Assembly: GCF_000422565.1 (NCBI RefSeq)
Contig: NZ_AUMA01000008.1
Span: 62,001 to 126,000 of the forward strand
Length of the DNA: 64,000 nucleotides
Reading direction: 5' to 3'
DNA from: Desulfovibrio aminophilus DSM 12254
GTDB lineage: Bacteria > Desulfobacterota > Desulfovibrionia > Desulfovibrionales > Desulfovibrionaceae
Below are positions 1 through 64,000 of the stretch, piece by piece. The notes under the pieces are model-generated. The model worked only from the letters and a program-made list of their open reading frames with translations. It was not told the origin of the DNA and did not search any database. The first letter of the stretch is position 1; each line of letters opens with the position of its first letter. A program made the translations under genes and the position numbers.

Positions 1-2
1 CC

Positions 3-491
3 CGGGGACGGCTCTTCCGCGACACCATGCTCCTGCGTCTGCCGATCCTGGGCAAGGTCTTCGCCAAGGCGGCCATGGCCCGTTTCGCCAGCATCTTCGC
101 CATTCTCCAGGCCAGCGGCATCACGGTGCTGGAGTCGGTGGAGATCATCTCCGGGACCATCGGCAACGCGGCCATCGCGGCCCAGTTCGACACGCTCCGG
201 GAGAAGCTGGAGCAGGGCCGTGGCCTGGCCGAGCCCCTGCGCTCGGCGCGCTACTTCACGCCCATGATGATCACCATGATCGCCATCGGCGAGGAGTCGG
301 GCCAGTTGGAGGAGATGCTCAAGGAGGCGGCCCAGCACTATGACGACGAGGTGGAGTACTCGGTGTCCAAGATGAGCGAGCTCATCGGGCCGGTGCTCGT
401 GGCGGGGCTTACGGGCGTGGTGGGCTTCTTCGCCCTGGCCGTGTTCCTGCCTCTGGTGGAGCTCATGCAGAAGTCCATGGCCGGGATGTGA
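3..491 (+). CDS. Type II secretion/type IV pilus inner-membrane platform protein, C-terminal part (GspF/PilC family)
   Basis: Only the C-terminal part is present; the reading frame is open from the window edge, so the true start lies upstream. GspF/PilC proteins form the inner-membrane platform that couples the cytoplasmic ATPases to pilin or pseudopilin assembly. The visible part carries the second GspF repeat: a helical stretch with VLESVEIISGT, then a P-M-M-I-T-M-I-A-I-G-E-E-S-G-Q segment typical of the family, and a C-terminal membrane helix (GPVLVAGLTGVVGFFALAVF). It precedes a prepilin and two PilT-like ATPases, which supports a type IV pilus role. The family assignment is sure; PilC versus GspF is not settled. 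Confidence 0.9.
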   Translation, partial: RGRLFRDTMLLRLPILGKVFAKAAMARFASIFAILQASGITVLESVEIISGTIGNAAIAAQFDTLREKLEQGRGLAEPLRSARYFTPMMITMIAIGEESGQLEEMLKEAAQHYDDEVEYSVSKMSELIGPVLVAGLTGVVGFFALAVFLPLVELMQKSMAGM

Positions 492-597
492 GCGTGACGG
501 AAAACCGACTCGGCGGAACCGGGCGCGAATGCCTTTGATCCGGCGGATGATATAGAACGGCAAGGGGTTGCGGGCGGACCATGATTATGTCGCCCGG

Positions 598-614
598 CTG
601 GCACGGAACTTGTA
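598..614 (+). promoter_or_regulatory. Sigma-54 (-24/-12) promoter candidate for the prepilin gene
   Basis: The sequence CTGGCACGGAACTTGTA matches the RpoN consensus TGGCACG-N4-TTGC(A/T) with one mismatch (GT instead of GC at -12). The GG at 600-601 and the -12 dinucleotide at 612-613 are separated by the required 10 bp. It lies about 105 bp before the prepilin start. Pilin genes are RpoN-dependent in several proteobacteria, so the location makes sense. Confidence 0.6.
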
Positions 615-719
615 GTTTTTTGCTGGAAGCCCGCGTCTCCTTTGGGTAAGAGAAGAGGCACTGGCAGGGCTGAAAAAAAACGATCCGCCCCGGGGGGCGG
701 GCACACAGGAGGAGACTTC

Positions 720-1127
720 ATGTCCCGCGAAAACAAGAGGAAGCAGGGCGGCTTCACGCTCATCGAACTCATCTCGGTCATCATCATCCTGGGCATCCTG
801 GCTGCGGTGCTGACGCCGAAGTATTTCGACATGAGCACCCAGGCGGAGAACGCGGCCAGGCGAGGCGCCACCTCTGAAGCCGTCGCCCGGTTCAACATGT
901 CGTACGCGAAATATGTTCTCGATCATGGTACGCCGGGTACGTCCGCCACGGTGGGCCTCCCCTTGCTTGCTGTTGACGATTATCTCGGCGTGAGCCCTGT
1001 TGATGTTGGCGACTATGAGTTTACTTATACCGCGCCCGATGCCGACAACGTGTTCGTCGTCATCGCCCGGGATGGCTGGACCGGCACGGGAAACTACGGC
1101 AACGCCACCATCCCCTGGCCCAAGTGA
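720..1127 (+). CDS. Type IV prepilin (prepilin-type N-terminal cleavage/methylation protein)
   Basis: A 135-residue prepilin. The leader ends in Lys-Gln-Gly-Gly and is followed by FTLIELISVIIILGILAAV: Gly at -1, Phe at +1 and Glu at +5 are the class III signal peptide processed and N-methylated by PilD. The start at 720 is chosen because AGGAGGAG precedes it; longer in-frame starts lack a ribosome site and would give a long charged leader. The globular part is short, without an obvious C-terminal disulfide pair, and ends in WPK. A sigma-54-like promoter lies upstream and an intrinsic terminator downstream, so it is probably transcribed alone. Whether it is the major pilin or a pseudopilin cannot be decided. 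Confidence 0.9.
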   Translation: MSRENKRKQGGFTLIELISVIIILGILAAVLTPKYFDMSTQAENAARRGATSEAVARFNMSYAKYVLDHGTPGTSATVGLPLLAVDDYLGVSPVDVGDYEFTYTAPDADNVFVVIARDGWTGTGNYGNATIPWPK

Positions 1128-1150
1128 CGTTTGATTGACGCAAATCGACA

Positions 1151-1175
1151 AGGGAGCCTCCGGGCTCCCTTTTTT
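1151..1175 (+). terminator. Intrinsic terminator after the prepilin gene
   Basis: AGGGAGCC (1151-1158), loop TCCG, GGCTCCCT (1163-1170): a perfect 8-bp stem followed by TTTTT. It sits 23 bp after the prepilin stop. Confidence 0.9.
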
Positions 1176-1263
1176 CATGGCGTTTCCGCCCGGTCTTGCC
1201 TTGGTCCGGCCGGGCGGATAAGGTATCCGAAATCCGAATCTTTCGTTCTCACGCGGAGGCCCG

Positions 1264-2343
1264 ATGGCCCAGATCAACGCCTTCTTCAAGATGCTCCACG
1301 AGCACGGCGGCTCGGACCTGCACCTGTCCAGCGGCTCCCAGCCCATGATGCGCCTGCGCGGCGAGCTGCACCGCTTCAAGTTCAAGGTGCTGGGTCACGA
1401 CGAACTGGTGCGGATGCTCTACGAGATCACCCCGGAGAACAAGGTCAAGCTCTTCGAGGAGACCGGGGACGTGGACTTCGGTTACGACGTGCCGGGGCTG
1501 GCCCGCTACCGGGTGAACTTCTTCCGCCAGATGAACGGCATCTCGGCCGTGTTCCGCCAGATTCCCGAGAAGATCCTCACCCTGGAGGAACTGGGCCTGC
1601 CGGAAAAGCTCCAGGATCTGGCCCTGCTGCCCAAGGGGCTGGTGCTCGTCACCGGGCCCACGGGGTCGGGCAAGTCCACCACCCTGGCGGCCATCCTGAA
1701 CTATGCCAACAAGGTCCGCAAGGACCACATCATCACCATCGAGGACCCCATTGAGTTCGTGCACAAGCCCATGAGCTGCCTGGTGAACCAACGCGAGGTG
1801 GGCCGCGACACGAAGAGCTTCAAGGCCGCGCTGCGCGGGGCCCTGCGCGAGGACCCGGACATCATCCTGGTGGGCGAGATGCGCGACTACGAGACCATCG
1901 CCCTGGCCCTGGAGGCCGCCGAAACCGGCCACCTCGTGCTCTCCACCCTGCACACGGTCTCGGCCGCCAAGACCGTGGACCGGGTCATCGAGGTCTTTCC
2001 CGAGGAGATGCAGGCTCAGGTTCGGGCCAGCTTCGCGGACTCCCTGCGGGCGGTCGTGTCCCAGACGCTCTTCCGCCGCGTGGACCGGCCCGGCCGGGTG
2101 GCCGCGCTGGAGATCCTCATCGGCGTGCCCTCGGTGCGCAACCTCATCCGCGAGGGCAAGAACCACCAGATCGCCTCCATGATCCAGACCGGCCGGGAGC
2201 ACGGCATGCAGTCCGTGGACGACGACATCCTGCGCTACCTCCAGAAGGGCATGATCGACCCGGACACGGCCTACGTCTACGCCCAGAACAAGGACCGGGT
2301 ACGGCCCTTCATGAAGAACGGCGGCCCGCGCAAGGAGGTCTGA
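1264..2343 (+). CDS. pilT: Type IV pilus retraction ATPase, PilT family
   Basis: A 359-residue secretion-type hexameric ATPase, expected to power pilus retraction from the cytoplasmic face. The Walker A motif GPTGSGKST is at residues 131-139, the Walker B-like ILVGEMRD at about 201-208, and the PilT-type C-terminal motif VRNLIREGKNHQI is present, the signature that separates PilT from extension ATPases (PilB/GspE). The N-terminal PAS-like domain with GGSDLHLSSG is also typical. GGAG precedes the ATG by a few bases. It is followed after one base by a paralogue, so the two are co-transcribed. The length is normal for PilT. Confidence 0.92.
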   Translation: MAQINAFFKMLHEHGGSDLHLSSGSQPMMRLRGELHRFKFKVLGHDELVRMLYEITPENKVKLFEETGDVDFGYDVPGLARYRVNFFRQMNGISAVFRQIPEKILTLEELGLPEKLQDLALLPKGLVLVTGPTGSGKSTTLAAILNYANKVRKDHIITIEDPIEFVHKPMSCLVNQREVGRDTKSFKAALRGALREDPDIILVGEMRDYETIALALEAAETGHLVLSTLHTVSAAKTVDRVIEVFPEEMQAQVRASFADSLRAVVSQTLFRRVDRPGRVAALEILIGVPSVRNLIREGKNHQIASMIQTGREHGMQSVDDDILRYLQKGMIDPDTAYVYAQNKDRVRPFMKNGGPRKEV

Positions 2344-2344
2344 G

Positions 2345-3514
2345 ATGACGCGCCAGGATTTCGACGCCCTCATGGCCCGGCTGGTCGCCGTCCAGCCCAA
2401 GGTCTCGGACGTGATCATCACCTCGGGCCGGGCCGTGCAGGCCGAGGTGGACGGCGCGCTCGCCGACGTGGACCTGGGGCCGGAGTTCGCCCGCCTGACC
2501 CCGGCCCAGACCAAGCTCATGGCCGCCGCCCTCATGGATAACAGCGCCCGGCTGATCAAAACGCTGGGGGCCAAGGGCTCCTGCGACCTGTCCTACGCCC
2601 TGCCGGGCAAGGCCCGCTTCCGGGTGAACATCTTCAGCCAGCGCGGCACCCTGGCCGCGATCCTGCGCCGGCTGCCCACCGGCATTCCGACCATGGAGGA
2701 TCTGGGGCTGCCCGAGGCCTTCCGCGAGATGGCCAAGGAGAAGTACGGCCTGATCCTGGTCACCGGCGGCACGGGCTCGGGCAAGTCCAACTCCCTGGCC
2801 GCCCTGGTGGACGCCATCAACACGAATCAGGCCGTGCACATCATCACCTTGGAAGACCCGGTGGAGTTCACCCACCGTCACAAGAAGGGCACGGTGAACC
2901 AACGTGAGCTGGGCGTGGACTTCGACACCTTCGCCTCGGGTCTGCGCGCGGCCTTCCGCCAGGCCCCCAAGGTCATCCTGGTGGGCGAGATCCGCGACCG
3001 CGAGACCATGGAGATCGCGCTCCAGGCCGCCGCCACCGGCCACCTCGTGCTCTCCACCCTGCACACCACGGACTGCGGCCAGACCATCAACCGCATCATC
3101 GGGCTCTTCGATCCCTCGGAGGAGCGGCTCATCCGCATGCGTCTGGCCGAGAGCCTGAAATGGGTCGTGTCCCAGCGGCTCCTGCCCAAGGCCGAGGGCC
3201 ACGGCCGGGTGGCCGCCTTCGAGGTCATGCGCAACACCCTGCGGGTCAAGGAACTCATCCTGGGCGGCGAGACCCTGGACAAGACCTATTACGGCGTGCT
3301 CGAAGAGGGCGGCCCGCACGGCATGAACACCTTCGACCAGTGTTTTTTCCAACTTTTCCAGAAGGGTCTCGTCACCGAGGAGACGGCCACGCTTTCGGCC
3401 AGCGACCGCTCCAAGCTCGTGCAGATGATCGACAAGCTCAAGACGGATCGGGGCGAGACCGCCGACGAACTCATCCTGGAAGGTCTGGAGGACGAGCCTC
3501 CGGCCAAGGGCTGA
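2345..3514 (+). CDS. Second PilT/PilU-type pilus ATPase
   Basis: A 389-residue paralogue of the preceding PilT with the same layout. Walker A reads GGTGSGKSN (residues 141-149), keeping the essential GK-S but with Asn where Thr is usual. The Walker B region is VILVGEIRDRETME, and the HLVLSTLHT box is intact. The region matching the PilT AIRNLIREGK motif is replaced by LRVKELILGGETLDKTYYG, as in PilU-type accessory ATPases, and the C-terminus carries an extra acidic tail. It starts one base after the pilT stop. By analogy with PilU it may assist PilT during retraction; which PilT subfamily it belongs to needs a tree. Confidence 0.85.
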   Translation: MTRQDFDALMARLVAVQPKVSDVIITSGRAVQAEVDGALADVDLGPEFARLTPAQTKLMAAALMDNSARLIKTLGAKGSCDLSYALPGKARFRVNIFSQRGTLAAILRRLPTGIPTMEDLGLPEAFREMAKEKYGLILVTGGTGSGKSNSLAALVDAINTNQAVHIITLEDPVEFTHRHKKGTVNQRELGVDFDTFASGLRAAFRQAPKVILVGEIRDRETMEIALQAAATGHLVLSTLHTTDCGQTINRIIGLFDPSEERLIRMRLAESLKWVVSQRLLPKAEGHGRVAAFEVMRNTLRVKELILGGETLDKTYYGVLEEGGPHGMNTFDQCFFQLFQKGLVTEETATLSASDRSKLVQMIDKLKTDRGETADELILEGLEDEPPAKG

Positions 3515-3533
3515 ACGCCCGAAGGAGGCCGCC

Positions 3534-4916
3534 ATGCGCCGCGTTTCTTTCCTGCCCGCGATCCTGGCCGTCCTGGCCCTGGCCTGTCCGGCCCTGGCCT
3601 CCGGCGATCTGTCCCTGACCGTCTCTTCCGGCGGCCGGACCCTGGTGCGCGAGGTCCGTTCCGTGGAACCGGCCAAAGGCCGTGGTTCCGTGACCGTGTC
3701 CGGCCTGCCCCTGGCCGTGGAGCCGAGTTCGATCCAGGCCCGTTTCAGCGGCTCCGGGGCCCCGGCCATTGAGTTGCTGCGTTTCGAGGCGGACCCGTTC
3801 CAGGCCCGGACCCTGCTGCGCCGCCTCGTGGGCCGGGAGGTCGAGGCCCTGCTGCCCGACCCGGCGGATGCCTCCCGCCGCATTCGGCGCACGGCCGTGC
3901 TTCTCTCCGCCGATACGCCCGTTCCCCTGCTGGTGGACGGCCGGATTCAGCTCACCACACCCGAATTCCTGATCCTGCCCGCCGTGGCGGCGACCCCCGG
4001 GCCCCTGCTGACCCTGGAGACGTCGGGCCGCTCCTCCGGCCCTCGCGACCTGGAGCTGCTCTATCTCACCGGAGGCCTGGGCTGGGGCGCGGACTACGCC
4101 CTGGAACTGGACGCCTCGGGCCGCTCGGCCCGGCTCTCGGCCTGGATCACCCTGGAGAACGGCTCGGGACGCGACTTCCGGGCCGCCGAGGTGCGCCTGC
4201 TGGCCGGGGACCAGAACCGTGCCGCGCCCATGACCTACGCCATGCGCAAGGAGATGGCCGCCGGGGCCGTCGCGATGGATGCGGCGAACATGGCCCCCGA
4301 GGCGGTGGGGGAGAACCATCTCTACACCCTGCCCGGGACCGTGGACCTGCCCGACGGCCAGTCCGTGCGGGTGAGCCTGCTGCACGCCGGGAAGGTGCCG
4401 GTGACCCGGGAGCTGCGCAGCCGGGTTCACGCCTCGCCGGGCGACTTGGGCCGGAGACGGCCCCAGCCTCTGGAGGCGGTGCTGACCTTCCGCAACACCA
4501 AGGACGGCGGCCTGGGCCTGCCCCTGCCGGGCGGCGTGGCCCGGGTCTTCGAGTCCGCCTCGGGAGGTCTGGCGCCGGCCGGGGAGGACCACCTCGCGCA
4601 TACCCCGCGCGGCCGCGACGTGACCCTGACCCTGGGCCGTTCCTTCGACGTCTCGGCCGAGCGCCGGACGGTCGCTTTCGAGCGTAGGGGCGAACGGCGC
4701 TACCGGGCGAGCTTCGAGATCGTCCTGCGCAACGGTTCGTCCGAGAAGCGCCGGGTGGTCCTGGACGAGATCCAGCCCGGCGAGTGGAAGCTGGTGGAGG
4801 CGGGCAAGCCGCACTCTCGGCCCGAGGCCGGGGTGCTGCGTTTCGAGCTGGATCTGCCGCCCACGGGCGACGGGCCGGGAGTGCCCGTGGCCTACACCGT
4901 GGACGTGGAGCAGTAA
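3534..4916 (+). CDS. Exported DUF4139 domain protein
   Basis: A 460-residue protein with a clear signal peptide (MRRVSFLPAILAVLALACPALA) and a DUF4139 region around YLTGGLGWGADYALELD, the hallmark of this family of mucoidy-inhibitor-A-like proteins. An N-terminal beta-rich DUF4140-like part precedes it. A strong ribosome site (GAAGGAGG) lies 5 bases before the ATG, 19 bases after the preceding ATPase gene, so it could be the last gene of the pilus operon. The biochemical function of DUF4139 proteins is not established; a periplasmic or envelope role is inferred from the signal peptide. Confidence 0.75.
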   Translation: MRRVSFLPAILAVLALACPALASGDLSLTVSSGGRTLVREVRSVEPAKGRGSVTVSGLPLAVEPSSIQARFSGSGAPAIELLRFEADPFQARTLLRRLVGREVEALLPDPADASRRIRRTAVLLSADTPVPLLVDGRIQLTTPEFLILPAVAATPGPLLTLETSGRSSGPRDLELLYLTGGLGWGADYALELDASGRSARLSAWITLENGSGRDFRAAEVRLLAGDQNRAAPMTYAMRKEMAAGAVAMDAANMAPEAVGENHLYTLPGTVDLPDGQSVRVSLLHAGKVPVTRELRSRVHASPGDLGRRRPQPLEAVLTFRNTKDGGLGLPLPGGVARVFESASGGLAPAGEDHLAHTPRGRDVTLTLGRSFDVSAERRTVAFERRGERRYRASFEIVLRNGSSEKRRVVLDEIQPGEWKLVEAGKPHSRPEAGVLRFELDLPPTGDGPGVPVAYTVDVEQ

Positions 4917-4926
4917 GGCCGCGCCC

Positions 4927-6462
4927 TCAGGACGCAGGCCGGGCCTCGGGCCGCACCGCCAGCATGGGCGGCAGGAAGAGGGTCACGGCGGTGCCCTCGC
5001 CCAGGCGGCTCTGGATGTCGATGCGCCCGCCGAATTCCTCGACGATCTTCTTGATCATGGCCAGACCCAGGCCGTAGCCCTGTTCCTTGGTGGTGTAGAA
5101 GGGGCTGCACGCCTTTTCCAGATCCTGGCCGGACATGCCCTGGCCCTTGTCCGTGACGCGCAGGAAGACGAAATCCCCCTCCAGCCCGCAGGTGGTCCCG
5201 ATGACTCCGCCGCCGGGCATGGCCTCGATGGAGTTCTTGTAGAGGTTCACCAGGCACTGCTTGAGCATCTCCTGTTCGCCGCTGACCTTGGGCAGTTCGG
5301 CCGGGCAGTCCACCGGAAATTCGTAGCCCCGGCGGGCGTAGCCGATCTCCATGAGTTCCGCCGTGTCGGCGGCCAGACGGCGGATGTCCACGCTGCCCGT
5401 GGGCGCGCCGGTGGGCCGGGCGAAGTTCAGGATGCTCGTGAGCATGTGGTCCAGGCGCTTGGTCTCCTCGGCGATGATGGTCAGCTTTTCGCGGCTGGCC
5501 CCGGAGAACTCCGTGGAGCGGAGCAGGGCGTTGGTGAACCCGCCGATGGCGAAGAGCGGGTTGCGGATCTCATGGGCCAGATAGGTGGACATCTCGCCGA
5601 TGACGGCCAGCTTGTCGGCCTGCTGCTGGTGTTTCTCGCGGTAGGTCCGGGAGGTGATGTCGCGCTGCATGACCATGATGTGGGTCATGGCCCCCAGGGC
5701 GTCCAGGATGGGGTAGGAGTAGATTCGGAAGTAGAGCAGGCGGCCTTCGGCGTTGACCCGGGTCATGAGGGTTTCGGCCGCCTCGCGGTTCGCCAGGGTC
5801 TTGTGGAAAGGACAGTCCCGGTCCATGACCCGGCAGAAGGGCAGGCCGTCGCGCAGGGTCATGACCTCGAAGCAGGCCTTGCCGAGCAGGGCCTCCTTGG
5901 ACAGGCCGGTGCGCTGCCAGACGTTGCGGTTCATGTCCACCACGCGGCCCTGAAGATCCAGGACGATGATGTCCTCGCGCACTTCGTCGATGATGGCCTG
6001 CAGCAGGTTGCGTTGCCGGTCCAGGCTGACCTGGCAGTGGGTCTTCATCTTGGCCATGTCCCGCAGGCCGCAGAAGAATACGGCCGCGGCGTGGTCCACG
6101 AGGGACACCGTGGGCGGCAGGACGCGGCGCAGGGCGTCGATCCGCTGCAACCTGCCGGTCAGTTCCACCAGGTAACGGATGTCCGGGTGCGCGGCCCACA
6201 TGGCCTCGAAGGTCGGATAGACGGGAACCCCGGCGGCCTCCACCGCGCGCAGGCGGGAGCGGTCCGGGCCCGGCTCGGCGACGGCCACCAGCTCGAACCC
6301 GGGAAGAAAATCGTGGAAGTCCGGGCTGGTGAGCAGGTCCACGATGGAGAGGAAGCCCGGACCCGTGCCGAGCACGGCCACGCGGTATTCCCCCTCGCCG
6401 CTTTCATAGAGGCAGTAGTCTTCGCGCAGAGCCTTCTCTCCGGAGTCGTTCATGCGGGGCAC
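4927..6462 (-). CDS. PAS-containing sensor histidine kinase with N-terminal Rossmann-like domain
   Basis: A 511-residue soluble kinase. Residues about 26-130 begin with YRVAVLGTGPGFLSIVDLL, a nucleotide-binding Rossmann-type GxGxxG strand-loop-helix, followed by an oxidoreductase-like pattern (ELVAVAE..., YLVELTG). A PAS domain follows at about 150-270, then the dimerisation helix with LAHEIRNPLFAIGG (phospho-acceptor His297) and a C-terminal HATPase domain with N- and G-box signatures (LVNLYKNSIEAM, DKGQGM, YGLGLAMIKKI). No membrane segment is seen, so it should sense an intracellular signal. It is divergent from the universal-stress/response-regulator pair at 6540 and is the likely partner kinase, which is an inference from position. 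Confidence 0.88.
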   Translation of the reverse strand: MPRMNDSGEKALREDYCLYESGEGEYRVAVLGTGPGFLSIVDLLTSPDFHDFLPGFELVAVAEPGPDRSRLRAVEAAGVPVYPTFEAMWAAHPDIRYLVELTGRLQRIDALRRVLPPTVSLVDHAAAVFFCGLRDMAKMKTHCQVSLDRQRNLLQAIIDEVREDIIVLDLQGRVVDMNRNVWQRTGLSKEALLGKACFEVMTLRDGLPFCRVMDRDCPFHKTLANREAAETLMTRVNAEGRLLYFRIYSYPILDALGAMTHIMVMQRDITSRTYREKHQQQADKLAVIGEMSTYLAHEIRNPLFAIGGFTNALLRSTEFSGASREKLTIIAEETKRLDHMLTSILNFARPTGAPTGSVDIRRLAADTAELMEIGYARRGYEFPVDCPAELPKVSGEQEMLKQCLVNLYKNSIEAMPGGGVIGTTCGLEGDFVFLRVTDKGQGMSGQDLEKACSPFYTTKEQGYGLGLAMIKKIVEEFGGRIDIQSRLGEGTAVTLFLPPMLAVRPEARPAS

Positions 6463-6539
6463 CCCCGGTTGCAGCTTGCAATACGATCCAAAAAAGGCAA
6501 CTAATACGGTCAGCTCATACGCGGTAGAAGGAGATCGGC

Positions 6540-7409
6540 ATGGACAGACATCTTCTCGTCACGATCAGCAACGATCCCCAGCACCTGCACGGCATCCGCT
6601 ACGTGGCCTATTTCTTCCAGGACAAGCGGGACATCCGGCTGACCCTGTTCAACGTGGTGGCCGAGGCCCCGGCCGTATGGGCCGAGGAAAAGTCCTTCGA
6701 GACCCTGGCCCAGGGCGAGGAAATGGCCAAGCGCAACCTGGACCGGAGCCTGCAGACCCTCGCGGAATGCAAGCGCATCCTCGTGCAGCACGGATTCCTG
6801 CCTGACAATATCGACACCAAGCACAGCTCGCAGGGAATGTCCAGGGCCATGACCATCCTGCGCGAGGGCGAGGAAGGGCTGTACGACGCCGTGGTCCTGG
6901 GCCGGCGCGCCACCATGCGGCTGGCCGAGATCCTGGACGAGAGCGTGAGCAAGGGCCTGCTCATGGAGGAAGTCACCTTCCCGCTCTGGATCTGCCGTGA
7001 GCCCGAATGGGGGCGTCGCAACGTGCTGCTCTGCGCCGACGGCTCGGAGCCGAGCCTGCGCATGGCCGACCACGTGGGTTTCATGCTGGCCAAGGAGACC
7101 GAGCACAACGTGACCATGCTGCATGTGGCCCGCCCCGGCAATTCCGAGGATACTGCAGCGATCTTCGCCGCCACCCGGGAGGCGCTGGAGCGCAACGGCA
7201 TGGCCTCGGGACGCATCGACATACGGGTTTTGGAGGCCGCCAAGGTGGCTCCGGCCATTTTGCGCGAGGCCTCGGATCGGCGCTACGCCGCGGTGGCCGT
7301 GGGCCGTACCGGCGCGGGCGAGGGGCTGCTGGGCCGTCTGTTCATGGGCTCGGTGAGCATGGCCCTATTCCGTGAAATCCGCGAGGCCGCTCTCTGGACC
7401 TGCCGGTAG
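6540..7409 (+). CDS. Tandem universal stress protein (UspA-like)
   Basis: A 289-residue protein of two Usp-like halves: residues about 1-150 (LLVTISNDPQHLHGIRYVAYFF...DAVVLGRR) and about 160-289 (RNVLLCADGSEPSLRMADHV...YAAVAVGRTGAGEGLLGRLFMGSVS). The second half keeps a nucleotide-binding G-x2-G-x9-GS(V/S) pattern; the first is degenerate. The ribosome site AGAAGGAG precedes the ATG. It starts 77 bp from the divergent kinase and ends 13 bp before the sigma-54 activator gene, so it is probably co-transcribed with it. The function is inferred as stress-related signalling or nucleotide sensing. Confidence 0.8.
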   Translation: MDRHLLVTISNDPQHLHGIRYVAYFFQDKRDIRLTLFNVVAEAPAVWAEEKSFETLAQGEEMAKRNLDRSLQTLAECKRILVQHGFLPDNIDTKHSSQGMSRAMTILREGEEGLYDAVVLGRRATMRLAEILDESVSKGLLMEEVTFPLWICREPEWGRRNVLLCADGSEPSLRMADHVGFMLAKETEHNVTMLHVARPGNSEDTAAIFAATREALERNGMASGRIDIRVLEAAKVAPAILREASDRRYAAVAVGRTGAGEGLLGRLFMGSVSMALFREIREAALWTCR

Positions 7410-7422
7410 GCGCGACGCGGCC

Positions 7423-8796
7423 ATGGCCGAAACCATTCTCTTCGTCGACGACGACCCCAACTTCCTGGCCTCGTTGCGCCGTTCATTGCGCGGCCTGGAC
7501 ATCGAGACCGAGGCCGACCCGGCCCGGGGTCTGGAAAAGGTCTGCGCGCGCGGGCGCTACGCCGTGGTGGTGGCCGACATGCGCATGCCCGGCGTGGACG
7601 GCATTCGGCTGCTGGCCGCCGCGGCGCGCAAGTCCCCGGAAACCGTGCGGATCATGCTCACCGGGCACCCCGAGATGTCCACGGCCATCGATGCGGTGAA
7701 CAAGGGCCAGGTCTACCGTTTTCTGACCAAACCCTGCTCTCTGGCCACGCTCAAGGAGACTCTGGACGCCGCCCTGATCCAGCATCGGCTGCGCGTGGAG
7801 TCCCGCGAACCCCTGCCGGCCCCGGACGGCGGGGGGCGCGGCGCGACGCAAGGGGGCCTGGGCGGCATGGTGGGCCAGAGCCGTAAGATGCGCGACATCT
7901 TCGCCCTCATCCGCCAGTTGGCCGGGGTGGAGACCACCGTGCTCGTCACCGGCGAGTCCGGCACCGGCAAGGAACTGGTGGCCGAGGCGCTGCACGCGTT
8001 GGGGCCCCGGGCCAAGAAGCCGCTGGTACGGCTGAACTGCTCGGCCTTGGCCCCGAGCCTGCTGGAAAGCGAACTCTTCGGCCATGTGCGCGGGGCCTTC
8101 ACCGGCGCGGTCAAGGACACCATCGGCCGGTTCCAGGCCGCCCAGGGCGGCACGCTCTTCCTGGACGAGATCGGGGATCTGCCGCATTCCGTGCAGATCA
8201 AGCTGCTGCGTTTCCTGGAGCAGAAGGAGTATGAACGCGTGGGCGACCACGCCACCATCCGGGCCGACGTGCGGGTAGTGGCGGCCACCAACGTGAACTT
8301 GCCGCAGAAAGTCCGCGAGGGCCTGTTCCGCGAGGATCTGTACTACCGCCTGCGGGTCGTGGAGCTGACCCTGCCGCCCCTGCGCGAACGGGCCGAGGAC
8401 ATCCCGCTGCTCATCGAGCACTTCGTGACGCACTTCAGCGAGAAGTTCGGCCGGGCCATCTCCGGCGTGACCGGGGACATCCTGGCCTTGTTTCTGCGCT
8501 ATCCCTGGCCGGGCAATGTCCGGGAGTTGAAACACACCCTGGAGCACGCCGCCGTGCTCTGCCGGGACGGCAACATCACGCCCGAGCATCTGCCGCCGGA
8601 ATTGGCCGCCTTCGCCCAATCCAAGGGCTTCGACCCCCTGCACCCGCAGGCCGGGGGACCGGGCCGGGGCGACATTCTGGAGGCCCTCAACCGCACGGAT
8701 TGGAACAAGGCCAAGACCGCCCGCCTGCTCGGCGTGAGCCGCAGCACACTCTACCGCAAGCTTCTGGAATACGGCATCACCCGCTTCCCCGGCTGA
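7423..8796 (+). CDS. Sigma-54-dependent response regulator (NtrC family)
   Basis: A 457-residue activator with receiver domain (phospho-acceptor Asp52 in VVADMRMPG, Lys in FLTKP), AAA+ domain with Walker A GESGTGKE (177-184) and the sigma-54-contacting GAFTGA loop (224-229), and a C-terminal Fis-type helix-turn-helix ([25 protein letters not shown]). The start at 7423 follows the Usp gene by 13 bp and begins directly with METILFVDD-type sequence; an earlier in-frame ATG lies inside the Usp gene. A near-perfect sigma-54 promoter with GTGTC repeats lies immediately downstream, making the next gene its most likely target. Confidence 0.93.
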
Positions 8797-8831
8797 ACCG
8801 GTCGCCACGCGCCATCCCACCGGGACGGCGT

Positions 8832-8930
8832 GTGTCCGGAGGTCGTCTTGTTTTGATACATATCTGTAGCGACACTTGTGTCTCAAGGACACTGTCCGAG
8901 GCCCCCATCCGGTGTTTCGTTGTGGGACAC
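8832..8930. promoter_or_regulatory. Cluster of GTGTC/GACAC half-sites (candidate enhancer sites)
   Basis: Within 99 bp there are GTGTCC (8832-8837), the inverted pair GACAC-TT-GTGTC (8871-8882), the overlapping palindrome GGACA-C-TGTCC (8887-8897), and GGGACAC (8924-8930). They lie about 60-160 bp upstream of the sigma-54 promoter at 8991, the usual distance for binding sites of NtrC-type activators. No protein was shown to bind; the assignment is by pattern and spacing. Confidence 0.5.
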
Positions 8931-8990
8931 AATTTATATAACAATTTGATTTTAAAATATGATTATCCAAACACCCGACATTAGAGCGGG

Positions 8991-9007
8991 TTGGCACGCC
9001 AGTTGCT
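8991..9007 (+). promoter_or_regulatory. Sigma-54 promoter
   Basis: TTGGCACGCCAGTTGCT is an essentially perfect RpoN promoter: TGGCACG, 4 bases, TTGCT, with the GG and GC dinucleotides 10 bp apart (8993-8994 and 9005-9006). It is followed by TTTTTCTAAA and lies about 69 bp before the start of the CII-like gene. Confidence 0.85.
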
Positions 9008-9075
9008 TTTTTCTAAAGCGCATGCGGCCGGGAGTGGACGAAATCCGGGTCGGCCGCTCAAAGGGGGGACTGCCC

Positions 9076-9390
9076 ATGTATCGCAAGAACATAACCAAGA
9101 TCGTGCAGGACATGGTTCTGGAGGGTGAACGACCGGCCAAGCAGCTGGCGGCCGATCTCGGCAAGCCCTACTCCACGCTGCTGCGCGAGGTGAACCCTTT
9201 CGACAAGAACGCCAAGCTCGGCGTGGAAACCCTCATGCAGATCATGAAGCTGACCAAGAACGAGGCGCCACTGCGCTACATGGCCCAGGAACTGGGCTTC
9301 ACGCTCGTGCCCGTGACCAAGGCCGCGCGGGCGGAGCTGTCGTTCTGCAGCGTCAAGGGAAGTGAAACCCGCGCCAAGGCCGCGGGCTGA
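9076..9390 (+). CDS. Phage CII-like regulatory protein
   Basis: A 104-residue protein. The first 70 residues (KNITKIVQDMVLEGERPAKQLAADLGKPYSTLLREVNPFD..LGVETLMQIMKLT) form a helix-turn-helix pattern like the phage regulatory CII (Phage_CP76) family, which recurs as chromosomal single genes in desulfovibrios. The start at 9076 is preceded by AAGGGGGGAC. It is transcribed from the sigma-54 promoter at 8991 and ends before a strong terminator, so it is a single-gene unit. No prophage genes surround it, so it probably serves the host. Targets are unknown. Confidence 0.72.
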   Translation: MYRKNITKIVQDMVLEGERPAKQLAADLGKPYSTLLREVNPFDKNAKLGVETLMQIMKLTKNEAPLRYMAQELGFTLVPVTKAARAELSFCSVKGSETRAKAAG

Positions 9391-9436
9391 TCGCCGGGAC
9401 GGGGGAGAGATTGGGGCGCTGGCCGCCCCGTTCCCT

Positions 9437-9472
9437 GCCGGCGCCCCGGGGGGTGGCGCCGGCTTCATTTTT
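9437..9472 (+). terminator. Intrinsic terminator after the CII-like gene
   Basis: GCCGGCGCC (9437-9445) pairs with GGCGCCGGC (9455-9463), a perfect 9-bp GC stem, followed by TTCATTTTTC. Confidence 0.85.
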
Positions 9473-9535
9473 CTTGCCGCGGCAAGGGGGCGGGTGTAGC
9501 CTTCCGTAAGTCGATCAGGCTGTTCGGAGTTTCGC

Positions 9536-11146
9536 ATGCCCAGTCCGGCCCCACCGATAAAGGCCTCCACGCCGCTTCCGCCCCGTCTGCTTGTGGTGAC
9601 CCGCGAGGCCGCCGACCTGAAGTTCGTGGAGGAAGCACTGGCGGGTCTGCATCTCGCGCCCGATGCGGTTTTAACTGTTCCCGGCGGCCAGGAGGCGGGC
9701 GAAACGCCCTGGCGCGCGGCCGTGATCTTCTCCTCCACCGATGACGAGCCCCTGAAACAGGCCCGGGCCGTGAGGGCGCTTCCCGGCTGCCCTCCCGTGC
9801 TTCTATTGACGCCGGAGGGCTGGTCCGCCCAAGGCCGCGTCTTTCCCTGCCGCTGCGCCTACCTGCCGCGTTCCGTCGATGCGGCGGAACTGCGCCGGAT
9901 ACTGCTGGATCTGCTGGAGGAGCCCGGGCGAGGCGATTGCGGCGCGCGCCGGTTTTTCCGTTCCCTGGTGGAGTTTCTCGGCGGGGTGATGGTCCTGGCC
10001 TCGGCTGACGACCTGCGCATCCTGGAATGGCCCCGGGGGGCCGAAGTTCTTTTCGGCGCGTCTCGCGATCAGGCCTTGGGCCGCCCTTTTCCCGAGCTCC
10101 TCGAGCCCCTGCTGGGGGCTGCCGGGGGGCTGGCCGGACTGCCGAAGAACGGTCGCGGCCTGCTGCACGAGGAAGTCTCCATACCCCGCCCGGATGGACC
10201 GCCGATCCAGCTTTTGCGCAGCGTCTACGCCGACGTGCTCGGCGGCGCCCGGGTGCTGGCCCTGTTCTTCTACGACGTGTCCGAGCGGCGGAAACGGGAT
10301 CGGCTCATGGGCATCGCCCAGCGCCTGGAATCCATCGGCCGCCTGGCCTCGGGAATCGCCCACGAGATCAACACCCCGATCCACTACATCGGCGACAACA
10401 TTCGTTTTCTGGAACAGTCCTTCGCGGGCATGGACGGGGTCTTGCGCCTGTTCCTCGCCTGCCTGGAGGGCGTGCGCCGGGGCGAGGATCCGGCCCCGCA
10501 CCTGGAGCGCATCGAGGCGGCCATCGCGGCGGCGGACCTCGATTTCCTGGAGTCCGAAATCCCCCTGGCCATCAGCCAGTCCATGGAGGGGGTGGAGCGG
10601 GTGGCGGCCATTGTGCGCGGGATGAAGAAGTTCGCCCATCCCGAGCAGGAGGAGCGCCGCCACGTGGACCTCAACCAGGCCCTGCGGGACGCCCTGCTGG
10701 TGGCGCGCAACGAATGGAAGTACGTGGCGGAAGTGGTCACGGACTTCGACGAGGGGCTGCCCCTGGTGAGCTGTCTGGCCGGGGATCTGAACCAGGTCTT
10801 TCTGAACATCATCGTCAACGCGGCCCAGGCCGTGGAGGAGTCGGCGCGCGGGCGCGGCGGCAAGGGGCGGATCACGGTCTCCACCCGCCGCGACGGCGAT
10901 TTCGTCGAAATCCTGGTGGCCGATACCGGAGTGGGCATCGCCAAGCGCGACCAGGGGCGGGTTTTCGACCCCTTTTTCACCACCAAGGAGGTGGGGCGCG
11001 GCACGGGCCAGGGATTGGCCATCGCCCATTCCATCGTGGTGGACAAGCACGGCGGGACCATCACCTTCACCTCCGAGGAGGGGCGGGGAACCCGCTTCTC
11101 CATCCGTCTGCCCCTGACTCCCCGTCCGGAGGATCGCCGCCCATGA
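9536..11146 (+). CDS. Sensor histidine kinase with degenerate receiver-like and PAS-like N-terminus
   Basis: A 536-residue soluble kinase. Residues about 16-130 (LLVVTREAADLKFVEEALAG...PPVLLLTPEG) look like a receiver fold without a convincing phospho-acceptor. A PAS-like region (about 140-250) is followed by the H-box ASGIAHEINTPIHYIGDN with His276, and by an HATPase domain with FLNIIVNAAQAV, ADTGVGI and FDPFFTTKEVGRGTGQGL. The E-I-N-T-P variant of the H-box and the long inserted linker after it are typical of the HisKA subfamily found with HDOD response regulators in deltaproteobacteria. The stop overlaps the next start by 4 bp (ATGA), so it is translationally coupled to its probable partner. 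Confidence 0.88.
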   Translation: MPSPAPPIKASTPLPPRLLVVTREAADLKFVEEALAGLHLAPDAVLTVPGGQEAGETPWRAAVIFSSTDDEPLKQARAVRALPGCPPVLLLTPEGWSAQGRVFPCRCAYLPRSVDAAELRRILLDLLEEPGRGDCGARRFFRSLVEFLGGVMVLASADDLRILEWPRGAEVLFGASRDQALGRPFPELLEPLLGAAGGLAGLPKNGRGLLHEEVSIPRPDGPPIQLLRSVYADVLGGARVLALFFYDVSERRKRDRLMGIAQRLESIGRLASGIAHEINTPIHYIGDNIRFLEQSFAGMDGVLRLFLACLEGVRRGEDPAPHLERIEAAIAAADLDFLESEIPLAISQSMEGVERVAAIVRGMKKFAHPEQEERRHVDLNQALRDALLVARNEWKYVAEVVTDFDEGLPLVSCLAGDLNQVFLNIIVNAAQAVEESARGRGGKGRITVSTRRDGDFVEILVADTGVGIAKRDQGRVFDPFFTTKEVGRGTGQGLAIAHSIVVDKHGGTITFTSEEGRGTRFSIRLPLTPRPEDRRP

Positions 11147-12354
11147 AGAAATGCGTTCTTTTCGTCGATGACGAGCAGAACATGCTCGACGCCCTGCGCC
11201 GCATGCTCCGCCCCATGACCGTGGAATGGGACATGCATTTCGCCCGCAGCGGCGACGAGGCCCTGATGGTCCTGGCCCAGGAGCCGGTGGATGTGGTCAT
11301 CACGGACCTGCGCATGCCCGGCATGGACGGCGGCGAACTGTTGAAGGTCATCCAGGAGTCCCGGCCGGACGTGGTGCGCATCGTGCTCTCGGGCCATGCT
11401 GACTACAACATGGTCATGAAGTCGGTGAAACAGGCCCACCAGTTCCTGACCAAGCCCTGTTCCACGGACGTCATTCGCGAGGCCCTGGAGAAAGCCTACA
11501 ACCTGCGCCGCATCCTGACCAACGAGGCGGCCAAGGCCATCGTCTCGCGCATCGAGAGCCTGCCGAGCGTGCCGGACCTCTATGTGCGCGTGGTGGAGGA
11601 GGTGCGCCGGAAGGACTCCTCCCTGGGTCGCATCGGGGCGATCATCTCCGAGGATCCGGCCATGACCGCCGCCATCCTCAAGATGGTCAACTCCTCCTTC
11701 TTCGGCTTTTTCCGACCGGTGACGAACCCGGTCCAGGCCGTGAACCTTCTGGGCACTGAGATCGTCAAGGGCCTGATCCTTTCCGCCCACCTCTTCTCGG
11801 TCTTCGATTTCAGCCGGTTCCCACGCTACTCCATGGACGTGCTGGTGGACCACAGCCTGGCCACCGGGCGCATCGCCTCGGCCATCGCCAAGTTCGAGGG
11901 CATGCCTCCGGAAATGGTCGATGAGTGTTTCATCGCGGGCATGCTGCACGACATCGGCAAGCTCATCCTGGCCTCGCGCTTCGAAAAGGAATACCTGGCC
12001 GTGCTGCGCACCGTGCAGCGGGAGAATCGCACGGTCTGGGAGGTGGAGCGCGAGGTGCTGAAGACCTCCCACGCCGAGTTGGGCGCCTACCTCCTGGGAC
12101 TCTGGAACCTGCCCGGGGCCGTGGTCGACGCCCTGGCCTTCCACCACGAGCCCGTGCTGGCGGGCGTGGGCCGCGACTTTAGCCCGCTCACCGCCGTGCA
12201 TGCGGCCAACGCCCTGGAACACGAACTGCGGATCATCAACCGGGAATACGCCCAGCATCCCCCCGATCCGGAATACCTCGAGCACATGGGCCTCACCGGG
12301 CATCTGCCCCAGTGGAAGGAACTCTGCGCCGAGATCTACGAGCCTCGGGAATAG
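11143..12354 (+). CDS. Response regulator with HDOD output domain
   Basis: A 403-residue protein: receiver domain (Asp55 in VVITDLRMPGMDG, Lys in FLTKP) and an HDOD domain from about residue 130 (RIESLPSVPDLYVRVVEEV...AAILKMVNSSFFGF...MLHDIGKLIL). The HDOD family is related to HD phosphohydrolases but often lacks the catalytic set; here one HD pair (LHDIGK) remains. The role is unknown but usually signalling. It overlaps the kinase gene by 4 bp and is followed by a terminator. Confidence 0.88.
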   Translation: MKKCVLFVDDEQNMLDALRRMLRPMTVEWDMHFARSGDEALMVLAQEPVDVVITDLRMPGMDGGELLKVIQESRPDVVRIVLSGHADYNMVMKSVKQAHQFLTKPCSTDVIREALEKAYNLRRILTNEAAKAIVSRIESLPSVPDLYVRVVEEVRRKDSSLGRIGAIISEDPAMTAAILKMVNSSFFGFFRPVTNPVQAVNLLGTEIVKGLILSAHLFSVFDFSRFPRYSMDVLVDHSLATGRIASAIAKFEGMPPEMVDECFIAGMLHDIGKLILASRFEKEYLAVLRTVQRENRTVWEVEREVLKTSHAELGAYLLGLWNLPGAVVDALAFHHEPVLAGVGRDFSPLTAVHAANALEHELRIINREYAQHPPDPEYLEHMGLTGHLPQWKELCAEIYEPRE

Positions 12355-12725
12355 CCGGAACCGGCCCCCCTCCCGTTCTTCGTTTCCCCTCGCTTCCGCG
12401 GTCTCGTCTGTTCGACGGGACCGTTTCTTTTTCACCTTTGTGCCAAAACGTGCTGAAGATCGGAAAACTTGCCTCCAAGGGGAATATCTATATTGTCATG
12501 ATACGTTCTTATGAAAATTTGAGAATGCATTTGTAAAACAGCATCTTGCCTAACGTGCGCAGGGGGCGCATGGGGGCTTTTCGATGCTATGAGTTTGTTT
12601 TGGCACCAGACCTTGGCGGTTGCCGCGACGCGGAGGCGCGTGCGCGGCGAATCTCGTGGGCGGAGCGGAAGAGGGGAAACGCGGCCCGCGGGGTTGTCGA
12701 GCAACCTTCATACCCGGAGGGAATC
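12355..12725. other. Intergenic region before fdhA
   Basis: 371 bp without a supported gene. It holds the terminator at 12399-12432, then an AT-rich stretch (about 12460-12540) that probably contains the fdhA promoter, although I could not single out convincing -35/-10 or sigma-54 boxes. The rest is GC-rich leader ending in CGGAGGGA, the ribosome site of fdhA. Confidence 0.5.
12399..12432 (+). terminator. Intrinsic terminator after the HDOD gene
   Basis: CGGTCTCGTC (12399-12408), loop TGTTC, GACGGGACCG (12414-12423) with one T-G pair, then TTTCTTTTT. Confidence 0.85.
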
Positions 12726-15700
12726 ATGCCAGTCACGCGAAGGGACTTCCTCAAGATCAGCGCCGCCACAGCCGTGACCACGGCCTTCGGCGGCCTGGGC
12801 CTCGGTTGCGCGGCCCGGGGCAAGGCGGGGGGGCCCGTGGCCCTGCCGGCCGACCGCATCCAGGCCCTGAAGCCGGAGTGGAGCAAGCAGACCACGTCGG
12901 TGTGCTGCTACTGCTCGGTGGGCTGCGGGCTCATCGTGAACACCTCGCTTTCCAGCAAACGCGCCGTCAACACGGAAGGCGACCCGGATCACCCGATCAA
13001 TCAGGGCGCCCTGTGCGCCAAGGGATCGGCCATCTGGCAGATGGCCGAGAACGACAAGCGGCCCAAGACCGTGCTTTACCGCGCGCCTTATTCCGACAAG
13101 TTCGAGGCCAAGCCCTGGGACTGGGCGCTCAAGCGCATCGCCCGTCTGGTCAAGGACACCCGCGAGGCCGGTTTCAGCGCCAAGAACGGCAAGGGCGAGA
13201 TCGTCAACCGCGTGAACAACCTCGCCTCCGTCGGCTCGGCGGCCCTCGACAACGAGGAATGCTGGGCCTACCAGGCCATGCTCCGGAGCCTCGGCCTGGT
13301 GTATATCGAGCACCAGGCACGTATCTGACACAGCGCTACTGTGGCGGCTCTGGCAGAGTCGTTCGGACGCGGCGCGATGACCAATCACTGGATCGACTTC
13401 CAGAACAGTGATTGCATTCTCATCATGGGCAGCAACCCTGCCGAAAACCATCCCATCTGCTGGAAATGGGTGACCAAGGCCCAGGAACGGGGTTCCACCG
13501 TGGTCCACGTGGACCCGCGCTTCACCCGCACCTCGGCCAAGGCGGACATGCACTTCATGCTCCGCTCGGGCTCGGACATCGCCGTGCTCGGCGGCATGAT
13601 CAACTACATCCTGAGCAACGACCTGATCTTCAAGGATTACGTCGTCAACTACACCAACGCTTCCTTCCTGGTCTCCGGCAAGTTCGGATTCAAGGATGGG
13701 CTCTTCGCCGGCTACGACGCTCAGAAGAGGGCTTACGACAAGTCCAACTGGGCTTTCGAGGTGGATGCCGACGGCGTGCCCAAGAAGGATCCCACCCTTC
13801 AGGATCCGCGTTGCGTCTATCAGTTGCTCAAGAAGCACTACGCCCGTTACGACCTGAAGAAGGTCGCCGGGATCAGCGGCATGCCCAAGGACGACCTGGT
13901 CAAGCTGTACAAGGCCTACGCGGCCACGGGCAAACGGGACAAGGCCGGAACGATCCTCTACGCCATGGGCTGGACCCAGCACACCGTGGGCGTGCAGAAC
14001 ATCCGCGCCATGTGCATGATCCAGCTCCTGCTGGGCAACATCGGCATCGCCGGAGGCGGGGTCAACGCCCTGCGCGGCGAGTCCAACGTCCAAGGCTCCA
14101 CGGACCAGGGCCTGCTGTTCCACATCCTGCCCGGCTACCTGCCCACCCCGGCGTCGGCCCTGGACAGTCTGGCGGTCTACAACGAGAAGAACACGCCGGT
14201 GTCCAAGGATCCCAAGAGCGCCAACTGGTGGCAGAACCGGCCCAAGTACATGGCCAGCTTCCTCAAGTCCATGTGGGAGGAGACCGAGCCGGAGCAGTCC
14301 TACTCCTGGTTGCCCAAGATCGACCCGGGCGGGTCCGGAGCATACTCCTGGCTGGCGCTCTTCGACAAGATGAGCAAGGGCCAGTTCAAGGGCTTCTTCG
14401 CCTGGGGCATGAACCCGGCCTGTTCCGGGGCCAACGCCAACAAGACCCGCAAGGCCCTCGCGAACCTGGACTGGATGGTCAACGTCAACCTCTTCGAGAA
14501 CGAGACCGGCTGGTTCTGGCAGGGCCCGGACATGGACCCCAAGACCATCAAGACCGAGGTCTTCTTCCTGCCCTGCGCCGCCTCCATCGAAAAGGAAGGC
14601 TCCATCACCAACTCCGGCCGCTGGATGCAGTGGCGCTACGCCGGGCCGACGCCCTACGGCGAGAGCAAGCCGGACGGCGACATCATCGCTCACCTGTTCA
14701 AGGAAATTCAGGCCCTGTACAAAAAGGAGAAGGGCGTTCTGTCGGAGCCCATCCTCAAGGCCACCTGGAACAAGACCAACAAGCACGGGGAGTTCGACCC
14801 GCACGCCACGGCCAGGCTGATCAACGGCGCGTTCCTCAAGGACGTGACGATCGGTGACAAGGTCTACAAGAAGGGTGAGCAGGTTCCGAGCTTCGCCATG
14901 CTCCAGGCCGACGGCTCCACCACCTCGGGCAACTGGCTCTACGCCGGTTCCTACACGGACAAGAACAAGGCCGCCCTGCGCGACACGAAGCAGACTCCCG
15001 AACAGGCCGCCATCGGCCTCTTCCCCAACTGGTCCTGGTGCTGGCCGGTGAACCGGCGCATCCTCTACAACCGCGCCTCCTGCGATCCGACGGGCAAGCC
15101 CTGGGATCAGGCCAAGACCGTGGTTTCCTGGAACGCGGCGGACAAGAAGTGGATCGGCGACGTGCCGGACGGCCCCTGGGCCCCGGAGGCGAAGTATCCC
15201 TTCATCATGACCAAGGAGGGATTCGGCCAGATCTTCGGCCCGGGCCTCAACGACGGCCCGTTCCCGGAGTACTACGAACCCCTGGAGTGTCCGGTGTCCG
15301 GGCATCCCTTCTCCAAGCAGCTGCACAACCCCACGGCCATCGCCTTCGAGGGCGAGGACAAGGCGGTCTGCGATCCCCGCTACCCCTTCGTCTGCTCCAC
15401 CTACCGGGTCACCGAGCACTGGCAGACCGGCGTGCTCACCCGGTGGCTGCCGTGGCTCGTCGAGGCCGAGCCGCAGATGTTCTGCGAGATCTCGCCCGAA
15501 CTGGCCAAGCTGCGCGGCATCGCCAACGGCGACAAGGTCACCGTCTCCAGCCTGCGCGGCTCGCTCTGGGCCGTGGCCATCGTGACCCCGAGGCTCAAGC
15601 CGTTCAAGGTCCAGGGCCAGACCCTGCACCAGGTCGGCATCCCGTGGCACTTCGGATGGATTCATCCCAAGGACGGCGGCGACTCCGCCAACCTGCTGAG

Positions 15701-15773
15701 TCCCTCGGTCGGTGATCCCAACACCGGCATCCCGGAGACCAAGGCCTTCATGGTCAACGTCAGGAAGGCCTAA
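12726..15773 (+). CDS. fdhA: Formate dehydrogenase catalytic subunit, selenocysteine-containing, Tat-exported
   Basis: A 1015-residue Mo/W-bis-PGD formate dehydrogenase read through an in-frame TGA at 13326-13328 as Sec201. The flanking residues A-R-I-U-H-S-A-T-V are the conserved active-site context of this family, and His202 follows Sec as usual. The Tat signal TRRDFLK starts at residue 4, and Cys60, Cys63, Cys67 and Cys97 bind the proximal [4Fe-4S] cluster. After the Sec codon the frame stays open to 15773, with the molybdopterin domains and the C-terminal cofactor cap (KLRGIANGDKVTVSS). The length matches periplasmic FdhA of desulfovibrios. It is followed after 11 bp by the Fe-S subunit. 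It oxidises formate (or reduces CO2) in the periplasm. Confidence 0.95.
13326..13360 (+). promoter_or_regulatory. Sec UGA codon and putative bacterial SECIS hairpin
   Basis: The UGA (13326-13328) is followed 17 nt later by GGCTCT (13346-13351), loop GGC, AGAGTC (13355-13360), a 6-bp stem with one G-T pair. Bacterial SECIS elements are small hairpins just downstream of UGA with a G-containing apical loop recognised by SelB, so position and loop fit. The fold was done by eye. Confidence 0.55.
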
Positions 15774-15784
15774 GGAGGTCGCAG

Positions 15785-16510
15785 ATGAACGGTAAGAGCT
15801 TCTTCGTCGATCTGAGCAAGTGCACGGCGTGCCGGGGCTGCCAGGTCTCCTGCAAGCAGTGGAAGAAACTGCCCGCGGAGAAGACGGTCAACACCGGCTC
15901 CCATCAGAATCCGGCGGACCTCTCCTTCAATACCTTGAAGGTGGTCCGCTTCTCGGAACGCGTGGACAAGGGCAAGGTGCGCTGGTTCTTCCTGCCGGAT
16001 CAGTGCCGACACTGTGTGGAGCCGCCGTGCAAGATGGCCTCCAGCGTGGAAGGCTCGATCCTGCACGACCAGGCCACCGGCGCGGTGGTCTTCACCCCGC
16101 TCACGGCCCAGGAGGACTTCGAGATCATCCGCGGGGCCTGCCCCTACGACATCCCGCGCCAGGATCCGGTCACCAAGGTCATGTCCAAGTGCGACATGTG
16201 CACCGATCGGGTTCGGGCCGGAATGCTTCCGGCCTGCGTCAAGACCTGTCCCACCGGCGCCATGAACTTCGGCGACCGGGACGAGATGCTGAAGCTGGCC
16301 CAGAAGTCGCTGGCCGGCGTCAAGAAGAAGTGGCCCAAGGCCCAGTTGGTGAACGCCGACGATGTGCGGGTCATCTTCCTGGCCGTGGAGGAACCGGAGT
16401 TCTACGCCAAGACCCTGATGGCCCAGGCGTCCGAGCAGATGAGATTCGCCACGCGGCGTGATCTCCTGGCTCAGCTCCTGCGGCCCGTGCGCAGCATGAC
16501 CTCCGTCTGA
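15785..16510 (+). CDS. fdhB: Formate dehydrogenase Fe-S (beta) subunit
   Basis: A 241-residue ferredoxin-like electron-transfer subunit. Four cysteine groups are visible: C-x2-C-x2-C-x3-C from Cys13 (CTACRGCQVSC), then DQCRHCVEPPC, GACPYD, and CDMCTDRV...ACVKTCPTGA, fitting four [4Fe-4S] clusters in the usual crosswise order. It has no signal peptide of its own, so it is expected to be carried out by the Tat signal of FdhA. AAGGAGGT overlaps the fdhA stop and serves as ribosome site. No membrane anchor or cytochrome gene follows, as in soluble two-subunit FdhAB, where a periplasmic cytochrome c3 is the usual acceptor. Confidence 0.93.
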   Translation: MNGKSFFVDLSKCTACRGCQVSCKQWKKLPAEKTVNTGSHQNPADLSFNTLKVVRFSERVDKGKVRWFFLPDQCRHCVEPPCKMASSVEGSILHDQATGAVVFTPLTAQEDFEIIRGACPYDIPRQDPVTKVMSKCDMCTDRVRAGMLPACVKTCPTGAMNFGDRDEMLKLAQKSLAGVKKKWPKAQLVNADDVRVIFLAVEEPEFYAKTLMAQASEQMRFATRRDLLAQLLRPVRSMTSV

Positions 16511-16536
16511 GGCTTCGCAAGGAGCCTTTCGCAAGA

Positions 16537-16578
16537 GGCCGCCGGGGATACCCTGCCCCCCGGCGGCCCTTGTCTTTT
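16537..16578 (+). terminator. Intrinsic terminator after fdhAB
   Basis: GGCCGCCGGGG (16537-16547) pairs perfectly with CCCCGGCGGCC (16558-16568), followed by CTTGTCTTTT. It closes the fdhAB unit before the convergent redox operon. Confidence 0.85.
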
Positions 16579-16585
16579 GTGCGAT

Positions 16586-17062
16586 TCAGCGACCGGCCTG
16601 TTTCAGAACCTTGAGGATCAGGGCTTCCAGCTCCTCCTCGGTCTTGGCGCCGGCGATGCGTTCCACCTCGCGACCGTTCTGGAAAATCAGCAGGAGCGGT
16701 ATGCCGGAGAGGCCGTACCGCATGATCGGTTCTTCTCCGGCCCAGTAGACCGGAAACCCCACGCCCCCGACCTGTTTCAACAATTCCCGCATGGCTCCGG
16801 GGTCCATGTCCAGGCTGACCCCGGCGAGGTCGAGCCCGCGTCCCTCGTACTTGAGCCAGAGACTCTGAAGCGCGGGCAGTTCCTGGCGGCAGGGCGCGCA
16901 CCATGCGGCCATGAAGAAGACCATCCGGGCCGGAACGGGTTCGCTGAGGAAGGCCTCGAGGCGTCGCTGGTCCATCTGCCGCGGGGGCGGTTGTCCCGTC
17001 GCCTGGGCCGTCGCCGCCAGAAGACACAGCAGGATGCCGAGGGAGACAGCGAGCCGTTTCAT
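16586..17062 (-). CDS. Exported thioredoxin-like protein (TlpA type)
   Basis: A 158-residue protein with a signal peptide (MKRLAVSLGILLCLLAATA) and a thioredoxin fold. The active site is WCAPC (Cys55, Cys58) in FMAAWCAPCRQELP, and the cis-Pro loop is GLSGIPLLLI. It should reduce or exchange disulfides outside the cytoplasm. The start at 17062 overlaps the stop of the upstream peroxiredoxin gene by 4 bp; the frame stays open further upstream but only as antisense-like arginine-rich sequence. It is the last gene of a three-gene thiol operon, and its likely partner is the peroxiredoxin next to it. Confidence 0.88.
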   Translation of the reverse strand: MKRLAVSLGILLCLLAATAQATGQPPPRQMDQRRLEAFLSEPVPARMVFFMAAWCAPCRQELPALQSLWLKYEGRGLDLAGVSLDMDPGAMRELLKQVGGVGFPVYWAGEEPIMRYGLSGIPLLLIFQNGREVERIAGAKTEEELEALILKVLKQAGR

Positions 17063-17646
17063 CGCAACGCGTCCAGTCGGCGGATGAGTTCGCCCAGTTC
17101 GGGCCGCTGGTTGATGTCGTTCACGTCGATGGAGCGGATGACGCCCTTTCGGTCGATGACGACGAGGGCCCGTTCGGCCATGCCGTCGCCGCGCAGCACC
17201 CCGTAGGCCCCGGCGACCCGGCCGTGGGGCCAGAAGTCGGAGAGCACCGGGAACCAGACGCCGCCCATCTGGAGGGTCCAGGCGTGCAGCGAGGGCAGGT
17301 TGTCGGTGGTGATGCCGAGCAGGACGGTGTCGCGTTTTTCGAAGAGAGGACGGGCCAGGTTGTACCCCGGCCACTGGTCCGAGCAGACCGGGGTGAAGGC
17401 CGCAGGCACGAAGGACAGGACCACGTTCTTTTTGCCCCGGTAATCCGAAAGCCGGACCGTCGCGCCGCCCAGCGCGGGCAGGGCGAAATCCGGGGCCATG
17501 TCGCCCACCTTGACCCGCAACGCGCTGTCGCGGGGTTTCATTTCGCCCAGCCCATACACGCTTTCAGGGGAGAGCAGGGCGGCCCGGGCCGGTAATGCCG
17601 ATGCCAGGCAGACGGTCAACAACAGGCAGCAGAGCGCTCTTTTCAT
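17059..17646 (-). CDS. Exported peroxiredoxin (AhpC/TSA family)
   Basis: A 195-residue protein with a signal peptide ending near ARA-A. The peroxidatic cysteine is Cys88 in FTPVCSDQW, within the PxxxT(S)xxC motif of peroxiredoxins (P-A-A-F-T-P-V-C). No second, resolving cysteine is seen in the mature part, so it may be a 1-Cys enzyme recycled by the neighbouring thioredoxin-like proteins. Gene overlaps and spacing (4 bp with the downstream gene, 9 bp after the upstream one) indicate one transcript. It likely removes peroxides outside the cytoplasm in an anaerobe exposed to oxygen. Confidence 0.87.
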   Translation of the reverse strand: MKRALCCLLLTVCLASALPARAALLSPESVYGLGEMKPRDSALRVKVGDMAPDFALPALGGATVRLSDYRGKKNVVLSFVPAAFTPVCSDQWPGYNLARPLFEKRDTVLLGITTDNLPSLHAWTLQMGGVWFPVLSDFWPHGRVAGAYGVLRGDGMAERALVVIDRKGVIRSIDVNDINQRPELGELIRRLDALR

Positions 17647-17655
17647 GGCCGCGCC

Positions 17656-18216
17656 TCACTTCTTGAGCCCGGCGGCGGTCGCCAGCCGGTCCAGAAAGGC
17701 TTTGGTATCCCCGAATCCGCCAGTCAGGGAGTCCAGGACCGGCAATCCGCGTTCGTCGCCCGGCAGCCCGACGAGGATGAAGCAGGGGGTGCCGACCTGC
17801 CCAAGGGCCTTGTGCATGGTGAAGTCCGGGTCCGCGAAGAGGGGGAAGGGGATCTTGTACTGCTCGCGGAAGACATCCACCTCGAAGGACGAATTTCCCG
17901 CGCCCAGGCCCAGCAGGAGGATGCGCCCGGCCCAGGGCGAGGACCGGAGGGCCGCATCCAGCTCGTTGACCCGGGACGCCTCGCGCTGGCAGTGCGGGCA
18001 GTACATGCTGAAGATCTCCAGCAACAGAAACTCGGCCTTGACCTGGGAGAGGCGGAAGGTCCGCGCGTCCTTGGAAATGCCGAGAGAGGCAGCCTGTTCC
18101 GGCGTCAGTGGACCGCTCAGCTCCATGTCGGCCAGGAAGGAGCCCGGAGCGGGCTGGGCGCGGGCGGAAAGTGCCAGGATCGCCAGGATCGCCAACGAAG
18201 CCGCCAGCCGTTTCAT
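17656..18216 (-). CDS. Exported thioredoxin-like protein with CPHC active site
   Basis: A 186-residue protein with a signal peptide (MKRLAASLAILAILALSARA). The active site is MYCPHC (Cys73, Cys76); CPHC is the dipeptide typical of DsbA-type oxidants, although the overall sequence (EFLLLEIFSMYCPHCQREASRVNELD, GTPCFILVGLPG) is TlpA/AhpC-like, so oxidase versus reductase is open. It is the first gene of the redox operon; AGGAGGGC precedes the ATG. Confidence 0.85.
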   Translation of the reverse strand: MKRLAASLAILAILALSARAQPAPGSFLADMELSGPLTPEQAASLGISKDARTFRLSQVKAEFLLLEIFSMYCPHCQREASRVNELDAALRSSPWAGRILLLGLGAGNSSFEVDVFREQYKIPFPLFADPDFTMHKALGQVGTPCFILVGLPGDERGLPVLDSLTGGFGDTKAFLDRLATAAGLKK

Positions 18217-18351
18217 GACCGCCCTCCTTGTGGTTTTCGGGGTCCGGGGACACGATATGTTTTGGGAAACATAGCATCCCCGTCCCGCCCTGCCAATCGC
18301 CGTGCCGTGGGTCGAGGCTCCTTTTTTCGTCCGCGCGAGACGGACGAAGAA

Positions 18352-18398
18352 GCCCGCCGCCCCGGTCTCCCGTTGTGGGAAAACCAGGCGCGGCGGGC
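18352..18398 (-). terminator. Possible terminator hairpin after glnS
   Basis: On the minus strand GCCCGCCGC and GCGGCGGGC form a 9-bp stem with a long loop, followed by TTCTTCG. The loop is about 29 nt, so this is only a moderate candidate. Confidence 0.4.
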
Positions 18399-18443
18399 CG
18401 CCTTCTTCACGTGTGCGTCGGCTGTCCGTCCGGGGTCCGGCAA

Positions 18444-20132
18444 TCAGCCTTTCTTTTCGATCTTGGCCCAGGTGTCGCGCAGGGTGGCCGTGCGGTTGAA
18501 GACCAGCGCTCCGGGCCTGCAGTCCTTGGCGTCGGCCGTGAAGTAGCCCAGGCGTTCGAACTGGAAGCGGTCCCCGGGCCGGGCCTCGTCCAGGGCGGGC
18601 TCCAGCTTGCAGCCCGCGAGCGTCTCCAGGGAGTCGGGGTTGAGGTGGGTCTTGAAGTCCTTGTCCGCGCTCGGATTGTCCACGGTGAACAGGAAGTCGT
18701 AGAGCCGGACCTCGGCCTCCACGGCGTGGGCCGCGCTGACCCAGTGGATGGTGCCCTTGACCTTGCGGCCGTCCTGGGACCAGCCGCCCCTGGTGGCCGG
18801 GTCGTAGGTGCAGCGCACCTCCGTGACCTCGCCGGAGTCGTCGGCGGAGAAGCCGGTGCAGGTCACGTAGTAGGCCCCGCGCAGACGCACCTCCTGGCCG
18901 GGAGCCAGGCGGAAGTACTTGGGCGGTGGGGTCTGGCGGAAGTCGTCACGCTCGATCCAGAGCACCTTGGAGAAGGGCGCGGTGCGGGTTCCGGCGCGCT
19001 CGTCCTCGGGGTTGTTCTGGAGCGCGAACTCCTCCACCTGGTCCTCGGGGTAGTTCTCGACGACCAGTTTGAGGGGTTTCAGCACGGCCATGCGCCGCGC
19101 CGCGCGTTTGTTCAGATCCTCGCGTACGCAGTGTTCCAGCAGGGCCACGTCCACGGTGTTCTCGGAGCGGGCCACGCCGATGCGCTCACAGAAGTCGCGC
19201 ACGGCCTCCGGGGTGTAGCCCCGGCGGCGCAGGCCGGAAATGGTCGGCATGCGCGGGTCGTCCCAGCCCGTCACGTGGCCTTCCTGCACGAGTTGGATGA
19301 GCTTGCGCTTGGAGAGCACGGTGCGGGTGAGGTTCAGGCGGGCGAATTCGTACTGCCGGGGCCGGGGATCGAAACCCAGGGTGTCCAGGACCCAGTCATA
19401 GAGTTCGCGGTTGTTCTCGAATTCCAGGGTGCAGACGGAGTGGGTCACGCCTTCGATGGCGTCCGACAGGCAGTGGGCGAAGTCGTACATGGGGTAGATG
19501 CACCACGCATCGCCCGTGCGGTGGTGATGGGCCTTCTTGATGCGGTAGAGCGCGGGGTCGCGCATGACCACGTTGGCGGCGGCCATGTCGATCTTGGCCC
19601 GCAGCACCCGCGAACCCTCCTCGAACTCGCCCGCGCGCATGCGCCGGAAGAGGTCCAGGTTCTCCTCCGGGGTGCGCTCGCGCCAAGGGCTGTTCACGCC
19701 GGGGGCGGTGAGGGTGCCCCGGTTCTCGCGGATCTGCTCGGCGCTCTGGTCGTCCACGTAGGCCTTGCCCATCTCGATGAGCCGCTCGGCGCAGGCGTAG
19801 ATTCGCTCGAAGTAGTCCGAGGCGAAGAAGCGGTTCGCGCCCCAGTCCGCACCGAGCCAGCGGGCGTCCTCCTCGATGCTCTCGACGTATTCCACCTCTT
19901 CCTTGGACGGGTTGGTGTCGTCGAAGCGCAGGCTGCACACGCCGTTGTAATCGCGGGCGATGCCGAAGTTCAGGCAGATGGACTTGGCGTGCCCGATGTG
20001 CAGATAGCCGTTGGGTTCGGGAGGAAAACGGGTCTGCACGCGGCCGCCGTTCTTGCCGGCCTTGATGTCGGCCTCCACGATGGCGCGGATGAAGTTGAGC
20101 GGGGCTTCGGGCTTCTGGATCACGTCGGTCAT
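18444..20132 (-). CDS. glnS: Glutaminyl-tRNA synthetase
   Basis: A 562-residue class I synthetase that charges tRNA-Gln. The HIGH motif is at residues 45-48 in [17 protein letters not shown] and the KMSKS counterpart is VLSKR (272-276). The PPEPNG form and full-length anticodon-binding beta-barrels (region 340-560) separate GlnRS from GluRS. The start at 20132 follows GAGGTG with normal spacing; the open frame upstream is not plausible protein. It implies direct Gln-tRNA charging; a tRNA-Gln(CUG) gene lies elsewhere in the window at 49434. Confidence 0.96.
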
Positions 20133-20257
20133 ATGGGCACCTCGAAAGGGGAAGTCTTGGGAATACGGGCCTCTCGGCCAAGCAAGCACATACGGCAAAA
20201 CCACGGGCCGGTCAAAGGGGGCTTGCCGCAACCCCCGCCGGGCGGTAGGTTCCGGCC

Positions 20258-20398
20258 ATGAGTTCCCCGCGCGGCTCCACCCGCCTTCTGCTTCTGGGCC
20301 TGGGGCTGCTCCTGGGCGGCCTGGCCTACGGCGTCTGGGAGTGGCTGCCCCGATTCTCCCGGCTGGCCGAGCGGGCCCTGCGGGCCTGGCTGCCCTGA
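20258..20398 (+). CDS. Small single-pass membrane peptide (46 residues), unknown
   Basis: A short frame of 46 codons starting ATG (20258): basic N-terminus (SSPRGSTR), one strongly hydrophobic helix ([18 protein letters not shown]) and a C-terminal amphipathic helix rich in Arg and Leu. Codon use is strongly GC3-biased like the neighbours. It lies between the glnS start and a convergent reductase gene. I do not recognise a family. A weak AGG-type ribosome site precedes it. Confidence 0.5.
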
Positions 20399-20427
20399 CG
20401 GATTTGGACGGCTTGTGGGAAACGCGC

Positions 20428-22101
20428 TCAATCGCCCGCTGAATCTCCTCCGCCTCCCTCCTTCCAGTATGGCTTGCCCAGGTCCTCGAAGGCCGAGAGC
20501 GCGGCCAGGGAGCCCTCGCTCACGGCCGTGACGATCTGCATGCTTCCGCCGGTGAGGTCGCCCGCGGCGTAGACGCGCGGCCTGCTGGTCCGCATGGCCC
20601 GGTCCACGCTCACGAACCCGCCTCCGTCCAGCTCCAGTTCCAGTTTCTTGGCCAGATCGTTGTTCGGCACATGCCCCACGGCGATGAACACCGCGTCCGT
20701 GGGCAGGTCCGCCGTGGTCCCCGCGGCGTTGTCGCGCACGCGCACGGCCGTGACCTTCTTGTCGTCGCCCGTGATCTCGACCACCTCGCTGTTGAAACGC
20801 ACGCCGATGCCCTCGCGCGCCGCGGAGTCCTGGAGGTGCTTCTCGGCCCGGAAGGCGTCCCGGCGGTGGATGATGGTCGTCTCCACGCCCAGGTGCTTGA
20901 GGTGCAGGGCGTCGGTGAGCGCGGTGTTGCCGCCACCGACGACCACCGCCCGCCTACCCTTGTAGAGGTAGCCGTCGCAGGAGGAGCAAAAGCTTACGCC
21001 GAAGCCCCGGTAGCGGTCCTCGCCGGGAGCTCCGAGAGCGCGGTAGGCCGCGCCGGTGGCCAGGAGCACGGCCCGGGCCGAGAAGGTTCCCTTGCGCGTG
21101 CGCAGTTCGAAACGGCCGTTTTCCTCGGCCGCGTCCTCCACCTGGGCGTCGGTCACGATATGCGTGTATTCCCGGGCGTGGGCGGCCATGATCTCCATGA
21201 GCTTCTTGCCCGGCACCGAGGCGAAGCCGGGGTAGTTCTCCACTGTCGGGGTCAGGCTCACCTGGCCGCCGATGGGGCCGCCCTCCAGAACCACGGCCGA
21301 CAGGCCGCTACGGGCGGCGTAGATGGCCGCCGAGAGCCCGGCCGGGCCCGCGCCCACAATGGCCAGGTCCACCCGCTCCGGCGTCGGGCCTTGGGTCTGG
21401 GCCGCCATTTCGCCCAGGAACTCCGAGGCGTCCTGGAGCGTCACCAGCTCGACCACGAAGCGCTCCTCGGGCATGAGTCCCAGGGCGGCATGGTCTTCGC
21501 CGAACAGGGTGTGGGGCACGGAGCCCACGTTGTGGCGTTCGGCCAGGTCCGGGTTCTCGTCGATCTCCACGATTTCGGCCGAGACGAGGTCCGGCCGTTC
21601 CACGGCGCACTTGATCGCGGCCAGTGCCTGGCCCGGGCAGTAGGGGCAGGCCGGGGTGACGAAGACGCGCGGGTCGCGCTTTTCCGTGAGCTTGGCCAGG
21701 AGTTCGCGGGAGAGGTCCGAGAGGCCGCTCTTGCCCGTCGAGGCCAGGATCAGGGCGGTCATGAAGGTCCGGCCCTCCTCCCCGGCCGGGGCCCCGGTGA
21801 AGCGCACGGAAATGCGGTTCGGGGCCAGAAGGATCGTGGGCGAGCGGTCCACGCCGCGTTTCCGGGCCTCGTCCGAGTCCAGGTTGAGGAAGCGAGCCCG
21901 GACCTTGGGCGAGAGCCGGGTCAGGTCGGTGATGAATGTGCGCGCGAAATCGTTGTACGAGTCGTTCACGCCGGAGGCGGTGAAGACCTCCATATCCACC
22001 GGGGTCTGAAATGTGGCGAAGAGTTCGGTCAGGGCCGTGCGGGTGTCCTCGGGCAGGAACCAGCCGCCCGGGTCGTCCTTTTTCTCGATCTGCGGCGTCA
22101 T
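20428..22101 (-). CDS. Thioredoxin reductase-like flavoprotein with N-terminal double thioredoxin-fold domain (AhpF-like)
   Basis: A 557-residue fusion. Residues 1-235 form two thioredoxin folds: the first has no CxxC, the second has CPYC (Cys152, Cys155), as in AhpF and in PDO-type glutaredoxins. Residues 243-557 are a thioredoxin reductase unit with FAD motif GAGPAG (250-255), redox-active CSSC (Cys372, Cys375) and the second dinucleotide motif GGGNTA. Electrons should pass from NAD(P)H through FAD and the CSSC to the CPYC domain. The start at 22101 is preferred over the ATG six bases upstream because GAGG then has a 6-base spacing. No ahpC lies adjacent, so the acceptor is open. Confidence 0.87.
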
Positions 22102-22209
22102 GGGCATCCTCGCGGGTTTGAGGGCGATGCCTGATGATATTGCAGGATCGGCGCGCCCCGTCAAGGAAGCGGTCTTGCGTGGGAAGCCCGGCGGACGTAC
22201 ATTCGGGCC

Positions 22210-22914
22210 ATGTGCGGACGATTCGCCCTGCGGGCCCCAAGACCCCGGTTGGCCGAGCACTTCGGCCTGGACAAGGTTCCCGGCGCTCCCGCGCGCCACA
22301 ACATCGCCCCGGGCCAGCTGGTGGAGATCGTGGCCGCCGAGGCCTCGGGCCGCCGCCACATGCGTCTGACCCGCTGGGGTCTCGTGCCGTTCTGGGCCAA
22401 GGACGCCTCGATCGGCGCGCGGCTCATCAACGCCCGCTGCGAGACCGCCCCGGCCAAGCCCGCCTTCCGCGCCGCCTACCGCCACCGCCGCTGCCTCATT
22501 CCGGCGGACGGGTTCTACGAGTGGCGGGCGCTGTCCGGTCGCAAACAGCCCTGGTTCCTTCACCTGGAGGGCGACGGCCTGTTCGCCCTGGCCGGGCTCT
22601 GGGAGTCCTGGCAGGGGCCGGGCGGAGAAATCCTGGAGACCTGCGTGGTGCTCACCCGTGAGGCCGTGGGCCTCGCCCGGGAAATCCACGAACGCATGCC
22701 CGTGATTCCGCCGCCATCGGCCTACGGCGATTGGCTGGCCCCGAACCTCCAGGCCGACTCGCGCATCACCGCGCTCCTGGAGTCCTTCCCGCCGCCGGAA
22801 CTGGCGGCTCACCACGTGGGGCCGGCTGTGAACAACCCCCGCCAGGACGGGCCGGAGTGCTCCCGGCCCCTGGACGGGGAGGGCGGTGCCCCGGGCGGGA
22901 TTTTTTTGACCTGA
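22210..22914 (+). CDS. YedK/HMCES-type abasic-site protein (SOS response-associated peptidase)
   Basis: A 234-residue protein beginning MCGRF, so Cys2 is exposed after removal of Met to crosslink to abasic sites in single-stranded DNA. The other conserved residues are present: Asn74 in INARCET, Glu104 in GFYEW, and His160 in IHERMP. Family members shield abasic sites by a thiazolidine link. It is divergent from the AhpF-like gene; no LexA box could be assigned by eye in the 108-bp gap. Confidence 0.93.
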   Translation: MCGRFALRAPRPRLAEHFGLDKVPGAPARHNIAPGQLVEIVAAEASGRRHMRLTRWGLVPFWAKDASIGARLINARCETAPAKPAFRAAYRHRRCLIPADGFYEWRALSGRKQPWFLHLEGDGLFALAGLWESWQGPGGEILETCVVLTREAVGLAREIHERMPVIPPPSAYGDWLAPNLQADSRITALLESFPPPELAAHHVGPAVNNPRQDGPECSRPLDGEGGAPGGIFLT

Positions 22915-22918
22915 GTCG

Positions 22919-22946
22919 TTGTCTTTTCCCCGGACCGCACTATGTT
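22919..22946 (+). promoter_or_regulatory. Sigma-70-type promoter candidate for nifU-nifS-cysK-cysE
   Basis: TTGTCT (22919-22924), a 16-bp spacer and TATGTT (22941-22946) lie 43 bp before the nifU start. Confidence 0.45.
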
Positions 22947-22988
22947 GGAACGACGCGCGGAGGACAAAACCGCGCGCGGAGGATCAGC

Positions 22989-23825
22989 ATGTGGGAATAT
23001 ACCGATAAAGTCATGGACCACTTTCTCAACCCGCGCAACGCGGGCGAGATGGAGAATCCGAGCGCGGTCGGCGAGGTGGGCAGTCTGGCCTGCGGCGACG
23101 CCCTGCGCCTCTTTCTGAAGATCGACGACAAGGGCGTGATTCAGGACGCCCGTTTCCAGACCTTCGGCTGCGCCAGCGCCATCGCCTCCAGCTCGGTGCT
23201 CACCGAGATATTGAAGGGCAAGACCGTGGCCGAGGCCGAGAAGCTGACCAACAAGGACATCGCCGCCTACCTGGGCGGCCTGCCCAAGGAGAAGATGCAC
23301 TGCTCGGTCATGGGCGAGGAGGCCCTGGCCGCCGCGCTGAAGAACTGGCGCGGCGAGGCCGCCCCGTCCCCGGCCGCCGAGGGCCGTCTGGTCTGCAAGT
23401 GCTTCGGCGTCACCGAGGAGACCATCCGCCGGGCCATCCGCGAGAACGACCTGAAGACCGTGGAGGACATCACCAACTTCACCAAGGCGGGCGGCGGTTG
23501 CGGCGAGTGCGCGCCGGAGTTGGAGTCGATCCTGGCCGACGAGCGGGCGCGCATGGCCTCGGCCGCACCGGGCGGCAGGCGGATGACCAACATCCAGCGT
23601 ATGACCCAGGTGACCCGGATCATCGACGAGGAGATCCGCCCGGCGCTCAAAAAGGACGGCGGGGACATTGAGTTGGTGGACATCGAGGGCGTCAAGGTTG
23701 TGGTCTCGTTGCGCGGGGCCTGCGTGGGCTGCCCGTCCAGCCACCTGACCCTCAAGGGCCTGGTGGAGAAACGCCTCCAGGAGGCCGTGGACCCGGACAT
23801 CCGGATCGAGGAGGTGCGCCCGTGA
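22989..23825 (+). CDS. nifU: Fe-S cluster scaffold NifU, three-domain
   Basis: A 278-residue modular scaffold. Residues 1-125 are IscU-like with cluster ligands Cys35, Cys61 and Cys105. Residues 132-180 are a BFD-type [2Fe-2S] domain with CKC (136, 138) and CGEC (171-174). Residues 200-278 are the Nfu domain with CVGC (245-248). Together with NifS it builds Fe-S clusters; here it is probably the general system, since no nitrogenase genes are nearby. GGAGGA precedes the ATG. It overlaps nifS by 4 bp. Confidence 0.95.
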   Translation: MWEYTDKVMDHFLNPRNAGEMENPSAVGEVGSLACGDALRLFLKIDDKGVIQDARFQTFGCASAIASSSVLTEILKGKTVAEAEKLTNKDIAAYLGGLPKEKMHCSVMGEEALAAALKNWRGEAAPSPAAEGRLVCKCFGVTEETIRRAIRENDLKTVEDITNFTKAGGGCGECAPELESILADERARMASAAPGGRRMTNIQRMTQVTRIIDEEIRPALKKDGGDIELVDIEGVKVVVSLRGACVGCPSSHLTLKGLVEKRLQEAVDPDIRIEEVRP

Positions 23826-25018
23826 AGCCGGTCTATCTCGACAACAACGCCACCACCCAGGTGGCTCCCGAGGTGCTTTCGGCCATGTTGCCGTTCTTCT
23901 GCGAACAGTACGGCAACCCCTCCAGCATGCACTCCTTCGGCGGCGCGGTGGCCGAGCACCTGCGCAAGGCCAGGGCCCAGGTGGCCGAGGGTCTTTCCTG
24001 CGACCCCTCGGAGATCATCTTCACCGCCTGCGGCACGGAGTCCGACAACACGGCCATCCGCTCGGCCCTGGAGTCCCAGCCCGAGAAACGGCACATCGTG
24101 ACCACCCGGGTGGAGCATCCGGCCGTGCTGAGCCTCTGCCAGCACCTGGAGACCAAGGGCTGCGAGGTCACGTATCTGGGCGTGGACGAGGACGGCCGCC
24201 TGGACCTCGACGAACTGGAGAAGAGCCTTCGGAAAGACACGGCCATCGTCTCGGTGATGTACGCCAACAACGAGACCGGCGTGATCTTCCCGCTGCCGGA
24301 GGTCGCGGCGATCGTGAAGTCGCGGGGCGTGCTTCTGCACACCGACGCGGTGCAGGCCGTGGGCAAGCTGCCCATCGACCTTTCCACATTGCCGGTGGAC
24401 TTCCTGGCCCTCTCCGGCCACAAGCTGCACGCGCCCAAGGGCGTGGGCGTGCTCTACGTGCGCAAGGGGACGCCGTTCCGGCCCTTCCTGGTGGGAGGCC
24501 ACCAGGAGCACGGCCGCCGCGCGGGCACCGAGAACATCACCTCCATCGTCGGCCTGGGCCGTGCCGTTGAACTGGCCACCGGGCACATCGAGGAAGAGAA
24601 CACCCGGGTGCGGGCTTTGCGCGACCGTTTGGAGCGGGGGCTGTTGGAGGCCGTCCCGGACTCCCGGATCAACGGCGGCGGGGCCGAGCGCCTGCCCAAC
24701 ACCCTGTCCATCGCCTTCAAGTACGTGGAGGGCGAGGCCATCCTCCTGCTCATGGACCGCTTCGGCATCTGCGCCAGCTCAGGCTCGGCCTGCACCTCGG
24801 GCAGCTTGGAACCTTCGCACGTGCTGCGGGCCATGGGCGTGCCCTTCACCTTCGCCCACGGCTCCATCCGTTTCTCGCTCTCGCGTTACACGAGCGACGC
24901 GGACGTCGACCTGGTGCTCAAGGAACTGCCGCCGATCATCGCGCGGCTGCGCCAACTCTCCCCGTTCTCCGGCAAGGAGGGCGAGGCCGCGGCCTTCTGC
25001 TCCACCCACAGCCACTGA
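23822..25018 (+). CDS. nifS: Cysteine desulfurase NifS/IscS
   Basis: A 398-residue PLP enzyme that takes sulfur from cysteine for Fe-S assembly. PLP lysine is Lys201 in LSGHKLHAPKG; the catalytic loop cysteine is Cys324 in SSGSACTSGS. The start is a GTG at 23822 overlapping the nifU stop (GTGA), which gives tight coupling. The short SGSACTSG loop is of the class I (NifS/IscS) type. Cysteine is supplied by the enzymes encoded directly downstream. Confidence 0.95.
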   Translation: MKPVYLDNNATTQVAPEVLSAMLPFFCEQYGNPSSMHSFGGAVAEHLRKARAQVAEGLSCDPSEIIFTACGTESDNTAIRSALESQPEKRHIVTTRVEHPAVLSLCQHLETKGCEVTYLGVDEDGRLDLDELEKSLRKDTAIVSVMYANNETGVIFPLPEVAAIVKSRGVLLHTDAVQAVGKLPIDLSTLPVDFLALSGHKLHAPKGVGVLYVRKGTPFRPFLVGGHQEHGRRAGTENITSIVGLGRAVELATGHIEEENTRVRALRDRLERGLLEAVPDSRINGGGAERLPNTLSIAFKYVEGEAILLLMDRFGICASSGSACTSGSLEPSHVLRAMGVPFTFAHGSIRFSLSRYTSDADVDLVLKELPPIIARLRQLSPFSGKEGEAAAFCSTHSH

Positions 25019-25033
25019 ACCGGGGGGCACGAC

Positions 25034-25963
25034 ATGCGCATCGCCAAGGACATGACTGAACTGGTGGGGCACACCCCGCTGGTCTTTTTGAACCGTCTGA
25101 ACGAAGGCTGCGTGGCCCGCGTGGCGGCCAAGCTGGAGTTCTTCAACCCCTGTTCCTCGGTCAAGGACCGCATCGGTCTGAACATGATCCGGGCGGCCGA
25201 GGCCGAGGGCCGCATCAAGCCCGGGGCCACCATCATCGAGCCCACCAGCGGCAACACCGGCGTGGGCCTGGCCTTCGTCTGCGCCGTGCGCGGCTACCGG
25301 CTCATCCTGACCATGCCCGAGAGCATGAGCCGGGAACGCCGGGTGCTGCTCAAGGGCTTCGGGGCCGAGCTGGTGCTCACCCCGGCGGCCCAGGGCATGT
25401 CCGGGGCCGTGTCCCGGGCCGAGGAGCTGGCGGCGGAAATCCCGGGCTCGTTCATCCCCCAGCAATTCAAGAACCCGGCCAACCCGGCCGCGCACCGCGC
25501 GACCACGGCCGAGGAGATCTGGGCCGATACGGACGGGACCATCGATATCTTCGTGGCCGGAGTTGGGTCCGGCGGCACCATCACCGGCGTGGCCCAGGGG
25601 CTCAAGGCCCGCAATCCCGGCATCCGGGCCGTGGCCGTGGAGCCGGACGCCTCGCCCGTGCTTTCGGGCGGCGCTGCCGGACCGCACGTCATCCAGGGCA
25701 TCGGCGCGGGCTTCGTGCCCGAGGCGCTCGACCGCTCGGTGCTCGACGAGATATTCCGCGTGACCAACGAACAAGCCCTGACCACGGCCCGGCGGCTCAT
25801 CCGCGAGGAGGCCATCCTCTGCGGCATCTCCTCCGGGGCCAACGCCTTCGCCGCCCTGGAGCTGGCGCGGCGGTCGGAGAACGCGGGCAAGCTCGTGGTC
25901 TTCGTGGTCTGCGACACGGCCGAACGCTATCTCTCCACCGCCCTCTACCAGGACCAGGACTGA
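25034..25963 (+). CDS. cysK: Cysteine synthase (O-acetylserine sulfhydrylase)
   Basis: A 309-residue PLP enzyme converting O-acetylserine and sulfide to cysteine. The PLP lysine is Lys44 in SSVKDRIGL; the phosphate-binding GSGGTITG loop and TSGNTG substrate loop are present. It starts 15 bp after nifS and ends 4 bp before cysE, so sulfide assimilation and sulfur mobilisation share a transcript. Confidence 0.95.
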
Positions 25964-25967
25964 ACCC

Positions 25968-26912
25968 ATGAGCACGAACGGCAACGGCAACGGTCGCCCG
26001 GCCCTGGCCAAAGTGGTCGAGCGGCTCTGCGATCCCGCCTCCTACTCGGCGGTCTATCACCGCCCCCTGCACGACCAGCCCATGCCCTCCATCCCGGCCC
26101 TGCGGGAGATCATGGAGCGGCTGCGGGCCGTGCTCTTCCCCGGCTACTTCGGGGACTCGGACGTGAGCCAGGAGTCCATGCGCTACCACATCGGGGCCAA
26201 CCTGGACATCGTGGCCCGGCTGCTCTCCGAGCAGGTCAAGCGCGGCCATTGCTTCTTCTGCGACCGCGACGAGGGCGGCGGTTGCGTGGATTGCGAGGAG
26301 CGGGCCAACACCCTGTCCGCGAAGTTCCTGGACCGGCTGCCGGACATCCGCGCCCTGCTGGCCACGGACGTGCAGGCGGCCTACACCGGCGACCCGGCCT
26401 CACGCAGCCCGGGCGAGACCATCTTCTGCTACCCGAGCATCACCACGCTGACCCACTACCGCATCGCCCACGAACTGTTCGAGCTGGGCGTGGACCTCAT
26501 CCCGCGCATCCTCACGGAGATGGCCCACTCGGCCACGGGCATCGACATCCATCCGGGCGCGCGCATCGGGGAGCACTTCTTCATCGACCACGGCACCGGC
26601 GTGGTCATCGGCGAGACCTGCGTCATCGGCCGGAACGTGCGCCTCTACCAGGGCGTGACCCTGGGGGCAAAGAGCTTCCCAAAGGATCCCAGCGGCGCGC
26701 TCATCAAGGGCCAGCCCCGGCACCCCATCGTGGAGGATGACGTGATCATCTACTCCGGTGCGACCATCCTCGGCCGGGTGACCGTGGGCAAGGGCGCGGT
26801 CATCGGCGGCAACGTCTGGCTCACCCGCGACGTGCCCGCCGGGGCCCGGGTGATCCAGGACCGCGACGACGACGCGGTCTTCGAGATTCCACCCGGAGGG
26901 GCGGGGGTGTAA
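25968..26912 (+). CDS. cysE: Serine O-acetyltransferase (EpsC type)
   Basis: A 314-residue enzyme that makes O-acetylserine for CysK. The C-terminal half is a left-handed beta helix of hexapeptide repeats (IDIHPGARIGEHFFIDHGTGVVIGETCVIGRNVRLYQGVTLG) with catalytic His in HPGA and DHGTG. The N-terminal extension of about 170 residues, including a Cys-rich stretch (CFFCDRDEGGGCVDC) that could bind metal, is longer than in E. coli CysE and typical of EpsC-like forms. It is the last gene before a terminator. Confidence 0.93.
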   Translation: MSTNGNGNGRPALAKVVERLCDPASYSAVYHRPLHDQPMPSIPALREIMERLRAVLFPGYFGDSDVSQESMRYHIGANLDIVARLLSEQVKRGHCFFCDRDEGGGCVDCEERANTLSAKFLDRLPDIRALLATDVQAAYTGDPASRSPGETIFCYPSITTLTHYRIAHELFELGVDLIPRILTEMAHSATGIDIHPGARIGEHFFIDHGTGVVIGETCVIGRNVRLYQGVTLGAKSFPKDPSGALIKGQPRHPIVEDDVIIYSGATILGRVTVGKGAVIGGNVWLTRDVPAGARVIQDRDDDAVFEIPPGGAGV

Positions 26913-26921
26913 GAGATGGAA

Positions 26922-26949
26922 AGGGCGTCCGAAGGGGCGCCCTTTTTTT
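26922..26949 (+). terminator. Intrinsic terminator after cysE
   Basis: AGGGCG (26922-26927) pairs with CGCCCT (26938-26943), followed by a run of T. It overlaps the stop of the convergent azlD gene. Confidence 0.85.
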
Positions 26950-27272
26950 CAGATGAAGAGCCGGGCCACGGCCAGCAGGCCCATGCCCAGGGCCACCACG
27001 CCGAAGAAGCTCTTGGTCTTGATGGCCAGGATGAAGCAGGGCACGGCGATCCAGAGGAAGAGGTTGTCGGCCGAGGCCTGGATGCGGCCCTCCGGGGCCA
27101 GCAGCGAGGGGGCCAGCAAGGCCGCCAGGATGGCCGCCGGGACGTGCGAGAGCCAGCGCTCCACCAGGGGGTTGAGCCTCCGGCTGGACAGGGCCATGGC
27201 CGGAATCATGCGCGGCAGGTAGGTCACCAGGGCCATGCCCGTGATGATCAGGGCGATCACTTTCTGGTCCAT
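26949..27272 (-). CDS. azlD: Branched-chain amino acid transport protein AzlD
   Basis: A 107-residue membrane protein with four hydrophobic segments (ALIITGMALVTYLPRMIPAMAL, HVPAAILAALLAPSLLA, NLFLWIAVPCFILAI, FFGVVALGMGLLAVARL). The TYLPR motif is characteristic of AzlD, the small partner of AzlC in branched-chain amino acid export. It overlaps azlC by 16 bp. The open frame extends further upstream only as azlC antisense-type sequence. Confidence 0.9.
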   Translation of the reverse strand: MDQKVIALIITGMALVTYLPRMIPAMALSSRRLNPLVERWLSHVPAAILAALLAPSLLAPEGRIQASADNLFLWIAVPCFILAIKTKSFFGVVALGMGLLAVARLFI

Positions 27273-27970
27273 GTCTCCACTCCGCAGCCGAGGGTGGCGG
27301 CCAGAACGCAGGCCGCGATGACGCCCCAGTGGCCGAATCCAAGCGAGAGGAAGAGGGTCGAGAAGCCGGCGGCCGCCACGGCCGTGGCCTGGCGGGGGCG
27401 GGTTCCGACCTGCCCGGCCAACAGGGCCAGGAACATGGCCGAGAGGGCGAAGTCCAGGCCCAGGGGCTTCACGTCGCCGATGAGCCCGCCGCAGAACGCG
27501 CCGAGGATCGAGCCGGTGATCCAGGCCGAATGGGCCGTGGCGTTGATGGCCAGGGTTTCGGCCTTGGACGTCCGGCCCTGGGCGAAGCGCGAGGCGTGCA
27601 GGGCGAAGGTCTCGTCCGTGAGCTGGGCGCAGAACCAGGCCACTCCCGGACGGCTCCAGTCGCGCAGGTGCGGGGACAGGGCCGCGGACATGAGCACATG
27701 GCGCAGATTGACCACGAAGGTGGTCAGCACGATGGTCAGGGCCGGGGCCCCGGCGGCCAGCAGGCTCGTGGCGATGAGCTGGGCCGACCCGGCGAAGACG
27801 AACACGGACGTGAGCGCCGCCGCCAGGGGAGTCATTCCGGCCTTGAGGGCCAGCACGCCGAAGGCGAAGCCCACCGGCAGATAGCCCAGAACGATGGGCA
27901 GGGCCTGCCGCGCGCCGGACAGGATCTCCGGCCATGAGCCCGGGGCGGGCAGGGCGCGGGCGTCATCCAT
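27257..27970 (-). CDS. azlC: Branched-chain amino acid exporter AzlC
   Basis: A 237-residue polytopic protein with the AzlC signatures GYLPVGFAFGVLA, FAGSAQL and LRHVLMS. Together with AzlD it forms an exporter for branched-chain amino acids or analogues. The start at 27970 follows GGAGGAACGATCAG; longer frames lack a ribosome site. It is divergent from the MocR regulator at 28085, which probably controls it. Confidence 0.92.
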   Translation of the reverse strand: MDDARALPAPGSWPEILSGARQALPIVLGYLPVGFAFGVLALKAGMTPLAAALTSVFVFAGSAQLIATSLLAAGAPALTIVLTTFVVNLRHVLMSAALSPHLRDWSRPGVAWFCAQLTDETFALHASRFAQGRTSKAETLAINATAHSAWITGSILGAFCGGLIGDVKPLGLDFALSAMFLALLAGQVGTRPRQATAVAAAGFSTLFLSLGFGHWGVIAACVLAATLGCGVETWTRK

Positions 27971-28040
27971 CTGATCGTTCCTCCGGGGTCGAGTGTCGTC
28001 CACGGCTTGCACTCAACCACGAAATCTGTCACCAGAACAG

Positions 28041-28074
28041 ATACAGTTTTCATAAAAAACAACCATAACAGTTT
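28041..28074. promoter_or_regulatory. Direct repeat between azlC and the MocR gene, candidate operator
   Basis: ATACAGTTT (28041-28049) and ATAACAGTTT (28065-28074) are direct repeats 24 bp apart start to start in an otherwise AT-rich 114-bp divergent region. MocR regulators usually bind direct repeats near their own promoter. Confidence 0.4.
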
Positions 28075-28084
28075 GGAGGGGAGA

Positions 28085-29533
28085 ATGGCCGGGGCGGGGC
28101 AGGGCGGAGAATTCCGCTACCGGGCCGTGGGGCGGCGCATCCTGGACATGATCGAGTCCGGGCGGCTCGTTCCCGGTGGCCGCGCGCCGTCGCTGCGGGC
28201 CATGAGCCGGGCCGCCGGGGTCAGCCTGGCCACCGTGGGCCACGCCTACGAGGAACTGGAACGTCGTGGCGTGCTCCTCTCCCGGCCGCGTTCGGGCTAT
28301 TTCCTGCGCGAGGGTCGGGCCCAGCTCTCGGCTCCGGCGCGGCCCTCGGCCCCGCCCCAGGAGCCCCGGCCGGTGAACCGCCAGGCGCTCATCCGCATGG
28401 TGCTCACCGTGGTCGGCGACCGCGACCTCGTGCCTTTCGGCGTGGCCGGGCCCGAGGAACGCCTGCTGCACGAGGCCCATCTCACCCGCGTTCTGGCCCG
28501 GGTGCTGCGCGACGATCCCCTGGCGGCCCTGAACTACACCCCGGTGCACGGGCTCACGGCCCTGCGCCGCCAGATCGCCTACCGGGCCCAGGAGTGGGGC
28601 GCGGAAGTCCGGCCCGAGGACGTGCTCGTCACCTCCGGGGCCATCGAGGCCCTGCATATCGCGCTGCGGGCCCTGACCCGGCCGGGCGACGCCGTGCTGG
28701 TCCAGTCGCCCACCTACCACTGTTTCCTGCAGCTCCTGGAAAACCTCGGCCTGCGGGTCATCGAGGCCCCGTCCTCCCCGGACACGGGCATCAGCCCGGC
28801 CCAGGTGCGCGAGGCCGTGGACCGCTTCGACCTGCGCTGCTGCATCCTGACCCCGAACTTCAACAACCCGGACGGCGCGCTCCTGCCCGAGGAGGCCAAG
28901 GCCGAGATCGTGGACATCCTGGCCGAGCGCGACATCCCCCTCGTTGAGGACGACGTCTACGGCGACCTTCACTTCGGGCCAACCCGCCCGGCGGGCTTCA
29001 AGAAGTGGGACCGCCGGGGCCTCGTGCTCCAGTGCTCCTCGTTCTCCAAGACACTTTGCCCGGGCTGGCGCGTGGGCTGGATCATCCCGGGCCGTTTCCT
29101 GGAACGGGCCCTGGACGTGAAATTCAGCTCCAGCGTGGCCACGGCCACCCCGAACCAGATGGCCGTGGCCCAGTATCTGGCCGAGGGCCGCTACGACCGG
29201 CATCTGCGCCGCCTGCGTTCGGCCCTGGAGGCCCAGACCCGGACCATCCGGCATCTGCTCTCGCGCTACTTTCCGGCGGGCACGCGCGTCACCCGGCCCC
29301 AGGGCGGCTGCGTGCTCTGGCTGGAGCTTCCCGGCGGCGTGGATTCCGTGGACCTCTTCTACCGCGCCCGGGCCGAGGGCATCGGCATCTCCCCGGGCAA
29401 CGTCTTCTCCACCCAAGACCGCTTCAGCAACTACATCCGCCTCAACGCCGGGGCGCTCATCGACGAGCGCGCCGACGCGGGCCTCCGGCTTTTGGGGCGG
29501 CTGGCGGCCCGGTGCGCCGCGGGGAGTTTTTGA
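28085..29533 (+). CDS. MocR/GntR-type transcriptional regulator with aminotransferase domain
   Basis: A 482-residue regulator. Residues 10-80 are a GntR winged helix (RAVGRRILDMIESGRLVPGGRAPSLRAMSRAAGVS). Residues 110-480 are a fold-type-I aminotransferase with PLP lysine Lys322 in CSSFSKTLCPGWRVGW and YTPVHGLTALRRQIA. The effector is probably an amino acid bound as PLP adduct. The start at 28085 has GGAGGGGA directly upstream. Divergence from azlCD suggests it controls amino-acid export. Confidence 0.93.
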   Translation: MAGAGQGGEFRYRAVGRRILDMIESGRLVPGGRAPSLRAMSRAAGVSLATVGHAYEELERRGVLLSRPRSGYFLREGRAQLSAPARPSAPPQEPRPVNRQALIRMVLTVVGDRDLVPFGVAGPEERLLHEAHLTRVLARVLRDDPLAALNYTPVHGLTALRRQIAYRAQEWGAEVRPEDVLVTSGAIEALHIALRALTRPGDAVLVQSPTYHCFLQLLENLGLRVIEAPSSPDTGISPAQVREAVDRFDLRCCILTPNFNNPDGALLPEEAKAEIVDILAERDIPLVEDDVYGDLHFGPTRPAGFKKWDRRGLVLQCSSFSKTLCPGWRVGWIIPGRFLERALDVKFSSSVATATPNQMAVAQYLAEGRYDRHLRRLRSALEAQTRTIRHLLSRYFPAGTRVTRPQGGCVLWLELPGGVDSVDLFYRARAEGIGISPGNVFSTQDRFSNYIRLNAGALIDERADAGLRLLGRLAARCAAGSF

Positions 29534-29641
29534 AGCCCTTCGTCGACCGCCTTGTTTCCGAAGGCCTGCTCATGCTATACGGCGGCCACGGTTCGGGAAA
29601 TCGTTGAACCAGACCGCCGGACGGCGGAAAGGATCCGGCGC

Positions 29642-30778
29642 ATGGCTGAGCGGCGGCGACTGCTTTACGTGGACAATCTGCGGTTGGCCATGATCGTCCT
29701 TGTGGTTCTGGTCCACTGCTCCGTGACCTACAGCGGCGTGGGCAACTGGTACTTTACGGACCCCGTGCCCCAGGGGCCGGTCTCTCTTTTGTCCTTCATC
29801 GTATTTCAAGGGTTCAGCCAATCCTTCTTCATGGGGCTGCTCTTTTTCCTGGCCGGATACTACGCCCGGGCCTCCCTGGTTCGGAAAGGCCCGCGCGAGT
29901 TCATTCTGGGCCGTTTCGGACGCCTGGGCGCGCCCGCGCTCTTCTACATGGTGCTCATCAACCCGTTCATCGTCCACACCCTGGCCGACATGAACGGTAT
30001 TCAGTCCAGATGTACGCTGTCGCAATACTGGCTGGTCTACATGGGGAACCTGTCCGTGCTCAGCGGCAGCGGCCCCATGTGGTTCGCCCTGGCCTTGATG
30101 TTGTTCTGCTTCGTCTATGCGGGCCTGCGCGCGGTCCGTCCTTCGGCGGCCCAGGCGCCGGTCCGGGCCTTCCGGCCGGGCCTGGCCGTGGGGCTGGCCC
30201 TGCTTTGCGCGGCCGGAACCTTCCTCGTCCGCCTGCGCTGGCCCATTGGGACTGCGGTGCTGAACATGCAACTCTGCTTCTTCACCCAGTACATCCTGCT
30301 CTTCGCCCTCGGTTTGGCGGCTCACAAGAACGACTGGCTGCGGACCCTGGACCCCCGTTTCGGCGGGCGGTGCCTGCTGGTGGCCGCGGCCGGGATTCCG
30401 GTGTTCGGCGCGGCGGTCTGGAACGCGCTGGGGGCGGGCGGACTGGGGCCGTACTTCGGCGGCCCCACTTGGCAGAGCCTGTTCATGTCCGCCTGGGAAT
30501 CCGTGTCCGGGGTCTGCATGACCCTGGGACTGGTCACGGTGCTGCGCGGCAGGTGGGAGAAGACGGGATCGCTGCTCAAGTGGCTCGCCGACAGCGCCTT
30601 TGCGGTCTATGTGTTCCACTCCCCGCTGGTGGTCGGGCTCGGTCGCCTGCTGGAGCCGGTGCAGGCTCCGGCCCTGGCGAAGTTCCTGCTTCTGGGCGGG
30701 TTGGCCCTGCCGCTCAGCTTCGGCTTGGCCTGGGTCATCCGACGCACGCCGCTGCTGCGGGAGCTGGTCAAGGCCTGA
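29642..30778 (+). CDS. Acyltransferase 3 family membrane protein
   Basis: A 378-residue protein with about ten hydrophobic segments, starting with RLLYVDNLRLAMIVLVVLVHCSVTY, where the conserved R(x)10H pattern of acyltransferase-3 enzymes is visible (N-L-R and V-H-C). Members O-acylate sugars or lipids in the envelope. The start at 29642 with AAGGA upstream is preferred to 29552, whose leader is not hydrophobic and has no ribosome site. The substrate is unknown. It is in the same direction as the MocR gene but 108 bp away. Confidence 0.82.
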   Translation: MAERRRLLYVDNLRLAMIVLVVLVHCSVTYSGVGNWYFTDPVPQGPVSLLSFIVFQGFSQSFFMGLLFFLAGYYARASLVRKGPREFILGRFGRLGAPALFYMVLINPFIVHTLADMNGIQSRCTLSQYWLVYMGNLSVLSGSGPMWFALALMLFCFVYAGLRAVRPSAAQAPVRAFRPGLAVGLALLCAAGTFLVRLRWPIGTAVLNMQLCFFTQYILLFALGLAAHKNDWLRTLDPRFGGRCLLVAAAGIPVFGAAVWNALGAGGLGPYFGGPTWQSLFMSAWESVSGVCMTLGLVTVLRGRWEKTGSLLKWLADSAFAVYVFHSPLVVGLGRLLEPVQAPALAKFLLLGGLALPLSFGLAWVIRRTPLLRELVKA

Positions 30779-30856
30779 ACGCCCTGGACGCCGCATCGAC
30801 AACGGCGGGGCCATGACGTAACAGGTCCGCCTCGGAACATCGTCCCGGGGGGATTC

Positions 30857-31660
30857 ATGCTCTTCGAGGTTCTGCGCTACCTCTGCACGCCTTGTCCTCG
30901 TCAGGTCCGGGCCCTGGGGCATCTTTCAGGGCTCATCTCCCTGGACGCGCGCCATCGCCGCTGCCGCCGCGCCTGGGCCCCGCACCTGGAGCGCTGCCGC
31001 GCGCTCATGCTTGACGCGGCCCGCGACTGCTCCCCGCGAAGGACCGCGCTCGTGGCCGGTTCCGGCCTGCTTTTGGACGTGCCCCTGGAGGAGCTGTCCG
31101 GACTCTTCGAGCAGGTGATTCTCTGCGACGTCCTGCATCTGCCCGCGATCCGCCGCCGGGCGCGCCGCCTGCCCAACGTGGATCTGGCGGCCCGCGACCT
31201 CACCGACCTGGGGGAACGGGTCTGGGCCGATCTGCGCGCGGATCGGGCTCCGGACTTGGCCGTGCCCGCGCCGACGCATTTCCTGGACCGTCGCGACCTA
31301 GACCTGGTGGTTTCCGACAACCTTCTTTCGCAGCTGCCCCTGCCGTTTCTGGAACGCGTCGGCCGCCGTTTTCCCGGCTTCGACGCCGGGGAGTTGGAAG
31401 ACTTCGCCCGCCGGATCGTGGAGGCGCATCTCGCCTGGCTGGGAGGCTTCCGGGCCCGGGTCTGCCTCATCGCCGACGTGGAGCGACGCAAGCTCCGGGG
31501 CGGCACGGTCCTGGAGTGCGAGGATCCGCTCTTCGGCGCGGCCCTGCCCGAGCCCGAGAGGGCCTGGGACTGGGACATCGCCCCCCGGCCCGAGCTCTGG
31601 CCGGACGCCGACGCTCGCCACCGTGTCTGGGGCTATTCGGACTTCAGGCCCAAGGGTTGA
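30857..31660 (+). CDS. Unrecognised protein, possibly SAM-dependent methyltransferase-like
   Basis: A 267-residue cytoplasmic protein. A GSGLLLDVPLEEL segment (residues about 68-80) after a short hydrophobic strand, followed by VILCDVLHLPAIRRRARR, resembles motif I and the acidic strand II of Rossmann methyltransferases; LDLVVSDNLLSQL could be strand 4. I cannot name a family. It has GGGGGG upstream as ribosome site. Its last 28 bp overlap the end of the convergent permease gene. Confidence 0.6.
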   Translation: MLFEVLRYLCTPCPRQVRALGHLSGLISLDARHRRCRRAWAPHLERCRALMLDAARDCSPRRTALVAGSGLLLDVPLEELSGLFEQVILCDVLHLPAIRRRARRLPNVDLAARDLTDLGERVWADLRADRAPDLAVPAPTHFLDRRDLDLVVSDNLLSQLPLPFLERVGRRFPGFDAGELEDFARRIVEAHLAWLGGFRARVCLIADVERRKLRGGTVLECEDPLFGAALPEPERAWDWDIAPRPELWPDADARHRVWGYSDFRPKG

Positions 31661-33039
31661 ACACCCCGGCCGGGGCGGGACAGCAGCACATGCAGGAGCG
31701 CGGCCAGGAGCAGGCTGGGGAAGATGCAGCCCGGTCCGTCGGTCATGGCCGGAATCTGTTTGAACGCGAGAAACCCGCCCACGGCCAGGGCCCAGGCCAG
31801 AACCGCCGAGCGCCGCACCCCGCGTTGGTAGCGGTAAGGGCCGTCCGGGTTGGTCAGCTCGGCGGCGAGATAGGGCCGTCGGAGCAGGAAATAGTCGGCC
31901 AGCAGGATGCCGAAGAGCGGGCCGAAGAGCATGCCGATGCCGTCCAGGAAGAGGATGAAGGACTCCAGGAACGAGGCCAGGAACAGCGGCACGAGGCTCA
32001 GGGCCACGGAGAGCAGGGCGGTGATCCAGAGCGCGGGCATGGCCCGCAGCCGGGGCAGGCAGTTGGTCATGGAGATGCCCGCGCCCATGATGTTGATGGC
32101 GTTGGTGGTCACGCTGGCCAGCAGGATGATGACGAAGGCCAAGGCCCCCAGGCCCAGGCGCGCGGCCGTGGAGCTGGGGTCCGAGAGGTTGGGGTCGTAG
32201 ACGCCGGTGGTCACGGCCGCGGCGATGGTGCAGATGATGCCCACGAAGGCGAACCAGAACAGGCCCAGGTTGGCCCCCAGGACGGGCGCCAGCGTGGCCG
32301 CGCTCCTGGTCCTGCAATAGCGGGTGAAGTCCGCGATCACCGGCACCCAGCCCAGGCTGAAGGCGGCCATGGCGTCCACGGCCCGGCCCACGGGCATGAG
32401 CTGGCCCTCGGGCGGGCTCCAGCGCCAGATGGCGGCCAGGGGCACGTCGCGCAGCACGAGCACGGTCTCCCACAATCCCAGCGCCAGGATGGCCACGGTG
32501 CCCAGGCATTCCATGACCTTCACCGAGCGGTGCCCGTAGAGGATGGAGAGCATGTTGAGCAGGGCCATGAGGCCCAGGCCGACGAGCAGCGGGCCCGTGT
32601 CCCCGGGCGAGCCGAAGGGCGGGGTGCCGATCCAGTAGTGCAGGATGTAGGTCACGGAGATGGCCGCGATGAAGGTGTTCACCGCGTTCCAGCCCACGAG
32701 CTGGACCACGTTGAGCAGCGAGGGCAGCATGCTGCCCGAGAGCCCCAGGGCCGGACGGGTCAGGGCCATGGTCGAGACGCCGGTGCGGAAGCCGATCAGC
32801 CCCACCAGGGCCATGACGAGGTAGGCCAGGGGGTTGGCCGTGAGCGTGGCCAGGGCCGCGCCGCCGAAGGACGCCCCGGCTACCACGCCGCCCACGTACC
32901 AGGTGCCGTTGTTGGCGTTGGCCCCGGTCCAGATGGCCAGCATGTGGCCGAAGCCGATGCTTTTGGCCTGGGGCGGCACCGGCTCGCAGGCCGCGTATTC
33001 GTGAGGCGGCGCGGGCGAGGCGCCCGCCTCCCGGCTCAC
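31633..33039 (-). CDS. NCS1-family permease (purine/cytosine/hydantoin type)
   Basis: A 468-residue permease with twelve predicted membrane helices. Family features include the N-terminal GFGHMLAIWTGANANNGTWYVGG, GWVPVIADFTRYCR and LFGPLFGILLADYFLLRR. It resembles CodB-like NCS1 transporters; a nucleobase, a vitamin precursor or a related substrate is possible. The start overlaps the stop of the YciI gene by 4 bp, so the two are co-transcribed. Confidence 0.85.
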   Translation of the reverse strand: MSREAGASPAPPHEYAACEPVPPQAKSIGFGHMLAIWTGANANNGTWYVGGVVAGASFGGAALATLTANPLAYLVMALVGLIGFRTGVSTMALTRPALGLSGSMLPSLLNVVQLVGWNAVNTFIAAISVTYILHYWIGTPPFGSPGDTGPLLVGLGLMALLNMLSILYGHRSVKVMECLGTVAILALGLWETVLVLRDVPLAAIWRWSPPEGQLMPVGRAVDAMAAFSLGWVPVIADFTRYCRTRSAATLAPVLGANLGLFWFAFVGIICTIAAAVTTGVYDPNLSDPSSTAARLGLGALAFVIILLASVTTNAINIMGAGISMTNCLPRLRAMPALWITALLSVALSLVPLFLASFLESFILFLDGIGMLFGPLFGILLADYFLLRRPYLAAELTNPDGPYRYQRGVRRSAVLAWALAVGGFLAFKQIPAMTDGPGCIFPSLLLAALLHVLLSRPGRGVQPLGLKSE

Positions 33040-33329
33040 GCCTCTTCCCGCAGGGAGGAGAGCTCCGGCGCGGCGCGCGAGACCACGAAGCGGGTGATGT
33101 CGTAGGTGGCCGCGCCCTCCACGGCGAAGGGATCGCGGGCCAGGATGGCCTCCAATTCCTCGCGGCTTGCGGCCCGGGCCAGGATGACGCCGCCGGTGCG
33201 CGGCTCCTGGCGTCCGGCGGCCAGGAACACGCCGCCCTGGAAATGTTCTTCAAGGAAGCGGATGTGGGCCTCCAGCAGGGAGTCGATGACGGGCAGGGGC
33301 TTCACGTAGCGGACCAGGACGATGAACAT
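33036..33329 (-). CDS. YciI-like protein
   Basis: A 97-residue protein of the YciI/YCII family with a dimeric ferredoxin-like fold (MFIVLVRYVKPLPVIDSLLEAHIRFLEEHFQGG...GGVILARAAS). The typical HxxF/L pattern (AHIRFL) is present, and D-P-F (ARDPFAVEGAATYDITRF) is the conserved second motif. The start at 33329 has GGAGG upstream. The enzymatic role is uncertain; its coupling to the permease suggests processing of the imported compound. Confidence 0.8.
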   Translation of the reverse strand: MFIVLVRYVKPLPVIDSLLEAHIRFLEEHFQGGVFLAAGRQEPRTGGVILARAASREELEAILARDPFAVEGAATYDITRFVVSRAAPELSSLREEA

Positions 33330-33441
33330 GCGGCCTCCTCCGGGTTGGCCTCCTGTAGCCCAGGCCGGGCCCGGGCGCAACGCCGGAGATGGTCCGCGGC
33401 GAAAGTTTCACCCCGCGGGAGCGGCGGCCTCCGGGCAGGAA

Positions 33442-34212
33442 TCAGCCTGAAGGCTCCCTGCCGGAGACCAGGCGGGCCTCGGTGAAGGGGATGAGCATGA
33501 GCAGCAGACCGCCGAGGGACATGACCCCCATCCCGCACCAGTACAACTTCAGGGACAGCGGTCGCAGGCCCATGAGAGCGGCCGCTCCGGCGCACAGCCC
33601 GAGCCCCAGCGTCTCCATCCGCCCCAGGTGCAGCCCCAGGCACATGGGGCAGTCCTCCCCTTCGGGCGCGGGATAGTCGAACCAGACGCGATTCCAGAGC
33701 AGGGCCGCCAGCACGGCGATGACGCCGCCCCAGGCCATGTGCAGCGGCAGCAGCAGAGGCTCCATCGGCAGCGGCAGGATGACCGGGATGGCCGCCGTTG
33801 CGGCGGCCGGTGGATGGTCGGCGTCGAACATCTGCATGAAGAGCGCGGCCAGGGCCACGGCCAGGCCCAGCTTGAGCGGCGGGATCGCGCCGGGATTCAG
33901 CAGGGTCGCGAGGGAGTCGCCGAGGGCCACGGCCAGCAGACCGGCCACGCTGGAAACCATGTGCCCGATGATGACCTGCCGTGGGCGGGCCACCCGAAGG
34001 TAGACGCAGGCGGCGTTGATGAAGCAGGTGGCCGCCAGGGGGGGATAGAGCACCCCCACCCCGCAGAGGCCGGACAACAGGGCGATGGCGGCCAGGGCCA
34101 GCCCTCCCCCCAGGGAACCCCAGAGCAGGCGGGCCAGGGAAATGACCCCCGGCCTGTAGACGTCCTTTTGAAACTCCCGTCTGCACGGCGCCCGCAACCG
34201 TATCTGGATCAT
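33442..34212 (-). CDS. HPP-family integral membrane protein
   Basis: A 256-residue membrane protein with at least six hydrophobic segments and the defining His-Pro-Pro in FDADHPPAAATAAIP (residues about 128-142). A CPMC pair (residues about 187-190, in EGEDCPMCLG) may bind metal. Some HPP proteins from cyanobacteria and plants have been linked to nitrite transport; whether this holds here is an inference. It is the third gene behind the sigma-sensor fusion, 69 bp after the Fe-S gene with a 15-bp hairpin in between. Confidence 0.85.
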   Translation of the reverse strand: MIQIRLRAPCRREFQKDVYRPGVISLARLLWGSLGGGLALAAIALLSGLCGVGVLYPPLAATCFINAACVYLRVARPRQVIIGHMVSSVAGLLAVALGDSLATLLNPGAIPPLKLGLAVALAALFMQMFDADHPPAAATAAIPVILPLPMEPLLLPLHMAWGGVIAVLAALLWNRVWFDYPAPEGEDCPMCLGLHLGRMETLGLGLCAGAAALMGLRPLSLKLYWCGMGVMSLGGLLLMLIPFTEARLVSGREPSG

Positions 34213-34235
34213 GGCGCCCTCCGGCGGTCTCGGCC

Positions 34236-34274
34236 CTTGGCCGGGCGGCCCTCTGTGGCGGCCGCCCGGCCAAG
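34236..34274. other. Perfect 15-bp inverted repeat between the Fe-S and HPP genes
   Basis: CTTGGCCGGGCGGCC (34236-34250) and GGCCGCCCGGCCAAG (34260-34274) form a very stable hairpin with a 9-nt loop on either strand. No T run follows on the minus strand, so it is not a classical terminator. It could act as an mRNA-processing or stability element that sets different levels for the enzyme and the membrane protein, or terminate partially. Confidence 0.65.
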
Positions 34275-34281
34275 GCGCGTG

Positions 34282-34833
34282 CTAGCTTTTCACATAGAGG
34301 ATGGCCTGGCTGCTGCGTTTCTTGATCACCTTCTTGCCCGCGGCGTCCGCCCGCATGAGCAGGATTTCGCGTTCTCCGAAGCTCAGGGCGTCGGCCAGGC
34401 AGACCTCCACGCAGACGGGCTCCTGGCCGTGGATGACCCGTTTCAGGCAGAGGTCGCACTTGTGGGCGAACTTCCCGGCCGCGTCGAACTGAATGACGTC
34501 GTAGGGGCACTTCTCGATGCACTTCCCGGCGCCGGTGCACTTGTCCCGGTCGATGAGCACGATGCCGGTCTGCGGATCCTTGCGGATGGCCCCGGCCTCG
34601 CAGGCCTTGACGCAAGGGGGCTTCTTGCAGTGTTGGCACATGACCACCCAGTAGTCCTCGCGGAGGTCCGGATAGACGCCCGTGAGTTCGCTCTCCACCC
34701 GCAGGTAGTGGCTCATGTCGCCGGGCATGGCCTTCTCGTGGTCCACCAGGCCGTGGTGGTTGCGGCAGGCCACGATGCAGGTCTTGCAGCCGATGCAGCG
34801 GTCGAGGTCGACCATGATGCTCAATTGTTTCAT
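34282..34833 (-). CDS. Four-cluster ferredoxin subunit of a molybdopterin oxidoreductase
   Basis: A 183-residue Fe-S protein of the DmsB/PhsB/NrfC group. Cysteine groups: Cys13, Cys16, Cys19 and Cys23 (CIGCKTCIVAC), then CQHCKKPPCVKAC, CTGAGKCIEKCPYD and CDLCLKRVI..CVEVC. It passes electrons to or from the large subunit encoded 12 bp upstream on this strand. No signal peptide, consistent with a cytoplasmic complex. AGGGAGGG precedes the start. Confidence 0.92.
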   Translation of the reverse strand: MKQLSIMVDLDRCIGCKTCIVACRNHHGLVDHEKAMPGDMSHYLRVESELTGVYPDLREDYWVVMCQHCKKPPCVKACEAGAIRKDPQTGIVLIDRDKCTGAGKCIEKCPYDVIQFDAAGKFAHKCDLCLKRVIHGQEPVCVEVCLADALSFGEREILLMRADAAGKKVIKKRSSQAILYVKS

Positions 34834-34845
34834 GTCGCCCTCCCT

Positions 34846-36981
34846 TTACTTGGAGATTCTGACCCGGGTGGAGACGTGGGCCTCTCCGCCGCGCAGATCC
34901 TGTTCCTCAAGATGCGAGCCCGCGTCGGCGATCAGCTCGTTGTCTCCGAACCACGGCCCCCGCGCCGCGACCTTGCCCATGGTCTGGCCGAATCCGTGAA
35001 TGATCCCGGCGCAGCCCGGCTTGATCTTCTCGGTGAACTGGACCGGGACGCGGACCTTGCCCGTGCTCGACTCCACGGTCACGATGTCCCCGTCGGCGAC
35101 TCCCAGTCTGGCCCCGTCGAGCGGGTTGAGGATCAACGGATTGGCGTCCAGCCCGGAGACGGGGTCGCGGAGCTGGGCGTTGTTCTGCGACCAAGCCCCG
35201 GTGTTGTTCAGGAAGATGGTACGGAAGTTCACCAGGATGAAGGGGTACTTCTCCTCGTCCTTGCGGAACTCCAGGGGCAGTTCGGGGCTGGGCCATTGGC
35301 GGCCGATGTTCTCGTACATCCGCCATTCCAGCTCGATCTTGCCGCTGGGCGTGTTGAACCTGCCCGCGTCCTCGTACTTGCGGAAGCCCACGGTGCCCGG
35401 CGACCAGAGCGCGCCGTTGTCGAGCACCTCGCGCATGGACATGCCCACGCCCGAGAGTTCGATGTCGTAGTATTCGACATCATCCTTGAAGGCGAAGTAC
35501 TGCGGAAACATGCGCTTGCCGAGTTCGATCATCACGCGGTTGGCGTGGCGCGATTCGCCGATGGGTTCGACCACGGGCCGGCAGACCGCCGCCGTGTGTC
35601 CGAAGTTGTACCACCAGGGCATGTACAGGAGTTCCCAACGTTCGAAGTTGGTCTGGTCCGGCAACACCAGATCGGCCCACTTCATGGTCTCCGAGGGCAG
35701 AATCTCGGTGAGCACGAACAGCTCCAGCTTGTAGGAGCCGTCGGGGTTCTTCATCTTCATGGCCTCGCGCCATTCACCGGAGCCCATCTCCGACAGGGCC
35801 GGGTTGCATTCCGAGGCGAAGAAGACCTTGAGGCCGTCGTCCTTCACGGCCTGGGCCGCGTACCAGGTCGGTTCGAGGAAGAAGGTGTAGTTGTCGAACT
35901 TGCCGCGGTTGGGGCCGGTGCGGTGGTAGCCCAGCGTCTTGAGATCCGGCGCGGGCGGCGTCGGCTTCACCGGGGCCATGGGCGCGATCTCCGGCATGGG
36001 CTGGCCGCCGGGGTTGTCCAGGTTGCCGGTGATGACCAGGAAGATGGACCATGCCTGGCCCCAGTCCATGGCGTTGCCGTACATGATGGACTTGAAGGCG
36101 TCCACGCAGACGCTGGGGGCGGCGGCGCACATCTCGGCCAGCTTGATGATGTCCTTGGCCGGAACGTCGCAGATCCTGCTCATGGCCTTGGGCGTCTTGT
36201 CCTTGATGAAGGCCATGAGTCCGTCCATGTCGCCCTCGCGCACCCACTTGTCGCAGAAGGCCTTGTCGTACAGGCCCTTGGTCAGCAGGTGGTGGCACAT
36301 GCCCAGGAACAGGGCCGCGTCGCCGCCGGGCTTGATGGGAATCCACCAGTCGGCCTTGGCCGCCTCGGTGCGGAAGATGGGGTCGATGACCACCAGCTTC
36401 GCTCCGCGCTCCTTGGCGTCGAGGATGTCCCGGGGGACGCAGGCGTCGTCCAGGCAGCCGAAGGGATGGCGCCCGGAGAGGATCATGATGCCGCCCTTTG
36501 GCACCGTGAAGTACATGGGCGCGATGTGGTGGTTGGGAAAACAGCCGAAGGTGTGCAGATGGGCCATGATCTTGGCCGAGTCGCAATGGGGCAGGCCGGT
36601 GGAGATGAATCCGCCCACGGCGTTGACGAAGCGCCACTTGGGGTCCGTGGTGGAGTGCGGGAACATGGAGTAGGTGAACTTGTGTCCTTCCCCGCGCGCG
36701 ATGAGTGCGCGGAGCTTCTTCTCCATGATGTCCATGGCCTCGTCCCAGCCGATGCGTTCGAATCTGCCCTCGCCGCGTTCGCCCACGCGCTTCAGGGGAT
36801 GCTTGAGCCGTTCGTTGGAATAGAGCGTGGTGATGCCAGCCATGCCCTTGACGCACATCTTGCCCCGCGCCCTGGGGTTGCCCTTGACCTCCTTGACCAC
36901 GCCGTCCTCCACGCGGGCCAGGATGGCGCACTCAGCCTTGCACTGGTAGCAGACCGTCGGAATCCATTTGCTCTCATGCAT
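34846..36981 (-). CDS. Cytoplasmic molybdopterin-dependent oxidoreductase, substrate unknown
   Basis: A 711-residue bis-MGD enzyme. Cys11, Cys14, Cys18 and Cys43 bind an N-terminal [4Fe-4S] cluster. Cys133 in LPHCDSAK lies where the Mo/W-ligating Cys/Sec/Ser is found in related enzymes (for example the Cys of NapA-type and acetylene-hydratase-type proteins). There is no Tat signal. The remaining domains (WADLVLPDQTNFERWE, LGVADGDIVTVES) are complete. It resembles thiosulfate/polysulfide reductase-like large subunits in general, but the short N-terminus and active-site context do not match one named reaction. With the Fe-S partner and no membrane anchor it is probably a soluble two-subunit enzyme. 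The upstream gene encodes the likely sensor-regulator. Confidence 0.85.
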   Translation of the reverse strand: MHESKWIPTVCYQCKAECAILARVEDGVVKEVKGNPRARGKMCVKGMAGITTLYSNERLKHPLKRVGERGEGRFERIGWDEAMDIMEKKLRALIARGEGHKFTYSMFPHSTTDPKWRFVNAVGGFISTGLPHCDSAKIMAHLHTFGCFPNHHIAPMYFTVPKGGIMILSGRHPFGCLDDACVPRDILDAKERGAKLVVIDPIFRTEAAKADWWIPIKPGGDAALFLGMCHHLLTKGLYDKAFCDKWVREGDMDGLMAFIKDKTPKAMSRICDVPAKDIIKLAEMCAAAPSVCVDAFKSIMYGNAMDWGQAWSIFLVITGNLDNPGGQPMPEIAPMAPVKPTPPAPDLKTLGYHRTGPNRGKFDNYTFFLEPTWYAAQAVKDDGLKVFFASECNPALSEMGSGEWREAMKMKNPDGSYKLELFVLTEILPSETMKWADLVLPDQTNFERWELLYMPWWYNFGHTAAVCRPVVEPIGESRHANRVMIELGKRMFPQYFAFKDDVEYYDIELSGVGMSMREVLDNGALWSPGTVGFRKYEDAGRFNTPSGKIELEWRMYENIGRQWPSPELPLEFRKDEEKYPFILVNFRTIFLNNTGAWSQNNAQLRDPVSGLDANPLILNPLDGARLGVADGDIVTVESSTGKVRVPVQFTEKIKPGCAGIIHGFGQTMGKVAARGPWFGDNELIADAGSHLEEQDLRGGEAHVSTRVRISK

Positions 36982-37055
36982 TCTGCCGCCCTCCGTTCAC
37001 AGTGTGGAACACGGGAAGAGCCGTGGTCGCCCGCGGCCGTCCCCTCTCAAGAGGA

Positions 37056-37082
37056 GAGCGTCCGAGTCGGGAAAAGGTTCCC
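37056..37082 (-). promoter_or_regulatory. ECF-type promoter-like sequence before the molybdoenzyme gene
   Basis: On the minus strand GGGAACC (37082 to 37076) is followed by about 14 bp and ACGCTC (37061 to 37056). Many ECF sigma factors use a -35 with GGAAC/AAC and a -10 with CGTC or similar. It lies in the 133-bp gap between the sigma-fusion gene and the molybdoenzyme gene. The -10 match is weak and the spacing short. Confidence 0.35.
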
Positions 37083-37114
37083 GGAATCGACGCGAAATTA
37101 CAAAAAAACGTGAT

Positions 37115-38518
37115 TCAGGACGAGGATCGGGGAAGGAAGTCCGCGCAGGCGAACCCGCTCAGGTCGCAGGGCGCTGAAAGCACTCCGGCTTCGTGGGCCA
37201 TGTCGGCGAACGTCTTCATGCGGCCTTCGTCCGGCTCCAGATCGTCAAAACTGACGATCCGCTCGTCCAACACCTGTCGGGCGATGTCTGGATCAATGCC
37301 CGTGTGGTCGGACTGCACGGCCGCGCCGAAGCGGGCGTTCCGGCGGAGTCTGTTTCTGGCGGCGTAGAGGGCGCGCAGGTAATCCGCCACCACCTGCCCC
37401 TGCCGGGCGGCATAATCCCTCCGTACGACCAGGATGCAGCAGAGGTGGCCAGGGAGGATGTCGCGGGAATTCATGACCGTATCGCCGATTCCGTCCCGGA
37501 CGCATTTCGCGCTCCAAGGCTGGGCGCAGAAAAAGGAGCCGATTTCGTTCCGCTGCAGGGAATTGATGATCGAGGAGGGATTGACGACCAGACTGGGCAG
37601 GCCGGCAAGTTCCGGGTGCTCCCTCATGAAGCGGTGCAGCAGCACGCCGTGGGTGGAGAACGGGCTGGGCAGGCCGATGCGTTGCCGCCGCATCGTGTGC
37701 CTGGAGATGGAGATGGCGCTGCCGTCGTGGTGTCCGTCCATGACGTACAGCAACTGGGCGCCGGCCTCGCGCAGGCTCAGGGCCAGGGGGGCCATGATGA
37801 AGGCGGCGTCCAGACGGCCGCGCGCCAGGTCCGCCGCCAGGGCGGCCCAGGAGAGGTAGCGGCGCGAGAGCAGAGGCAGGCTGCGGCCCTGATTGAGATG
37901 GTCGGCGCACATGGCCAAGAGGTGGTCGGACACCGGCATGTAGCCCACGCGGAAGAGCGTCTCGCAACGGAATGCGGCCATGCGTTCCTGGAGCAGGGGA
38001 CGGGCATTGAACAGGCGCTTCTTGACGGTGCCTTCCGGCAGGGAGCAGGCTCTGGCCACTTCAGGGACGGACCAGCCCCGCCGGTAATGCAGTCGGCAGA
38101 CGTCCCGCAGGTGCCCGGGCAGGTCTTCCAGCGTGGCGTCGAAGGCCGACAGCATTTCGGCGGAGCAGAGGGCCTCTTCCGGCGTCCTGGCGCCGGGAGT
38201 CGGAAGCAGGTCGCGGACGTCGTCCTGGTCCAGGGAGACGGTTCGGGGTTGGGCGTCCGCCATGCGCAGGCATTGAGAGCGGACGATGGCCGCCAGCCAG
38301 GAGGGAAACGCCTCGTTGACGCGCAGCTGGCCGAGCTTGCGGAAGGCGGTGAGAAAGGCCTCCTGCACCGCGTCCTCCGCCTGCAGGCCGGCGGGCAGCC
38401 AACGCCGCGCCAGGCGCATGGTCCAGGGGTAGAACCGGTCGATGATGCACCGCCAAGCGATTGCATCGCCCTGCGAGGCCCTGCTCACGAGAGGCGTCAG
38501 AGGAGCCGAAGGGGACAT
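37115..38518 (-). CDS. ECF-type sigma factor fused to an NrtA-like ligand-binding domain
   Basis: A 467-residue fusion. Residues 20-87 are sigma region 2 (AWRCIIDRFYPWTMRLARRWL..AEDAVQEAFLTAFRKL) and 131-178 are region 4 (LEDLPGHLRDVCRLHYRRGWSVPEVARACSLPEGTVKKRL). Residues about 189-455 match the periplasmic-type nitrate/bicarbonate/sulfonate binding fold: LFRVGYMPVSDHL, GRLDAAFIMAPLAL, GLPSPFSTHGVLL, ..FFCAQPWSAKCVRDGIGDTVMNSRDILPGH. The last block is the NrtA/CmpA/NasS signature. No signal peptide or membrane helix, so the binding domain acts in the cytoplasm. The start at 38518 follows GGAGGCGA. It is directly upstream of the molybdoenzyme genes and probably controls them in response to a small ligand. 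Confidence 0.88.
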   Translation of the reverse strand: MSPSAPLTPLVSRASQGDAIAWRCIIDRFYPWTMRLARRWLPAGLQAEDAVQEAFLTAFRKLGQLRVNEAFPSWLAAIVRSQCLRMADAQPRTVSLDQDDVRDLLPTPGARTPEEALCSAEMLSAFDATLEDLPGHLRDVCRLHYRRGWSVPEVARACSLPEGTVKKRLFNARPLLQERMAAFRCETLFRVGYMPVSDHLLAMCADHLNQGRSLPLLSRRYLSWAALAADLARGRLDAAFIMAPLALSLREAGAQLLYVMDGHHDGSAISISRHTMRRQRIGLPSPFSTHGVLLHRFMREHPELAGLPSLVVNPSSIINSLQRNEIGSFFCAQPWSAKCVRDGIGDTVMNSRDILPGHLCCILVVRRDYAARQGQVVADYLRALYAARNRLRRNARFGAAVQSDHTGIDPDIARQVLDERIVSFDDLEPDEGRMKTFADMAHEAGVLSAPCDLSGFACADFLPRSSS

Positions 38519-38892
38519 GGGAACTCGCCTCCGGTCGAAGAATGTTGCGGGCGGCCGAACGGCGCGACGGCTGGAATTCAGCGTGATTTCAGGCTGGACA
38601 CTCCGGGGCGGGACGCGTCGCGCGGGAAAATGATCCCGCCGGAAGTGTTTGCGTCCAGATATACTTCGCCGTGACGAATTCGTCCAGTCGGAGCCCTGCG
38701 GGATGTAAAGACGATGGAAAACGGCAATGGGGAAGGGGAGATCATGAGCCCCGCAACACAGGCTGCGCGACCTTTGAAACAGGTGCCGCATGAAAAAAAG
38801 GCACCGGCTTCAACGGAGCGGCCCCGTGTTCGGACCGCGCCGTATGAAAAAACAGGCGGTCAGGTTCTACACCTGACCGCCTGAAATTGTTG
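38519..38892. other. Intergenic region: upstream of the sigma fusion and tRNA-operon terminator
   Basis: 374 bp without a supported gene. The part near 38519-38700 is the leader of the sigma fusion and includes the inverted repeat GCGGG/CCCGC (around 38623-38640 on the + strand, GCGGGAAAATGATCCCGC). The right end holds the minus-strand terminator at 38847-38883 that originally served tRNA-Glu. Confidence 0.6.
38847..38883 (-). terminator. Original terminator of the tRNA-Gln/tRNA-Glu operon, displaced by the island
   Basis: On the minus strand CAGGCGGTCAGGT, loop GTAGA, ACCTGACCGCCTG (13-bp perfect stem, 38883-38853) is followed by six T (38852-38847). It lies 9 bp after the 3' end of the duplicated tRNA-Glu fragment, in the orientation of the tRNA operon whose body is now 10.5 kb away. 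Confidence 0.85.
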
Positions 38893-38939
38893 TGGCGTCC
38901 CCAAGGGGATTTGAACCCCTGTTATCGGCGTGAAAGGCC
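38893..38939 (-). repeat. Distal att repeat: 47-bp 3' part of tRNA-Glu
   Basis: Identical over 47 bp to 49341-49387, the 3' part of tRNA-Glu from the anticodon stem-loop through CCA. The 5' part of a tRNA is absent; beyond 38939 the sequence diverges (CCCCCTTTAAAC). This is the host end of the island left by site-specific integration. Confidence 0.93.
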
Positions 38940-39007
38940 CCCCTTTAAACGCAAAATCAGCTAGTTACGTCGCAAATTTTCCTCATTTGCGCATCCTGCG
39001 CACCCAA

Positions 39008-39029
39008 AACCGTTTCCGGAACCGTTTCC
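39008..39029. repeat. Arm-type direct repeats, left end of island
   Basis: Two copies of AACCGTTTCC (39008-39017 and 39020-39029), spaced 12 bp start to start. The same decamer with the same period occurs at the right end, as expected for integrase or excisionase arm sites. Confidence 0.7.
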
Positions 39030-39061
39030 GCGTTCTTCTGGTCAAGAAATTCGGCCTCGGA

Positions 39062-42000
39062 TCACGCTACGCCGTCAACTTGGCGAAGAGATTCATACAG
39101 TCGTCCCGGCCCAAGCAAGACATCCTTCAGGCCCGCCCTCACTTTCTCCGAGTTGATCGCCTGGGTGCTCATCGTCGTGTGGGCCTCAAGGGCATCCATG
39201 ATGGCGTTCAGAATTTCCCGGGCCAAGTCCGGCGAGTTTGCGAACTGCTCCTTCGTGTTGCTCATGGCCTGCTGAACAAGCAGGTCCGACTCAAGCAACT
39301 TCCCCTTGAGGACGTTGTTCACGTAGACGAGCTTGTCGTCGTCCGTGAGATCGCCTTCGAACAGGTCGTTCACCCTGGCAATGATGTCTGCCAGCAAGGC
39401 TTTTTCCTTCTCCTGCACCGAACCGTCGCCGGACTCCGTCATGGGTTTGATTTTTGGCGTCTCCCCTTCGTTCAAGGGCAGCGACACCTTGCCCTGGGAT
39501 TTGAGGCTGTGGTGCGTCAGCACCACCTTGCTCAAGTCCACGCCCTCCCGTTCTCTTCCAAATTCCAGCAGGGGCAGCAGGCGCTTGTAGAAGATGGCCC
39601 GCTTCTCCACATCGGTGTCGCCGTAGTCGAAGATTTGGGAGAGGAAGGCGTACATGCGCAGGTAGGTCATGAGGTCGCGCTTGAAGAGGGCAAGCGAGTT
39701 CATCGCATCCCGCGCCTCCCGTGCCGCCGTCTCGTCCTTGTCCGCCAGGGCGGCGGCCAGCGCTTCCTTGGCGGCCTTGAAGCGCCGGAGCAGACGGTCC
39801 GCCACCGGAGTGAGGGCCACGACAAGGTCGCTCTGTTTCGCTTTCGGGTTCAATACAACGGTAACGACGCGCTCCACTTCCGGCGTGTCGTAGTGGCCGG
39901 AGGCGTCGAGCTTGGCCCGCAGGTTGAGAACCAAGTTCGGGTCGGTGACGTCTTCCAGTTCCGCCGTCGTGTGGTAAATCTTGAAGGCCGCGAGGATTTC
40001 GGCCGGGTCGTTGCGGAAGTCCACGACGTAGACGTTGTCCTTGCCTGGGTACGCCCTGTTCAGGCGCGAGAGGGTCTGCACGGCATGAATGCTGGCGAGG
40101 CGCTTGTCCACATACATGCCGCACAGCAGGGGTTGGTCGAACCCCGTCTGGAACTTGTTGGCGGCGATCATGATGGAGAAATCATCAGTGGCGAAGGCGC
40201 GACGGATGTCCCTGCCCTTGAGGGCGGGGTTGAGCGTCTTGCTGTTCTCCGTGAACGGCTCCGGTCCGGATTCTTTGTCGTTCACCTCGCCGGAGAAGGC
40301 GACGAGCGAACCGAGCTTGTATGCTTGGCTTCGGATGTAGGCGTCCATCGCGAGCTTCCAGCGCACGGCCTCAAGGCGGCTGCCGACCACGACCATGGCC
40401 TTGCCTCGGCCTCTCAGGAGCGGTTGCACCATTTTGCGGAAGTGCTCCACCACCATCTGGACCTTCTCGGAGACATTGTACGGGTGCAGTTGAACCCAGC
40501 GCAGGATGCTTTTGAGCGCCTCGCTCCGCTCCACCTGAGTGTCGTCGTATTCCTTGCCCTCATAGGCGAGTCGAAAGGCGGTCTTGAAGGGCGTGTAGTT
40601 CTTGAGCACGTCGAGGATGAAGCCTTCCTCGATCGCTTGGCGCATGGAGTAGACGTGGAAGGGCTCGGGGAGGTTGTCCGGCCCGGCCGGTTGATCCGGG
40701 CGGGGCCGCTGGCCGAAAAGCTCAAGGGTCTTGTGCTTGGGGGTGGCGGTGAAGGCCACGTAGGTGATGCCTTTCTTCGCGGCGCGCGCCGCCATTTCCG
40801 CCGCGAGCACGTCCTCGGTCGAAACCTCGCCGCCGTCCTCCAGGTCTTTCAACTCGTCGGCGTTGAGCACGGCCTTGAGCTTGGCGGCGGCCTCACCGGT
40901 CTGTGAGGAATGGGCCTCGTCCGCGATGACGGCGAAACGCTTGCCCTCGGTGGCGGCCAGCTTCTGCACCATTTCCAGGGCGAAGGGGAAGGTCTGGATG
41001 GTGCAGACAACGATCTTCTTGTTGCCCGACAATGCGGCGGTCAGGGCTTTGCTCTTGCTGCTCCCCTCGTTGGTGATGGACGCGACCACGCCCATGGTGC
41101 GCTCGAAGCTGAAAATGGCTTCCCTCAGTTGCTCGTCCAGCACGGTGCGGTCAGAGACGACAAGAACGGAGTCAAAGAGATTCTTGTCCGAGGAACTGTG
41201 CAGATCAGACAGGAAATGGGCGGTCCAGGCGATGGAGTAAGTCTTGCCGGAGCCTGCGGAATGCTGGATGAGATACTTGCCGTTGCCGTCCTCCCCATCC
41301 TTGAGGATTGCGGCTTGCAGCTTCCGCGTGGCGTCCAGCTGATGGTAGCGGGGGAAGATGTGGGCCTTGATCTGCTTCTTGCCGTCCCGCTCGGCCACGA
41401 GGTAGCGCCCGAGAATCTCCAGCCAACTTTCGCGCTGCCAGACTTCTTCCCAGAGGTAGGCCGTGGGATGCCCCTTGGGATTGGGCGGGTTTCCCGCGCC
41501 GCCGTCGTGCCCCTTGTTGAAGGGCAGGAAGCGCGTCTTGGCCCCTTTGAGCCTGGTGGTCATGTATACTTCGCTGTTGCTCACGGCGAAATGCACCAGC
41601 GCCCCGCTGGGGAACCCGAGGAGCGGCTCCGCTGGTTTGCCCTTGGGCTGGGGGTCGCGATCAAAGCGGTACTGGTCCACGGCGTCCTGCACGGACTGCG
41701 TGAAATCGCTCTTGAGTTCCGCCGTGGCGACGGGAATGCCGTTCAGGAACAGAACCAGATCGATGGAGTTTTCGTTTTGCAGGGAGTAGTGAACCTGACG
41801 CACCACGCGGAGCCGGTTGGCGGCATAGCGGGCGATGGTGTCGGGGTTCATGGACATGGCCGGTTTGAACTGCGCCAGCGGGAGCGCCTGCTTGAGCCCC
41901 ACCATGTCCACGCCGTGGCGCAGGGTCTCCAGGGCGCCGCGCTGGGCCAGGATTTGCCGGACCCGCTGGGCCAGGGCGACGCCCGTGTCGGCCCCCTTGT

Positions 42001-42184
42001 CCTTGGCGAGGGCTTCCCAGGCCTTTGGCTGCGTCTCCCGCACCCAGGCGATGAGGTCCGCCGGATACAGGGCAAGCGCCCGGTCGTATCCCTTGGCGTC
42101 GTCCTCGGCATAGAGCCAGCCGTTCGCGGCCAGATGCCCGCAGATTTCCGTTTCGAGGTGGGTTTCCTTGTGGAGATCGCCCAT
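39062..42184 (-). CDS. hsdR: Type I restriction enzyme, R subunit
   Basis: A 1040-residue motor-nuclease. The PD-(D/E)xK nuclease is at residues 130-160 (SIDLVLFLNGIPVATAELK; Asp142, Glu156, Lys158). The SF2 translocase has Walker A HSAGSGKTYSIAW (Lys314) and DEAH (422-425), and motifs such as TATPKHKTL follow. With HsdM and HsdS it would cut unmodified foreign DNA. The stop is near the left end of the island. It starts 4 bp after the nuclease-like gene, so the four hsd-region genes form one operon. Confidence 0.95.
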   Translation of the reverse strand: MGDLHKETHLETEICGHLAANGWLYAEDDAKGYDRALALYPADLIAWVRETQPKAWEALAKDKGADTGVALAQRVRQILAQRGALETLRHGVDMVGLKQALPLAQFKPAMSMNPDTIARYAANRLRVVRQVHYSLQNENSIDLVLFLNGIPVATAELKSDFTQSVQDAVDQYRFDRDPQPKGKPAEPLLGFPSGALVHFAVSNSEVYMTTRLKGAKTRFLPFNKGHDGGAGNPPNPKGHPTAYLWEEVWQRESWLEILGRYLVAERDGKKQIKAHIFPRYHQLDATRKLQAAILKDGEDGNGKYLIQHSAGSGKTYSIAWTAHFLSDLHSSSDKNLFDSVLVVSDRTVLDEQLREAIFSFERTMGVVASITNEGSSKSKALTAALSGNKKIVVCTIQTFPFALEMVQKLAATEGKRFAVIADEAHSSQTGEAAAKLKAVLNADELKDLEDGGEVSTEDVLAAEMAARAAKKGITYVAFTATPKHKTLELFGQRPRPDQPAGPDNLPEPFHVYSMRQAIEEGFILDVLKNYTPFKTAFRLAYEGKEYDDTQVERSEALKSILRWVQLHPYNVSEKVQMVVEHFRKMVQPLLRGRGKAMVVVGSRLEAVRWKLAMDAYIRSQAYKLGSLVAFSGEVNDKESGPEPFTENSKTLNPALKGRDIRRAFATDDFSIMIAANKFQTGFDQPLLCGMYVDKRLASIHAVQTLSRLNRAYPGKDNVYVVDFRNDPAEILAAFKIYHTTAELEDVTDPNLVLNLRAKLDASGHYDTPEVERVVTVVLNPKAKQSDLVVALTPVADRLLRRFKAAKEALAAALADKDETAAREARDAMNSLALFKRDLMTYLRMYAFLSQIFDYGDTDVEKRAIFYKRLLPLLEFGREREGVDLSKVVLTHHSLKSQGKVSLPLNEGETPKIKPMTESGDGSVQEKEKALLADIIARVNDLFEGDLTDDDKLVYVNNVLKGKLLESDLLVQQAMSNTKEQFANSPDLAREILNAIMDALEAHTTMSTQAINSEKVRAGLKDVLLGPGRLYESLRQVDGVA

Positions 42185-42188
42185 TGGC

Positions 42189-43100
42189 TTAGTTCTCCTG
42201 GTAGCTCAGCTCAAAGAACCGTTGCGCCCTCATGATGTCGTCGCGGTTGCGGATGGTCACTTCGAGGTCGCCCGTGCCGAGGTGCCCGATGTTGCGCAGG
42301 TCGCGCGTGAAACCCTCGATGAGGTTTTCAGGAGTCGGCGGGCATTTGACGTACACCAGCAGACGCTGCTCCTTCACGCGGGCTTCCACGCAGGCGAAAT
42401 TCTTGATCCGCATGAAGGCGATGTAGCACTTGACCACTTTCTTTTCCACATCATCGCCAAGGGCGAGCAACGTGTCCTCCAGGGCCTGGTAAAGCTCTTT
42501 GAGGCCGTCGGGCGCGCCGCCGAGATGTTCGGAAACGCTCTTGTAGTGCTTTGGGGAAGACTCCTTGCCTTTTCGCTCGTGAACCTCCGGCTCGGTGCTG
42601 ACGGCCTTCGTCCGTTCAAGGATGAGAAAGCCCTCCGGAAAATGGCGATAGCGGATCAGTTCGATGTTGCGGTTCATCTGCCGCACGGCGTGTTCGTCAT
42701 ACCTCGTGAAGTCTCCGGCGATGCACAGCAGTCTCGGGCCTGACCACTCGATCTCAGCGGCGGCCTTCTTGCCCAGCCTGTCGAGCACGAGCAGCTTGAA
42801 TTCGGCCTTATGATCCAACAGCCAGTCGAGATAGAACAGACCTTGGGTGACGACGTTCTCGTTGCTGGTCCGTTTGTACTCGATGATGACCGGGCATCCG
42901 TTCTCGTCGATGCCGAGCGTGTCGATGCGTCCCCGGTGCTGTGCGCCGGTGGAGTGCTCGGACGCCAGGAAGCGGACGCCGAGCAGGGTCTCAAGGTTCC
43001 GTTCCATGAGGGTCTGAAGGGTGCGCTCCAGGGCCATGGACTGTCCCTTGAGTTCGGCGACGCCGTTGGGGCCAGTGCGGAACAGCTTGATGTCGCTCAT
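42189..43100 (-). CDS. NucS/DUF91-like PD-(D/E)xK nuclease with DUF5655-type C-terminus
   Basis: A 303-residue protein. Residues 45-80 hold a PD-(D/E)xK nuclease core: RIDTLGIDENGCPVIIEYKR with Asp60, Glu74 and Lys76. The C-terminal 110 residues (LKELYQALEDTLLALGDDVEKKVVKCYIAFMRIKNFACVEARVKEQRLLVYVKC) resemble DUF5655, a domain often found in restriction and transposon-linked proteins. Position between hsdS and hsdR with 4-bp overlaps makes it a standard member of this restriction operon. It may be an accessory nuclease; what it cuts is unknown. Confidence 0.8.
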   Translation of the reverse strand: MSDIKLFRTGPNGVAELKGQSMALERTLQTLMERNLETLLGVRFLASEHSTGAQHRGRIDTLGIDENGCPVIIEYKRTSNENVVTQGLFYLDWLLDHKAEFKLLVLDRLGKKAAAEIEWSGPRLLCIAGDFTRYDEHAVRQMNRNIELIRYRHFPEGFLILERTKAVSTEPEVHERKGKESSPKHYKSVSEHLGGAPDGLKELYQALEDTLLALGDDVEKKVVKCYIAFMRIKNFACVEARVKEQRLLVYVKCPPTPENLIEGFTRDLRNIGHLGTGDLEVTIRNRDDIMRAQRFFELSYQEN

Positions 43101-44407
43101 GCGGCCTCCTTGTCTACCAGCCCGCGCACGTCGATTTTGCCGGTGACGGCGGCGGAGATGAGCGCGGCGCGGCGTTCCTTGAGCAGTTCAATGGCGCGGG
43201 TTGCCTCTTGGGTAAGGGTTTCGCCTCTGGCGATCTCACTCCCCAAGTATGTGAGGATGATCTCTTGTTCCTCTGAAGGCGGAACTGAAATAGAAAGCTC
43301 CATGATGTTGCTTGAAGAAATTGACGCGAGGTTCGTGCTTTGCTTGGAACGGCTCATGAAATAAAACTGTGCGGCGCTTGAGCTGGTAAATGCGTTGAGC
43401 CACTGCGCAGAGACGCCTCGCGGGCGAACTGCAAACACATGGTTTTGATGAATGCAGGGGACAATCTCGCCGCTCCAAATATGCCCTCGCCCAAGTTTGT
43501 CATAATCCCCGCCCTCGTTCATGAGCACATCTCCTGGCTGGAGCAAGTAGCGAGGGAGGTCCGCTTGCGGGATCGAGAGCGTCGCCATTTCTTCCAAGTC
43601 CAAATGGCCGTCTTGCACGTTGGCCACGCGAAGATAAGGCACTTCGATTGTGGTCTGCCCCGCGTAATCTTTCCCCTTGGCGATGCCTGTTTGTACCGTT
43701 GCCATGAACTTGAGCCGCTTCACCTCCCAATGCTCCGGCACCTCGCCGAGCCACTCAATGCCGGAGTCCTTCATGGGCGCGTCGGGGTTCAAACCCTTGG
43801 TGACGGCGTGGGAGATGATGGCTTGGCGCTTTTCCGCCAGCAGGGCGATGAGCCGCTCCTGCTCGGCCACGAGGGCGTCGATCTTGGCGGTCTCGCGGTC
43901 GAGAAAGGCGGCGATGGCCTGCTGTTCAGCCTCGGATGGGATGGCAAGAGTGATGTTGCGCATCTCCGAATAGTTCGTGCTCCAGAGGTCGGCAACGATA
44001 CCCTTTCCAAAGCGGTAGTATTCCTCTTGAAAGGGAATGCTTCTTAATAGCTGGTGGGTGAACGCGGCATTTATTGTACGAGGTTCAAGGACTGTGCAAA
44101 TCAACGAGACGGAACCATCAATTGATGCAAGCCCAGAAGAACCTTTCCTGTCAGAGCGGCTATTGATGACGAAATCACCTGCACAGACTCTTTTCCTGTT
44201 GTCACCGTCATCCGTCTTGGCGGCTGTCTCCAACTGCGGAACAACGCCATTCTTGGTCACGGAAAGCGGGGCATAGTCCTTGTCGCTGACCTTCTCGCGT
44301 CTTTCCGAGAAGAAGTAGCCAAGGCGTTTCAAGTCCCAATGCTCCGGCACTTCCCCTAGCCACTCCACGCCGGAGTCCTTGTACTTTTCGTAGCGTGGGA
44401 AGCTCAT
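43097..44407 (-). CDS. hsdS: Type I restriction-modification specificity subunit
   Basis: A 436-residue specificity subunit with two target-recognition domains, each introduced by a near-identical stretch: [17 protein letters not shown] (residues 13-29) and [17 protein letters not shown] (216-232). Each domain ends in a helical linker rich in Glu, Leu and Arg ([79 protein letters not shown]). The two halves recognise the two parts of a bipartite DNA site. The start overlaps hsdM by 4 bp and the stop overlaps the nuclease gene by 4 bp. Confidence 0.94.
43725..43771. repeat. Imperfect 47-bp direct repeat within hsdS, copy 1
   Basis: Copy in the second target-recognition domain; it matches 44334-44380 at 42 of 47 positions by eye. 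Such repeats let recognition domains be exchanged by recombination. Confidence 0.75.
44334..44380. repeat. Imperfect 47-bp direct repeat within hsdS, copy 2
   Basis: Copy in the first target-recognition domain, encoding the WLGEVPEHW block; the counterpart is at 43725-43771. Confidence 0.75.
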
Positions 44408-46239
44408 GCGCGCAGCCCCTTGAGCATGGCGACGATGCGCTCGGACGTGGCCGCGAGGTCCGCGTCGATCTCCGCCAGCGGGCGCGGCGGCTCGAACACG
44501 TAAAAGTGCCGGTTGAAGGGAATCTCGTACCCGACCTTGGTCTTGCCCTGGTCGATCCAGGCGTCCGGCGCGTGGGGCAGCACCTCGCGCTTGAAGTAGG
44601 CCTCGACGTCCTCGGCCAGGGGCACGTTTTCGGTGTCGCGCAGGCTGCTGTCCGGCTGCGGCTTGCCCTTCTGCTTGCCCTTCTGCCCCAGCACGACTTT
44701 TCCGGCCTCGTCGCGCAGGGGGCGCTCCACGGTGATGGTGCGGTAGCCGAAGTCCTGGGTCTTGAAGATGCGCGAAAGGGGCGCGGCCTTCACCTTGCCG
44801 CCCGTCGGGGCCTCGGGGGCCGCGTCGCCCGGCAGGAGGATCTGGCGGGCCGTCTCCTTGCCGTTTTCGTCGAGCACCGTGGCGAGCCTGGCCTCGGTGA
44901 AGTCTCTGTACAGGGCCGTGATGTCCGCGATGTGCTGGTCGGAAAGCTCGTTGCGTTTGCTGCCCAGGCTCTTGCGCATCTTCTGCCAGAAGGAGCCGGC
45001 GTCGATGAGCTGGACCTTGCCCTTGCGCGCGGCGTCCTTGCGGTTGGAGAGAATCCAGACGTAGGTGGAGATGCCCGTGTTGTAGAACATGTCCGTGGGC
45101 AGAGCGATGATGGCTTCGAGCAGGTCGTTCTCCAGCACGTAGCGCCGGATTTCGCTTTCCCCGCTGCCCGCGCCGCCGGTGAACAGGGGTGAGCCGTTGA
45201 GCACGATGCCGAAGCGGCAGCCGCCCTGGTCCGCGTGGCGCATCTTGCTGATGAGGTGCAGCAGGAAGAGCAGGGAGCCGTCGGACACGCGGGGCAGGCC
45301 GGGGCCGAAGCGTCCGTTGTAGCCCTCCTGTTCGTGCTCCTTGCGCACTTCGCGTTCGATCTTCTTCCACTCCACGCCGAAGGGCGGGTTGGAGAGCATG
45401 TAGTCGAAGGTCTTGGCCGGGTGCCCGTCGTCGGAGAGGGTGTTGCCGGGCACGATGTTGGCGATGTCCTGGCCCTTGATGAGCATGTCCGCCTTGCAGA
45501 TGGCGTAGGACTCGTCGTTGAGCTCCTGGCCGAACATGGTGAGCCGGGCTCTGGGATTGCGCGCCTCCAGGTACTCCCCGGCCACGGAGAGCATGCCGCC
45601 CGTGCCCGCCGTGGGGTCGTAGATGGTGCGCACGGCGCTGGTGTTGGTGAGTTCCTCCTCGTCCTCCGCGAACAGCAGGGAAACCATGAGGCGGATGACC
45701 TCGCGCGGGGTGAAGTGCTCTCCGGCGGTTTCGTTGGAGGCTTCCGCGAACTTGCGGATGAGTTCCTCGAAGATCAGGCCCATCTGGGCGTTGGAAACCT
45801 CGTCCGGGTGCAGGTCGATCTGCGCGAAGCGTTCGGTGACGAGGAAGAGCAGGTTGCACTTCGCCAGCCGGTCGATCTGGGAGAAGAAGTCGAAGCGCGT
45901 GAAGATGTCCTCGACCTCGGGCGAGAAGGACTGCACGTACTTGGCGAGGTTCTCGCGGATGTCGTCCGGCGCGCCCAGGAGCCTGGGCAGGTCCAATGGC
46001 GAGGTGTTGTAGAAGTGTTGGCCGGACTTGCGGAGCAGGTAGGGGGCCGGGTTCACCCTCGCCGCCTTCTTGGCCTTGTATTCCGCGAGGACGGCGGGCT
46101 TGGTCTTTTTGAGCACGCAGTCGAGGCGGCGGAGCACGGTGAAGGGCAGGATGACCTTGCCGTATTCTGATTGTTTATAGTCGCCGCGAAGAAGGTCGGC
46201 GACGGACCAGATGAAGGCGGAAAGGGCGGGTTGGTTCAT
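44404..46239 (-). CDS. hsdM: Type I restriction-modification DNA methyltransferase subunit
   Basis: A 611-residue N6-adenine methyltransferase. SAM motif I is DPTAGTGGM (208-216) and the catalytic NPPF is at 284-287. The N-terminal HsdM domain ([35 protein letters not shown]) and the C-terminal helical region are complete. The start at 46239 is the family start; the frame upstream is not HsdM-like. It is the first gene of the operon and overlaps hsdS by 4 bp, so modification is made before cutting. Confidence 0.95.
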
Positions 46240-46575
46240 GGAGCGTGGTCTTCCTCGTACTGGGAATTCGCCCGGAGAAGCCGTGAGGCGGCTGTTCCGG
46301 GAGTGGCGGTACGTTACATAAAGGCGAGTCGTCTGGCTAGGGGCGGCCAGGTGATGTCTTTGAATATACAGGCCGTAAGGCATCGCCGTCGTGCCTGACC
46401 CAGACGACCCCATGAGACGGGCCGGTCCATCATGGGGGAAGGAGCGCGAGGCTCCGAGGGGCCTGAACAGATCGGTGAAACGATCAGACAGCGGCGGCGA
46501 AGCTGCAGGAGATAGAAGGCGGGAGTTCAGACGCCTGGGAAAAGGCGCCCATTCAAGCAACGACGACGTGAAACG
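46240..46575. other. Gap between hsdM and the HicB-like gene
   Basis: 336 bp. I found no supported gene and no HicA-like toxin frame. It should contain the hsdM promoter on the minus strand; no clear boxes stood out. Confidence 0.5.
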
Positions 46576-46803
46576 TCAGCCCCACCAATTCCAGAATTGG
46601 TTCCCGATGTGAGCGGAGGTCGATGGAGTCGGAGGTTCCTGTCCCATTTCCTTGAGGCATTGAATATGGAGCGCCAGGGCCTCGGCGGCATTGCGCATGG
46701 CCTCTTCCTCAGTCTCCCCGCCCGAGAAGCAGCCGGGCAGGTCCGGGAAGGAAACTCCGTAGGAGCTGTTTTCGTCTTTGTGGAGCAGGGCGGCATAGCG
46801 CAT
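46576..46803 (-). CDS. HicB-like antitoxin-type protein, orphan
   Basis: A 75-residue protein with the HicB fold signature MRYAALLHKDENSSYGVSFPDLPGCFSGGETEEEAMRNAAEALALHI. The C-terminal DNA-binding part of longer HicB proteins is absent; the tail is short and aromatic (GNQFWNWWG). No hicA toxin gene is adjacent, so it may be an orphan antitoxin. It starts 16 bp after the Fic gene stop, so it may share its transcript. Confidence 0.78.
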   Translation of the reverse strand: MRYAALLHKDENSSYGVSFPDLPGCFSGGETEEEAMRNAAEALALHIQCLKEMGQEPPTPSTSAHIGNQFWNWWG

Positions 46804-46819
46804 GGACTGCCTCGCGTGT

Positions 46820-47401
46820 TTATTCGGTGAGGGGTTCCAATCCGTTTTTCAGAAGTTCGGTCATCTGGGTGTTGTCGCCGTTCTGCCCCTGGATGGAGGC
46901 TTCCACCCACGCATCCCGCGCAATGTGACTGAACCCCAGGGCATACCCGGCCTTTTCGGCCATGTTCACGATGAAGGCCCGGATCGCCCGGCCGTTGCCG
47001 TCACGAAAGGGATGAACGGCGTTCAGTTCAATGAGATAGTGAGTCAGACGCGCGGCGAGTTGGTCGCGAGCCAGCTGCCCCCAGGTGGCGGGGAGGGCGT
47101 CTTTCAGGCTTGAATCAAGGCAATTCTGGATGAACTGGGGCTGGCAGAAGAGGGTTTCGCCAATCGCCAGGGGGCAGTCGCGGAACTCCCCGGCCCAGTC
47201 GAAAACATCCTGAAAGAGATGAAAGTGGATCGCCTGGAGATGGTGCGCGTCCAGATTCCCGTCCGGGAGGGTCGGGGCGCGGAATGCGGCTTGTTCGCTG
47301 GCGAAAATTTCCAGCAGCCGTGCCTCGCGGATGTTTTCCCTGTTGAACAGGACGCCCGTTTCGGGGTCCGTGTATCTGTCGTACCCCGCGTCGTATTTCA
47401 T
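46820..47401 (-). CDS. Fic-domain protein (AMPylating toxin type)
   Basis: A 193-residue Fic protein with the complete active motif HPFRDGNGRAIR (residues 130-141), including catalytic His130, and the upstream flap region (IFASEQAAFR; LIELNAVHPF). Such enzymes usually transfer AMP to target proteins. No inhibitory helix is seen within it, as expected for class I, where inhibition comes from a separate partner. The start overlaps the stop of the antitoxin gene by 4 bp. Confidence 0.93.
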   Translation of the reverse strand: MKYDAGYDRYTDPETGVLFNRENIREARLLEIFASEQAAFRAPTLPDGNLDAHHLQAIHFHLFQDVFDWAGEFRDCPLAIGETLFCQPQFIQNCLDSSLKDALPATWGQLARDQLAARLTHYLIELNAVHPFRDGNGRAIRAFIVNMAEKAGYALGFSHIARDAWVEASIQGQNGDNTQMTELLKNGLEPLTE

Positions 47402-47637
47402 CGGCCTTGCGTTTCCGCCCGGAATTCTCCGGTCATGGCGGTTCGGACCTCTTCAAGGTCCATGCCCTGGCGGACCATGTCCCTCGCCCTGGCGAGCTTC
47501 GCGTCGGACATGGTCACCCCCTCCAGCCGGTTCGAATGAAAGCCCATGTCCAAGGCGCGCAGCCGCCGCGCGATTTCCTTTTTGTCCGTCGTTCGCCCGC
47601 CGCTTCTGGCGTGGATGGAAGTCCGATTCGTTTTCAT
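47398..47637 (-). CDS. VbhA-like antitoxin of the Fic protein
   Basis: A 79-residue protein. The helix around residues 33-44 contains SNRLEG (Ser35 to Gly40), matching the [S/T]xxxE[G/N] inhibitory motif whose Glu blocks ATP positioning in Fic active sites. The C-terminal half (MSDAKLARARDMVRQGMDLEEVRTAMTGEF) resembles the VbhA-type antitoxin domain. The gene is directly upstream of fic with ATGA overlap, so antitoxin is made first. Inferred as the cognate inhibitor. Confidence 0.85.
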   Translation of the reverse strand: MKTNRTSIHARSGGRTTDKKEIARRLRALDMGFHSNRLEGVTMSDAKLARARDMVRQGMDLEEVRTAMTGEFRAETQGR

Positions 47638-48025
47638 GGATGGAGATTATCCTAAAACGCATAGGGTTCCAAGTCCTGACGCTGTCCGCGCGTCGGTGGA
47701 AGCGTGCCCCGGGGCGCGTGAAATTTTTCAGCCACAGCCCCCTTTGCCCCGGACACGGCCTTTTCTCCGTGAGACACACCCGATTTCCGCGCGGACACAA
47801 GCCTTTTCCGCCCAGACACAGCCGAGTTCGCCGGAGACACAGCTCTCCGAAACGCATTCGAGGAAAAATTTATGAAAATTAGTTAAATATAGCACCATAC
47901 CGATTTTGCAGGATACGCACTTTGTGGGACAAGTGCTTTTCCGGCCCTTTTCAGGTCTCGGTTTTTCGGTATGGTGCTGGACGTGGAAAAGCGTCTGGAC
48001 CGTAGCGGAAGCCGGGAGGCCGGGA
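47638..48025. other. Divergent regulatory region of the island
   Basis: 388 bp between the antitoxin and HTH genes, with the 21-bp repeat array (47731-47856), then an AT-rich segment GAAAAATTTATGAAAATTAGTTAAATATAGC-type around 47865-47900 that is the best promoter candidate. No supported gene. Confidence 0.55.
47731..47856. repeat. 21-bp-periodic repeat array (iteron-like)
   Basis: GACAC recurs at 47752, 47773, 47794, 47815 and 47836, exactly every 21 bp, and a degenerate unit (GCCAC) starts at 47731. Between them, units share a CTTTTCCG-type core. Two helical turns per unit would put the boxes on one DNA face, as for iterons or operators. It lies upstream of both the Fic module and the HTH/integrase genes. 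Confidence 0.75.
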
Positions 48026-48391
48026 ATGGGCCTGACTGAGGAGCTGGGACGAGCCATGACCGCCCGGGAGGTGGGCAAGGTGCTCGGGGTTGCCCCGAAC
48101 ACGGTGCTCAAGTACTCTCGCCAGCTGGGGGGCCTCCGCCTGGGCGGACGTCTCGTGTTCTTTGAAAACGAAATACTGAGGAGAATACGGGATGCCTTCG
48201 AAGATAAGGAAGAGCAACCGGATTCGCTGGATGGCTCGCGTCCAGCGGGACGGAGCCATACGGCAGAAGCTGTTCGACACCAAGGCCGAGGCCTTGGCCT
48301 GGGAAGCCGCCATGCGGGCGGACGAGGCCTGGAGCCCGCCGGACGAGAAAGAGAGGATGAAGATCGTCACGGCCTTGGATTGGGCGAATGA
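48026..48391 (+). CDS. Helix-turn-helix excisionase-like protein
   Basis: A frame of 121 codons; the first 65 residues (ELGRAMTAREVGKVLGVAPNTVLKYSRQLGGLRLGGRLVFFENEILRRI) are a MerR/AlpA-like helix-turn-helix typical of excisionases. The part after about residue 66 overlaps the integrase gene by 200 bp and reads as low-quality arginine/glycine-rich sequence, so the functional protein may be shorter or the overlap may reflect a frameshift. GGGAGGCC precedes the ATG. Confidence 0.6.
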   Translation: MGLTEELGRAMTAREVGKVLGVAPNTVLKYSRQLGGLRLGGRLVFFENEILRRIRDAFEDKEEQPDSLDGSRPAGRSHTAEAVRHQGRGLGLGSRHAGGRGLEPAGREREDEDRHGLGLGE

Positions 48392-49262
48392 GTATCTGGA
48401 CTATGCCAAGGAGCGCTTTTCGTCGAAGACCTACCGTGAGAAGCGGGACGCCTTTGCCCGGCTGTTCCGGGTCACGTCCTCCAAGGGACTGGCCGCGGAC
48501 GTGTCCGTGCCCCTGGCCTTCCGGCTTCTGCGGGAACAGAGCGTGAAGCGTTCCGGCTACGCGGCGAACAAGGACAGAAAGAACCTGGCCGCCGCCTGGG
48601 AGTGGGGCCGCAAGTATCTGGAGCTTCCCGAGCGCAACCCCTTCCGGGCCGTGGACAAGTTCGCCGAGGAGAGACACCCCCGGCACATTCCCACGGAGGC
48701 GGATTTCTGGGCCGTGTACGAGATCGCCCAGGAGCAGGACAAGATCATGCTTCTGGCCTTCCTGCACACGGCGGCCCGCAAGATGGAAATCTTCCGCCTG
48801 CGCTGGGATGATTTGGACTTCGAGGACGGACGGGTGCGGCTTTGGACGCGCAAGCGCCTGGGCGGCACCCTGGAGCCCGATTGGATTCCCATGACGGAAG
48901 ACCTGCGGGCCGCGCTTCTGGAACTGAAAAAGCGCACCAGCAGCCTGCACGTCTTCGCCCAGCCCGAGAACGGACGGGCGTTCACCTCACGGCAGCACTG
49001 GCTGCGCACCCTCTGCGATCGGGCCGGGGTTCCCCGGTTCGACATCCATTCCATCAGGCACCTGACCGCTTCCATCCTGGACAAGTCGGGGCTGCCCCTG
49101 ACCACGATCCAGGCGATCCTGCGGCACAAGTCGGCCACCACGACCGCGCGCTACCTGCATTCCCTGCGGGGGACCAAGGCGGCGCTGGACGAGGTGTTCG
49201 GAAGCGGGAAGGTCGTGTCGTTGTTTCGGGAAAAGAGTGCTGGAGCGGGTTCCGGACGGTAG
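48192..49262 (+). CDS. int: Tyrosine recombinase integrase of the island
   Basis: A 356-residue site-specific recombinase. The N-terminal arm-binding region (NRIRWMARVQRDGAIRQKLFDTKAEALAWEAAMR) and core-binding region are complete. Catalytic residues: Arg196 (TAARKMEI), His286 and Arg289 (HSIRH), His312 (LRHKSA), and Tyr321 (ARYLHS). It ends 78 bp before the intact tRNA-Glu and lies beside the att repeat, as usual for tRNA-targeting integrases. A start at 48231 is also possible. Confidence 0.93.
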   Translation: MPSKIRKSNRIRWMARVQRDGAIRQKLFDTKAEALAWEAAMRADEAWSPPDEKERMKIVTALDWANEYLDYAKERFSSKTYREKRDAFARLFRVTSSKGLAADVSVPLAFRLLREQSVKRSGYAANKDRKNLAAAWEWGRKYLELPERNPFRAVDKFAEERHPRHIPTEADFWAVYEIAQEQDKIMLLAFLHTAARKMEIFRLRWDDLDFEDGRVRLWTRKRLGGTLEPDWIPMTEDLRAALLELKKRTSSLHVFAQPENGRAFTSRQHWLRTLCDRAGVPRFDIHSIRHLTASILDKSGLPLTTIQAILRHKSATTTARYLHSLRGTKAALDEVFGSGKVVSLFREKSAGAGSGR

Positions 49263-49294
49263 CCGTTTCCGAAACCGTTTCCAGGACCGTTTCC
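49261..49294. repeat. Arm-type direct repeats, right end of island
   Basis: Three copies of (A/G)(A/G)CCGTTTCC at 49261, 49273 and 49285, spaced exactly 12 bp. They match the decamers at 39008 and 39020 at the other end, in the same orientation. Confidence 0.72.
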
Positions 49295-49295
49295 G

Positions 49296-49332
49296 GAAAG
49301 GAAAAGGGTTGCAACCGAAGCTGCAACCCTTT
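49296..49332 (-). terminator. Island-borne terminator serving tRNA-Glu
   Basis: On the minus strand AAAGGGTTGCA (49332-49322), loop, TGCAACCCTTT (49313-49303), an 11-bp stem, followed by TCCTTTCC. It is 9 bp after the tRNA-Glu 3' end, in place of the displaced original terminator. Confidence 0.6.
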
Positions 49333-49340
49333 GTAATCGT

Positions 49341-49387
49341 TGGCGTCCCCAAGGGGATTTGAACCCCTGTTATCGGCGTGAAAGGCC
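49341..49387 (-). repeat. Proximal att repeat: 47 bp within tRNA-Glu
   Basis: Identical to 38893-38939. It runs from the 3' CCA end through the whole anticodon loop, so strand exchange probably occurred at the anticodon stem-loop and the tRNA was reconstituted. Confidence 0.93.
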
Positions 49388-49418
49388 GACGTCCTGGACC
49401 GGGCTAGACGATGGGGAC
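49341..49418 (-). tRNA. tRNA-Glu (UUC), CCA encoded
   Basis: On the minus strand the acceptor stem GTCCCCA pairs with TGGGGAC, followed by G-CCA. The anticodon loop CTTTCAC gives anticodon TTC, and the T loop TTCAAAT is standard. Length 78 nt. It is the integration site of the island: its 47 3'-terminal bases are repeated at 38893-38939. It follows tRNA-Gln by 15 bp in one operon. Confidence 0.95.
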
Positions 49419-49433
49419 GAATCTGGGAAAGCT

Positions 49434-49508
49434 TGGCTGGGGGACAAGGACTCGAACCTTGATTAGCGGAGCCAGAATCCGCCGTCCTGCCAATTGAACG
49501 ATCCCCCA
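49434..49508 (-). tRNA. tRNA-Gln (CUG), CCA encoded
   Basis: On the minus strand TGGGGGA pairs with TCCCCCA, then G-CCA. The anticodon stem-loop GCGGA-TTCTGGC-TCCGC gives anticodon CTG. Length 75 nt. It is the first gene of the tRNA pair; a promoter with a 17-bp spacer lies 15 bp upstream. Confidence 0.94.
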
Positions 49509-49522
49509 GCAGCGAGGCACAG

Positions 49523-49551
49523 CCTTTAGCGGCTCCGGGCGCGGAAGTCAA
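49523..49551 (-). promoter_or_regulatory. Promoter of the tRNA-Gln/tRNA-Glu operon
   Basis: On the minus strand TTGACT (49551-49546), a 17-bp spacer, and TAAAGG (49528-49523). Transcription would start about 8 bp before tRNA-Gln. Confidence 0.65.
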
Positions 49552-49581
49552 GTCCCGGACGGAGCCTTTACGCTCACTGCC

Positions 49582-49938
49582 TTAGGCAGCGGCGGCCAGA
49601 CGGCGGGTGCGCTTCTTCAGCTTGTTGATCTTGCGGCGCAGGATTTCCTTCTCCTTGCGCGCGCTCAGCTCGGTCTTCTTCACCCGCAGTTCGCGGATGG
49701 TGCGCTTGATGGTCCGCACCTGATCCTTGTAAGGGCTGACCGCGCCTTCCTCATCCTTGATGCCGAAGGTGGTCTTGATGGTGGTCACCAAGTCTTCCTT
49801 GGTCATGCCCGAGGCGCCCTGGATCTGCGGGATCTTGTCCATGCAGAGCTGGCGCAGCTCCTTGGCGGTCATCTTCTCGAGGGGCTTGGTCAGGCCCAGG
49901 CTCTCGAAGGAAATCTCAATGATCTTGTCGTCGCTCAT
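49582..49938 (-). CDS. Conserved-looking small helical protein, unknown function
   Basis: A 118-residue protein, not recognised. The middle part (TAKELRQLCMDKIPQIQGASGMTKEDLVTTIKTTFGI) looks like a SAP/Rho-N-type helix-extended-loop-helix that often binds nucleic acid. The C-terminal 45 residues form a very basic helix (RTIKRTIRELRVKKTELSARKEKEILRRKINKLKKRTRRLAAAA). It overlaps the DciA-like gene by 23 bp, so it may function in DNA or RNA binding with it. Confidence 0.75.
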   Translation of the reverse strand: MSDDKIIEISFESLGLTKPLEKMTAKELRQLCMDKIPQIQGASGMTKEDLVTTIKTTFGIKDEEGAVSPYKDQVRTIKRTIRELRVKKTELSARKEKEILRRKINKLKKRTRRLAAAA

Positions 49939-50452
49939 GATGTCCTCCTGCCCCGCTCGGGGTCGGGTCGTTCTCTTGCGCGGCGAAGAGCCGCAGGTAA
50001 GCCCGGTAGCAGCGGGCCACGGGCGAGTCGCTGTTGAGCAGCTGTGCCAAATTGCCTAAATTTTCCGGCCGCTTGGGTTTTTCCCGGAGCGACGAAAGCA
50101 CCTCGGCTCGTTGCTCACCCAACGGAATCCTGCCGCTTAGCAGCTCGAAGTGCACTTTGTCAAAGACTTCTTCACCGAAAAATTCGTTGATCTTCTCCAA
50201 AACCAGCGGGGCCAGGAAACTGGCCTCCTGGGCCACCACCGGGTCGCCGGTGGAGATGAGCAGCGTCCGGCCCCTGTGCCCCAGTGGGCGCATGATTTCG
50301 GCCATCTCCGGCCCGAGCAGGTCGTTCCAGGCTCGCCAGAGGCGCACCAACCGCAAGCCGCCCTTTTGGTCCAGGCGGCCGAGCAGCTTGCCCACGGCCG
50401 CGCCGATGCGTTTGGGGCCGCCCTTGCGGCGGAAGGGAATTCGGTCCGACAT
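49916..50452 (-). CDS. DUF721 protein (DciA-like)
   Basis: A 178-residue protein with a DUF721 domain (KRIGAAVGKLLGRL...LVRLWRAWNDLLGPEMAEIMRPLGHRGRTLLISTGDPVVAQEASFLAPLVLEKIN). DciA-type DUF721 proteins load the replicative helicase in bacteria without DnaC, so a replication role is possible. The start at 50452 with GGAGG upstream is preferred over the longer frame. Confidence 0.75.
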   Translation of the reverse strand: MSDRIPFRRKGGPKRIGAAVGKLLGRLDQKGGLRLVRLWRAWNDLLGPEMAEIMRPLGHRGRTLLISTGDPVVAQEASFLAPLVLEKINEFFGEEVFDKVHFELLSGRIPLGEQRAEVLSSLREKPKRPENLGNLAQLLNSDSPVARCYRAYLRLFAAQENDPTPSGAGGHHERRQDH

Positions 50453-50577
50453 GTTCCTCCGCTCCGTCAGCGCGGACAGAGCATCCTTTCCTATAATAGG
50501 GTGGACTCTTTCGGGCAAGCGGCTTTGCCCGGCTTCGCCGGATTTCAGGGCAGGGGGTGTGGGGATTTCGTGAAGGC

Positions 50578-50606
50578 TTGACGTCTTGCCCCGGCTTGGC
50601 TACATG
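50578..50606 (+). promoter_or_regulatory. Sigma-70-type promoter candidate of sahR
   Basis: TTGACG (50578-50583), a 17-bp spacer, and TACATG (50601-50606). The candidate SahR operator lies just downstream. Confidence 0.4.
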
Positions 50607-50619
50607 TGCTTCATGCTTG

Positions 50620-50639
50620 CATCAAGATATTCAGATATA
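50620..50639. promoter_or_regulatory. Candidate SahR operator
   Basis: CATCAAGATATTCAGATATA contains two AGATAT cores 8 bp apart start to start in an AT-rich patch between the promoter and the sahR start. A downstream position fits repression. The exact SahR consensus could not be compared here. Confidence 0.5.
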
Positions 50640-50650
50640 GGTTGCCGTCC

Positions 50651-51562
50651 ATGGATCTGGTGACGCTCTGCAAGGCCCTGGGCGACCCCACGCGCGTTCG
50701 GCTGGCGGGCATTCTCCTGCGCCATGAACTGAACGTGGGCGAGATTGTCCAGGTTCTGGGCATGGGGCAGTCCCGCATCTCGCGCCATCTCAAGGTGCTG
50801 GTGGACTCCGGCCTGCTGCTTCTGCGCCGGGAAGGCCTCTGGTCCTTCTATCGCGCGGTCGAGACCGGGCCCGGCCGGGCCTTTCTGGATGCGGTGCGGC
50901 CCCTGCTGGCCGAGCGAGAGGACGCCGCCCGCGACCTGGACGAGGCCGCCGCCGTGGTGCGCGAGCGGGCCTCGGCCACGCGACGTTTCTTCGACTCCAT
51001 CGCCCCGGACTGGGATCGCCTTCAGGCCGACATCCTGGGCGACTTCGATCTGGCCGCCGAGATCCTCAAGCGCATGCCAGGCCGGGGCGTCATGGCCGAC
51101 CTGGGCTGCGGCACGGGTGAGCTGCTGGCCTTGCTGGCTCCGCGCGCGACCAAGGCCATCGGCGTGGACAACTCGCCGCGCATGCTGGACATCGCGGCCC
51201 GCCGCTTCCGCGACAACGGCTCGGTGAGCCTGCGCATCGGCGAACTGACCCACCTGCCCCTGCGCGACTGGGAGGCCGATTTCGCGGTCATGTCCATGGT
51301 CCTGCACCACCTGGCCGAGCCGCGCGAGGCCCTGGCCGAGGCCGCCAGGGTGCTCAAGCTCGGCGGCCGCCTCGTGGTGGCGGATTTCGATGAGCATGCC
51401 GACGAGCATATGCGCGCGGCCTACGGCGACCATCGCCTGGGTTTCCCGCCCGAAACCGTGCGCCAGTGGCTGGCCCAGGCCCGTTTCGAGCTGGCCGAGA
51501 GCAAAAATTTCCCCGTGAACAGGAATCTGACCGTCGTGGTCTACGAAGCCGTGAAAAAATAA
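50651..51562 (+). CDS. sahR: SahR-type regulator: ArsR DNA-binding domain plus SAM-methyltransferase-like domain
   Basis: A 303-residue fusion. Residues 1-90 are an ArsR winged helix ([44 protein letters not shown]). Residues 115-300 are a class I methyltransferase fold with motif [18 protein letters not shown]. This architecture next to ahcY is that of SahR, known in proteobacteria including desulfovibrios to control the methionine/S-adenosylhomocysteine cycle by sensing SAH or SAM. The start at 50651 gives a clean ArsR domain. ahcY follows 58 bp later. Confidence 0.88.
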
Positions 51563-51620
51563 TGCCGCGGCGCGCCGTCATGGCGCACAATCGGCGCGAG
51601 AACACCCGAGGAGGATGCAC

Positions 51621-53060
51621 ATGCCCGCGAAGAAAACCGAGATCATGCCCGTGGACCCCAAGCTCAAGCACAAGGTCAGGGACATCGCCCTGGCCGAGTG
51701 GGGCCGCAAGGAGCTGGACCTGGCCGAGAACGAGATGCCCGGCCTCATGGCCCTGCGCAAGAAATACGGCAAGAAGAAGCCGCTCAAGGGCCTGAAGATC
51801 ATGGGCAGCCTGCACATGACCATCCAGACCGCCATGCTCATCGAAACCCTGCACGCCCTGGGCGCGGACCTGCGCTGGGCCTCCTGCAACATCTTCTCCA
51901 CCCAGGACCACGCCGCCGCGGCCATCGCCAAGGCCAAGACCGCCGCGGTCTTCGCCTGGAAGGGAGAGACCCTGGAGGAGTACTGGTGGTGCACCGAGCA
52001 GGCCCTGACTTGGCCTGACGGCTCGGGCCCGGATCTCATCGTGGACGACGGCGGCGACGCCACGCTGCTCGTGCATCAGGGCGTGAAGGTGGAGAAGAAT
52101 CCCGCCCTGCTCAAGAAGAAGCAGGACAACAAGGAATTCCAGATCGTCATGGATCGTTTGGCCGCGAGCGTGAAGACCGCCCCCGGCAAGTGGACCCGCA
52201 TCGCCTCCTCGATCCGGGGCGTGTCCGAGGAGACCACCACCGGCGTGCACCGGCTCTACGACATGCAGAAGAAGGGCGAACTGCTCTTCCCGGCCATCAA
52301 CGTCAACGACTCGGTGACCAAGTCCAAGTTCGACAACCTTTACGGCTGCCGCGAGTCCCTGGCCGACGGCATCAAGCGCGCCACGGACGTGATGATCGCG
52401 GGCAAGGTGGTGGTCGTGGCCGGTTACGGCGACGTGGGCAAGGGCTGCGCCCAGTCCATGCGCGGCTTCGGCGCCCGCGTCCTGATCACGGAGATCGACC
52501 CCATTTGCGCCCTGCAGGCCGCCATGGAAGGCTACGAGGTGATGCCCATGGACGATGCCGCCGCCCTGGGCGACATCTTCGTCACCGCCACGGGCAACTG
52601 GCACGTCATCACCGGCAAGCACATGCTCAAGATGAAGAACGAGGCCATCCTCTGCAACATCGGGCACTTCGACTCCGAGATCGAGATGTCGTTCCTGGAG
52701 GAGAACCCCAAGTGCAAGAAGGTGGAGGTCAAGCCGCAGGTGGACAAGTGGACCCTGCCCAACGGCCGCTCGATCATCGTCCTGGCCGAGGGACGCCTGG
52801 TGAACCTGGGCTGCGCCACGGGCCACCCCAGCTTCGTCATGAGCAACAGCTTCACCAACCAGGTCCTGGCCCAGATGGACCTAGCCGCCAATACCTATGA
52901 GCCCAAGGTCATGATCCTGTCCAAGAAGCTGGACGAGGAGGTGGCCCGCCTGCATCTGGAGCGCGTGGGCGCCAAGTTGGACAAGCTGAGCAAGGAGCAG
53001 GCCGACTACATCGGCGTGTCCCAGGACGGGCCGTACAAGCCCGACCACTACCGTTACTAG
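51621..53060 (+). CDS. ahcY: S-adenosylhomocysteine hydrolase
   Basis: A 479-residue NAD-dependent enzyme splitting S-adenosylhomocysteine into adenosine and homocysteine. Typical blocks: [53 protein letters not shown], the NAD-binding [20 protein letters not shown], and the C-terminal YKPDHYRY. The start at 51621 has GAGGAGG with a 6-base spacing; an ATG six bases upstream abuts the ribosome site. It is controlled by the adjacent SahR (inferred). Confidence 0.97.
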
Positions 53061-53091
53061 GACGGGGCGGTCGGAGTTCCGAAACATGAGC

Positions 53092-53134
53092 GCCGCGCCG
53101 GATGCCCGCCTGGGGCGCCGGCGCGGCTTCTTTC
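53092..53134 (+). terminator. Intrinsic terminator after ahcY
   Basis: GCCGCGCCGG (53092-53101) pairs with CCGGCGCGGC (53118-53127), then TTCTTTC. The T run is imperfect. Confidence 0.65.
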
Positions 53135-53202
53135 GATCGACGCCCGTCGATTGACGGGGTCGGCGCCCCTGGATAGGGTCGCACGGACCGGGAGGAGAGG
53201 GA

Positions 53203-54294
53203 GTGAGAAAACTGTTCGCCGTCGCGTTGCTCGTCGTGTCCTGCTGGGGCGTTCCGGCCTGGGCCCAGGGGGTCTCGGTGACCGCCTCCTCCACGGCCTC
53301 CTCCCTGTTCATGGGTTTCAGCCCTGACAATCTCCTGGATGGCGATCCGATCACGGCCTGGGCCGAGGGCGGCGAGGGTCCGGGCCTGGGCGAGTGGGTG
53401 GAGTTCACCTTTCCCGAGACCGTGAGCATGCGACGGATGCGCCTGCGCAACGGTGTGCAGGATCCCACTTGGTTCGAGAAGTACAATCGGGTCAAGACCC
53501 TGGAGCTGGTTTTCCCGGACGGCGCGCGGCGGCGGGTGGAGCTGGCCGATTCCCGCGACGAACAGGTGGTGGACCTGGGCGGGGCGCGCGGGTCATGGCT
53601 GCGTCTGGTTATCGTGGACGTCTACAAGTGTTCGGTTTTCTTCAACGCCAAGACCACCTGCCTGAGCGAGGTGGTCGTCGAGACCTCCGCCGCGGAGACG
53701 CAGGCCGAGGGACCGGCGACGGCGGCCCTGGCCCAGGCCCTGGAGAAGGGCCCGGAGACTCCGGCCAGGCCCGCCGCCAAGGGTGCGCCCAAGGATGCGG
53801 CCAAGACCGGGCACGGAGCCGGAGCCGCCGTGCTCACGACGGAGCCCGCGCCCGCGCCGGCGCGGGGCAAGCCCAGCGGCGACCGCGACGGCGCGGAGCT
53901 GATGGCGGAATTCCAGCGCGGCGGCGACGCCGTGGGCGTGATCCGGGAGTATTATCGCCGCCTGATCACCTTGGACGACTCCTTTCCCCAGGTCTTCGCC
54001 CGTCAGGTGCGCGACCAGGAGGCCTTCGTCTTCGAGATGTTCCGAGAGTTCCAGCGCAAGCGCAAGACCTTCGAGAAGTTCCGCAACGCCTTGCTGGACA
54101 TGGACAAGCTGTCCATGAAGTTCCAGACCATCGATCCGGACCGGGTACGGGTCGAGGTCAGCGGCACGTATACCATCTTCGTGGCCGACACCTACGAGGA
54201 CGTGCCCGAGAACACCCTCTTCATACTCCTGCGCGAGGACGGCCGCTGGCGTATCCTGGAGCGCCAGGACGGAGCGGTGGATCCCAAGAAATGA
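53203..54294 (+). CDS. Exported discoidin-like protein with C-terminal NTF2-like region
   Basis: A 363-residue protein starting at GTG (53203) with GGAGGAGAGGGA upstream. Signal peptide MRKLFAVALLVVSCWGVPAWA. Residues 25-165 look like a discoidin/F5-8C-type jelly roll (SLFMGFSPDNLLDGDPITAWAEGGEGPGLGEWVEFTF...MRLRNGV), then a low-complexity Pro/Ala linker, then about 230-363 a helical and beta region with MAEFQRGGDAVGVIREYYRRL...VEVSGTYTIF...LREDGRWRILERQDG, which has the look of an NTF2/SnoaL-like fold. The ligand is unknown. It ends at a strong terminator. Confidence 0.7.
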   Translation: MRKLFAVALLVVSCWGVPAWAQGVSVTASSTASSLFMGFSPDNLLDGDPITAWAEGGEGPGLGEWVEFTFPETVSMRRMRLRNGVQDPTWFEKYNRVKTLELVFPDGARRRVELADSRDEQVVDLGGARGSWLRLVIVDVYKCSVFFNAKTTCLSEVVVETSAAETQAEGPATAALAQALEKGPETPARPAAKGAPKDAAKTGHGAGAAVLTTEPAPAPARGKPSGDRDGAELMAEFQRGGDAVGVIREYYRRLITLDDSFPQVFARQVRDQEAFVFEMFREFQRKRKTFEKFRNALLDMDKLSMKFQTIDPDRVRVEVSGTYTIFVADTYEDVPENTLFILLREDGRWRILERQDGAVDPKK

Positions 54295-54295
54295 A

Positions 54296-54327
54296 AGACG
54301 GCCCGGATGACCGGGCCGTCTTTTTTT
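54296..54327 (+). terminator. Intrinsic terminator after the discoidin-like gene
   Basis: AGACGGCCCGG (54296-54306), loop ATGA, CCGGGCCGTCT (54311-54321), then TTTTTT. Confidence 0.92.
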
Positions 54328-54354
54328 CGTCTGTTCGAGAGTCGGATGGCGGGA

Positions 54355-55164
54355 CTACTTGCCGCCCTTGCCTCCACCGCCTCCGCCGCCGTTGCCACCA
54401 CCTCCGCCGTTACCGCCTCCGTTGCCTCCGCCGTTGCCCTTGCCTCCGCCCTTGCCTCCGCCGTTGCCCTTGCCCTTGCCGGAGTTGCCGGAGGACGAGG
54501 AGCCGTTCGCCTTGCCCGAGGCGTGGGCCAGCCCCACGGCCTTGGAACCCTTGGCCTGCTCCACGGTCATCTGCTCGACCTCGGCGGTCTTCATGCTGCG
54601 GGTGGTCTGGCCGAGGGCCAGGCCCAGGGACGCCTGGGTGCGGGTGCGCTCACGGGTGGCGACTTGGGCGGCCTTGCCCAGGCCCAGGGTGCTGGGGTGC
54701 ACTCCCAGCTCATGGGCGATTTGGCCCCAGCCCATGCCCGCCGCGCGCATTCCGGCGATGTCGGCGGCGGACACCGATCCCACGGCCGCCGCGGCCGCCT
54801 CGGCCTTGGCTTCGGCCTCGGCCACGGCCTGCTCGGCGGCGGCCACGGCCGCCGGATCGGCGGTGGGATCGGCCTGGATGGCGGCCAGGGCCTGCTGCGC
54901 CGAGGCCAGATCGGCCAGGGCCTGTTCGGCGGCCAGATCGGCCTTGGCGGCCGCGGCCTCGGCCAAGGCTTCGGCCTTGGCGGCCTGGGCCGGGTTGCTG
55001 AAGGCCGGGGCGGTGTCGCCCGTGGCCGACGTGTCGGCGGTCGTGGCGGAATCTCCCGTGGCGGTCGTATCGCCAGTGGTCGTGTCCTGCGCCCGGGCCG
55101 ACAGCGGCGTGAGCAGCAGGGCCAGGGTCAGGGCGATCCCAAGCATCTTTATTCCACTGTTCAT
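54355..55164 (-). CDS. Secreted low-complexity protein: Ala-rich helix and Gly-rich tail
   Basis: A 269-residue protein with a signal peptide (MNSGIKMLGIALTLALLLTPLSARA). After it come T/D/G/A-rich repeats (TTGDTTATGDSATTADTSATGD), an Ala/Glu/Lys coiled-coil-like segment (about residues 58-130), a short helix-turn-helix-like motif (SAADIAGMRAAGMGWGQIAHELGVHPSTLGLG), and a C-terminal tail of GGGN/GGGK repeats (about 225-269). The cellular role is unknown; the composition suggests an adhesive, matrix or surface protein. It is the last gene of the sigma-led operon at 58147. Confidence 0.7.
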   Translation of the reverse strand: MNSGIKMLGIALTLALLLTPLSARAQDTTTGDTTATGDSATTADTSATGDTAPAFSNPAQAAKAEALAEAAAAKADLAAEQALADLASAQQALAAIQADPTADPAAVAAAEQAVAEAEAKAEAAAAAVGSVSAADIAGMRAAGMGWGQIAHELGVHPSTLGLGKAAQVATRERTRTQASLGLALGQTTRSMKTAEVEQMTVEQAKGSKAVGLAHASGKANGSSSSGNSGKGKGNGGGKGGGKGNGGGNGGGNGGGGGNGGGGGGGKGGK

Positions 55165-55188
55165 GTCTGTATCCTCCGGTCCGCCTGT

Positions 55189-56169
55189 TCAGCGGACCTG
55201 GGTCACGAAGTTGACGGATTGCCGCACACGCCAGGTCTTGCCCCCGGCCGCGACCTTTTCAGCCGAGCCGAACCAGCTCAGAGGCAGCCGCCCGGCGTCC
55301 AGCCCGTCTCCGGCGGCGAGGAGCTCCTTCCGTACGGCCTGGGCCCGGGCCTTGGCCAGGGCGGGTTTGCCTTCGGCGTAGGTCACGATGTGCAGCACGA
55401 TGTCGCGGCGGTTGGAGAGCATGGCCGCGAGCATCTCCAGGGAGGGCAGGCTGTCGGCGCTCACCCGGCCCTTGGAGTCGAACTCGACGGCCTTGATGGT
55501 CGTCCGCCGTTGTCCCACGTACACGTTGCGGTATTCGAAACCGCCCCTGGCGTTGAGCCGGTCCGTGGCCGCCAGGGCCATCCCGCCTTCGGGATGGAGG
55601 TCCAGGAACGTCTTCCAGGCGCGCCGGGCCTCGTCCGTGCGATGCATTTCATCCAGGGCCAGAGCCCGGTCGTAGAGGGCTTCGGGCTGTTCGGGAGCCA
55701 GACGCAGCACCTTGTCGTATTGCGCGGCGGCTTCGGCCCATTGCCCGCGGTCCAGGAGGTTGTGGGCCAGGTAGAGGTTGGCCGCCAGGTGCTTGGGCTC
55801 CAGACGGAGAGCTTGCTCGTACTGGCTCCGCTCCCGGTCCTGGTCGCCCAGGGCCCAGTAGCCCACGCCGAGCCAGAAGTGTGCGTCGGCGTCGCCGGGA
55901 TCCTGGCGCACGGCCTGCTCCAGGGAGGACACGGCCTCACCGGGCTCGTTCAGGGCCAGGTGGTAGCGCCCCAGCCAATAAGCGGTCCCCGGCTCCCCGG
56001 GGTGCTCCCGGAGTTCCCTGTCGAACTCCGCGATGCCCTCCTTGTACTTGCCCTGGTTCATGTACCAGGGGCCCCGGACCTGGGCGTTGTAGGTCTGTCG
56101 CATGGTCGCGCAGCCCGTCATGGCGAGCGTCGCGGCCAGGGCCACCATGATGACCGTCTTCTTGTTCAT
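55189..56169 (-). CDS. TPR-repeat lipoprotein with OmpA-like C-terminal segment
   Basis: A 326-residue protein with lipobox LAMTGCA (Cys20). TPR-type repeats run through residues about 35-200 (NQGKYKEGIAEFDRELREHPGEPGTAYWLGRY... AAQYDKVLRLAPEQPEALYDRAL). The C-terminus (VEFDSKGRVSADSLPSLEMLAAMLSNRRDIVLHIVTYAEGKPALAKARAQAVRKEL) resembles the OmpA peptidoglycan-binding fold. It may scaffold an envelope complex. It follows the preceding gene by 89 bp and precedes the glycine-rich gene by 24 bp. Confidence 0.8.
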   Translation of the reverse strand: MNKKTVIMVALAATLAMTGCATMRQTYNAQVRGPWYMNQGKYKEGIAEFDRELREHPGEPGTAYWLGRYHLALNEPGEAVSSLEQAVRQDPGDADAHFWLGVGYWALGDQDRERSQYEQALRLEPKHLAANLYLAHNLLDRGQWAEAAAQYDKVLRLAPEQPEALYDRALALDEMHRTDEARRAWKTFLDLHPEGGMALAATDRLNARGGFEYRNVYVGQRRTTIKAVEFDSKGRVSADSLPSLEMLAAMLSNRRDIVLHIVTYAEGKPALAKARAQAVRKELLAAGDGLDAGRLPLSWFGSAEKVAAGGKTWRVRQSVNFVTQVR

Positions 56170-56258
56170 GAACCGGCTCCAGAGATCGTGTTTCCGGAAA
56201 CGAGGCGCCTCATGTCCCGATATACGCGGCGTCCTCGGACAGGGTCACAGGCTGAACG

Positions 56259-57026
56259 TCATTTTGCCGAAGATCGCGGGGAAGTTCCCAAGTCGCGAAT
56301 GGTTAAATTCAGACGGACCGCGGCCTCACGCAGGCCTCCGCCGTCGCGCAGGGTTTCCAGGGCCGCCTCGCGCACGGTCTGGGGCGGTGTCCCCCGTTTC
56401 AGGGCGGACGCCGCCAGGCGGGGAAACTGGAGCCATTCCGGAGCCAGCCCCCCGCGCTCCAGGCCCGCGTCGGCAACGGTCCGGGCGTCCTCCGGCGGCA
56501 GCCCGGCCCGAGCCAGGAAGGCCATGAGCCGCGCCGACTGGGAGAATTGCTCCGGGGATGCCTGTGGATGGCGCTGAGCCAGCCCGCGCAACTCCTCCCG
56601 CGCAAGTCCGGCGGCCAGGGCCTCGGCCAGTCCGGCCAGGGCCTCGGCGGGCGGCGCGGCCTCGTCGGGGATGTTCGGCAGGGCGCGGGCGAAGAGAAGG
56701 TCGTCCAGACGGCGTTCCAGGGCCGCCCGCAGAACCTCCGGCCGCACGGACTTGGCCAGGCCCTCGTCCAGCTTGTCGGCCAGGAGTCCCGGCGGCAGGC
56801 CCGCATCACAGGCCCGGACCAGGGGCGCGAGGATGGCCTCGCCCTCGGACGGGGTCGCCTGTCCCTTGGCCACGGCGGTGAGCACCCGGGCCACGCTGTC
56901 CTCGGGGGCTCCGCAGGCCAGGGCCCGGCGCGCGGCCTCGTTCGCGGAATCCTGGGCCAGGACCGGGGCGCAGCCCAACCAAAGGAGGGCCGCCAGGGCC
57001 GGCAACAGACTAAATGTTCTGTTCAT
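56259..57026 (-). CDS. Exported helical protein of unknown function
   Basis: A 255-residue protein with a signal peptide (MNRTFSLLPALAALLWLGCAPVLA; Cys19 in WLGCAP could be a lipobox but is imperfect). The rest is alpha-helical with repeated Ala/Leu/Arg-rich blocks such as PPGLLADKLDEGLAKSVRPEVLRAALERRLDDL and REELRGLAQRHPQ. No family recognised. It overlaps the CBM48 gene by 17 bp, so it is part of the sigma-led operon. Confidence 0.7.
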   Translation of the reverse strand: MNRTFSLLPALAALLWLGCAPVLAQDSANEAARRALACGAPEDSVARVLTAVAKGQATPSEGEAILAPLVRACDAGLPPGLLADKLDEGLAKSVRPEVLRAALERRLDDLLFARALPNIPDEAAPPAEALAGLAEALAAGLAREELRGLAQRHPQASPEQFSQSARLMAFLARAGLPPEDARTVADAGLERGGLAPEWLQFPRLAASALKRGTPPQTVREAALETLRDGGGLREAAVRLNLTIRDLGTSPRSSAK

Positions 57027-57603
57027 GGCCGTTCGCCAGGAAAAGGACGGAGTTGCGGTTGCCGAAGCCGTCGTCCGTGGTCATGGACGAGGCCGGGTCG
57101 GGCACGGCCTGTCGCCCGTCGGCCAGGAAGACGTACTCGTGACTGCCCGGGGGAAGTTGCGTCTTCAGTATCCAGGCCCGTTCCCGTTCGGAATAGCGCA
57201 TCTCGAATCCCGTCGGATTCCAGCGGTTGAAGGAGCCGATGACCGCCACGGTGCGGGCCCGGCCGTCGGGATCGGGCAGGAGGAAGGTCACGGGGAGCAG
57301 GCCGGAGGCGGTTTCCGTCACCGTGTCGGGGCGCAGGGCGCCCCGCAGGGCCGGCAGGACCAGAAGGAGCAGCAGGCAGGCGGCCGCCGCGAGGCGCAGG
57401 GGCGTGACGGTCAGCGGATGCGGGGTGCGTGCCCATATCCAGGCCCGCTGCCGGAAAGAGGGCCGCTTGGGCGCGATCCCGCGCAACACCCCGGCCGCGA
57501 AGCCGACGGGCGGTTCCTCCATCGGCAGGTCGCGCATGGCCCGCGTCAGGGCCGCGTCCAGGATTTCAGACGATGCAGTGGTCTTCAGCTCGGCGTCAGG
57601 CAT
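57010..57603 (-). CDS. Membrane protein with CBM48 (glycogen-binding-like) domain, anti-sigma-like position
   Basis: A 197-residue protein. Residues 1-70 are soluble and cytoplasmic-looking, residues about 71-90 form one membrane helix (LRLAAAACLLLLLVLPAL), and residues about 105-190 form a CBM48/AMPK-type early-set domain (VTFLLPDPDGRARTVAVIGSFNRWNPTGFEM...WILKTQLPPGSHEYVFLADGRQAVPDPAS). Its N-terminus overlaps the ECF sigma gene by 8 bp, the classical position of an anti-sigma factor, but no zinc-finger motif is present. It may hold the sigma factor and sense a sugar polymer outside. Confidence 0.8.
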   Translation of the reverse strand: MPDAELKTTASSEILDAALTRAMRDLPMEEPPVGFAAGVLRGIAPKRPSFRQRAWIWARTPHPLTVTPLRLAAAACLLLLLVLPALRGALRPDTVTETASGLLPVTFLLPDPDGRARTVAVIGSFNRWNPTGFEMRYSERERAWILKTQLPPGSHEYVFLADGRQAVPDPASSMTTDDGFGNRNSVLFLANGHEQNI

Positions 57604-58147
57604 GACCGTCCACCTCCAGGGTCCGCCGCAGGCGCTCCAGGCCTCGGCTCACCCGCATCTTCGCGGCGCTCAGGGAAATGCCCAGGATTTGGGCCACCTC
57701 CTTGAGCGGCAGTTCCTCACGGTAATACAGCACCAGCGCCTCGTGCTGCTCCAGAGGCAGCGCCTCCAGGGCCCGGCCCACCCTCCGGAGGTCGAGCAGG
57801 GCGGCCAGTTCGTCCTGCTGGGTTCCGCCGTCGCCGCAGACCGTCACCGAATCCAGGGTCTCCGGCTCGGCCTCCAGGTGGCCGCGCGAGGCCCGCAGCC
57901 AATCCCGGGCGCGGTTCAGGCCGATGGCGTAAAGCCAGGAGAAGAAGCGCGCTCCGGGGCGGAAGCGCTCCAGGTTCTCGTAGGCCCGGATGAAGGTGTC
58001 CTGGGCCAGGTCGGCGGCCGTGTCGGCCGATTTCACGGCGCGCAGCATGAGGTTGTAGACCGGGCGCTGGTAGCGGGTCACGAGCAGCCCGAAGGCCGCC
58101 GTGTTCCCGGCCAGCGTCTCCCGGATCAGGTCGTTGTCGTCGTCCAT
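57596..58147 (-). CDS. ECF-type RNA polymerase sigma factor
   Basis: A 183-residue sigma-70 family factor. Region 2: FGLLVTRYQRPVYNLMLRAVKSADTAADLAQDTFIRAYENLERFRPGARFFSWLYAIGLNRARDWLR. Region 4: VGRALEALPLEQHEALVLYYREELPLKEVAQILGISLSAAKMRVSRGLERLRR. The start at 58147 is the family start. It heads an operon of five genes on the minus strand that are all envelope-related, which are its likely targets. Confidence 0.93.
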   Translation of the reverse strand: MDDDNDLIRETLAGNTAAFGLLVTRYQRPVYNLMLRAVKSADTAADLAQDTFIRAYENLERFRPGARFFSWLYAIGLNRARDWLRASRGHLEAEPETLDSVTVCGDGGTQQDELAALLDLRRVGRALEALPLEQHEALVLYYREELPLKEVAQILGISLSAAKMRVSRGLERLRRTLEVDGHA

Positions 58148-58328
58148 GTTCCCCGGCGTTCCGTCATCCCCTGGGCGTCGTGGAGGCTCACGCGCGGGCC
58201 CCCTCACACCATATACGCTCGGGAAGAGGGAAAAGTCACCGACGCCCGCCGCATTCGCCGCGATCCAGCCCGGCCTACCCTTGCCGCCGCTCCGGGCTTG
58301 GGCTAGGGTGCTTCCGGTCGGAGGAATC

Positions 58329-58850
58329 ATGCCAGCCGAAAACCCCGTATTGACGGCCATCAGGGAACGCCGGAGCATCCGCCGCTACAGCGGCGACCCC
58401 GTTTCCCGCGAGGAGATCGAGGCCATCCTGGAGGCCGGGCGCTGGGCCCCCAGCGGCCTGAATCACCAGGCCTGGCGTTTTCTCGTGCTGCGCCGCGACG
58501 ACCCGCGCCGGGCCGCCCTGGCCGGGCTGACCAAGTACGCCCACATCCTGGAGCGGGCCCAGGCCCTGATCTGCGTCTTCCTGGCCCGGTCGGAGATGTA
58601 CAATCCCATGAAGGACCACCAAGGCGCGGGGGCCTGCCTCCAGAACATGCTCCTGGCCGCCCATTCCCTGGGGCTGGGCGCGGTCTGGATCGGCGAGATC
58701 GTGAACCAGGAGCCGCGCGTCACCGAGGCCCTGGGCCTGGACCCCGCGGACCTTGAAATGCAGGCCGTCGTGGCCCTGGGCCATCCGGACCAGAAAGGCT
58801 CGGCCGACCGCAAGCCCCTTTCCGCCCTGCTTTTGGAGGATATTTCGTGA
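58329..58850 (+). CDS. Nitroreductase family protein
   Basis: A 173-residue FMN protein: RRSIRRYSGDPVSREEIEAILEAGRWAPSGLNHQAWRFLV is the nitroreductase N-terminal FMN-binding block, and QNMLLAAHSLGLGAVWIGE the C-terminal one. The substrate is unknown. The start at 58329 has GGAGGAATC upstream. Its stop overlaps the start of the next gene (GTGA). Confidence 0.9.
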   Translation: MPAENPVLTAIRERRSIRRYSGDPVSREEIEAILEAGRWAPSGLNHQAWRFLVLRRDDPRRAALAGLTKYAHILERAQALICVFLARSEMYNPMKDHQGAGACLQNMLLAAHSLGLGAVWIGEIVNQEPRVTEALGLDPADLEMQAVVALGHPDQKGSADRKPLSALLLEDIS

Positions 58851-59476
58851 CCGACATCCGCGTCTTTCCCCTTGGCATGCTCCAGACCAACTGCTACCTG
58901 CTGGCCCGCGACGGCCGCGCCGTGGCCGTGGACCCGGGCGGCGACCCCGGCCCCCTGCTGGAGTTCCTCAAGGACCGGAACCTCGTGCTGGAGCGCATCC
59001 TGAACACGCACCTGCACTTCGACCACATCGCGGGCAACGCGGCCCTGTCCCGGGCCACGGGCGCGCCGATCCTGGCCCCGGAGGCGGATCGCTTTCTGTT
59101 GGAGACCGAATTGGGCCGAGGCGGCGTCATGGGCCTGCCGCTGGTCGAGGATTTCATCTTCGCCGACCTGCCCTTGGGCGAGACCATGTTCCTGGACCTG
59201 CCGTGCCTGATCCTGCCCACCCCCGGGCACACCCCCGGCAGTGTGACCCTGCATTTCCCCGGCCTGGCGGCCGCCTTCGTGGGCGACCTCATCTTCCAGC
59301 GCTCCGTGGGCCGCACCGATTTTCCCGGCGGGGACATGAAGATCCTTCAGGAGTCCATCCAGGCCAGGATATTCACCCTGCCGCCGGCCACCGCGCTCTA
59401 TCCCGGCCACGGCCCGGCCACCACCGCCGGGGACGAGAAAACCCACAACCCCTTCTTTGGGGCCATGACCTACTAG
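58847..59476 (+). CDS. Metallo-beta-lactamase fold hydrolase (glyoxalase II-like)
   Basis: A 209-residue protein starting at GTG (58847). Metal-binding motif THLHFDHIAGN, downstream LPTPGHTPGSV and VGDLIFQRSVGRTDFPGGD, and the last His in PGHGPATTAGDE form the usual two-metal set. Likely a thioester or glutathione-type hydrolase; the exact substrate is unknown. Confidence 0.92.
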   Translation: MTDIRVFPLGMLQTNCYLLARDGRAVAVDPGGDPGPLLEFLKDRNLVLERILNTHLHFDHIAGNAALSRATGAPILAPEADRFLLETELGRGGVMGLPLVEDFIFADLPLGETMFLDLPCLILPTPGHTPGSVTLHFPGLAAAFVGDLIFQRSVGRTDFPGGDMKILQESIQARIFTLPPATALYPGHGPATTAGDEKTHNPFFGAMTY

Positions 59477-59486
59477 GGAGCCCAAC

Positions 59487-60110
59487 ATGGACGAACTCGG
59501 ACCCAAGGCGGCGGTCTTTTCCTGCACGCACAAGGCCCAGGGCAACAGCAACGACGCCGCGCACCTCTTCGTGCGCGGGGTGGAGGCCGCCGGCGGTCAG
59601 GCCGACACCATCTACCTGCGCAAGATCAAGATCCTGCCCTGCACGGCCTGCGGCATCTGCGAGAAGGATCCGGAAAGCCCCTGCATCCTGGCCGAGAAGG
59701 ACTACGCGGCCGAGATGTTCGACCTGCTCATGACCGCGCCGTTCGCGTTCTTCTCCTCGCCCATCTACTTTTATCATCTGCCCTCGATCTTCAAGACCTG
59801 GATCGATCGCAGCCAGCAGGTCTGGGCCGCCAAGCACAAGGGCGACCCCAAGGTGGTGGGCCTGCCCCGGCGTCCGGCCTATGTCTGCCTTCTGGCGGGC
59901 CGCAGGGAGGGCGAGAAGCTCTTCGACGGCGCGCTCCTCACGTTGAAGTACTTCCTGGACAGCTTCAACCTGGAGATCCGCGATCCCATGACCCTCAAGG
60001 GCGTGGACAAGGTGGGCGACCTGGAGAAGGACGAGGCGGCCACGGAGGCGCTCTTCAACCTCGGCAAGACCGCCTGGGAGCGCTACGCCGCCGAGGCCAA
60101 GAAGGACTAG
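59487..60110 (+). CDS. Flavodoxin-fold FMN reductase-like protein
   Basis: A 207-residue protein with a flavodoxin fold: AAVFSCTHKAQGNSNDAA phosphate loop and FFSSPIYFYHLPSIFKTWIDRS. A C-x2-C-x2-C cysteine stretch (LPCTACGICEKD) lies where iron-sulfur flavoproteins bind a cluster, so an Fe-S flavoprotein is possible. It follows the MBL gene by 10 bp. Confidence 0.85.
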   Translation: MDELGPKAAVFSCTHKAQGNSNDAAHLFVRGVEAAGGQADTIYLRKIKILPCTACGICEKDPESPCILAEKDYAAEMFDLLMTAPFAFFSSPIYFYHLPSIFKTWIDRSQQVWAAKHKGDPKVVGLPRRPAYVCLLAGRREGEKLFDGALLTLKYFLDSFNLEIRDPMTLKGVDKVGDLEKDEAATEALFNLGKTAWERYAAEAKKD

Positions 60111-60112
60111 CC

Positions 60113-60829
60113 GTGTTCGAGCGGCTGCGGCGGAGCCTGTCCGCCCTGGGCCTGCTGGAATCCCGCTGCCCGGCCTGCGGCCTGCTCCAGGACGGGCCCG
60201 CCCGGCTCTGCCCGGTCTGCGCCGAACGCCTCGCGCCGCGCCGGGGCGGATACTGCCCCGGCTGCGGGGCCCTGGCCCAGGATCCGGGGCTGCCGCCGTT
60301 GCTCTGCCTTCAGTGTTCGGCCGAGCCCCGGCCCTGGGACCGGCTGTATTTTCACGGGCCCTACGAGGGGTTGTTGCGCGACCTGATTCTGCGCTACAAA
60401 TTCGCCCGCTCCCTAGGCCTGGGACGACTGCTCCAGGAACTGGCCCTGAACGCCTTCCGGCCCGGACGGGAGCCCCTGCCCGAGGTGCTGGTCCCCGTGC
60501 CGCTGCATCCGTGGCGGCTGCTCTGGCGTGGCTACAACCAGAGCCTGGAGCTGGCCCGGCTGCTCTCCCGCCGCGCGGGCGTGCCCCTGGCCGCACGGGC
60601 CCTGCGCCGGGTGCGGCGGACCACGCCGCAGACCCGAGTGCCCGGCCATCGTCGACGCGAGAACATCCGCGACGCCTTCGTCGCCGATCCGGCCCAGGTG
60701 GGAGGGCGGCGGGTGCTCCTGGTGGACGACGTGCTGACCACCGGCGCGACCCTGGAGGAGGGGGCCCGGACCCTGAAGCGCGCCGGGGCGGCGCGGGTCG
60801 AGGTTCTGGTGCTAGCCAAGACGCCGTAA
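60113..60829 (+). CDS. comF: ComF-family phosphoribosyltransferase-like protein
   Basis: A 238-residue protein starting at GTG, two bases after the previous stop. The N-terminus has zinc-binding CxxC pairs (CPACG, CPVC, CPGCG, CLQC), and the C-terminal PRPP site is VLLVDDVLTTGATLEEG. ComF proteins in many bacteria take part in DNA uptake or purine salvage-like chemistry; the exact role is unsettled. The terminator stem begins inside the last codons. Confidence 0.92.
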   Translation: MFERLRRSLSALGLLESRCPACGLLQDGPARLCPVCAERLAPRRGGYCPGCGALAQDPGLPPLLCLQCSAEPRPWDRLYFHGPYEGLLRDLILRYKFARSLGLGRLLQELALNAFRPGREPLPEVLVPVPLHPWRLLWRGYNQSLELARLLSRRAGVPLAARALRRVRRTTPQTRVPGHRRRENIRDAFVADPAQVGGRRVLLVDDVLTTGATLEEGARTLKRAGAARVEVLVLAKTP

Positions 60830-60856
60830 GCAATATGGCGTCTTGATTGATTTTTT
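60818..60856 (+). terminator. Intrinsic terminator after comF
   Basis: AAGACGCC (60818-60825) within the comF end pairs with GGCGTCTT (60837-60844), followed by GATTGATTTTTT. Confidence 0.8.
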
Positions 60857-60894
60857 CCGCCCGGCCCTGGAATGAAAAAAATGTGTGCCGGGGC

Positions 60895-60922
60895 TTGACT
60901 TTCGCCCCCTGTTGCGGATAAT
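60895..60922 (+). promoter_or_regulatory. Promoter of rplU-rpmA
   Basis: TTGACT (60895-60900), a 16-bp spacer and GATAAT (60917-60922). It lies 32 bp before rplU. Confidence 0.7.
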
Positions 60923-60953
60923 TTGCCCCTTCTCGAACGATGGAGGATTACGC

Positions 60954-61265
60954 ATGTTCGCAATCATTGAAACCGGCGGGAAGCAGTTTCGCGTCGAGGA
61001 AGGCCTCGAGTTCAACGTGGAACTCCTGAACGTCGAATCCGGCTCCGAGCTGGCCATCGACAAGGTTCTGCTCGTGGACAAGTCCGGCGACACCAAGATC
61101 GGAACCCCTTACGTCGAGGGCGCCAAGGTGGCCTGCCAGGTGCTGGGCCATGGCCGCGGCGAGAAGATCATCGTCTTCCACAAGAAGAAGCGCAACGACT
61201 TTCACAAGAAGCAGGGCCACCGTCAGGACTTCACCCGCCTGAAGGTCACGTCCATCCAGGCTTAG
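60954..61265 (+). CDS. rplU: 50S ribosomal protein L21
   Basis: A 103-residue protein with the L21 start [17 protein letters not shown] and the [22 protein letters not shown] block. It binds 23S rRNA in the large subunit. GGAGG precedes the ATG. It is followed by rpmA after 13 bp, the usual order. Confidence 0.97.
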
Positions 61266-61278
61266 CAGGAGGTCAGTC

Positions 61279-61548
61279 ATGGCTCACAAGAAAGCGGGCG
61301 GCAGCTCCAGGAACGGTCGCGACAGTCAGGGCCAGCGTCGGGGCGTGAAGCGCTTCGGCGGCCAGCAGGTTCTGGCCGGCAACATCCTGGTGCGCCAGCT
61401 CGGCACCAAGATCCACCCCGGCAAGAACGTCGGCGTCGGCAAGGACTGGACCCTGTTCGCCCTCATCGACGGCATGGTCAAGTACGAGAAGTACACCCGC
61501 AACAACAAGGTCAAGACCCGGGTTCACATCCTCCCGGCCGAGGCCTAG
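61279..61548 (+). CDS. rpmA: 50S ribosomal protein L27
   Basis: An 89-residue protein with N-terminal [28 protein letters not shown], the conserved tail near the peptidyl-transferase centre. The start directly gives the mature-like N-terminus without the processed leader of some Firmicutes. It ends before a very strong terminator. Confidence 0.97.
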
Positions 61549-61568
61549 TCCCTTTTCGGCATCAGCGG

Positions 61569-61606
61569 GGCAGGGGACGCGCGCCGCGCGTCCCCTGCCT
61601 TTTTTT
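61569..61606 (+). terminator. Intrinsic terminator after rpmA
   Basis: GGCAGGGGACGCGC (61569-61582), loop GCC, GCGCGTCCCCTGCC (61586-61599): a perfect 14-bp stem followed by TTTTTTT. Confidence 0.95.
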
Positions 61607-61669
61607 GTCCCGGCGCGCGGATCGCGCCCCGGCGTTGCCCTCGGGCCCGGGGCAGGGTAGAGGTTCCCC

Positions 61670-62716
61670 ATGCGGTTCATCGACGAAGCCACCATCACCG
61701 TGCGCTCAGGCAAGGGCGGCAACGGATGCCTATCTTTCCGCCGGGAAAAGTACATCCCCAAGGGCGGCCCGGACGGCGGCGACGGCGGCAAGGGCGGCGA
61801 CGTGGTCCTCATGGCCGCCGAACGCATCCTCACGCTCTTCGACTTCCGGCTCAAGCGCCTCTACGAGGCCCGCAACGGCGAGGGCGGCATGGGCAAGGAC
61901 CGCTTCGGGGCCAATGCCGCCGACCTGGTCCTGGAACTGCCTGTGGGCACCCAGGTTTTCGAGGTGGCCGAGGACGGCTCCGAGACGCTGGTGGCCGACC
62001 TGACCATCCCAGGCGAACCTGTGGTGGTCTGCAAGGGCGGCGACGGCGGTCGGGGCAACATCCATTTCAAGTCCGCCGTGAACCAGGCCCCGCGCCGGGC
62101 CGAGAAGGGCTGGCCCGGCCAGGAGAAACATCTGCGCCTGGTGTTGAAGATCCTGGCCGACGTGGGGCTGCTCGGCCTGCCCAACGCGGGCAAGTCCACC
62201 TTCCTCGCCGCCGTCTCGGCGGCCCGGCCCAAGATCGCGGCCTATCCCTTCACCACGTTGACCCCGAACCTCGGCGTTCTCCACGACGACGAGGGGCGGC
62301 GGCTGGTCATCGCGGACATCCCGGGACTCATCGAGGGAGCCAGCCAGGGCCTCGGCCTGGGGCACAAGTTTCTCAAGCATGTGGAGCGCACGCGTTTCCT
62401 CGTGCACCTGCTCGGCACGGACGAGATCCGCGAGGACGATCCGTTCCTCGGCTTCCGCCTGCTGGACGAGGAGCTGGAGCGGTTCGACCCGCGCCTAGCC
62501 AGCAAGGACCAGATTCGGGTGGTGAACAAGATCGACCTCCTGGACGCCGCGGCCTTGGACGCCCTCAAGAGCAAAGCCGCCGCGGCCGGGCTTTCGGTAT
62601 TCTTCGTCTCGGCCCTGCGCGGCGACGGGCTGGAGGATCTGGTGGACGAGATCTGGCGGCGCAACCTGGCCCTCGAAGAGCCCCGGGACGCGGCCGAAGG
62701 GAGCGAGGCGTCATGA
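61670..62716 (+). CDS. obgE: Obg GTPase
   Basis: A 348-residue GTPase for ribosome assembly. The Obg fold with glycine-rich loops (GKGGNGCLSFRREKYIPKGGPDGGDGGKGGDV) is at residues 1-158. Walker A GLPNAGKST is at 169-177, the G3 motif is DIPG, and NKID is present. Directly behind L21-L27 as in many bacteria. It overlaps proB by 4 bp. Confidence 0.96.
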   Translation: MRFIDEATITVRSGKGGNGCLSFRREKYIPKGGPDGGDGGKGGDVVLMAAERILTLFDFRLKRLYEARNGEGGMGKDRFGANAADLVLELPVGTQVFEVAEDGSETLVADLTIPGEPVVVCKGGDGGRGNIHFKSAVNQAPRRAEKGWPGQEKHLRLVLKILADVGLLGLPNAGKSTFLAAVSAARPKIAAYPFTTLTPNLGVLHDDEGRRLVIADIPGLIEGASQGLGLGHKFLKHVERTRFLVHLLGTDEIREDDPFLGFRLLDEELERFDPRLASKDQIRVVNKIDLLDAAALDALKSKAAAAGLSVFFVSALRGDGLEDLVDEIWRRNLALEEPRDAAEGSEAS

Positions 62717-63870
62717 GCGCAGGCGAGGACAGGAAAGCGGCCCTCGAACGGGCCCGGCGCGTGGTGGTCAAGGTCGGTAGCGCCATCCTGACCACGAAGA
62801 CGGGGCTTGATCCCCGCGCGGTGAACCGACTGGCCGACCAGTTGGCCGGGCTGCACGACCGGGGCCTGGAGCTGGTCCTGGTTTCCTCCGGAGCCGTGGC
62901 CGCCGGACGAGGCCTCATGCGCTCCCTGAACCAGGAAAGCGCGCTGGAGCTCACCGACCTGCCCGGCAGGCAGGCCGCCTCGGCCATCGGCCAGAGCCGC
63001 CTCATGCACGAGTACGACGAGGCCTTCGCCCGCTACGGCAAGGCCACGGCCCAGGTTCTCCTGACCCGCGACGACCTGCGCCACCGCCAACGTTTCCTCA
63101 ACGCCCGCAACACCATGCGCCGCCTCCTGGACTGGCGGGTCATCCCCATCGTCAACGAGAACGACACCGTGGCCGTGGCCGAGCTGGAGTTCGGGGACAA
63201 TGACACCCTGGCCAGCCTGACCATCGACCTGATCCAGGCCGACCTGTTCATCAACCTCACCTCGGCCGACGGCGTGTTCGACAAGAACCCCGACCAGCAT
63301 CCTGGGGCCCGCTGCCTGACCTGCATCGAGGACATCGGAGCCCTGGACCTGGCCCGCATGTGCAGCGGCAAGACCAGCGTGGGCTCGGGCGGCATGTACT
63401 CCAAGCTGCGGGCCGCGCGCCGCGCCGCCCAGCTGGGGGTGCCCTCCTTGGTGGTTTCCGGCCGCACGCCCTTCGTGCTGGAGAAGGTCTTCGACGGCGC
63501 GGAGATGGGCACCTGGATTCCGGCCTGCGGCCATCGCGTCTCCCACCGCAAGTTCTGGATGGCCTATCACGCCGACCCGGTGGGGGAGATCCGCGTGGAC
63601 GCGGGCGCGGCCAGGGCCCTGACGGAAGGGGGCAAGAGCCTCCTGCCCGCGGGCATCGCCGGGGTGGAGGGCCGCTTCGCCAAGGGCGCGCTCGTTCGCA
63701 TCAGCGGTCCCGACGACCTGGGCCTGGGCGTGGGCCTGAGCAACTACTCGGCCGCCGACCTGCGCAAGATCATGGGCCGCCGGACCTCGGAGATCGAGGA
63801 GATTCTGGGGCAAGCTCCCTATCCCGAGGCCGTGCATCGCGACAACATGCTGCTCGACGCCGCGCTCTGA
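62713..63870 (+). CDS. proB: Glutamate 5-kinase with PUA domain
   Basis: A 385-residue kinase making glutamyl-5-phosphate for proline synthesis. Amino-acid kinase domain: VVVKVGSAILTT, VSSGAVAAG, IVNENDTVAV, and GSGGMYSKL. A C-terminal PUA domain (about 285-375: KSLLPAGIAGVEGRFAKGALVRI..LGVGLSNYSAADL) is present. It starts at 62713 in an ATGA overlap with obgE. Confidence 0.95.
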   Translation: MSAGEDRKAALERARRVVVKVGSAILTTKTGLDPRAVNRLADQLAGLHDRGLELVLVSSGAVAAGRGLMRSLNQESALELTDLPGRQAASAIGQSRLMHEYDEAFARYGKATAQVLLTRDDLRHRQRFLNARNTMRRLLDWRVIPIVNENDTVAVAELEFGDNDTLASLTIDLIQADLFINLTSADGVFDKNPDQHPGARCLTCIEDIGALDLARMCSGKTSVGSGGMYSKLRAARRAAQLGVPSLVVSGRTPFVLEKVFDGAEMGTWIPACGHRVSHRKFWMAYHADPVGEIRVDAGAARALTEGGKSLLPAGIAGVEGRFAKGALVRISGPDDLGLGVGLSNYSAADLRKIMGRRTSEIEEILGQAPYPEAVHRDNMLLDAAL

Positions 63871-63875
63871 CGCCC

Positions 63876-64000
63876 GTGCGACCGCTGTACCGCGACCGCA
63901 ATCTTCAGCTCGTCTTCGGCGTCACCCTGACGGCCATCATGGGCGTCGCGGGCCTCATGCCCGCGCTGCCGGTGATGATCCGCGACCTTTCCATCCCGGC
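63876..64000 (+). CDS. MFS transporter, N-terminal fragment
   Basis: A GTG start at 63876, five bases after proB, opens a frame running off the window: RPLYRDRNLQLVFGVTLTAIMGVAGLMPALPVMIRDLSI, which is the first membrane helix of a major facilitator transporter. No more can be said about the substrate. Confidence 0.75.
   Translation, partial: MRPLYRDRNLQLVFGVTLTAIMGVAGLMPALPVMIRDLSIP

Follow-up and report, generated by a model that had tools for sequence, protein, structure and literature searches.

How is a sigma factor regulated when it carries a transporter-type binding domain in its own chain, and which genes does it serve? This question is raised by a gene of Desulfovibrio aminophilus that lies in the 64,000-nucleotide stretch of DNA analyzed here (the window). 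A preliminary description had located the open reading frame correctly but had not stated its strand, which is minus, and it had missed the operon that lies directly 3' of the gene on the same strand, as well as the promoter-like site in between. The features of the locus are collected in Table 1.

Table 1. Features of the sigma fusion locus, in window coordinates.
Feature	Position	Strand	Basis or remark
ECF sigma factor/NMT1-type binding-domain fusion P0001, 467 aa	37115..38518	minus	ORF, Pfam, AlphaFold2, fold matches
Sigma-70 region 2, residues 26-87	38258..38443	minus	PF04542
Sigma-70 region 4, residues 125-173	38000..38146	minus	PF08281
NrtA/NMT1-type binding domain, residues 186-467	37118..37963	minus	fold matches, alignment of 33 fusions
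ECF-type promoter-like site GGGAACCTTTTCCCGACTCGGACGCTCT	37055..37082	minus	after the sigma stop codon, ahead of the operon
Molybdopterin oxidoreductase, 711 aa, PsrA/PhsA-like; Mo-ligand position occupied by Cys133; export signal not seen	34846..36981	minus	
4Fe-4S electron-transfer subunit, 183 aa	34282..34833	minus	
HPP-family membrane protein, 256 aa	33442..34212	minus	PF04982

A sigma factor and a whole binding domain in one protein

We found that P0001 matches Sigma70_r2 (residues 26-87, 5.9e-12), Sigma70_r4_2 (125-173, 3.5e-7) and NMT1_2 (191-396, 9.2e-21), each above the Pfam gathering cut-off. The sigma half also scores above the cut-off of TIGR02937, and the top structure matches of this part are ECF structures. 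Regions 2 and 4 are the sole sigma regions present, as expected of an ECF factor, and the additional NMT1_2 domain begins at residue 191, C-terminal to region 4, in the position of a regulatory extension.

AlphaFold2 modeled P0001 from a 21-sequence alignment with a mean pLDDT of 81.9 and a pTM of 0.63, the latter leaving the placing of the domains relative to each other uncertain. In the model the N-terminal part is helical, residues 90-118 between the two sigma regions are of low confidence, and the C-terminal part alternates between alpha and beta elements. The C-terminal 285 or so residues matched 3UN6 (Z 35.1), the regulatory domain of CmpC (Z 32.2) and NrtA (2G29; Z 31.9 over 283 residues at 2.6 A), and the last of these matches places the domain in the NrtA fold. 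The claim that one protein joins sigma regions 2 and 4 to a whole binding domain is thus upheld by Pfam and by fold matching alike, and the sequence blocks on which it was based (GRLDAAFIMAPLAL, PFSTHGVLL and NSRDILPGH) are all present in P0001. Structure prediction had been set beforehand as a check on this claim, with a missing binding fold counting against it; the C-terminal binding fold is present.

The protein had also been described as lacking a membrane helix. Among 21 homologues no such helix was found, and the fusion has none of the usual kind since the maximum 19-residue Kyte-Doolittle mean of 1.75 is too low. In the same 21 sequences 38 of 282 columns are invariant in the sensor half and 12 of 183 in the sigma half. 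The sensor half is therefore conserved as strongly as the sigma half, and with 38 of 282 columns invariant we rejected the idea that the C-terminal part is a decaying passenger domain.

Distribution and origin of the fusion

The D. aminophilus genome (3.42 Mb) gave one full-length match to the fusion. Within the window's family a search of 199 genomes yielded 20 full-length fusions, spread over 19 genomes. At the level of the class, 32 of 347 genomes gave profile matches, 25 from the window's family and 7 from a second family of the same order, and one of the 32 (G655) is a fragment of the binding domain only, at a contig edge. In a sample of the phylum the fusion was detected in 4 of 395 genomes at E<=1e-15, all four from the window's family. 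A Desulfobacterales MAG (L036) also carries the fusion, so the spread is under-sampled in the phylum sample, which had returned the window's family alone. The named hosts are Desulfovibrio-type anaerobes.

We studied 33 loci from 32 genomes (the window, L036, L038-L056 and L165-L176; genome G002 has two), some of which are close kin of one another. The family search flagged one internal stop each in G032, G069 and G045; the class search flagged none, and the extracted open reading frames are open. Among the 33 translated matches the sole stop is the terminal one in L054. The two parts are joined in frame at all 33 loci, with no pattern of separate genes or sequencing errors, and we therefore rejected a join produced by sequencing or assembly. 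In a tree that combines the 33 sigma-fused domains with 18 other domains of this kind, and which carries long-branch warnings, a branch with support of 100/100 parts all sigma-fused domains from the others. Because of this separation the sequences fit a single fusion event at the origin of the 33 fusions.

A promoter-like site between the sigma gene and the operon

A site of the form GGGAAC(C/T)TTT...GCTCT, or a near variant of it, lies between the sigma gene and the operon, with one fixed spacing in 29 of 33 loci and a slightly longer one in the other 4. We take a GGAAC-type -35 and a GTC/CTC-type -10 element to be usual in ECF target promoters. From the first batch of 21 loci we derived a pattern (GGAAC, GTAAC or CGAAC followed by C or T, a run rich in T and finally CTCT, GTCT or something close to these), which was found in all 21, every match being 27 nt, the maximum length that the pattern permitted. 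Across 500 Markov shuffles it matched 0.35 of the 21 loci on average and never more than 3; this comparison overstates independence, since the loci scored are the ones that defined the pattern and are mutually related. For the same reason the 12 loci added later, which lie outside the definition of the pattern, are a fairer test; 8 of them fit the pattern, and in the other 4 the site is longer by about 2 nt, as read by eye.

We found that the strict form matches once in the 3.42 Mb of D. aminophilus, at the locus, and its control does not match at all. In genomes with the GGTAAC type, 7 of 7 have a single site at <=1 mismatch, again at the locus (control, 3 matches). A single exact site at the locus is also present in 7 of 8 genomes with the GGGAAC type, the eighth (G089) having a CCTCC form, and elsewhere in these 8 genomes the one-mismatch GGGAAC sites number 17, compared with 29 for a reversed control pattern. 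The second fusion of G002 has a CGAAC-type promoter. Taken together, the subtype patterns, which are blind to targets spelled differently, place the exact site once and at the locus in 14 of 15 scanned genomes, and because of this the sigma factor appears to be dedicated to one target operon. Recognition of the site in Table 1 by this sigma factor is what we infer from its form and position.

The motif was not found upstream of the sigma gene, in 300 nt at 20 loci and in 56 nt at L036, so autoregulation through the same motif was not seen. A role as a broad stress sigma factor was not supported either, with one exact site per genome and fewer one-mismatch matches than for the reversed control.

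The downstream operon encodes a molybdenum enzyme, an FeS protein and an anion transporter

At 32 of the 33 loci the fusion gene is followed, in the same orientation, by genes for an FeS protein and a molybdopterin oxidoreductase; L169 is cut off by a contig edge. Each of the 33 loci also has one gene for a small-anion transporter, of the HPP family in 20 and of the FNT family in 13, as counted in the stretches taken around each locus and confirmed by Pfam for representatives. The HPP protein of the window scores 93.9 bits against PF04982 (cut-off 27.2), and FNT representatives score 150.9 bits (L049) and 146.4 bits (L036) against PF01226 (cut-off 34.6); the FNT gene matches both the NirC and the FocA models below their cut-offs. 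HPP and FNT loci are intermixed on the tree of the molybdenum enzyme, which carries long-branch warnings, implying that the two transporters were probably exchanged at least twice. Two genomes, from two further families in the phylum (L113 and L114), carry a module of molybdopterin oxidoreductase, FeS protein and HPP protein that has no sigma fusion in its vicinity, and the enzymes of these two modules fall inside the fused set on the enzyme tree.

The molybdenum enzyme is nearer to PsrA (211.5 bits) than to NapA (90.8 bits) in a search of the PDB. Its Cys133 aligns with a Cys of 2VPW, as in PsrA/PhsA enzymes with a Cys ligand, and this Cys is presumably the Mo ligand in PsrA; from this residue onward the enzyme reads CDSAK. 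The similarity to polysulfide and thiosulfate reductases of the PsrA/PhsA type extends over nearly the full length. However, the enzyme scores 234 bits against the PhsA equivalog model, far below the cut-off of 694, it has HPP or FNT neighbors, and no export signal was seen in it, the protein starting MHESKWIPTVCYQC, already at the Fe4S4 domain.

Several loci have features of their own. The FeS protein of the L036 operon (4996-7002) holds an inserted pyridine-nucleotide-disulphide oxidoreductase part, which for that reason suggests NAD(P)H-linked electron flow in this operon. In L051 (2297-3955; identified by Pfam), and in its counterpart in L052, a protein that combines FmdE with a molybdopterin-binding (MoCF) part is encoded directly after the FeS gene. 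In the window an NCS1 cytosine/purine-type permease (31633-33039) lies 3' of the HPP gene on the same strand, and it is absent from the other loci as clustered. On the other side, a 27-bp exact direct repeat of the 3' end of tRNA-Glu (38893-38919 and 49341-49367) bounds about 10.4 kb with a type I restriction-modification system (HsdR, 39062-42184; HsdM, within 44404-46560) and, next to HsdR, a DUF5655 protein (42189-43100). This stretch resembles a tRNA-targeted island, and the sigma fusion sits just outside it.

The binding pocket departs from that of nitrate-binding proteins

NasS, which controls the antiterminator NasT, uses an NrtA-group fold as a nitrate sensor, and by analogy with NasS and NrtA the fusion had been expected to bind nitrate or bicarbonate. 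The pocket does not bear this out. NrtA contacts nitrate via Trp102, Gln155, His196, Gly240 and Lys269, as given in passages of PMC13204499. The equivalents of Trp102 (Trp224, by alignment) and His196 (His290) are kept in the fusions; the Gly240 position is residue 332, which is Ala, Ser or Gly, and the Lys269 position is Cys361 in all 33, a mapping that rests on equal spacings and on alignment with the Lys of CmpC. The His-Gly and Gly-Lys spacings are 44 and 29 in a plasmid NasS/NrtA-like protein and 42 and 29 in the fusion, with Cys361 at the Lys position, and the spacing of 29 from Gly/Ala to Lys/Cys is common to NrtA, the NasS/NrtA-like protein and the fusion. The Gln155 equivalent was not placed in the fusion by spacing, which differs there.

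Invariant in all 33 fusions are D198, H199, W224, H263, H264, H290, C331, W335, S351, H358, C360 and C361, so that three Cys and five His are fixed among the fused domains. We compared these positions with those of 18 relatives, which are either standalone or fused to a receiver. Among them, 17 have Arg and one has Lys at position 264, and position 331, Cys in every fusion, is Val in 18 of 18; Cys360 is present in 14, Cys361 in 12 and His358 in 11. The alignment thus indicates that the sigma-fused domains exceed their relatives by one His and one Cys. From the NrtA Gly240 and Lys269 positions it follows that C331 and C361 are predicted to lie at the ligand; as a guess, H199, H263, H264, H358 and C360 may line the cleft.

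We found that 3UN6, the nearest solved structure, was deposited with zinc. Binding proteins homologous to it occur beside clade B CO dehydrogenases, and passages of PMC6344411 propose Ni2+ import for them; these NitT/TauT-type proteins share the nearest fold with the fused domain and have Cys-Cys at the equivalent place. Passages of PMC13188914 describe SaoX as the binding protein in an organometal system with a link to selenocysteine. Against the SaoX model NF040735 (cut-off 300) two standalone relatives that were tried scored 80.1 and 62.4 bits, and the fused domain gave no match at E<=0.01. The 3UN6-type proteins and SaoX serve in transport, and His264 and Cys331 set the fused domain apart from them.

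Because Cys replaces the anion-binding Lys of NrtA and the invariant set is rich in Cys and His, the most likely signal would be a metal or metalloid species of thiophilic character, or else a small anion that is bound to a metal and handled by the molybdenum enzyme, rather than free nitrate. Taken alone, we put this class of ligand at a little under an even chance. A plain metal sensor fits poorly, because HPP and FNT proteins carry small anions in known cases; a metal-bound small anion or a metalloid oxyanion would reconcile the pocket with the anion transporters. The arsenite-sensing binding protein AioX, which has a molybdenum enzyme under its control, is a precedent for the sensing of a metalloid oxyanion by such a protein tied to a molybdenum enzyme, and it is among the weaker fold matches (8ED5, Z 15.4; 6ESK, Z 15.3).

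The neighbors of standalone relatives were also considered as a source for the ligand, and this approach was rejected since the 16 loci, drawn from the best matches, are mixed. CooS, above the TIGR01702 cut-off, lies beside NitT/TauT-type ABC binding proteins at four of them (L115, L116, L120 and L122), Mrp/Nuo-type genes near two (L117 and L119; one checked) and chemotaxis-type genes near one (L118, by eye); the remainder have no theme. L123, L127 and L130 encode fusions of a receiver, an NMT1-type domain and CheW (Pfam on L127), and L123 encodes an additional standalone copy with no evident signal peptide. Like the sigma fusion, these proteins place the same group of binding domain within a signalling protein, but their output is chemotaxis or two-component signalling and not a sigma factor.

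A proposed model for ligand gating and its alternatives

We propose that the C-terminal domain, of a type that in other proteins passes ligands to a membrane transporter, has become a sensor in the cytoplasm. Binding of the ligand would close its two lobes and change their contact with regions 2 and 4, and this closure would free or shape the sigma factor for core RNA polymerase. The holoenzyme would then read the promoter directly 3' of its own gene, and transcription of one operon would supply an HPP or FNT transporter along with a Mo-cofactor oxidoreductase in the cytoplasm and the FeS protein that partners it. A separate anti-sigma factor would not be required. That the fusion is a ligand-gated ECF sigma factor serving the single adjacent operon, gate and operon taken jointly, we consider probable. 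Our fuller reading, in which a one-component sigma factor is gated by a metal, metalloid or metal-bound anion on a repurposed transporter domain and acts on one promoter and one operon for a molybdenum enzyme and an anion transporter, is put forward tentatively. A one-component switch with no anti-sigma factor had been proposed at the outset; this is the simplest reading because, in a survey by clustering of neighbor genes, no cluster besides the operon recurs across the loci. Direct switching by a ligand is something that we infer.

Two of the alternatives keep the gate and differ from the main reading in the ligand alone. With nitrate or nitrite as the signal, a reading that carries the NasS analogy of the preliminary description over to the operon, the molybdenum enzyme would be a cytoplasmic nitrate reductase and the HPP or FNT protein would move nitrite. 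The NrtA/CmpC-group fold and the retained Trp and His agree with this, as do the NirC match of the FNT gene, although below cut-off, and the exchange of HPP for FNT, which suggests one common small anion; a passage of PMC4137279 also cites Maeda 2014 for a report of an HPP protein as a candidate transporter of nitrite. We nevertheless regard this ligand as unlikely, given the Cys at the Lys269 position throughout and an enzyme closer to PsrA than to NapA. A link to nitrite through NrfA was rejected, since genomes with the fusion show no enrichment for NrfA (10 of 19, compared with 110 of 180 others, a comparison confounded by kinship) and it is not found in the D. aminophilus genome. With bicarbonate, formate or a CO-linked signal as the C1 ligand, FNT and HPP proteins would carry formate and the enzyme would resemble a formate dehydrogenase, and here the FocA match of the FNT gene, also below cut-off, the CooS neighbors of sensor-domain relatives at 4 of 16 loci and the bicarbonate-transport proteins CmpA/CmpC among the fold matches are in favor. 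However, the CDSAK of the enzyme is unlike the Cys/Sec-His motif that we take formate dehydrogenases to have at the Mo ligand, and the binding proteins linked to CO dehydrogenase are interpreted in passages of PMC6344411 as Ni importers. We hold this to be the least probable of the readings.

In the other two alternatives no small molecule would act on the sigma factor directly. A disulfide among Cys331, Cys360 and Cys361, or a metal or FeS cofactor bound by them, might act as a redox or thiol switch, which would suit three Cys that are invariant in the fused set, one of them Val in all 18 relatives, and hosts that are Desulfovibrio-type anaerobes; yet the entire binding fold and five His are kept as well, beyond what a thiol switch needs, and such a switch seems improbable to us. 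Equally improbable is a partner such as the molybdenum enzyme or FeS protein that binds the C-terminal domain and holds or frees the sigma factor, as in NasS-NasT. The strict adjacency of the fusion gene to the same enzyme would agree with this, and the extensions of ECF42 and ECF57 are thought, in part of PMC8999054, to work via protein interaction, but the conserved binding-site residues persist. The two modules that have no adjacent fusion also speak against a partner of this kind, although they show only that the enzyme is independent of the sigma factor.

Relation to known sigma factors and sensors

NrtA-group folds are common to NasS, the NrtC/CmpC regulatory domains and the fusion, which differs from the others in being joined to a sigma factor, in the change of the nitrate Lys to Cys and in its Cys/His-rich invariant residues. 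The extensions of ECF factors described in passages of PMC8999054 are SnoaL, Cys-rich, TPR, WD40 and membrane types; a binding-protein extension is not mentioned in its section 3.5 and tables, and no Desulfovibrio-type organism appears by name among the ECF representatives that it tabulates. ECF41 (SnoaL-type) and the Cys-rich ECF238 factor CorE, which senses metal, are described there as ECF factors that lack an anti-sigma factor and have a regulatory domain at the C-terminus; the fusion shares this domain order and probably also the lack of an anti-sigma partner. In contrast to both, the fusion has a complete two-lobed transporter-type domain of about 280 aa, in which NMT1_2 is the sole Pfam family, and a single adjacent putative target operon. 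In the literature searched, an NMT1/NrtA-type sigma extension was not found in titles and abstract openings among the matches listed; 10.1093/nar/gkaa1229 or PMC9879109 may mention one. Judged by its domains and residues, the fusion would belong with the ECF factors that have regulatory extensions, and its sensor resembles an NrtA/NasS nitrate sensor but does not appear to qualify as one.

ECF sigma factors mostly sense through a separate anti-sigma protein. The fusion seems to have its sensor within its own polypeptide and to act on one promoter beside its gene, so that ligand, switch, promoter and target are testable with one protein and one DNA fragment. The fusion may also offer a modular part, the specificity of which might be changed by swapping binding domains. 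If our reading is true, a metal- or metalloid-gated one-component sigma factor would be a class of sigma switch for which we found no described precedent in the literature searched, and in the organisms that carry it the fusion could reveal the substrate of a conserved, uncharacterized cytoplasmic molybdenum enzyme.
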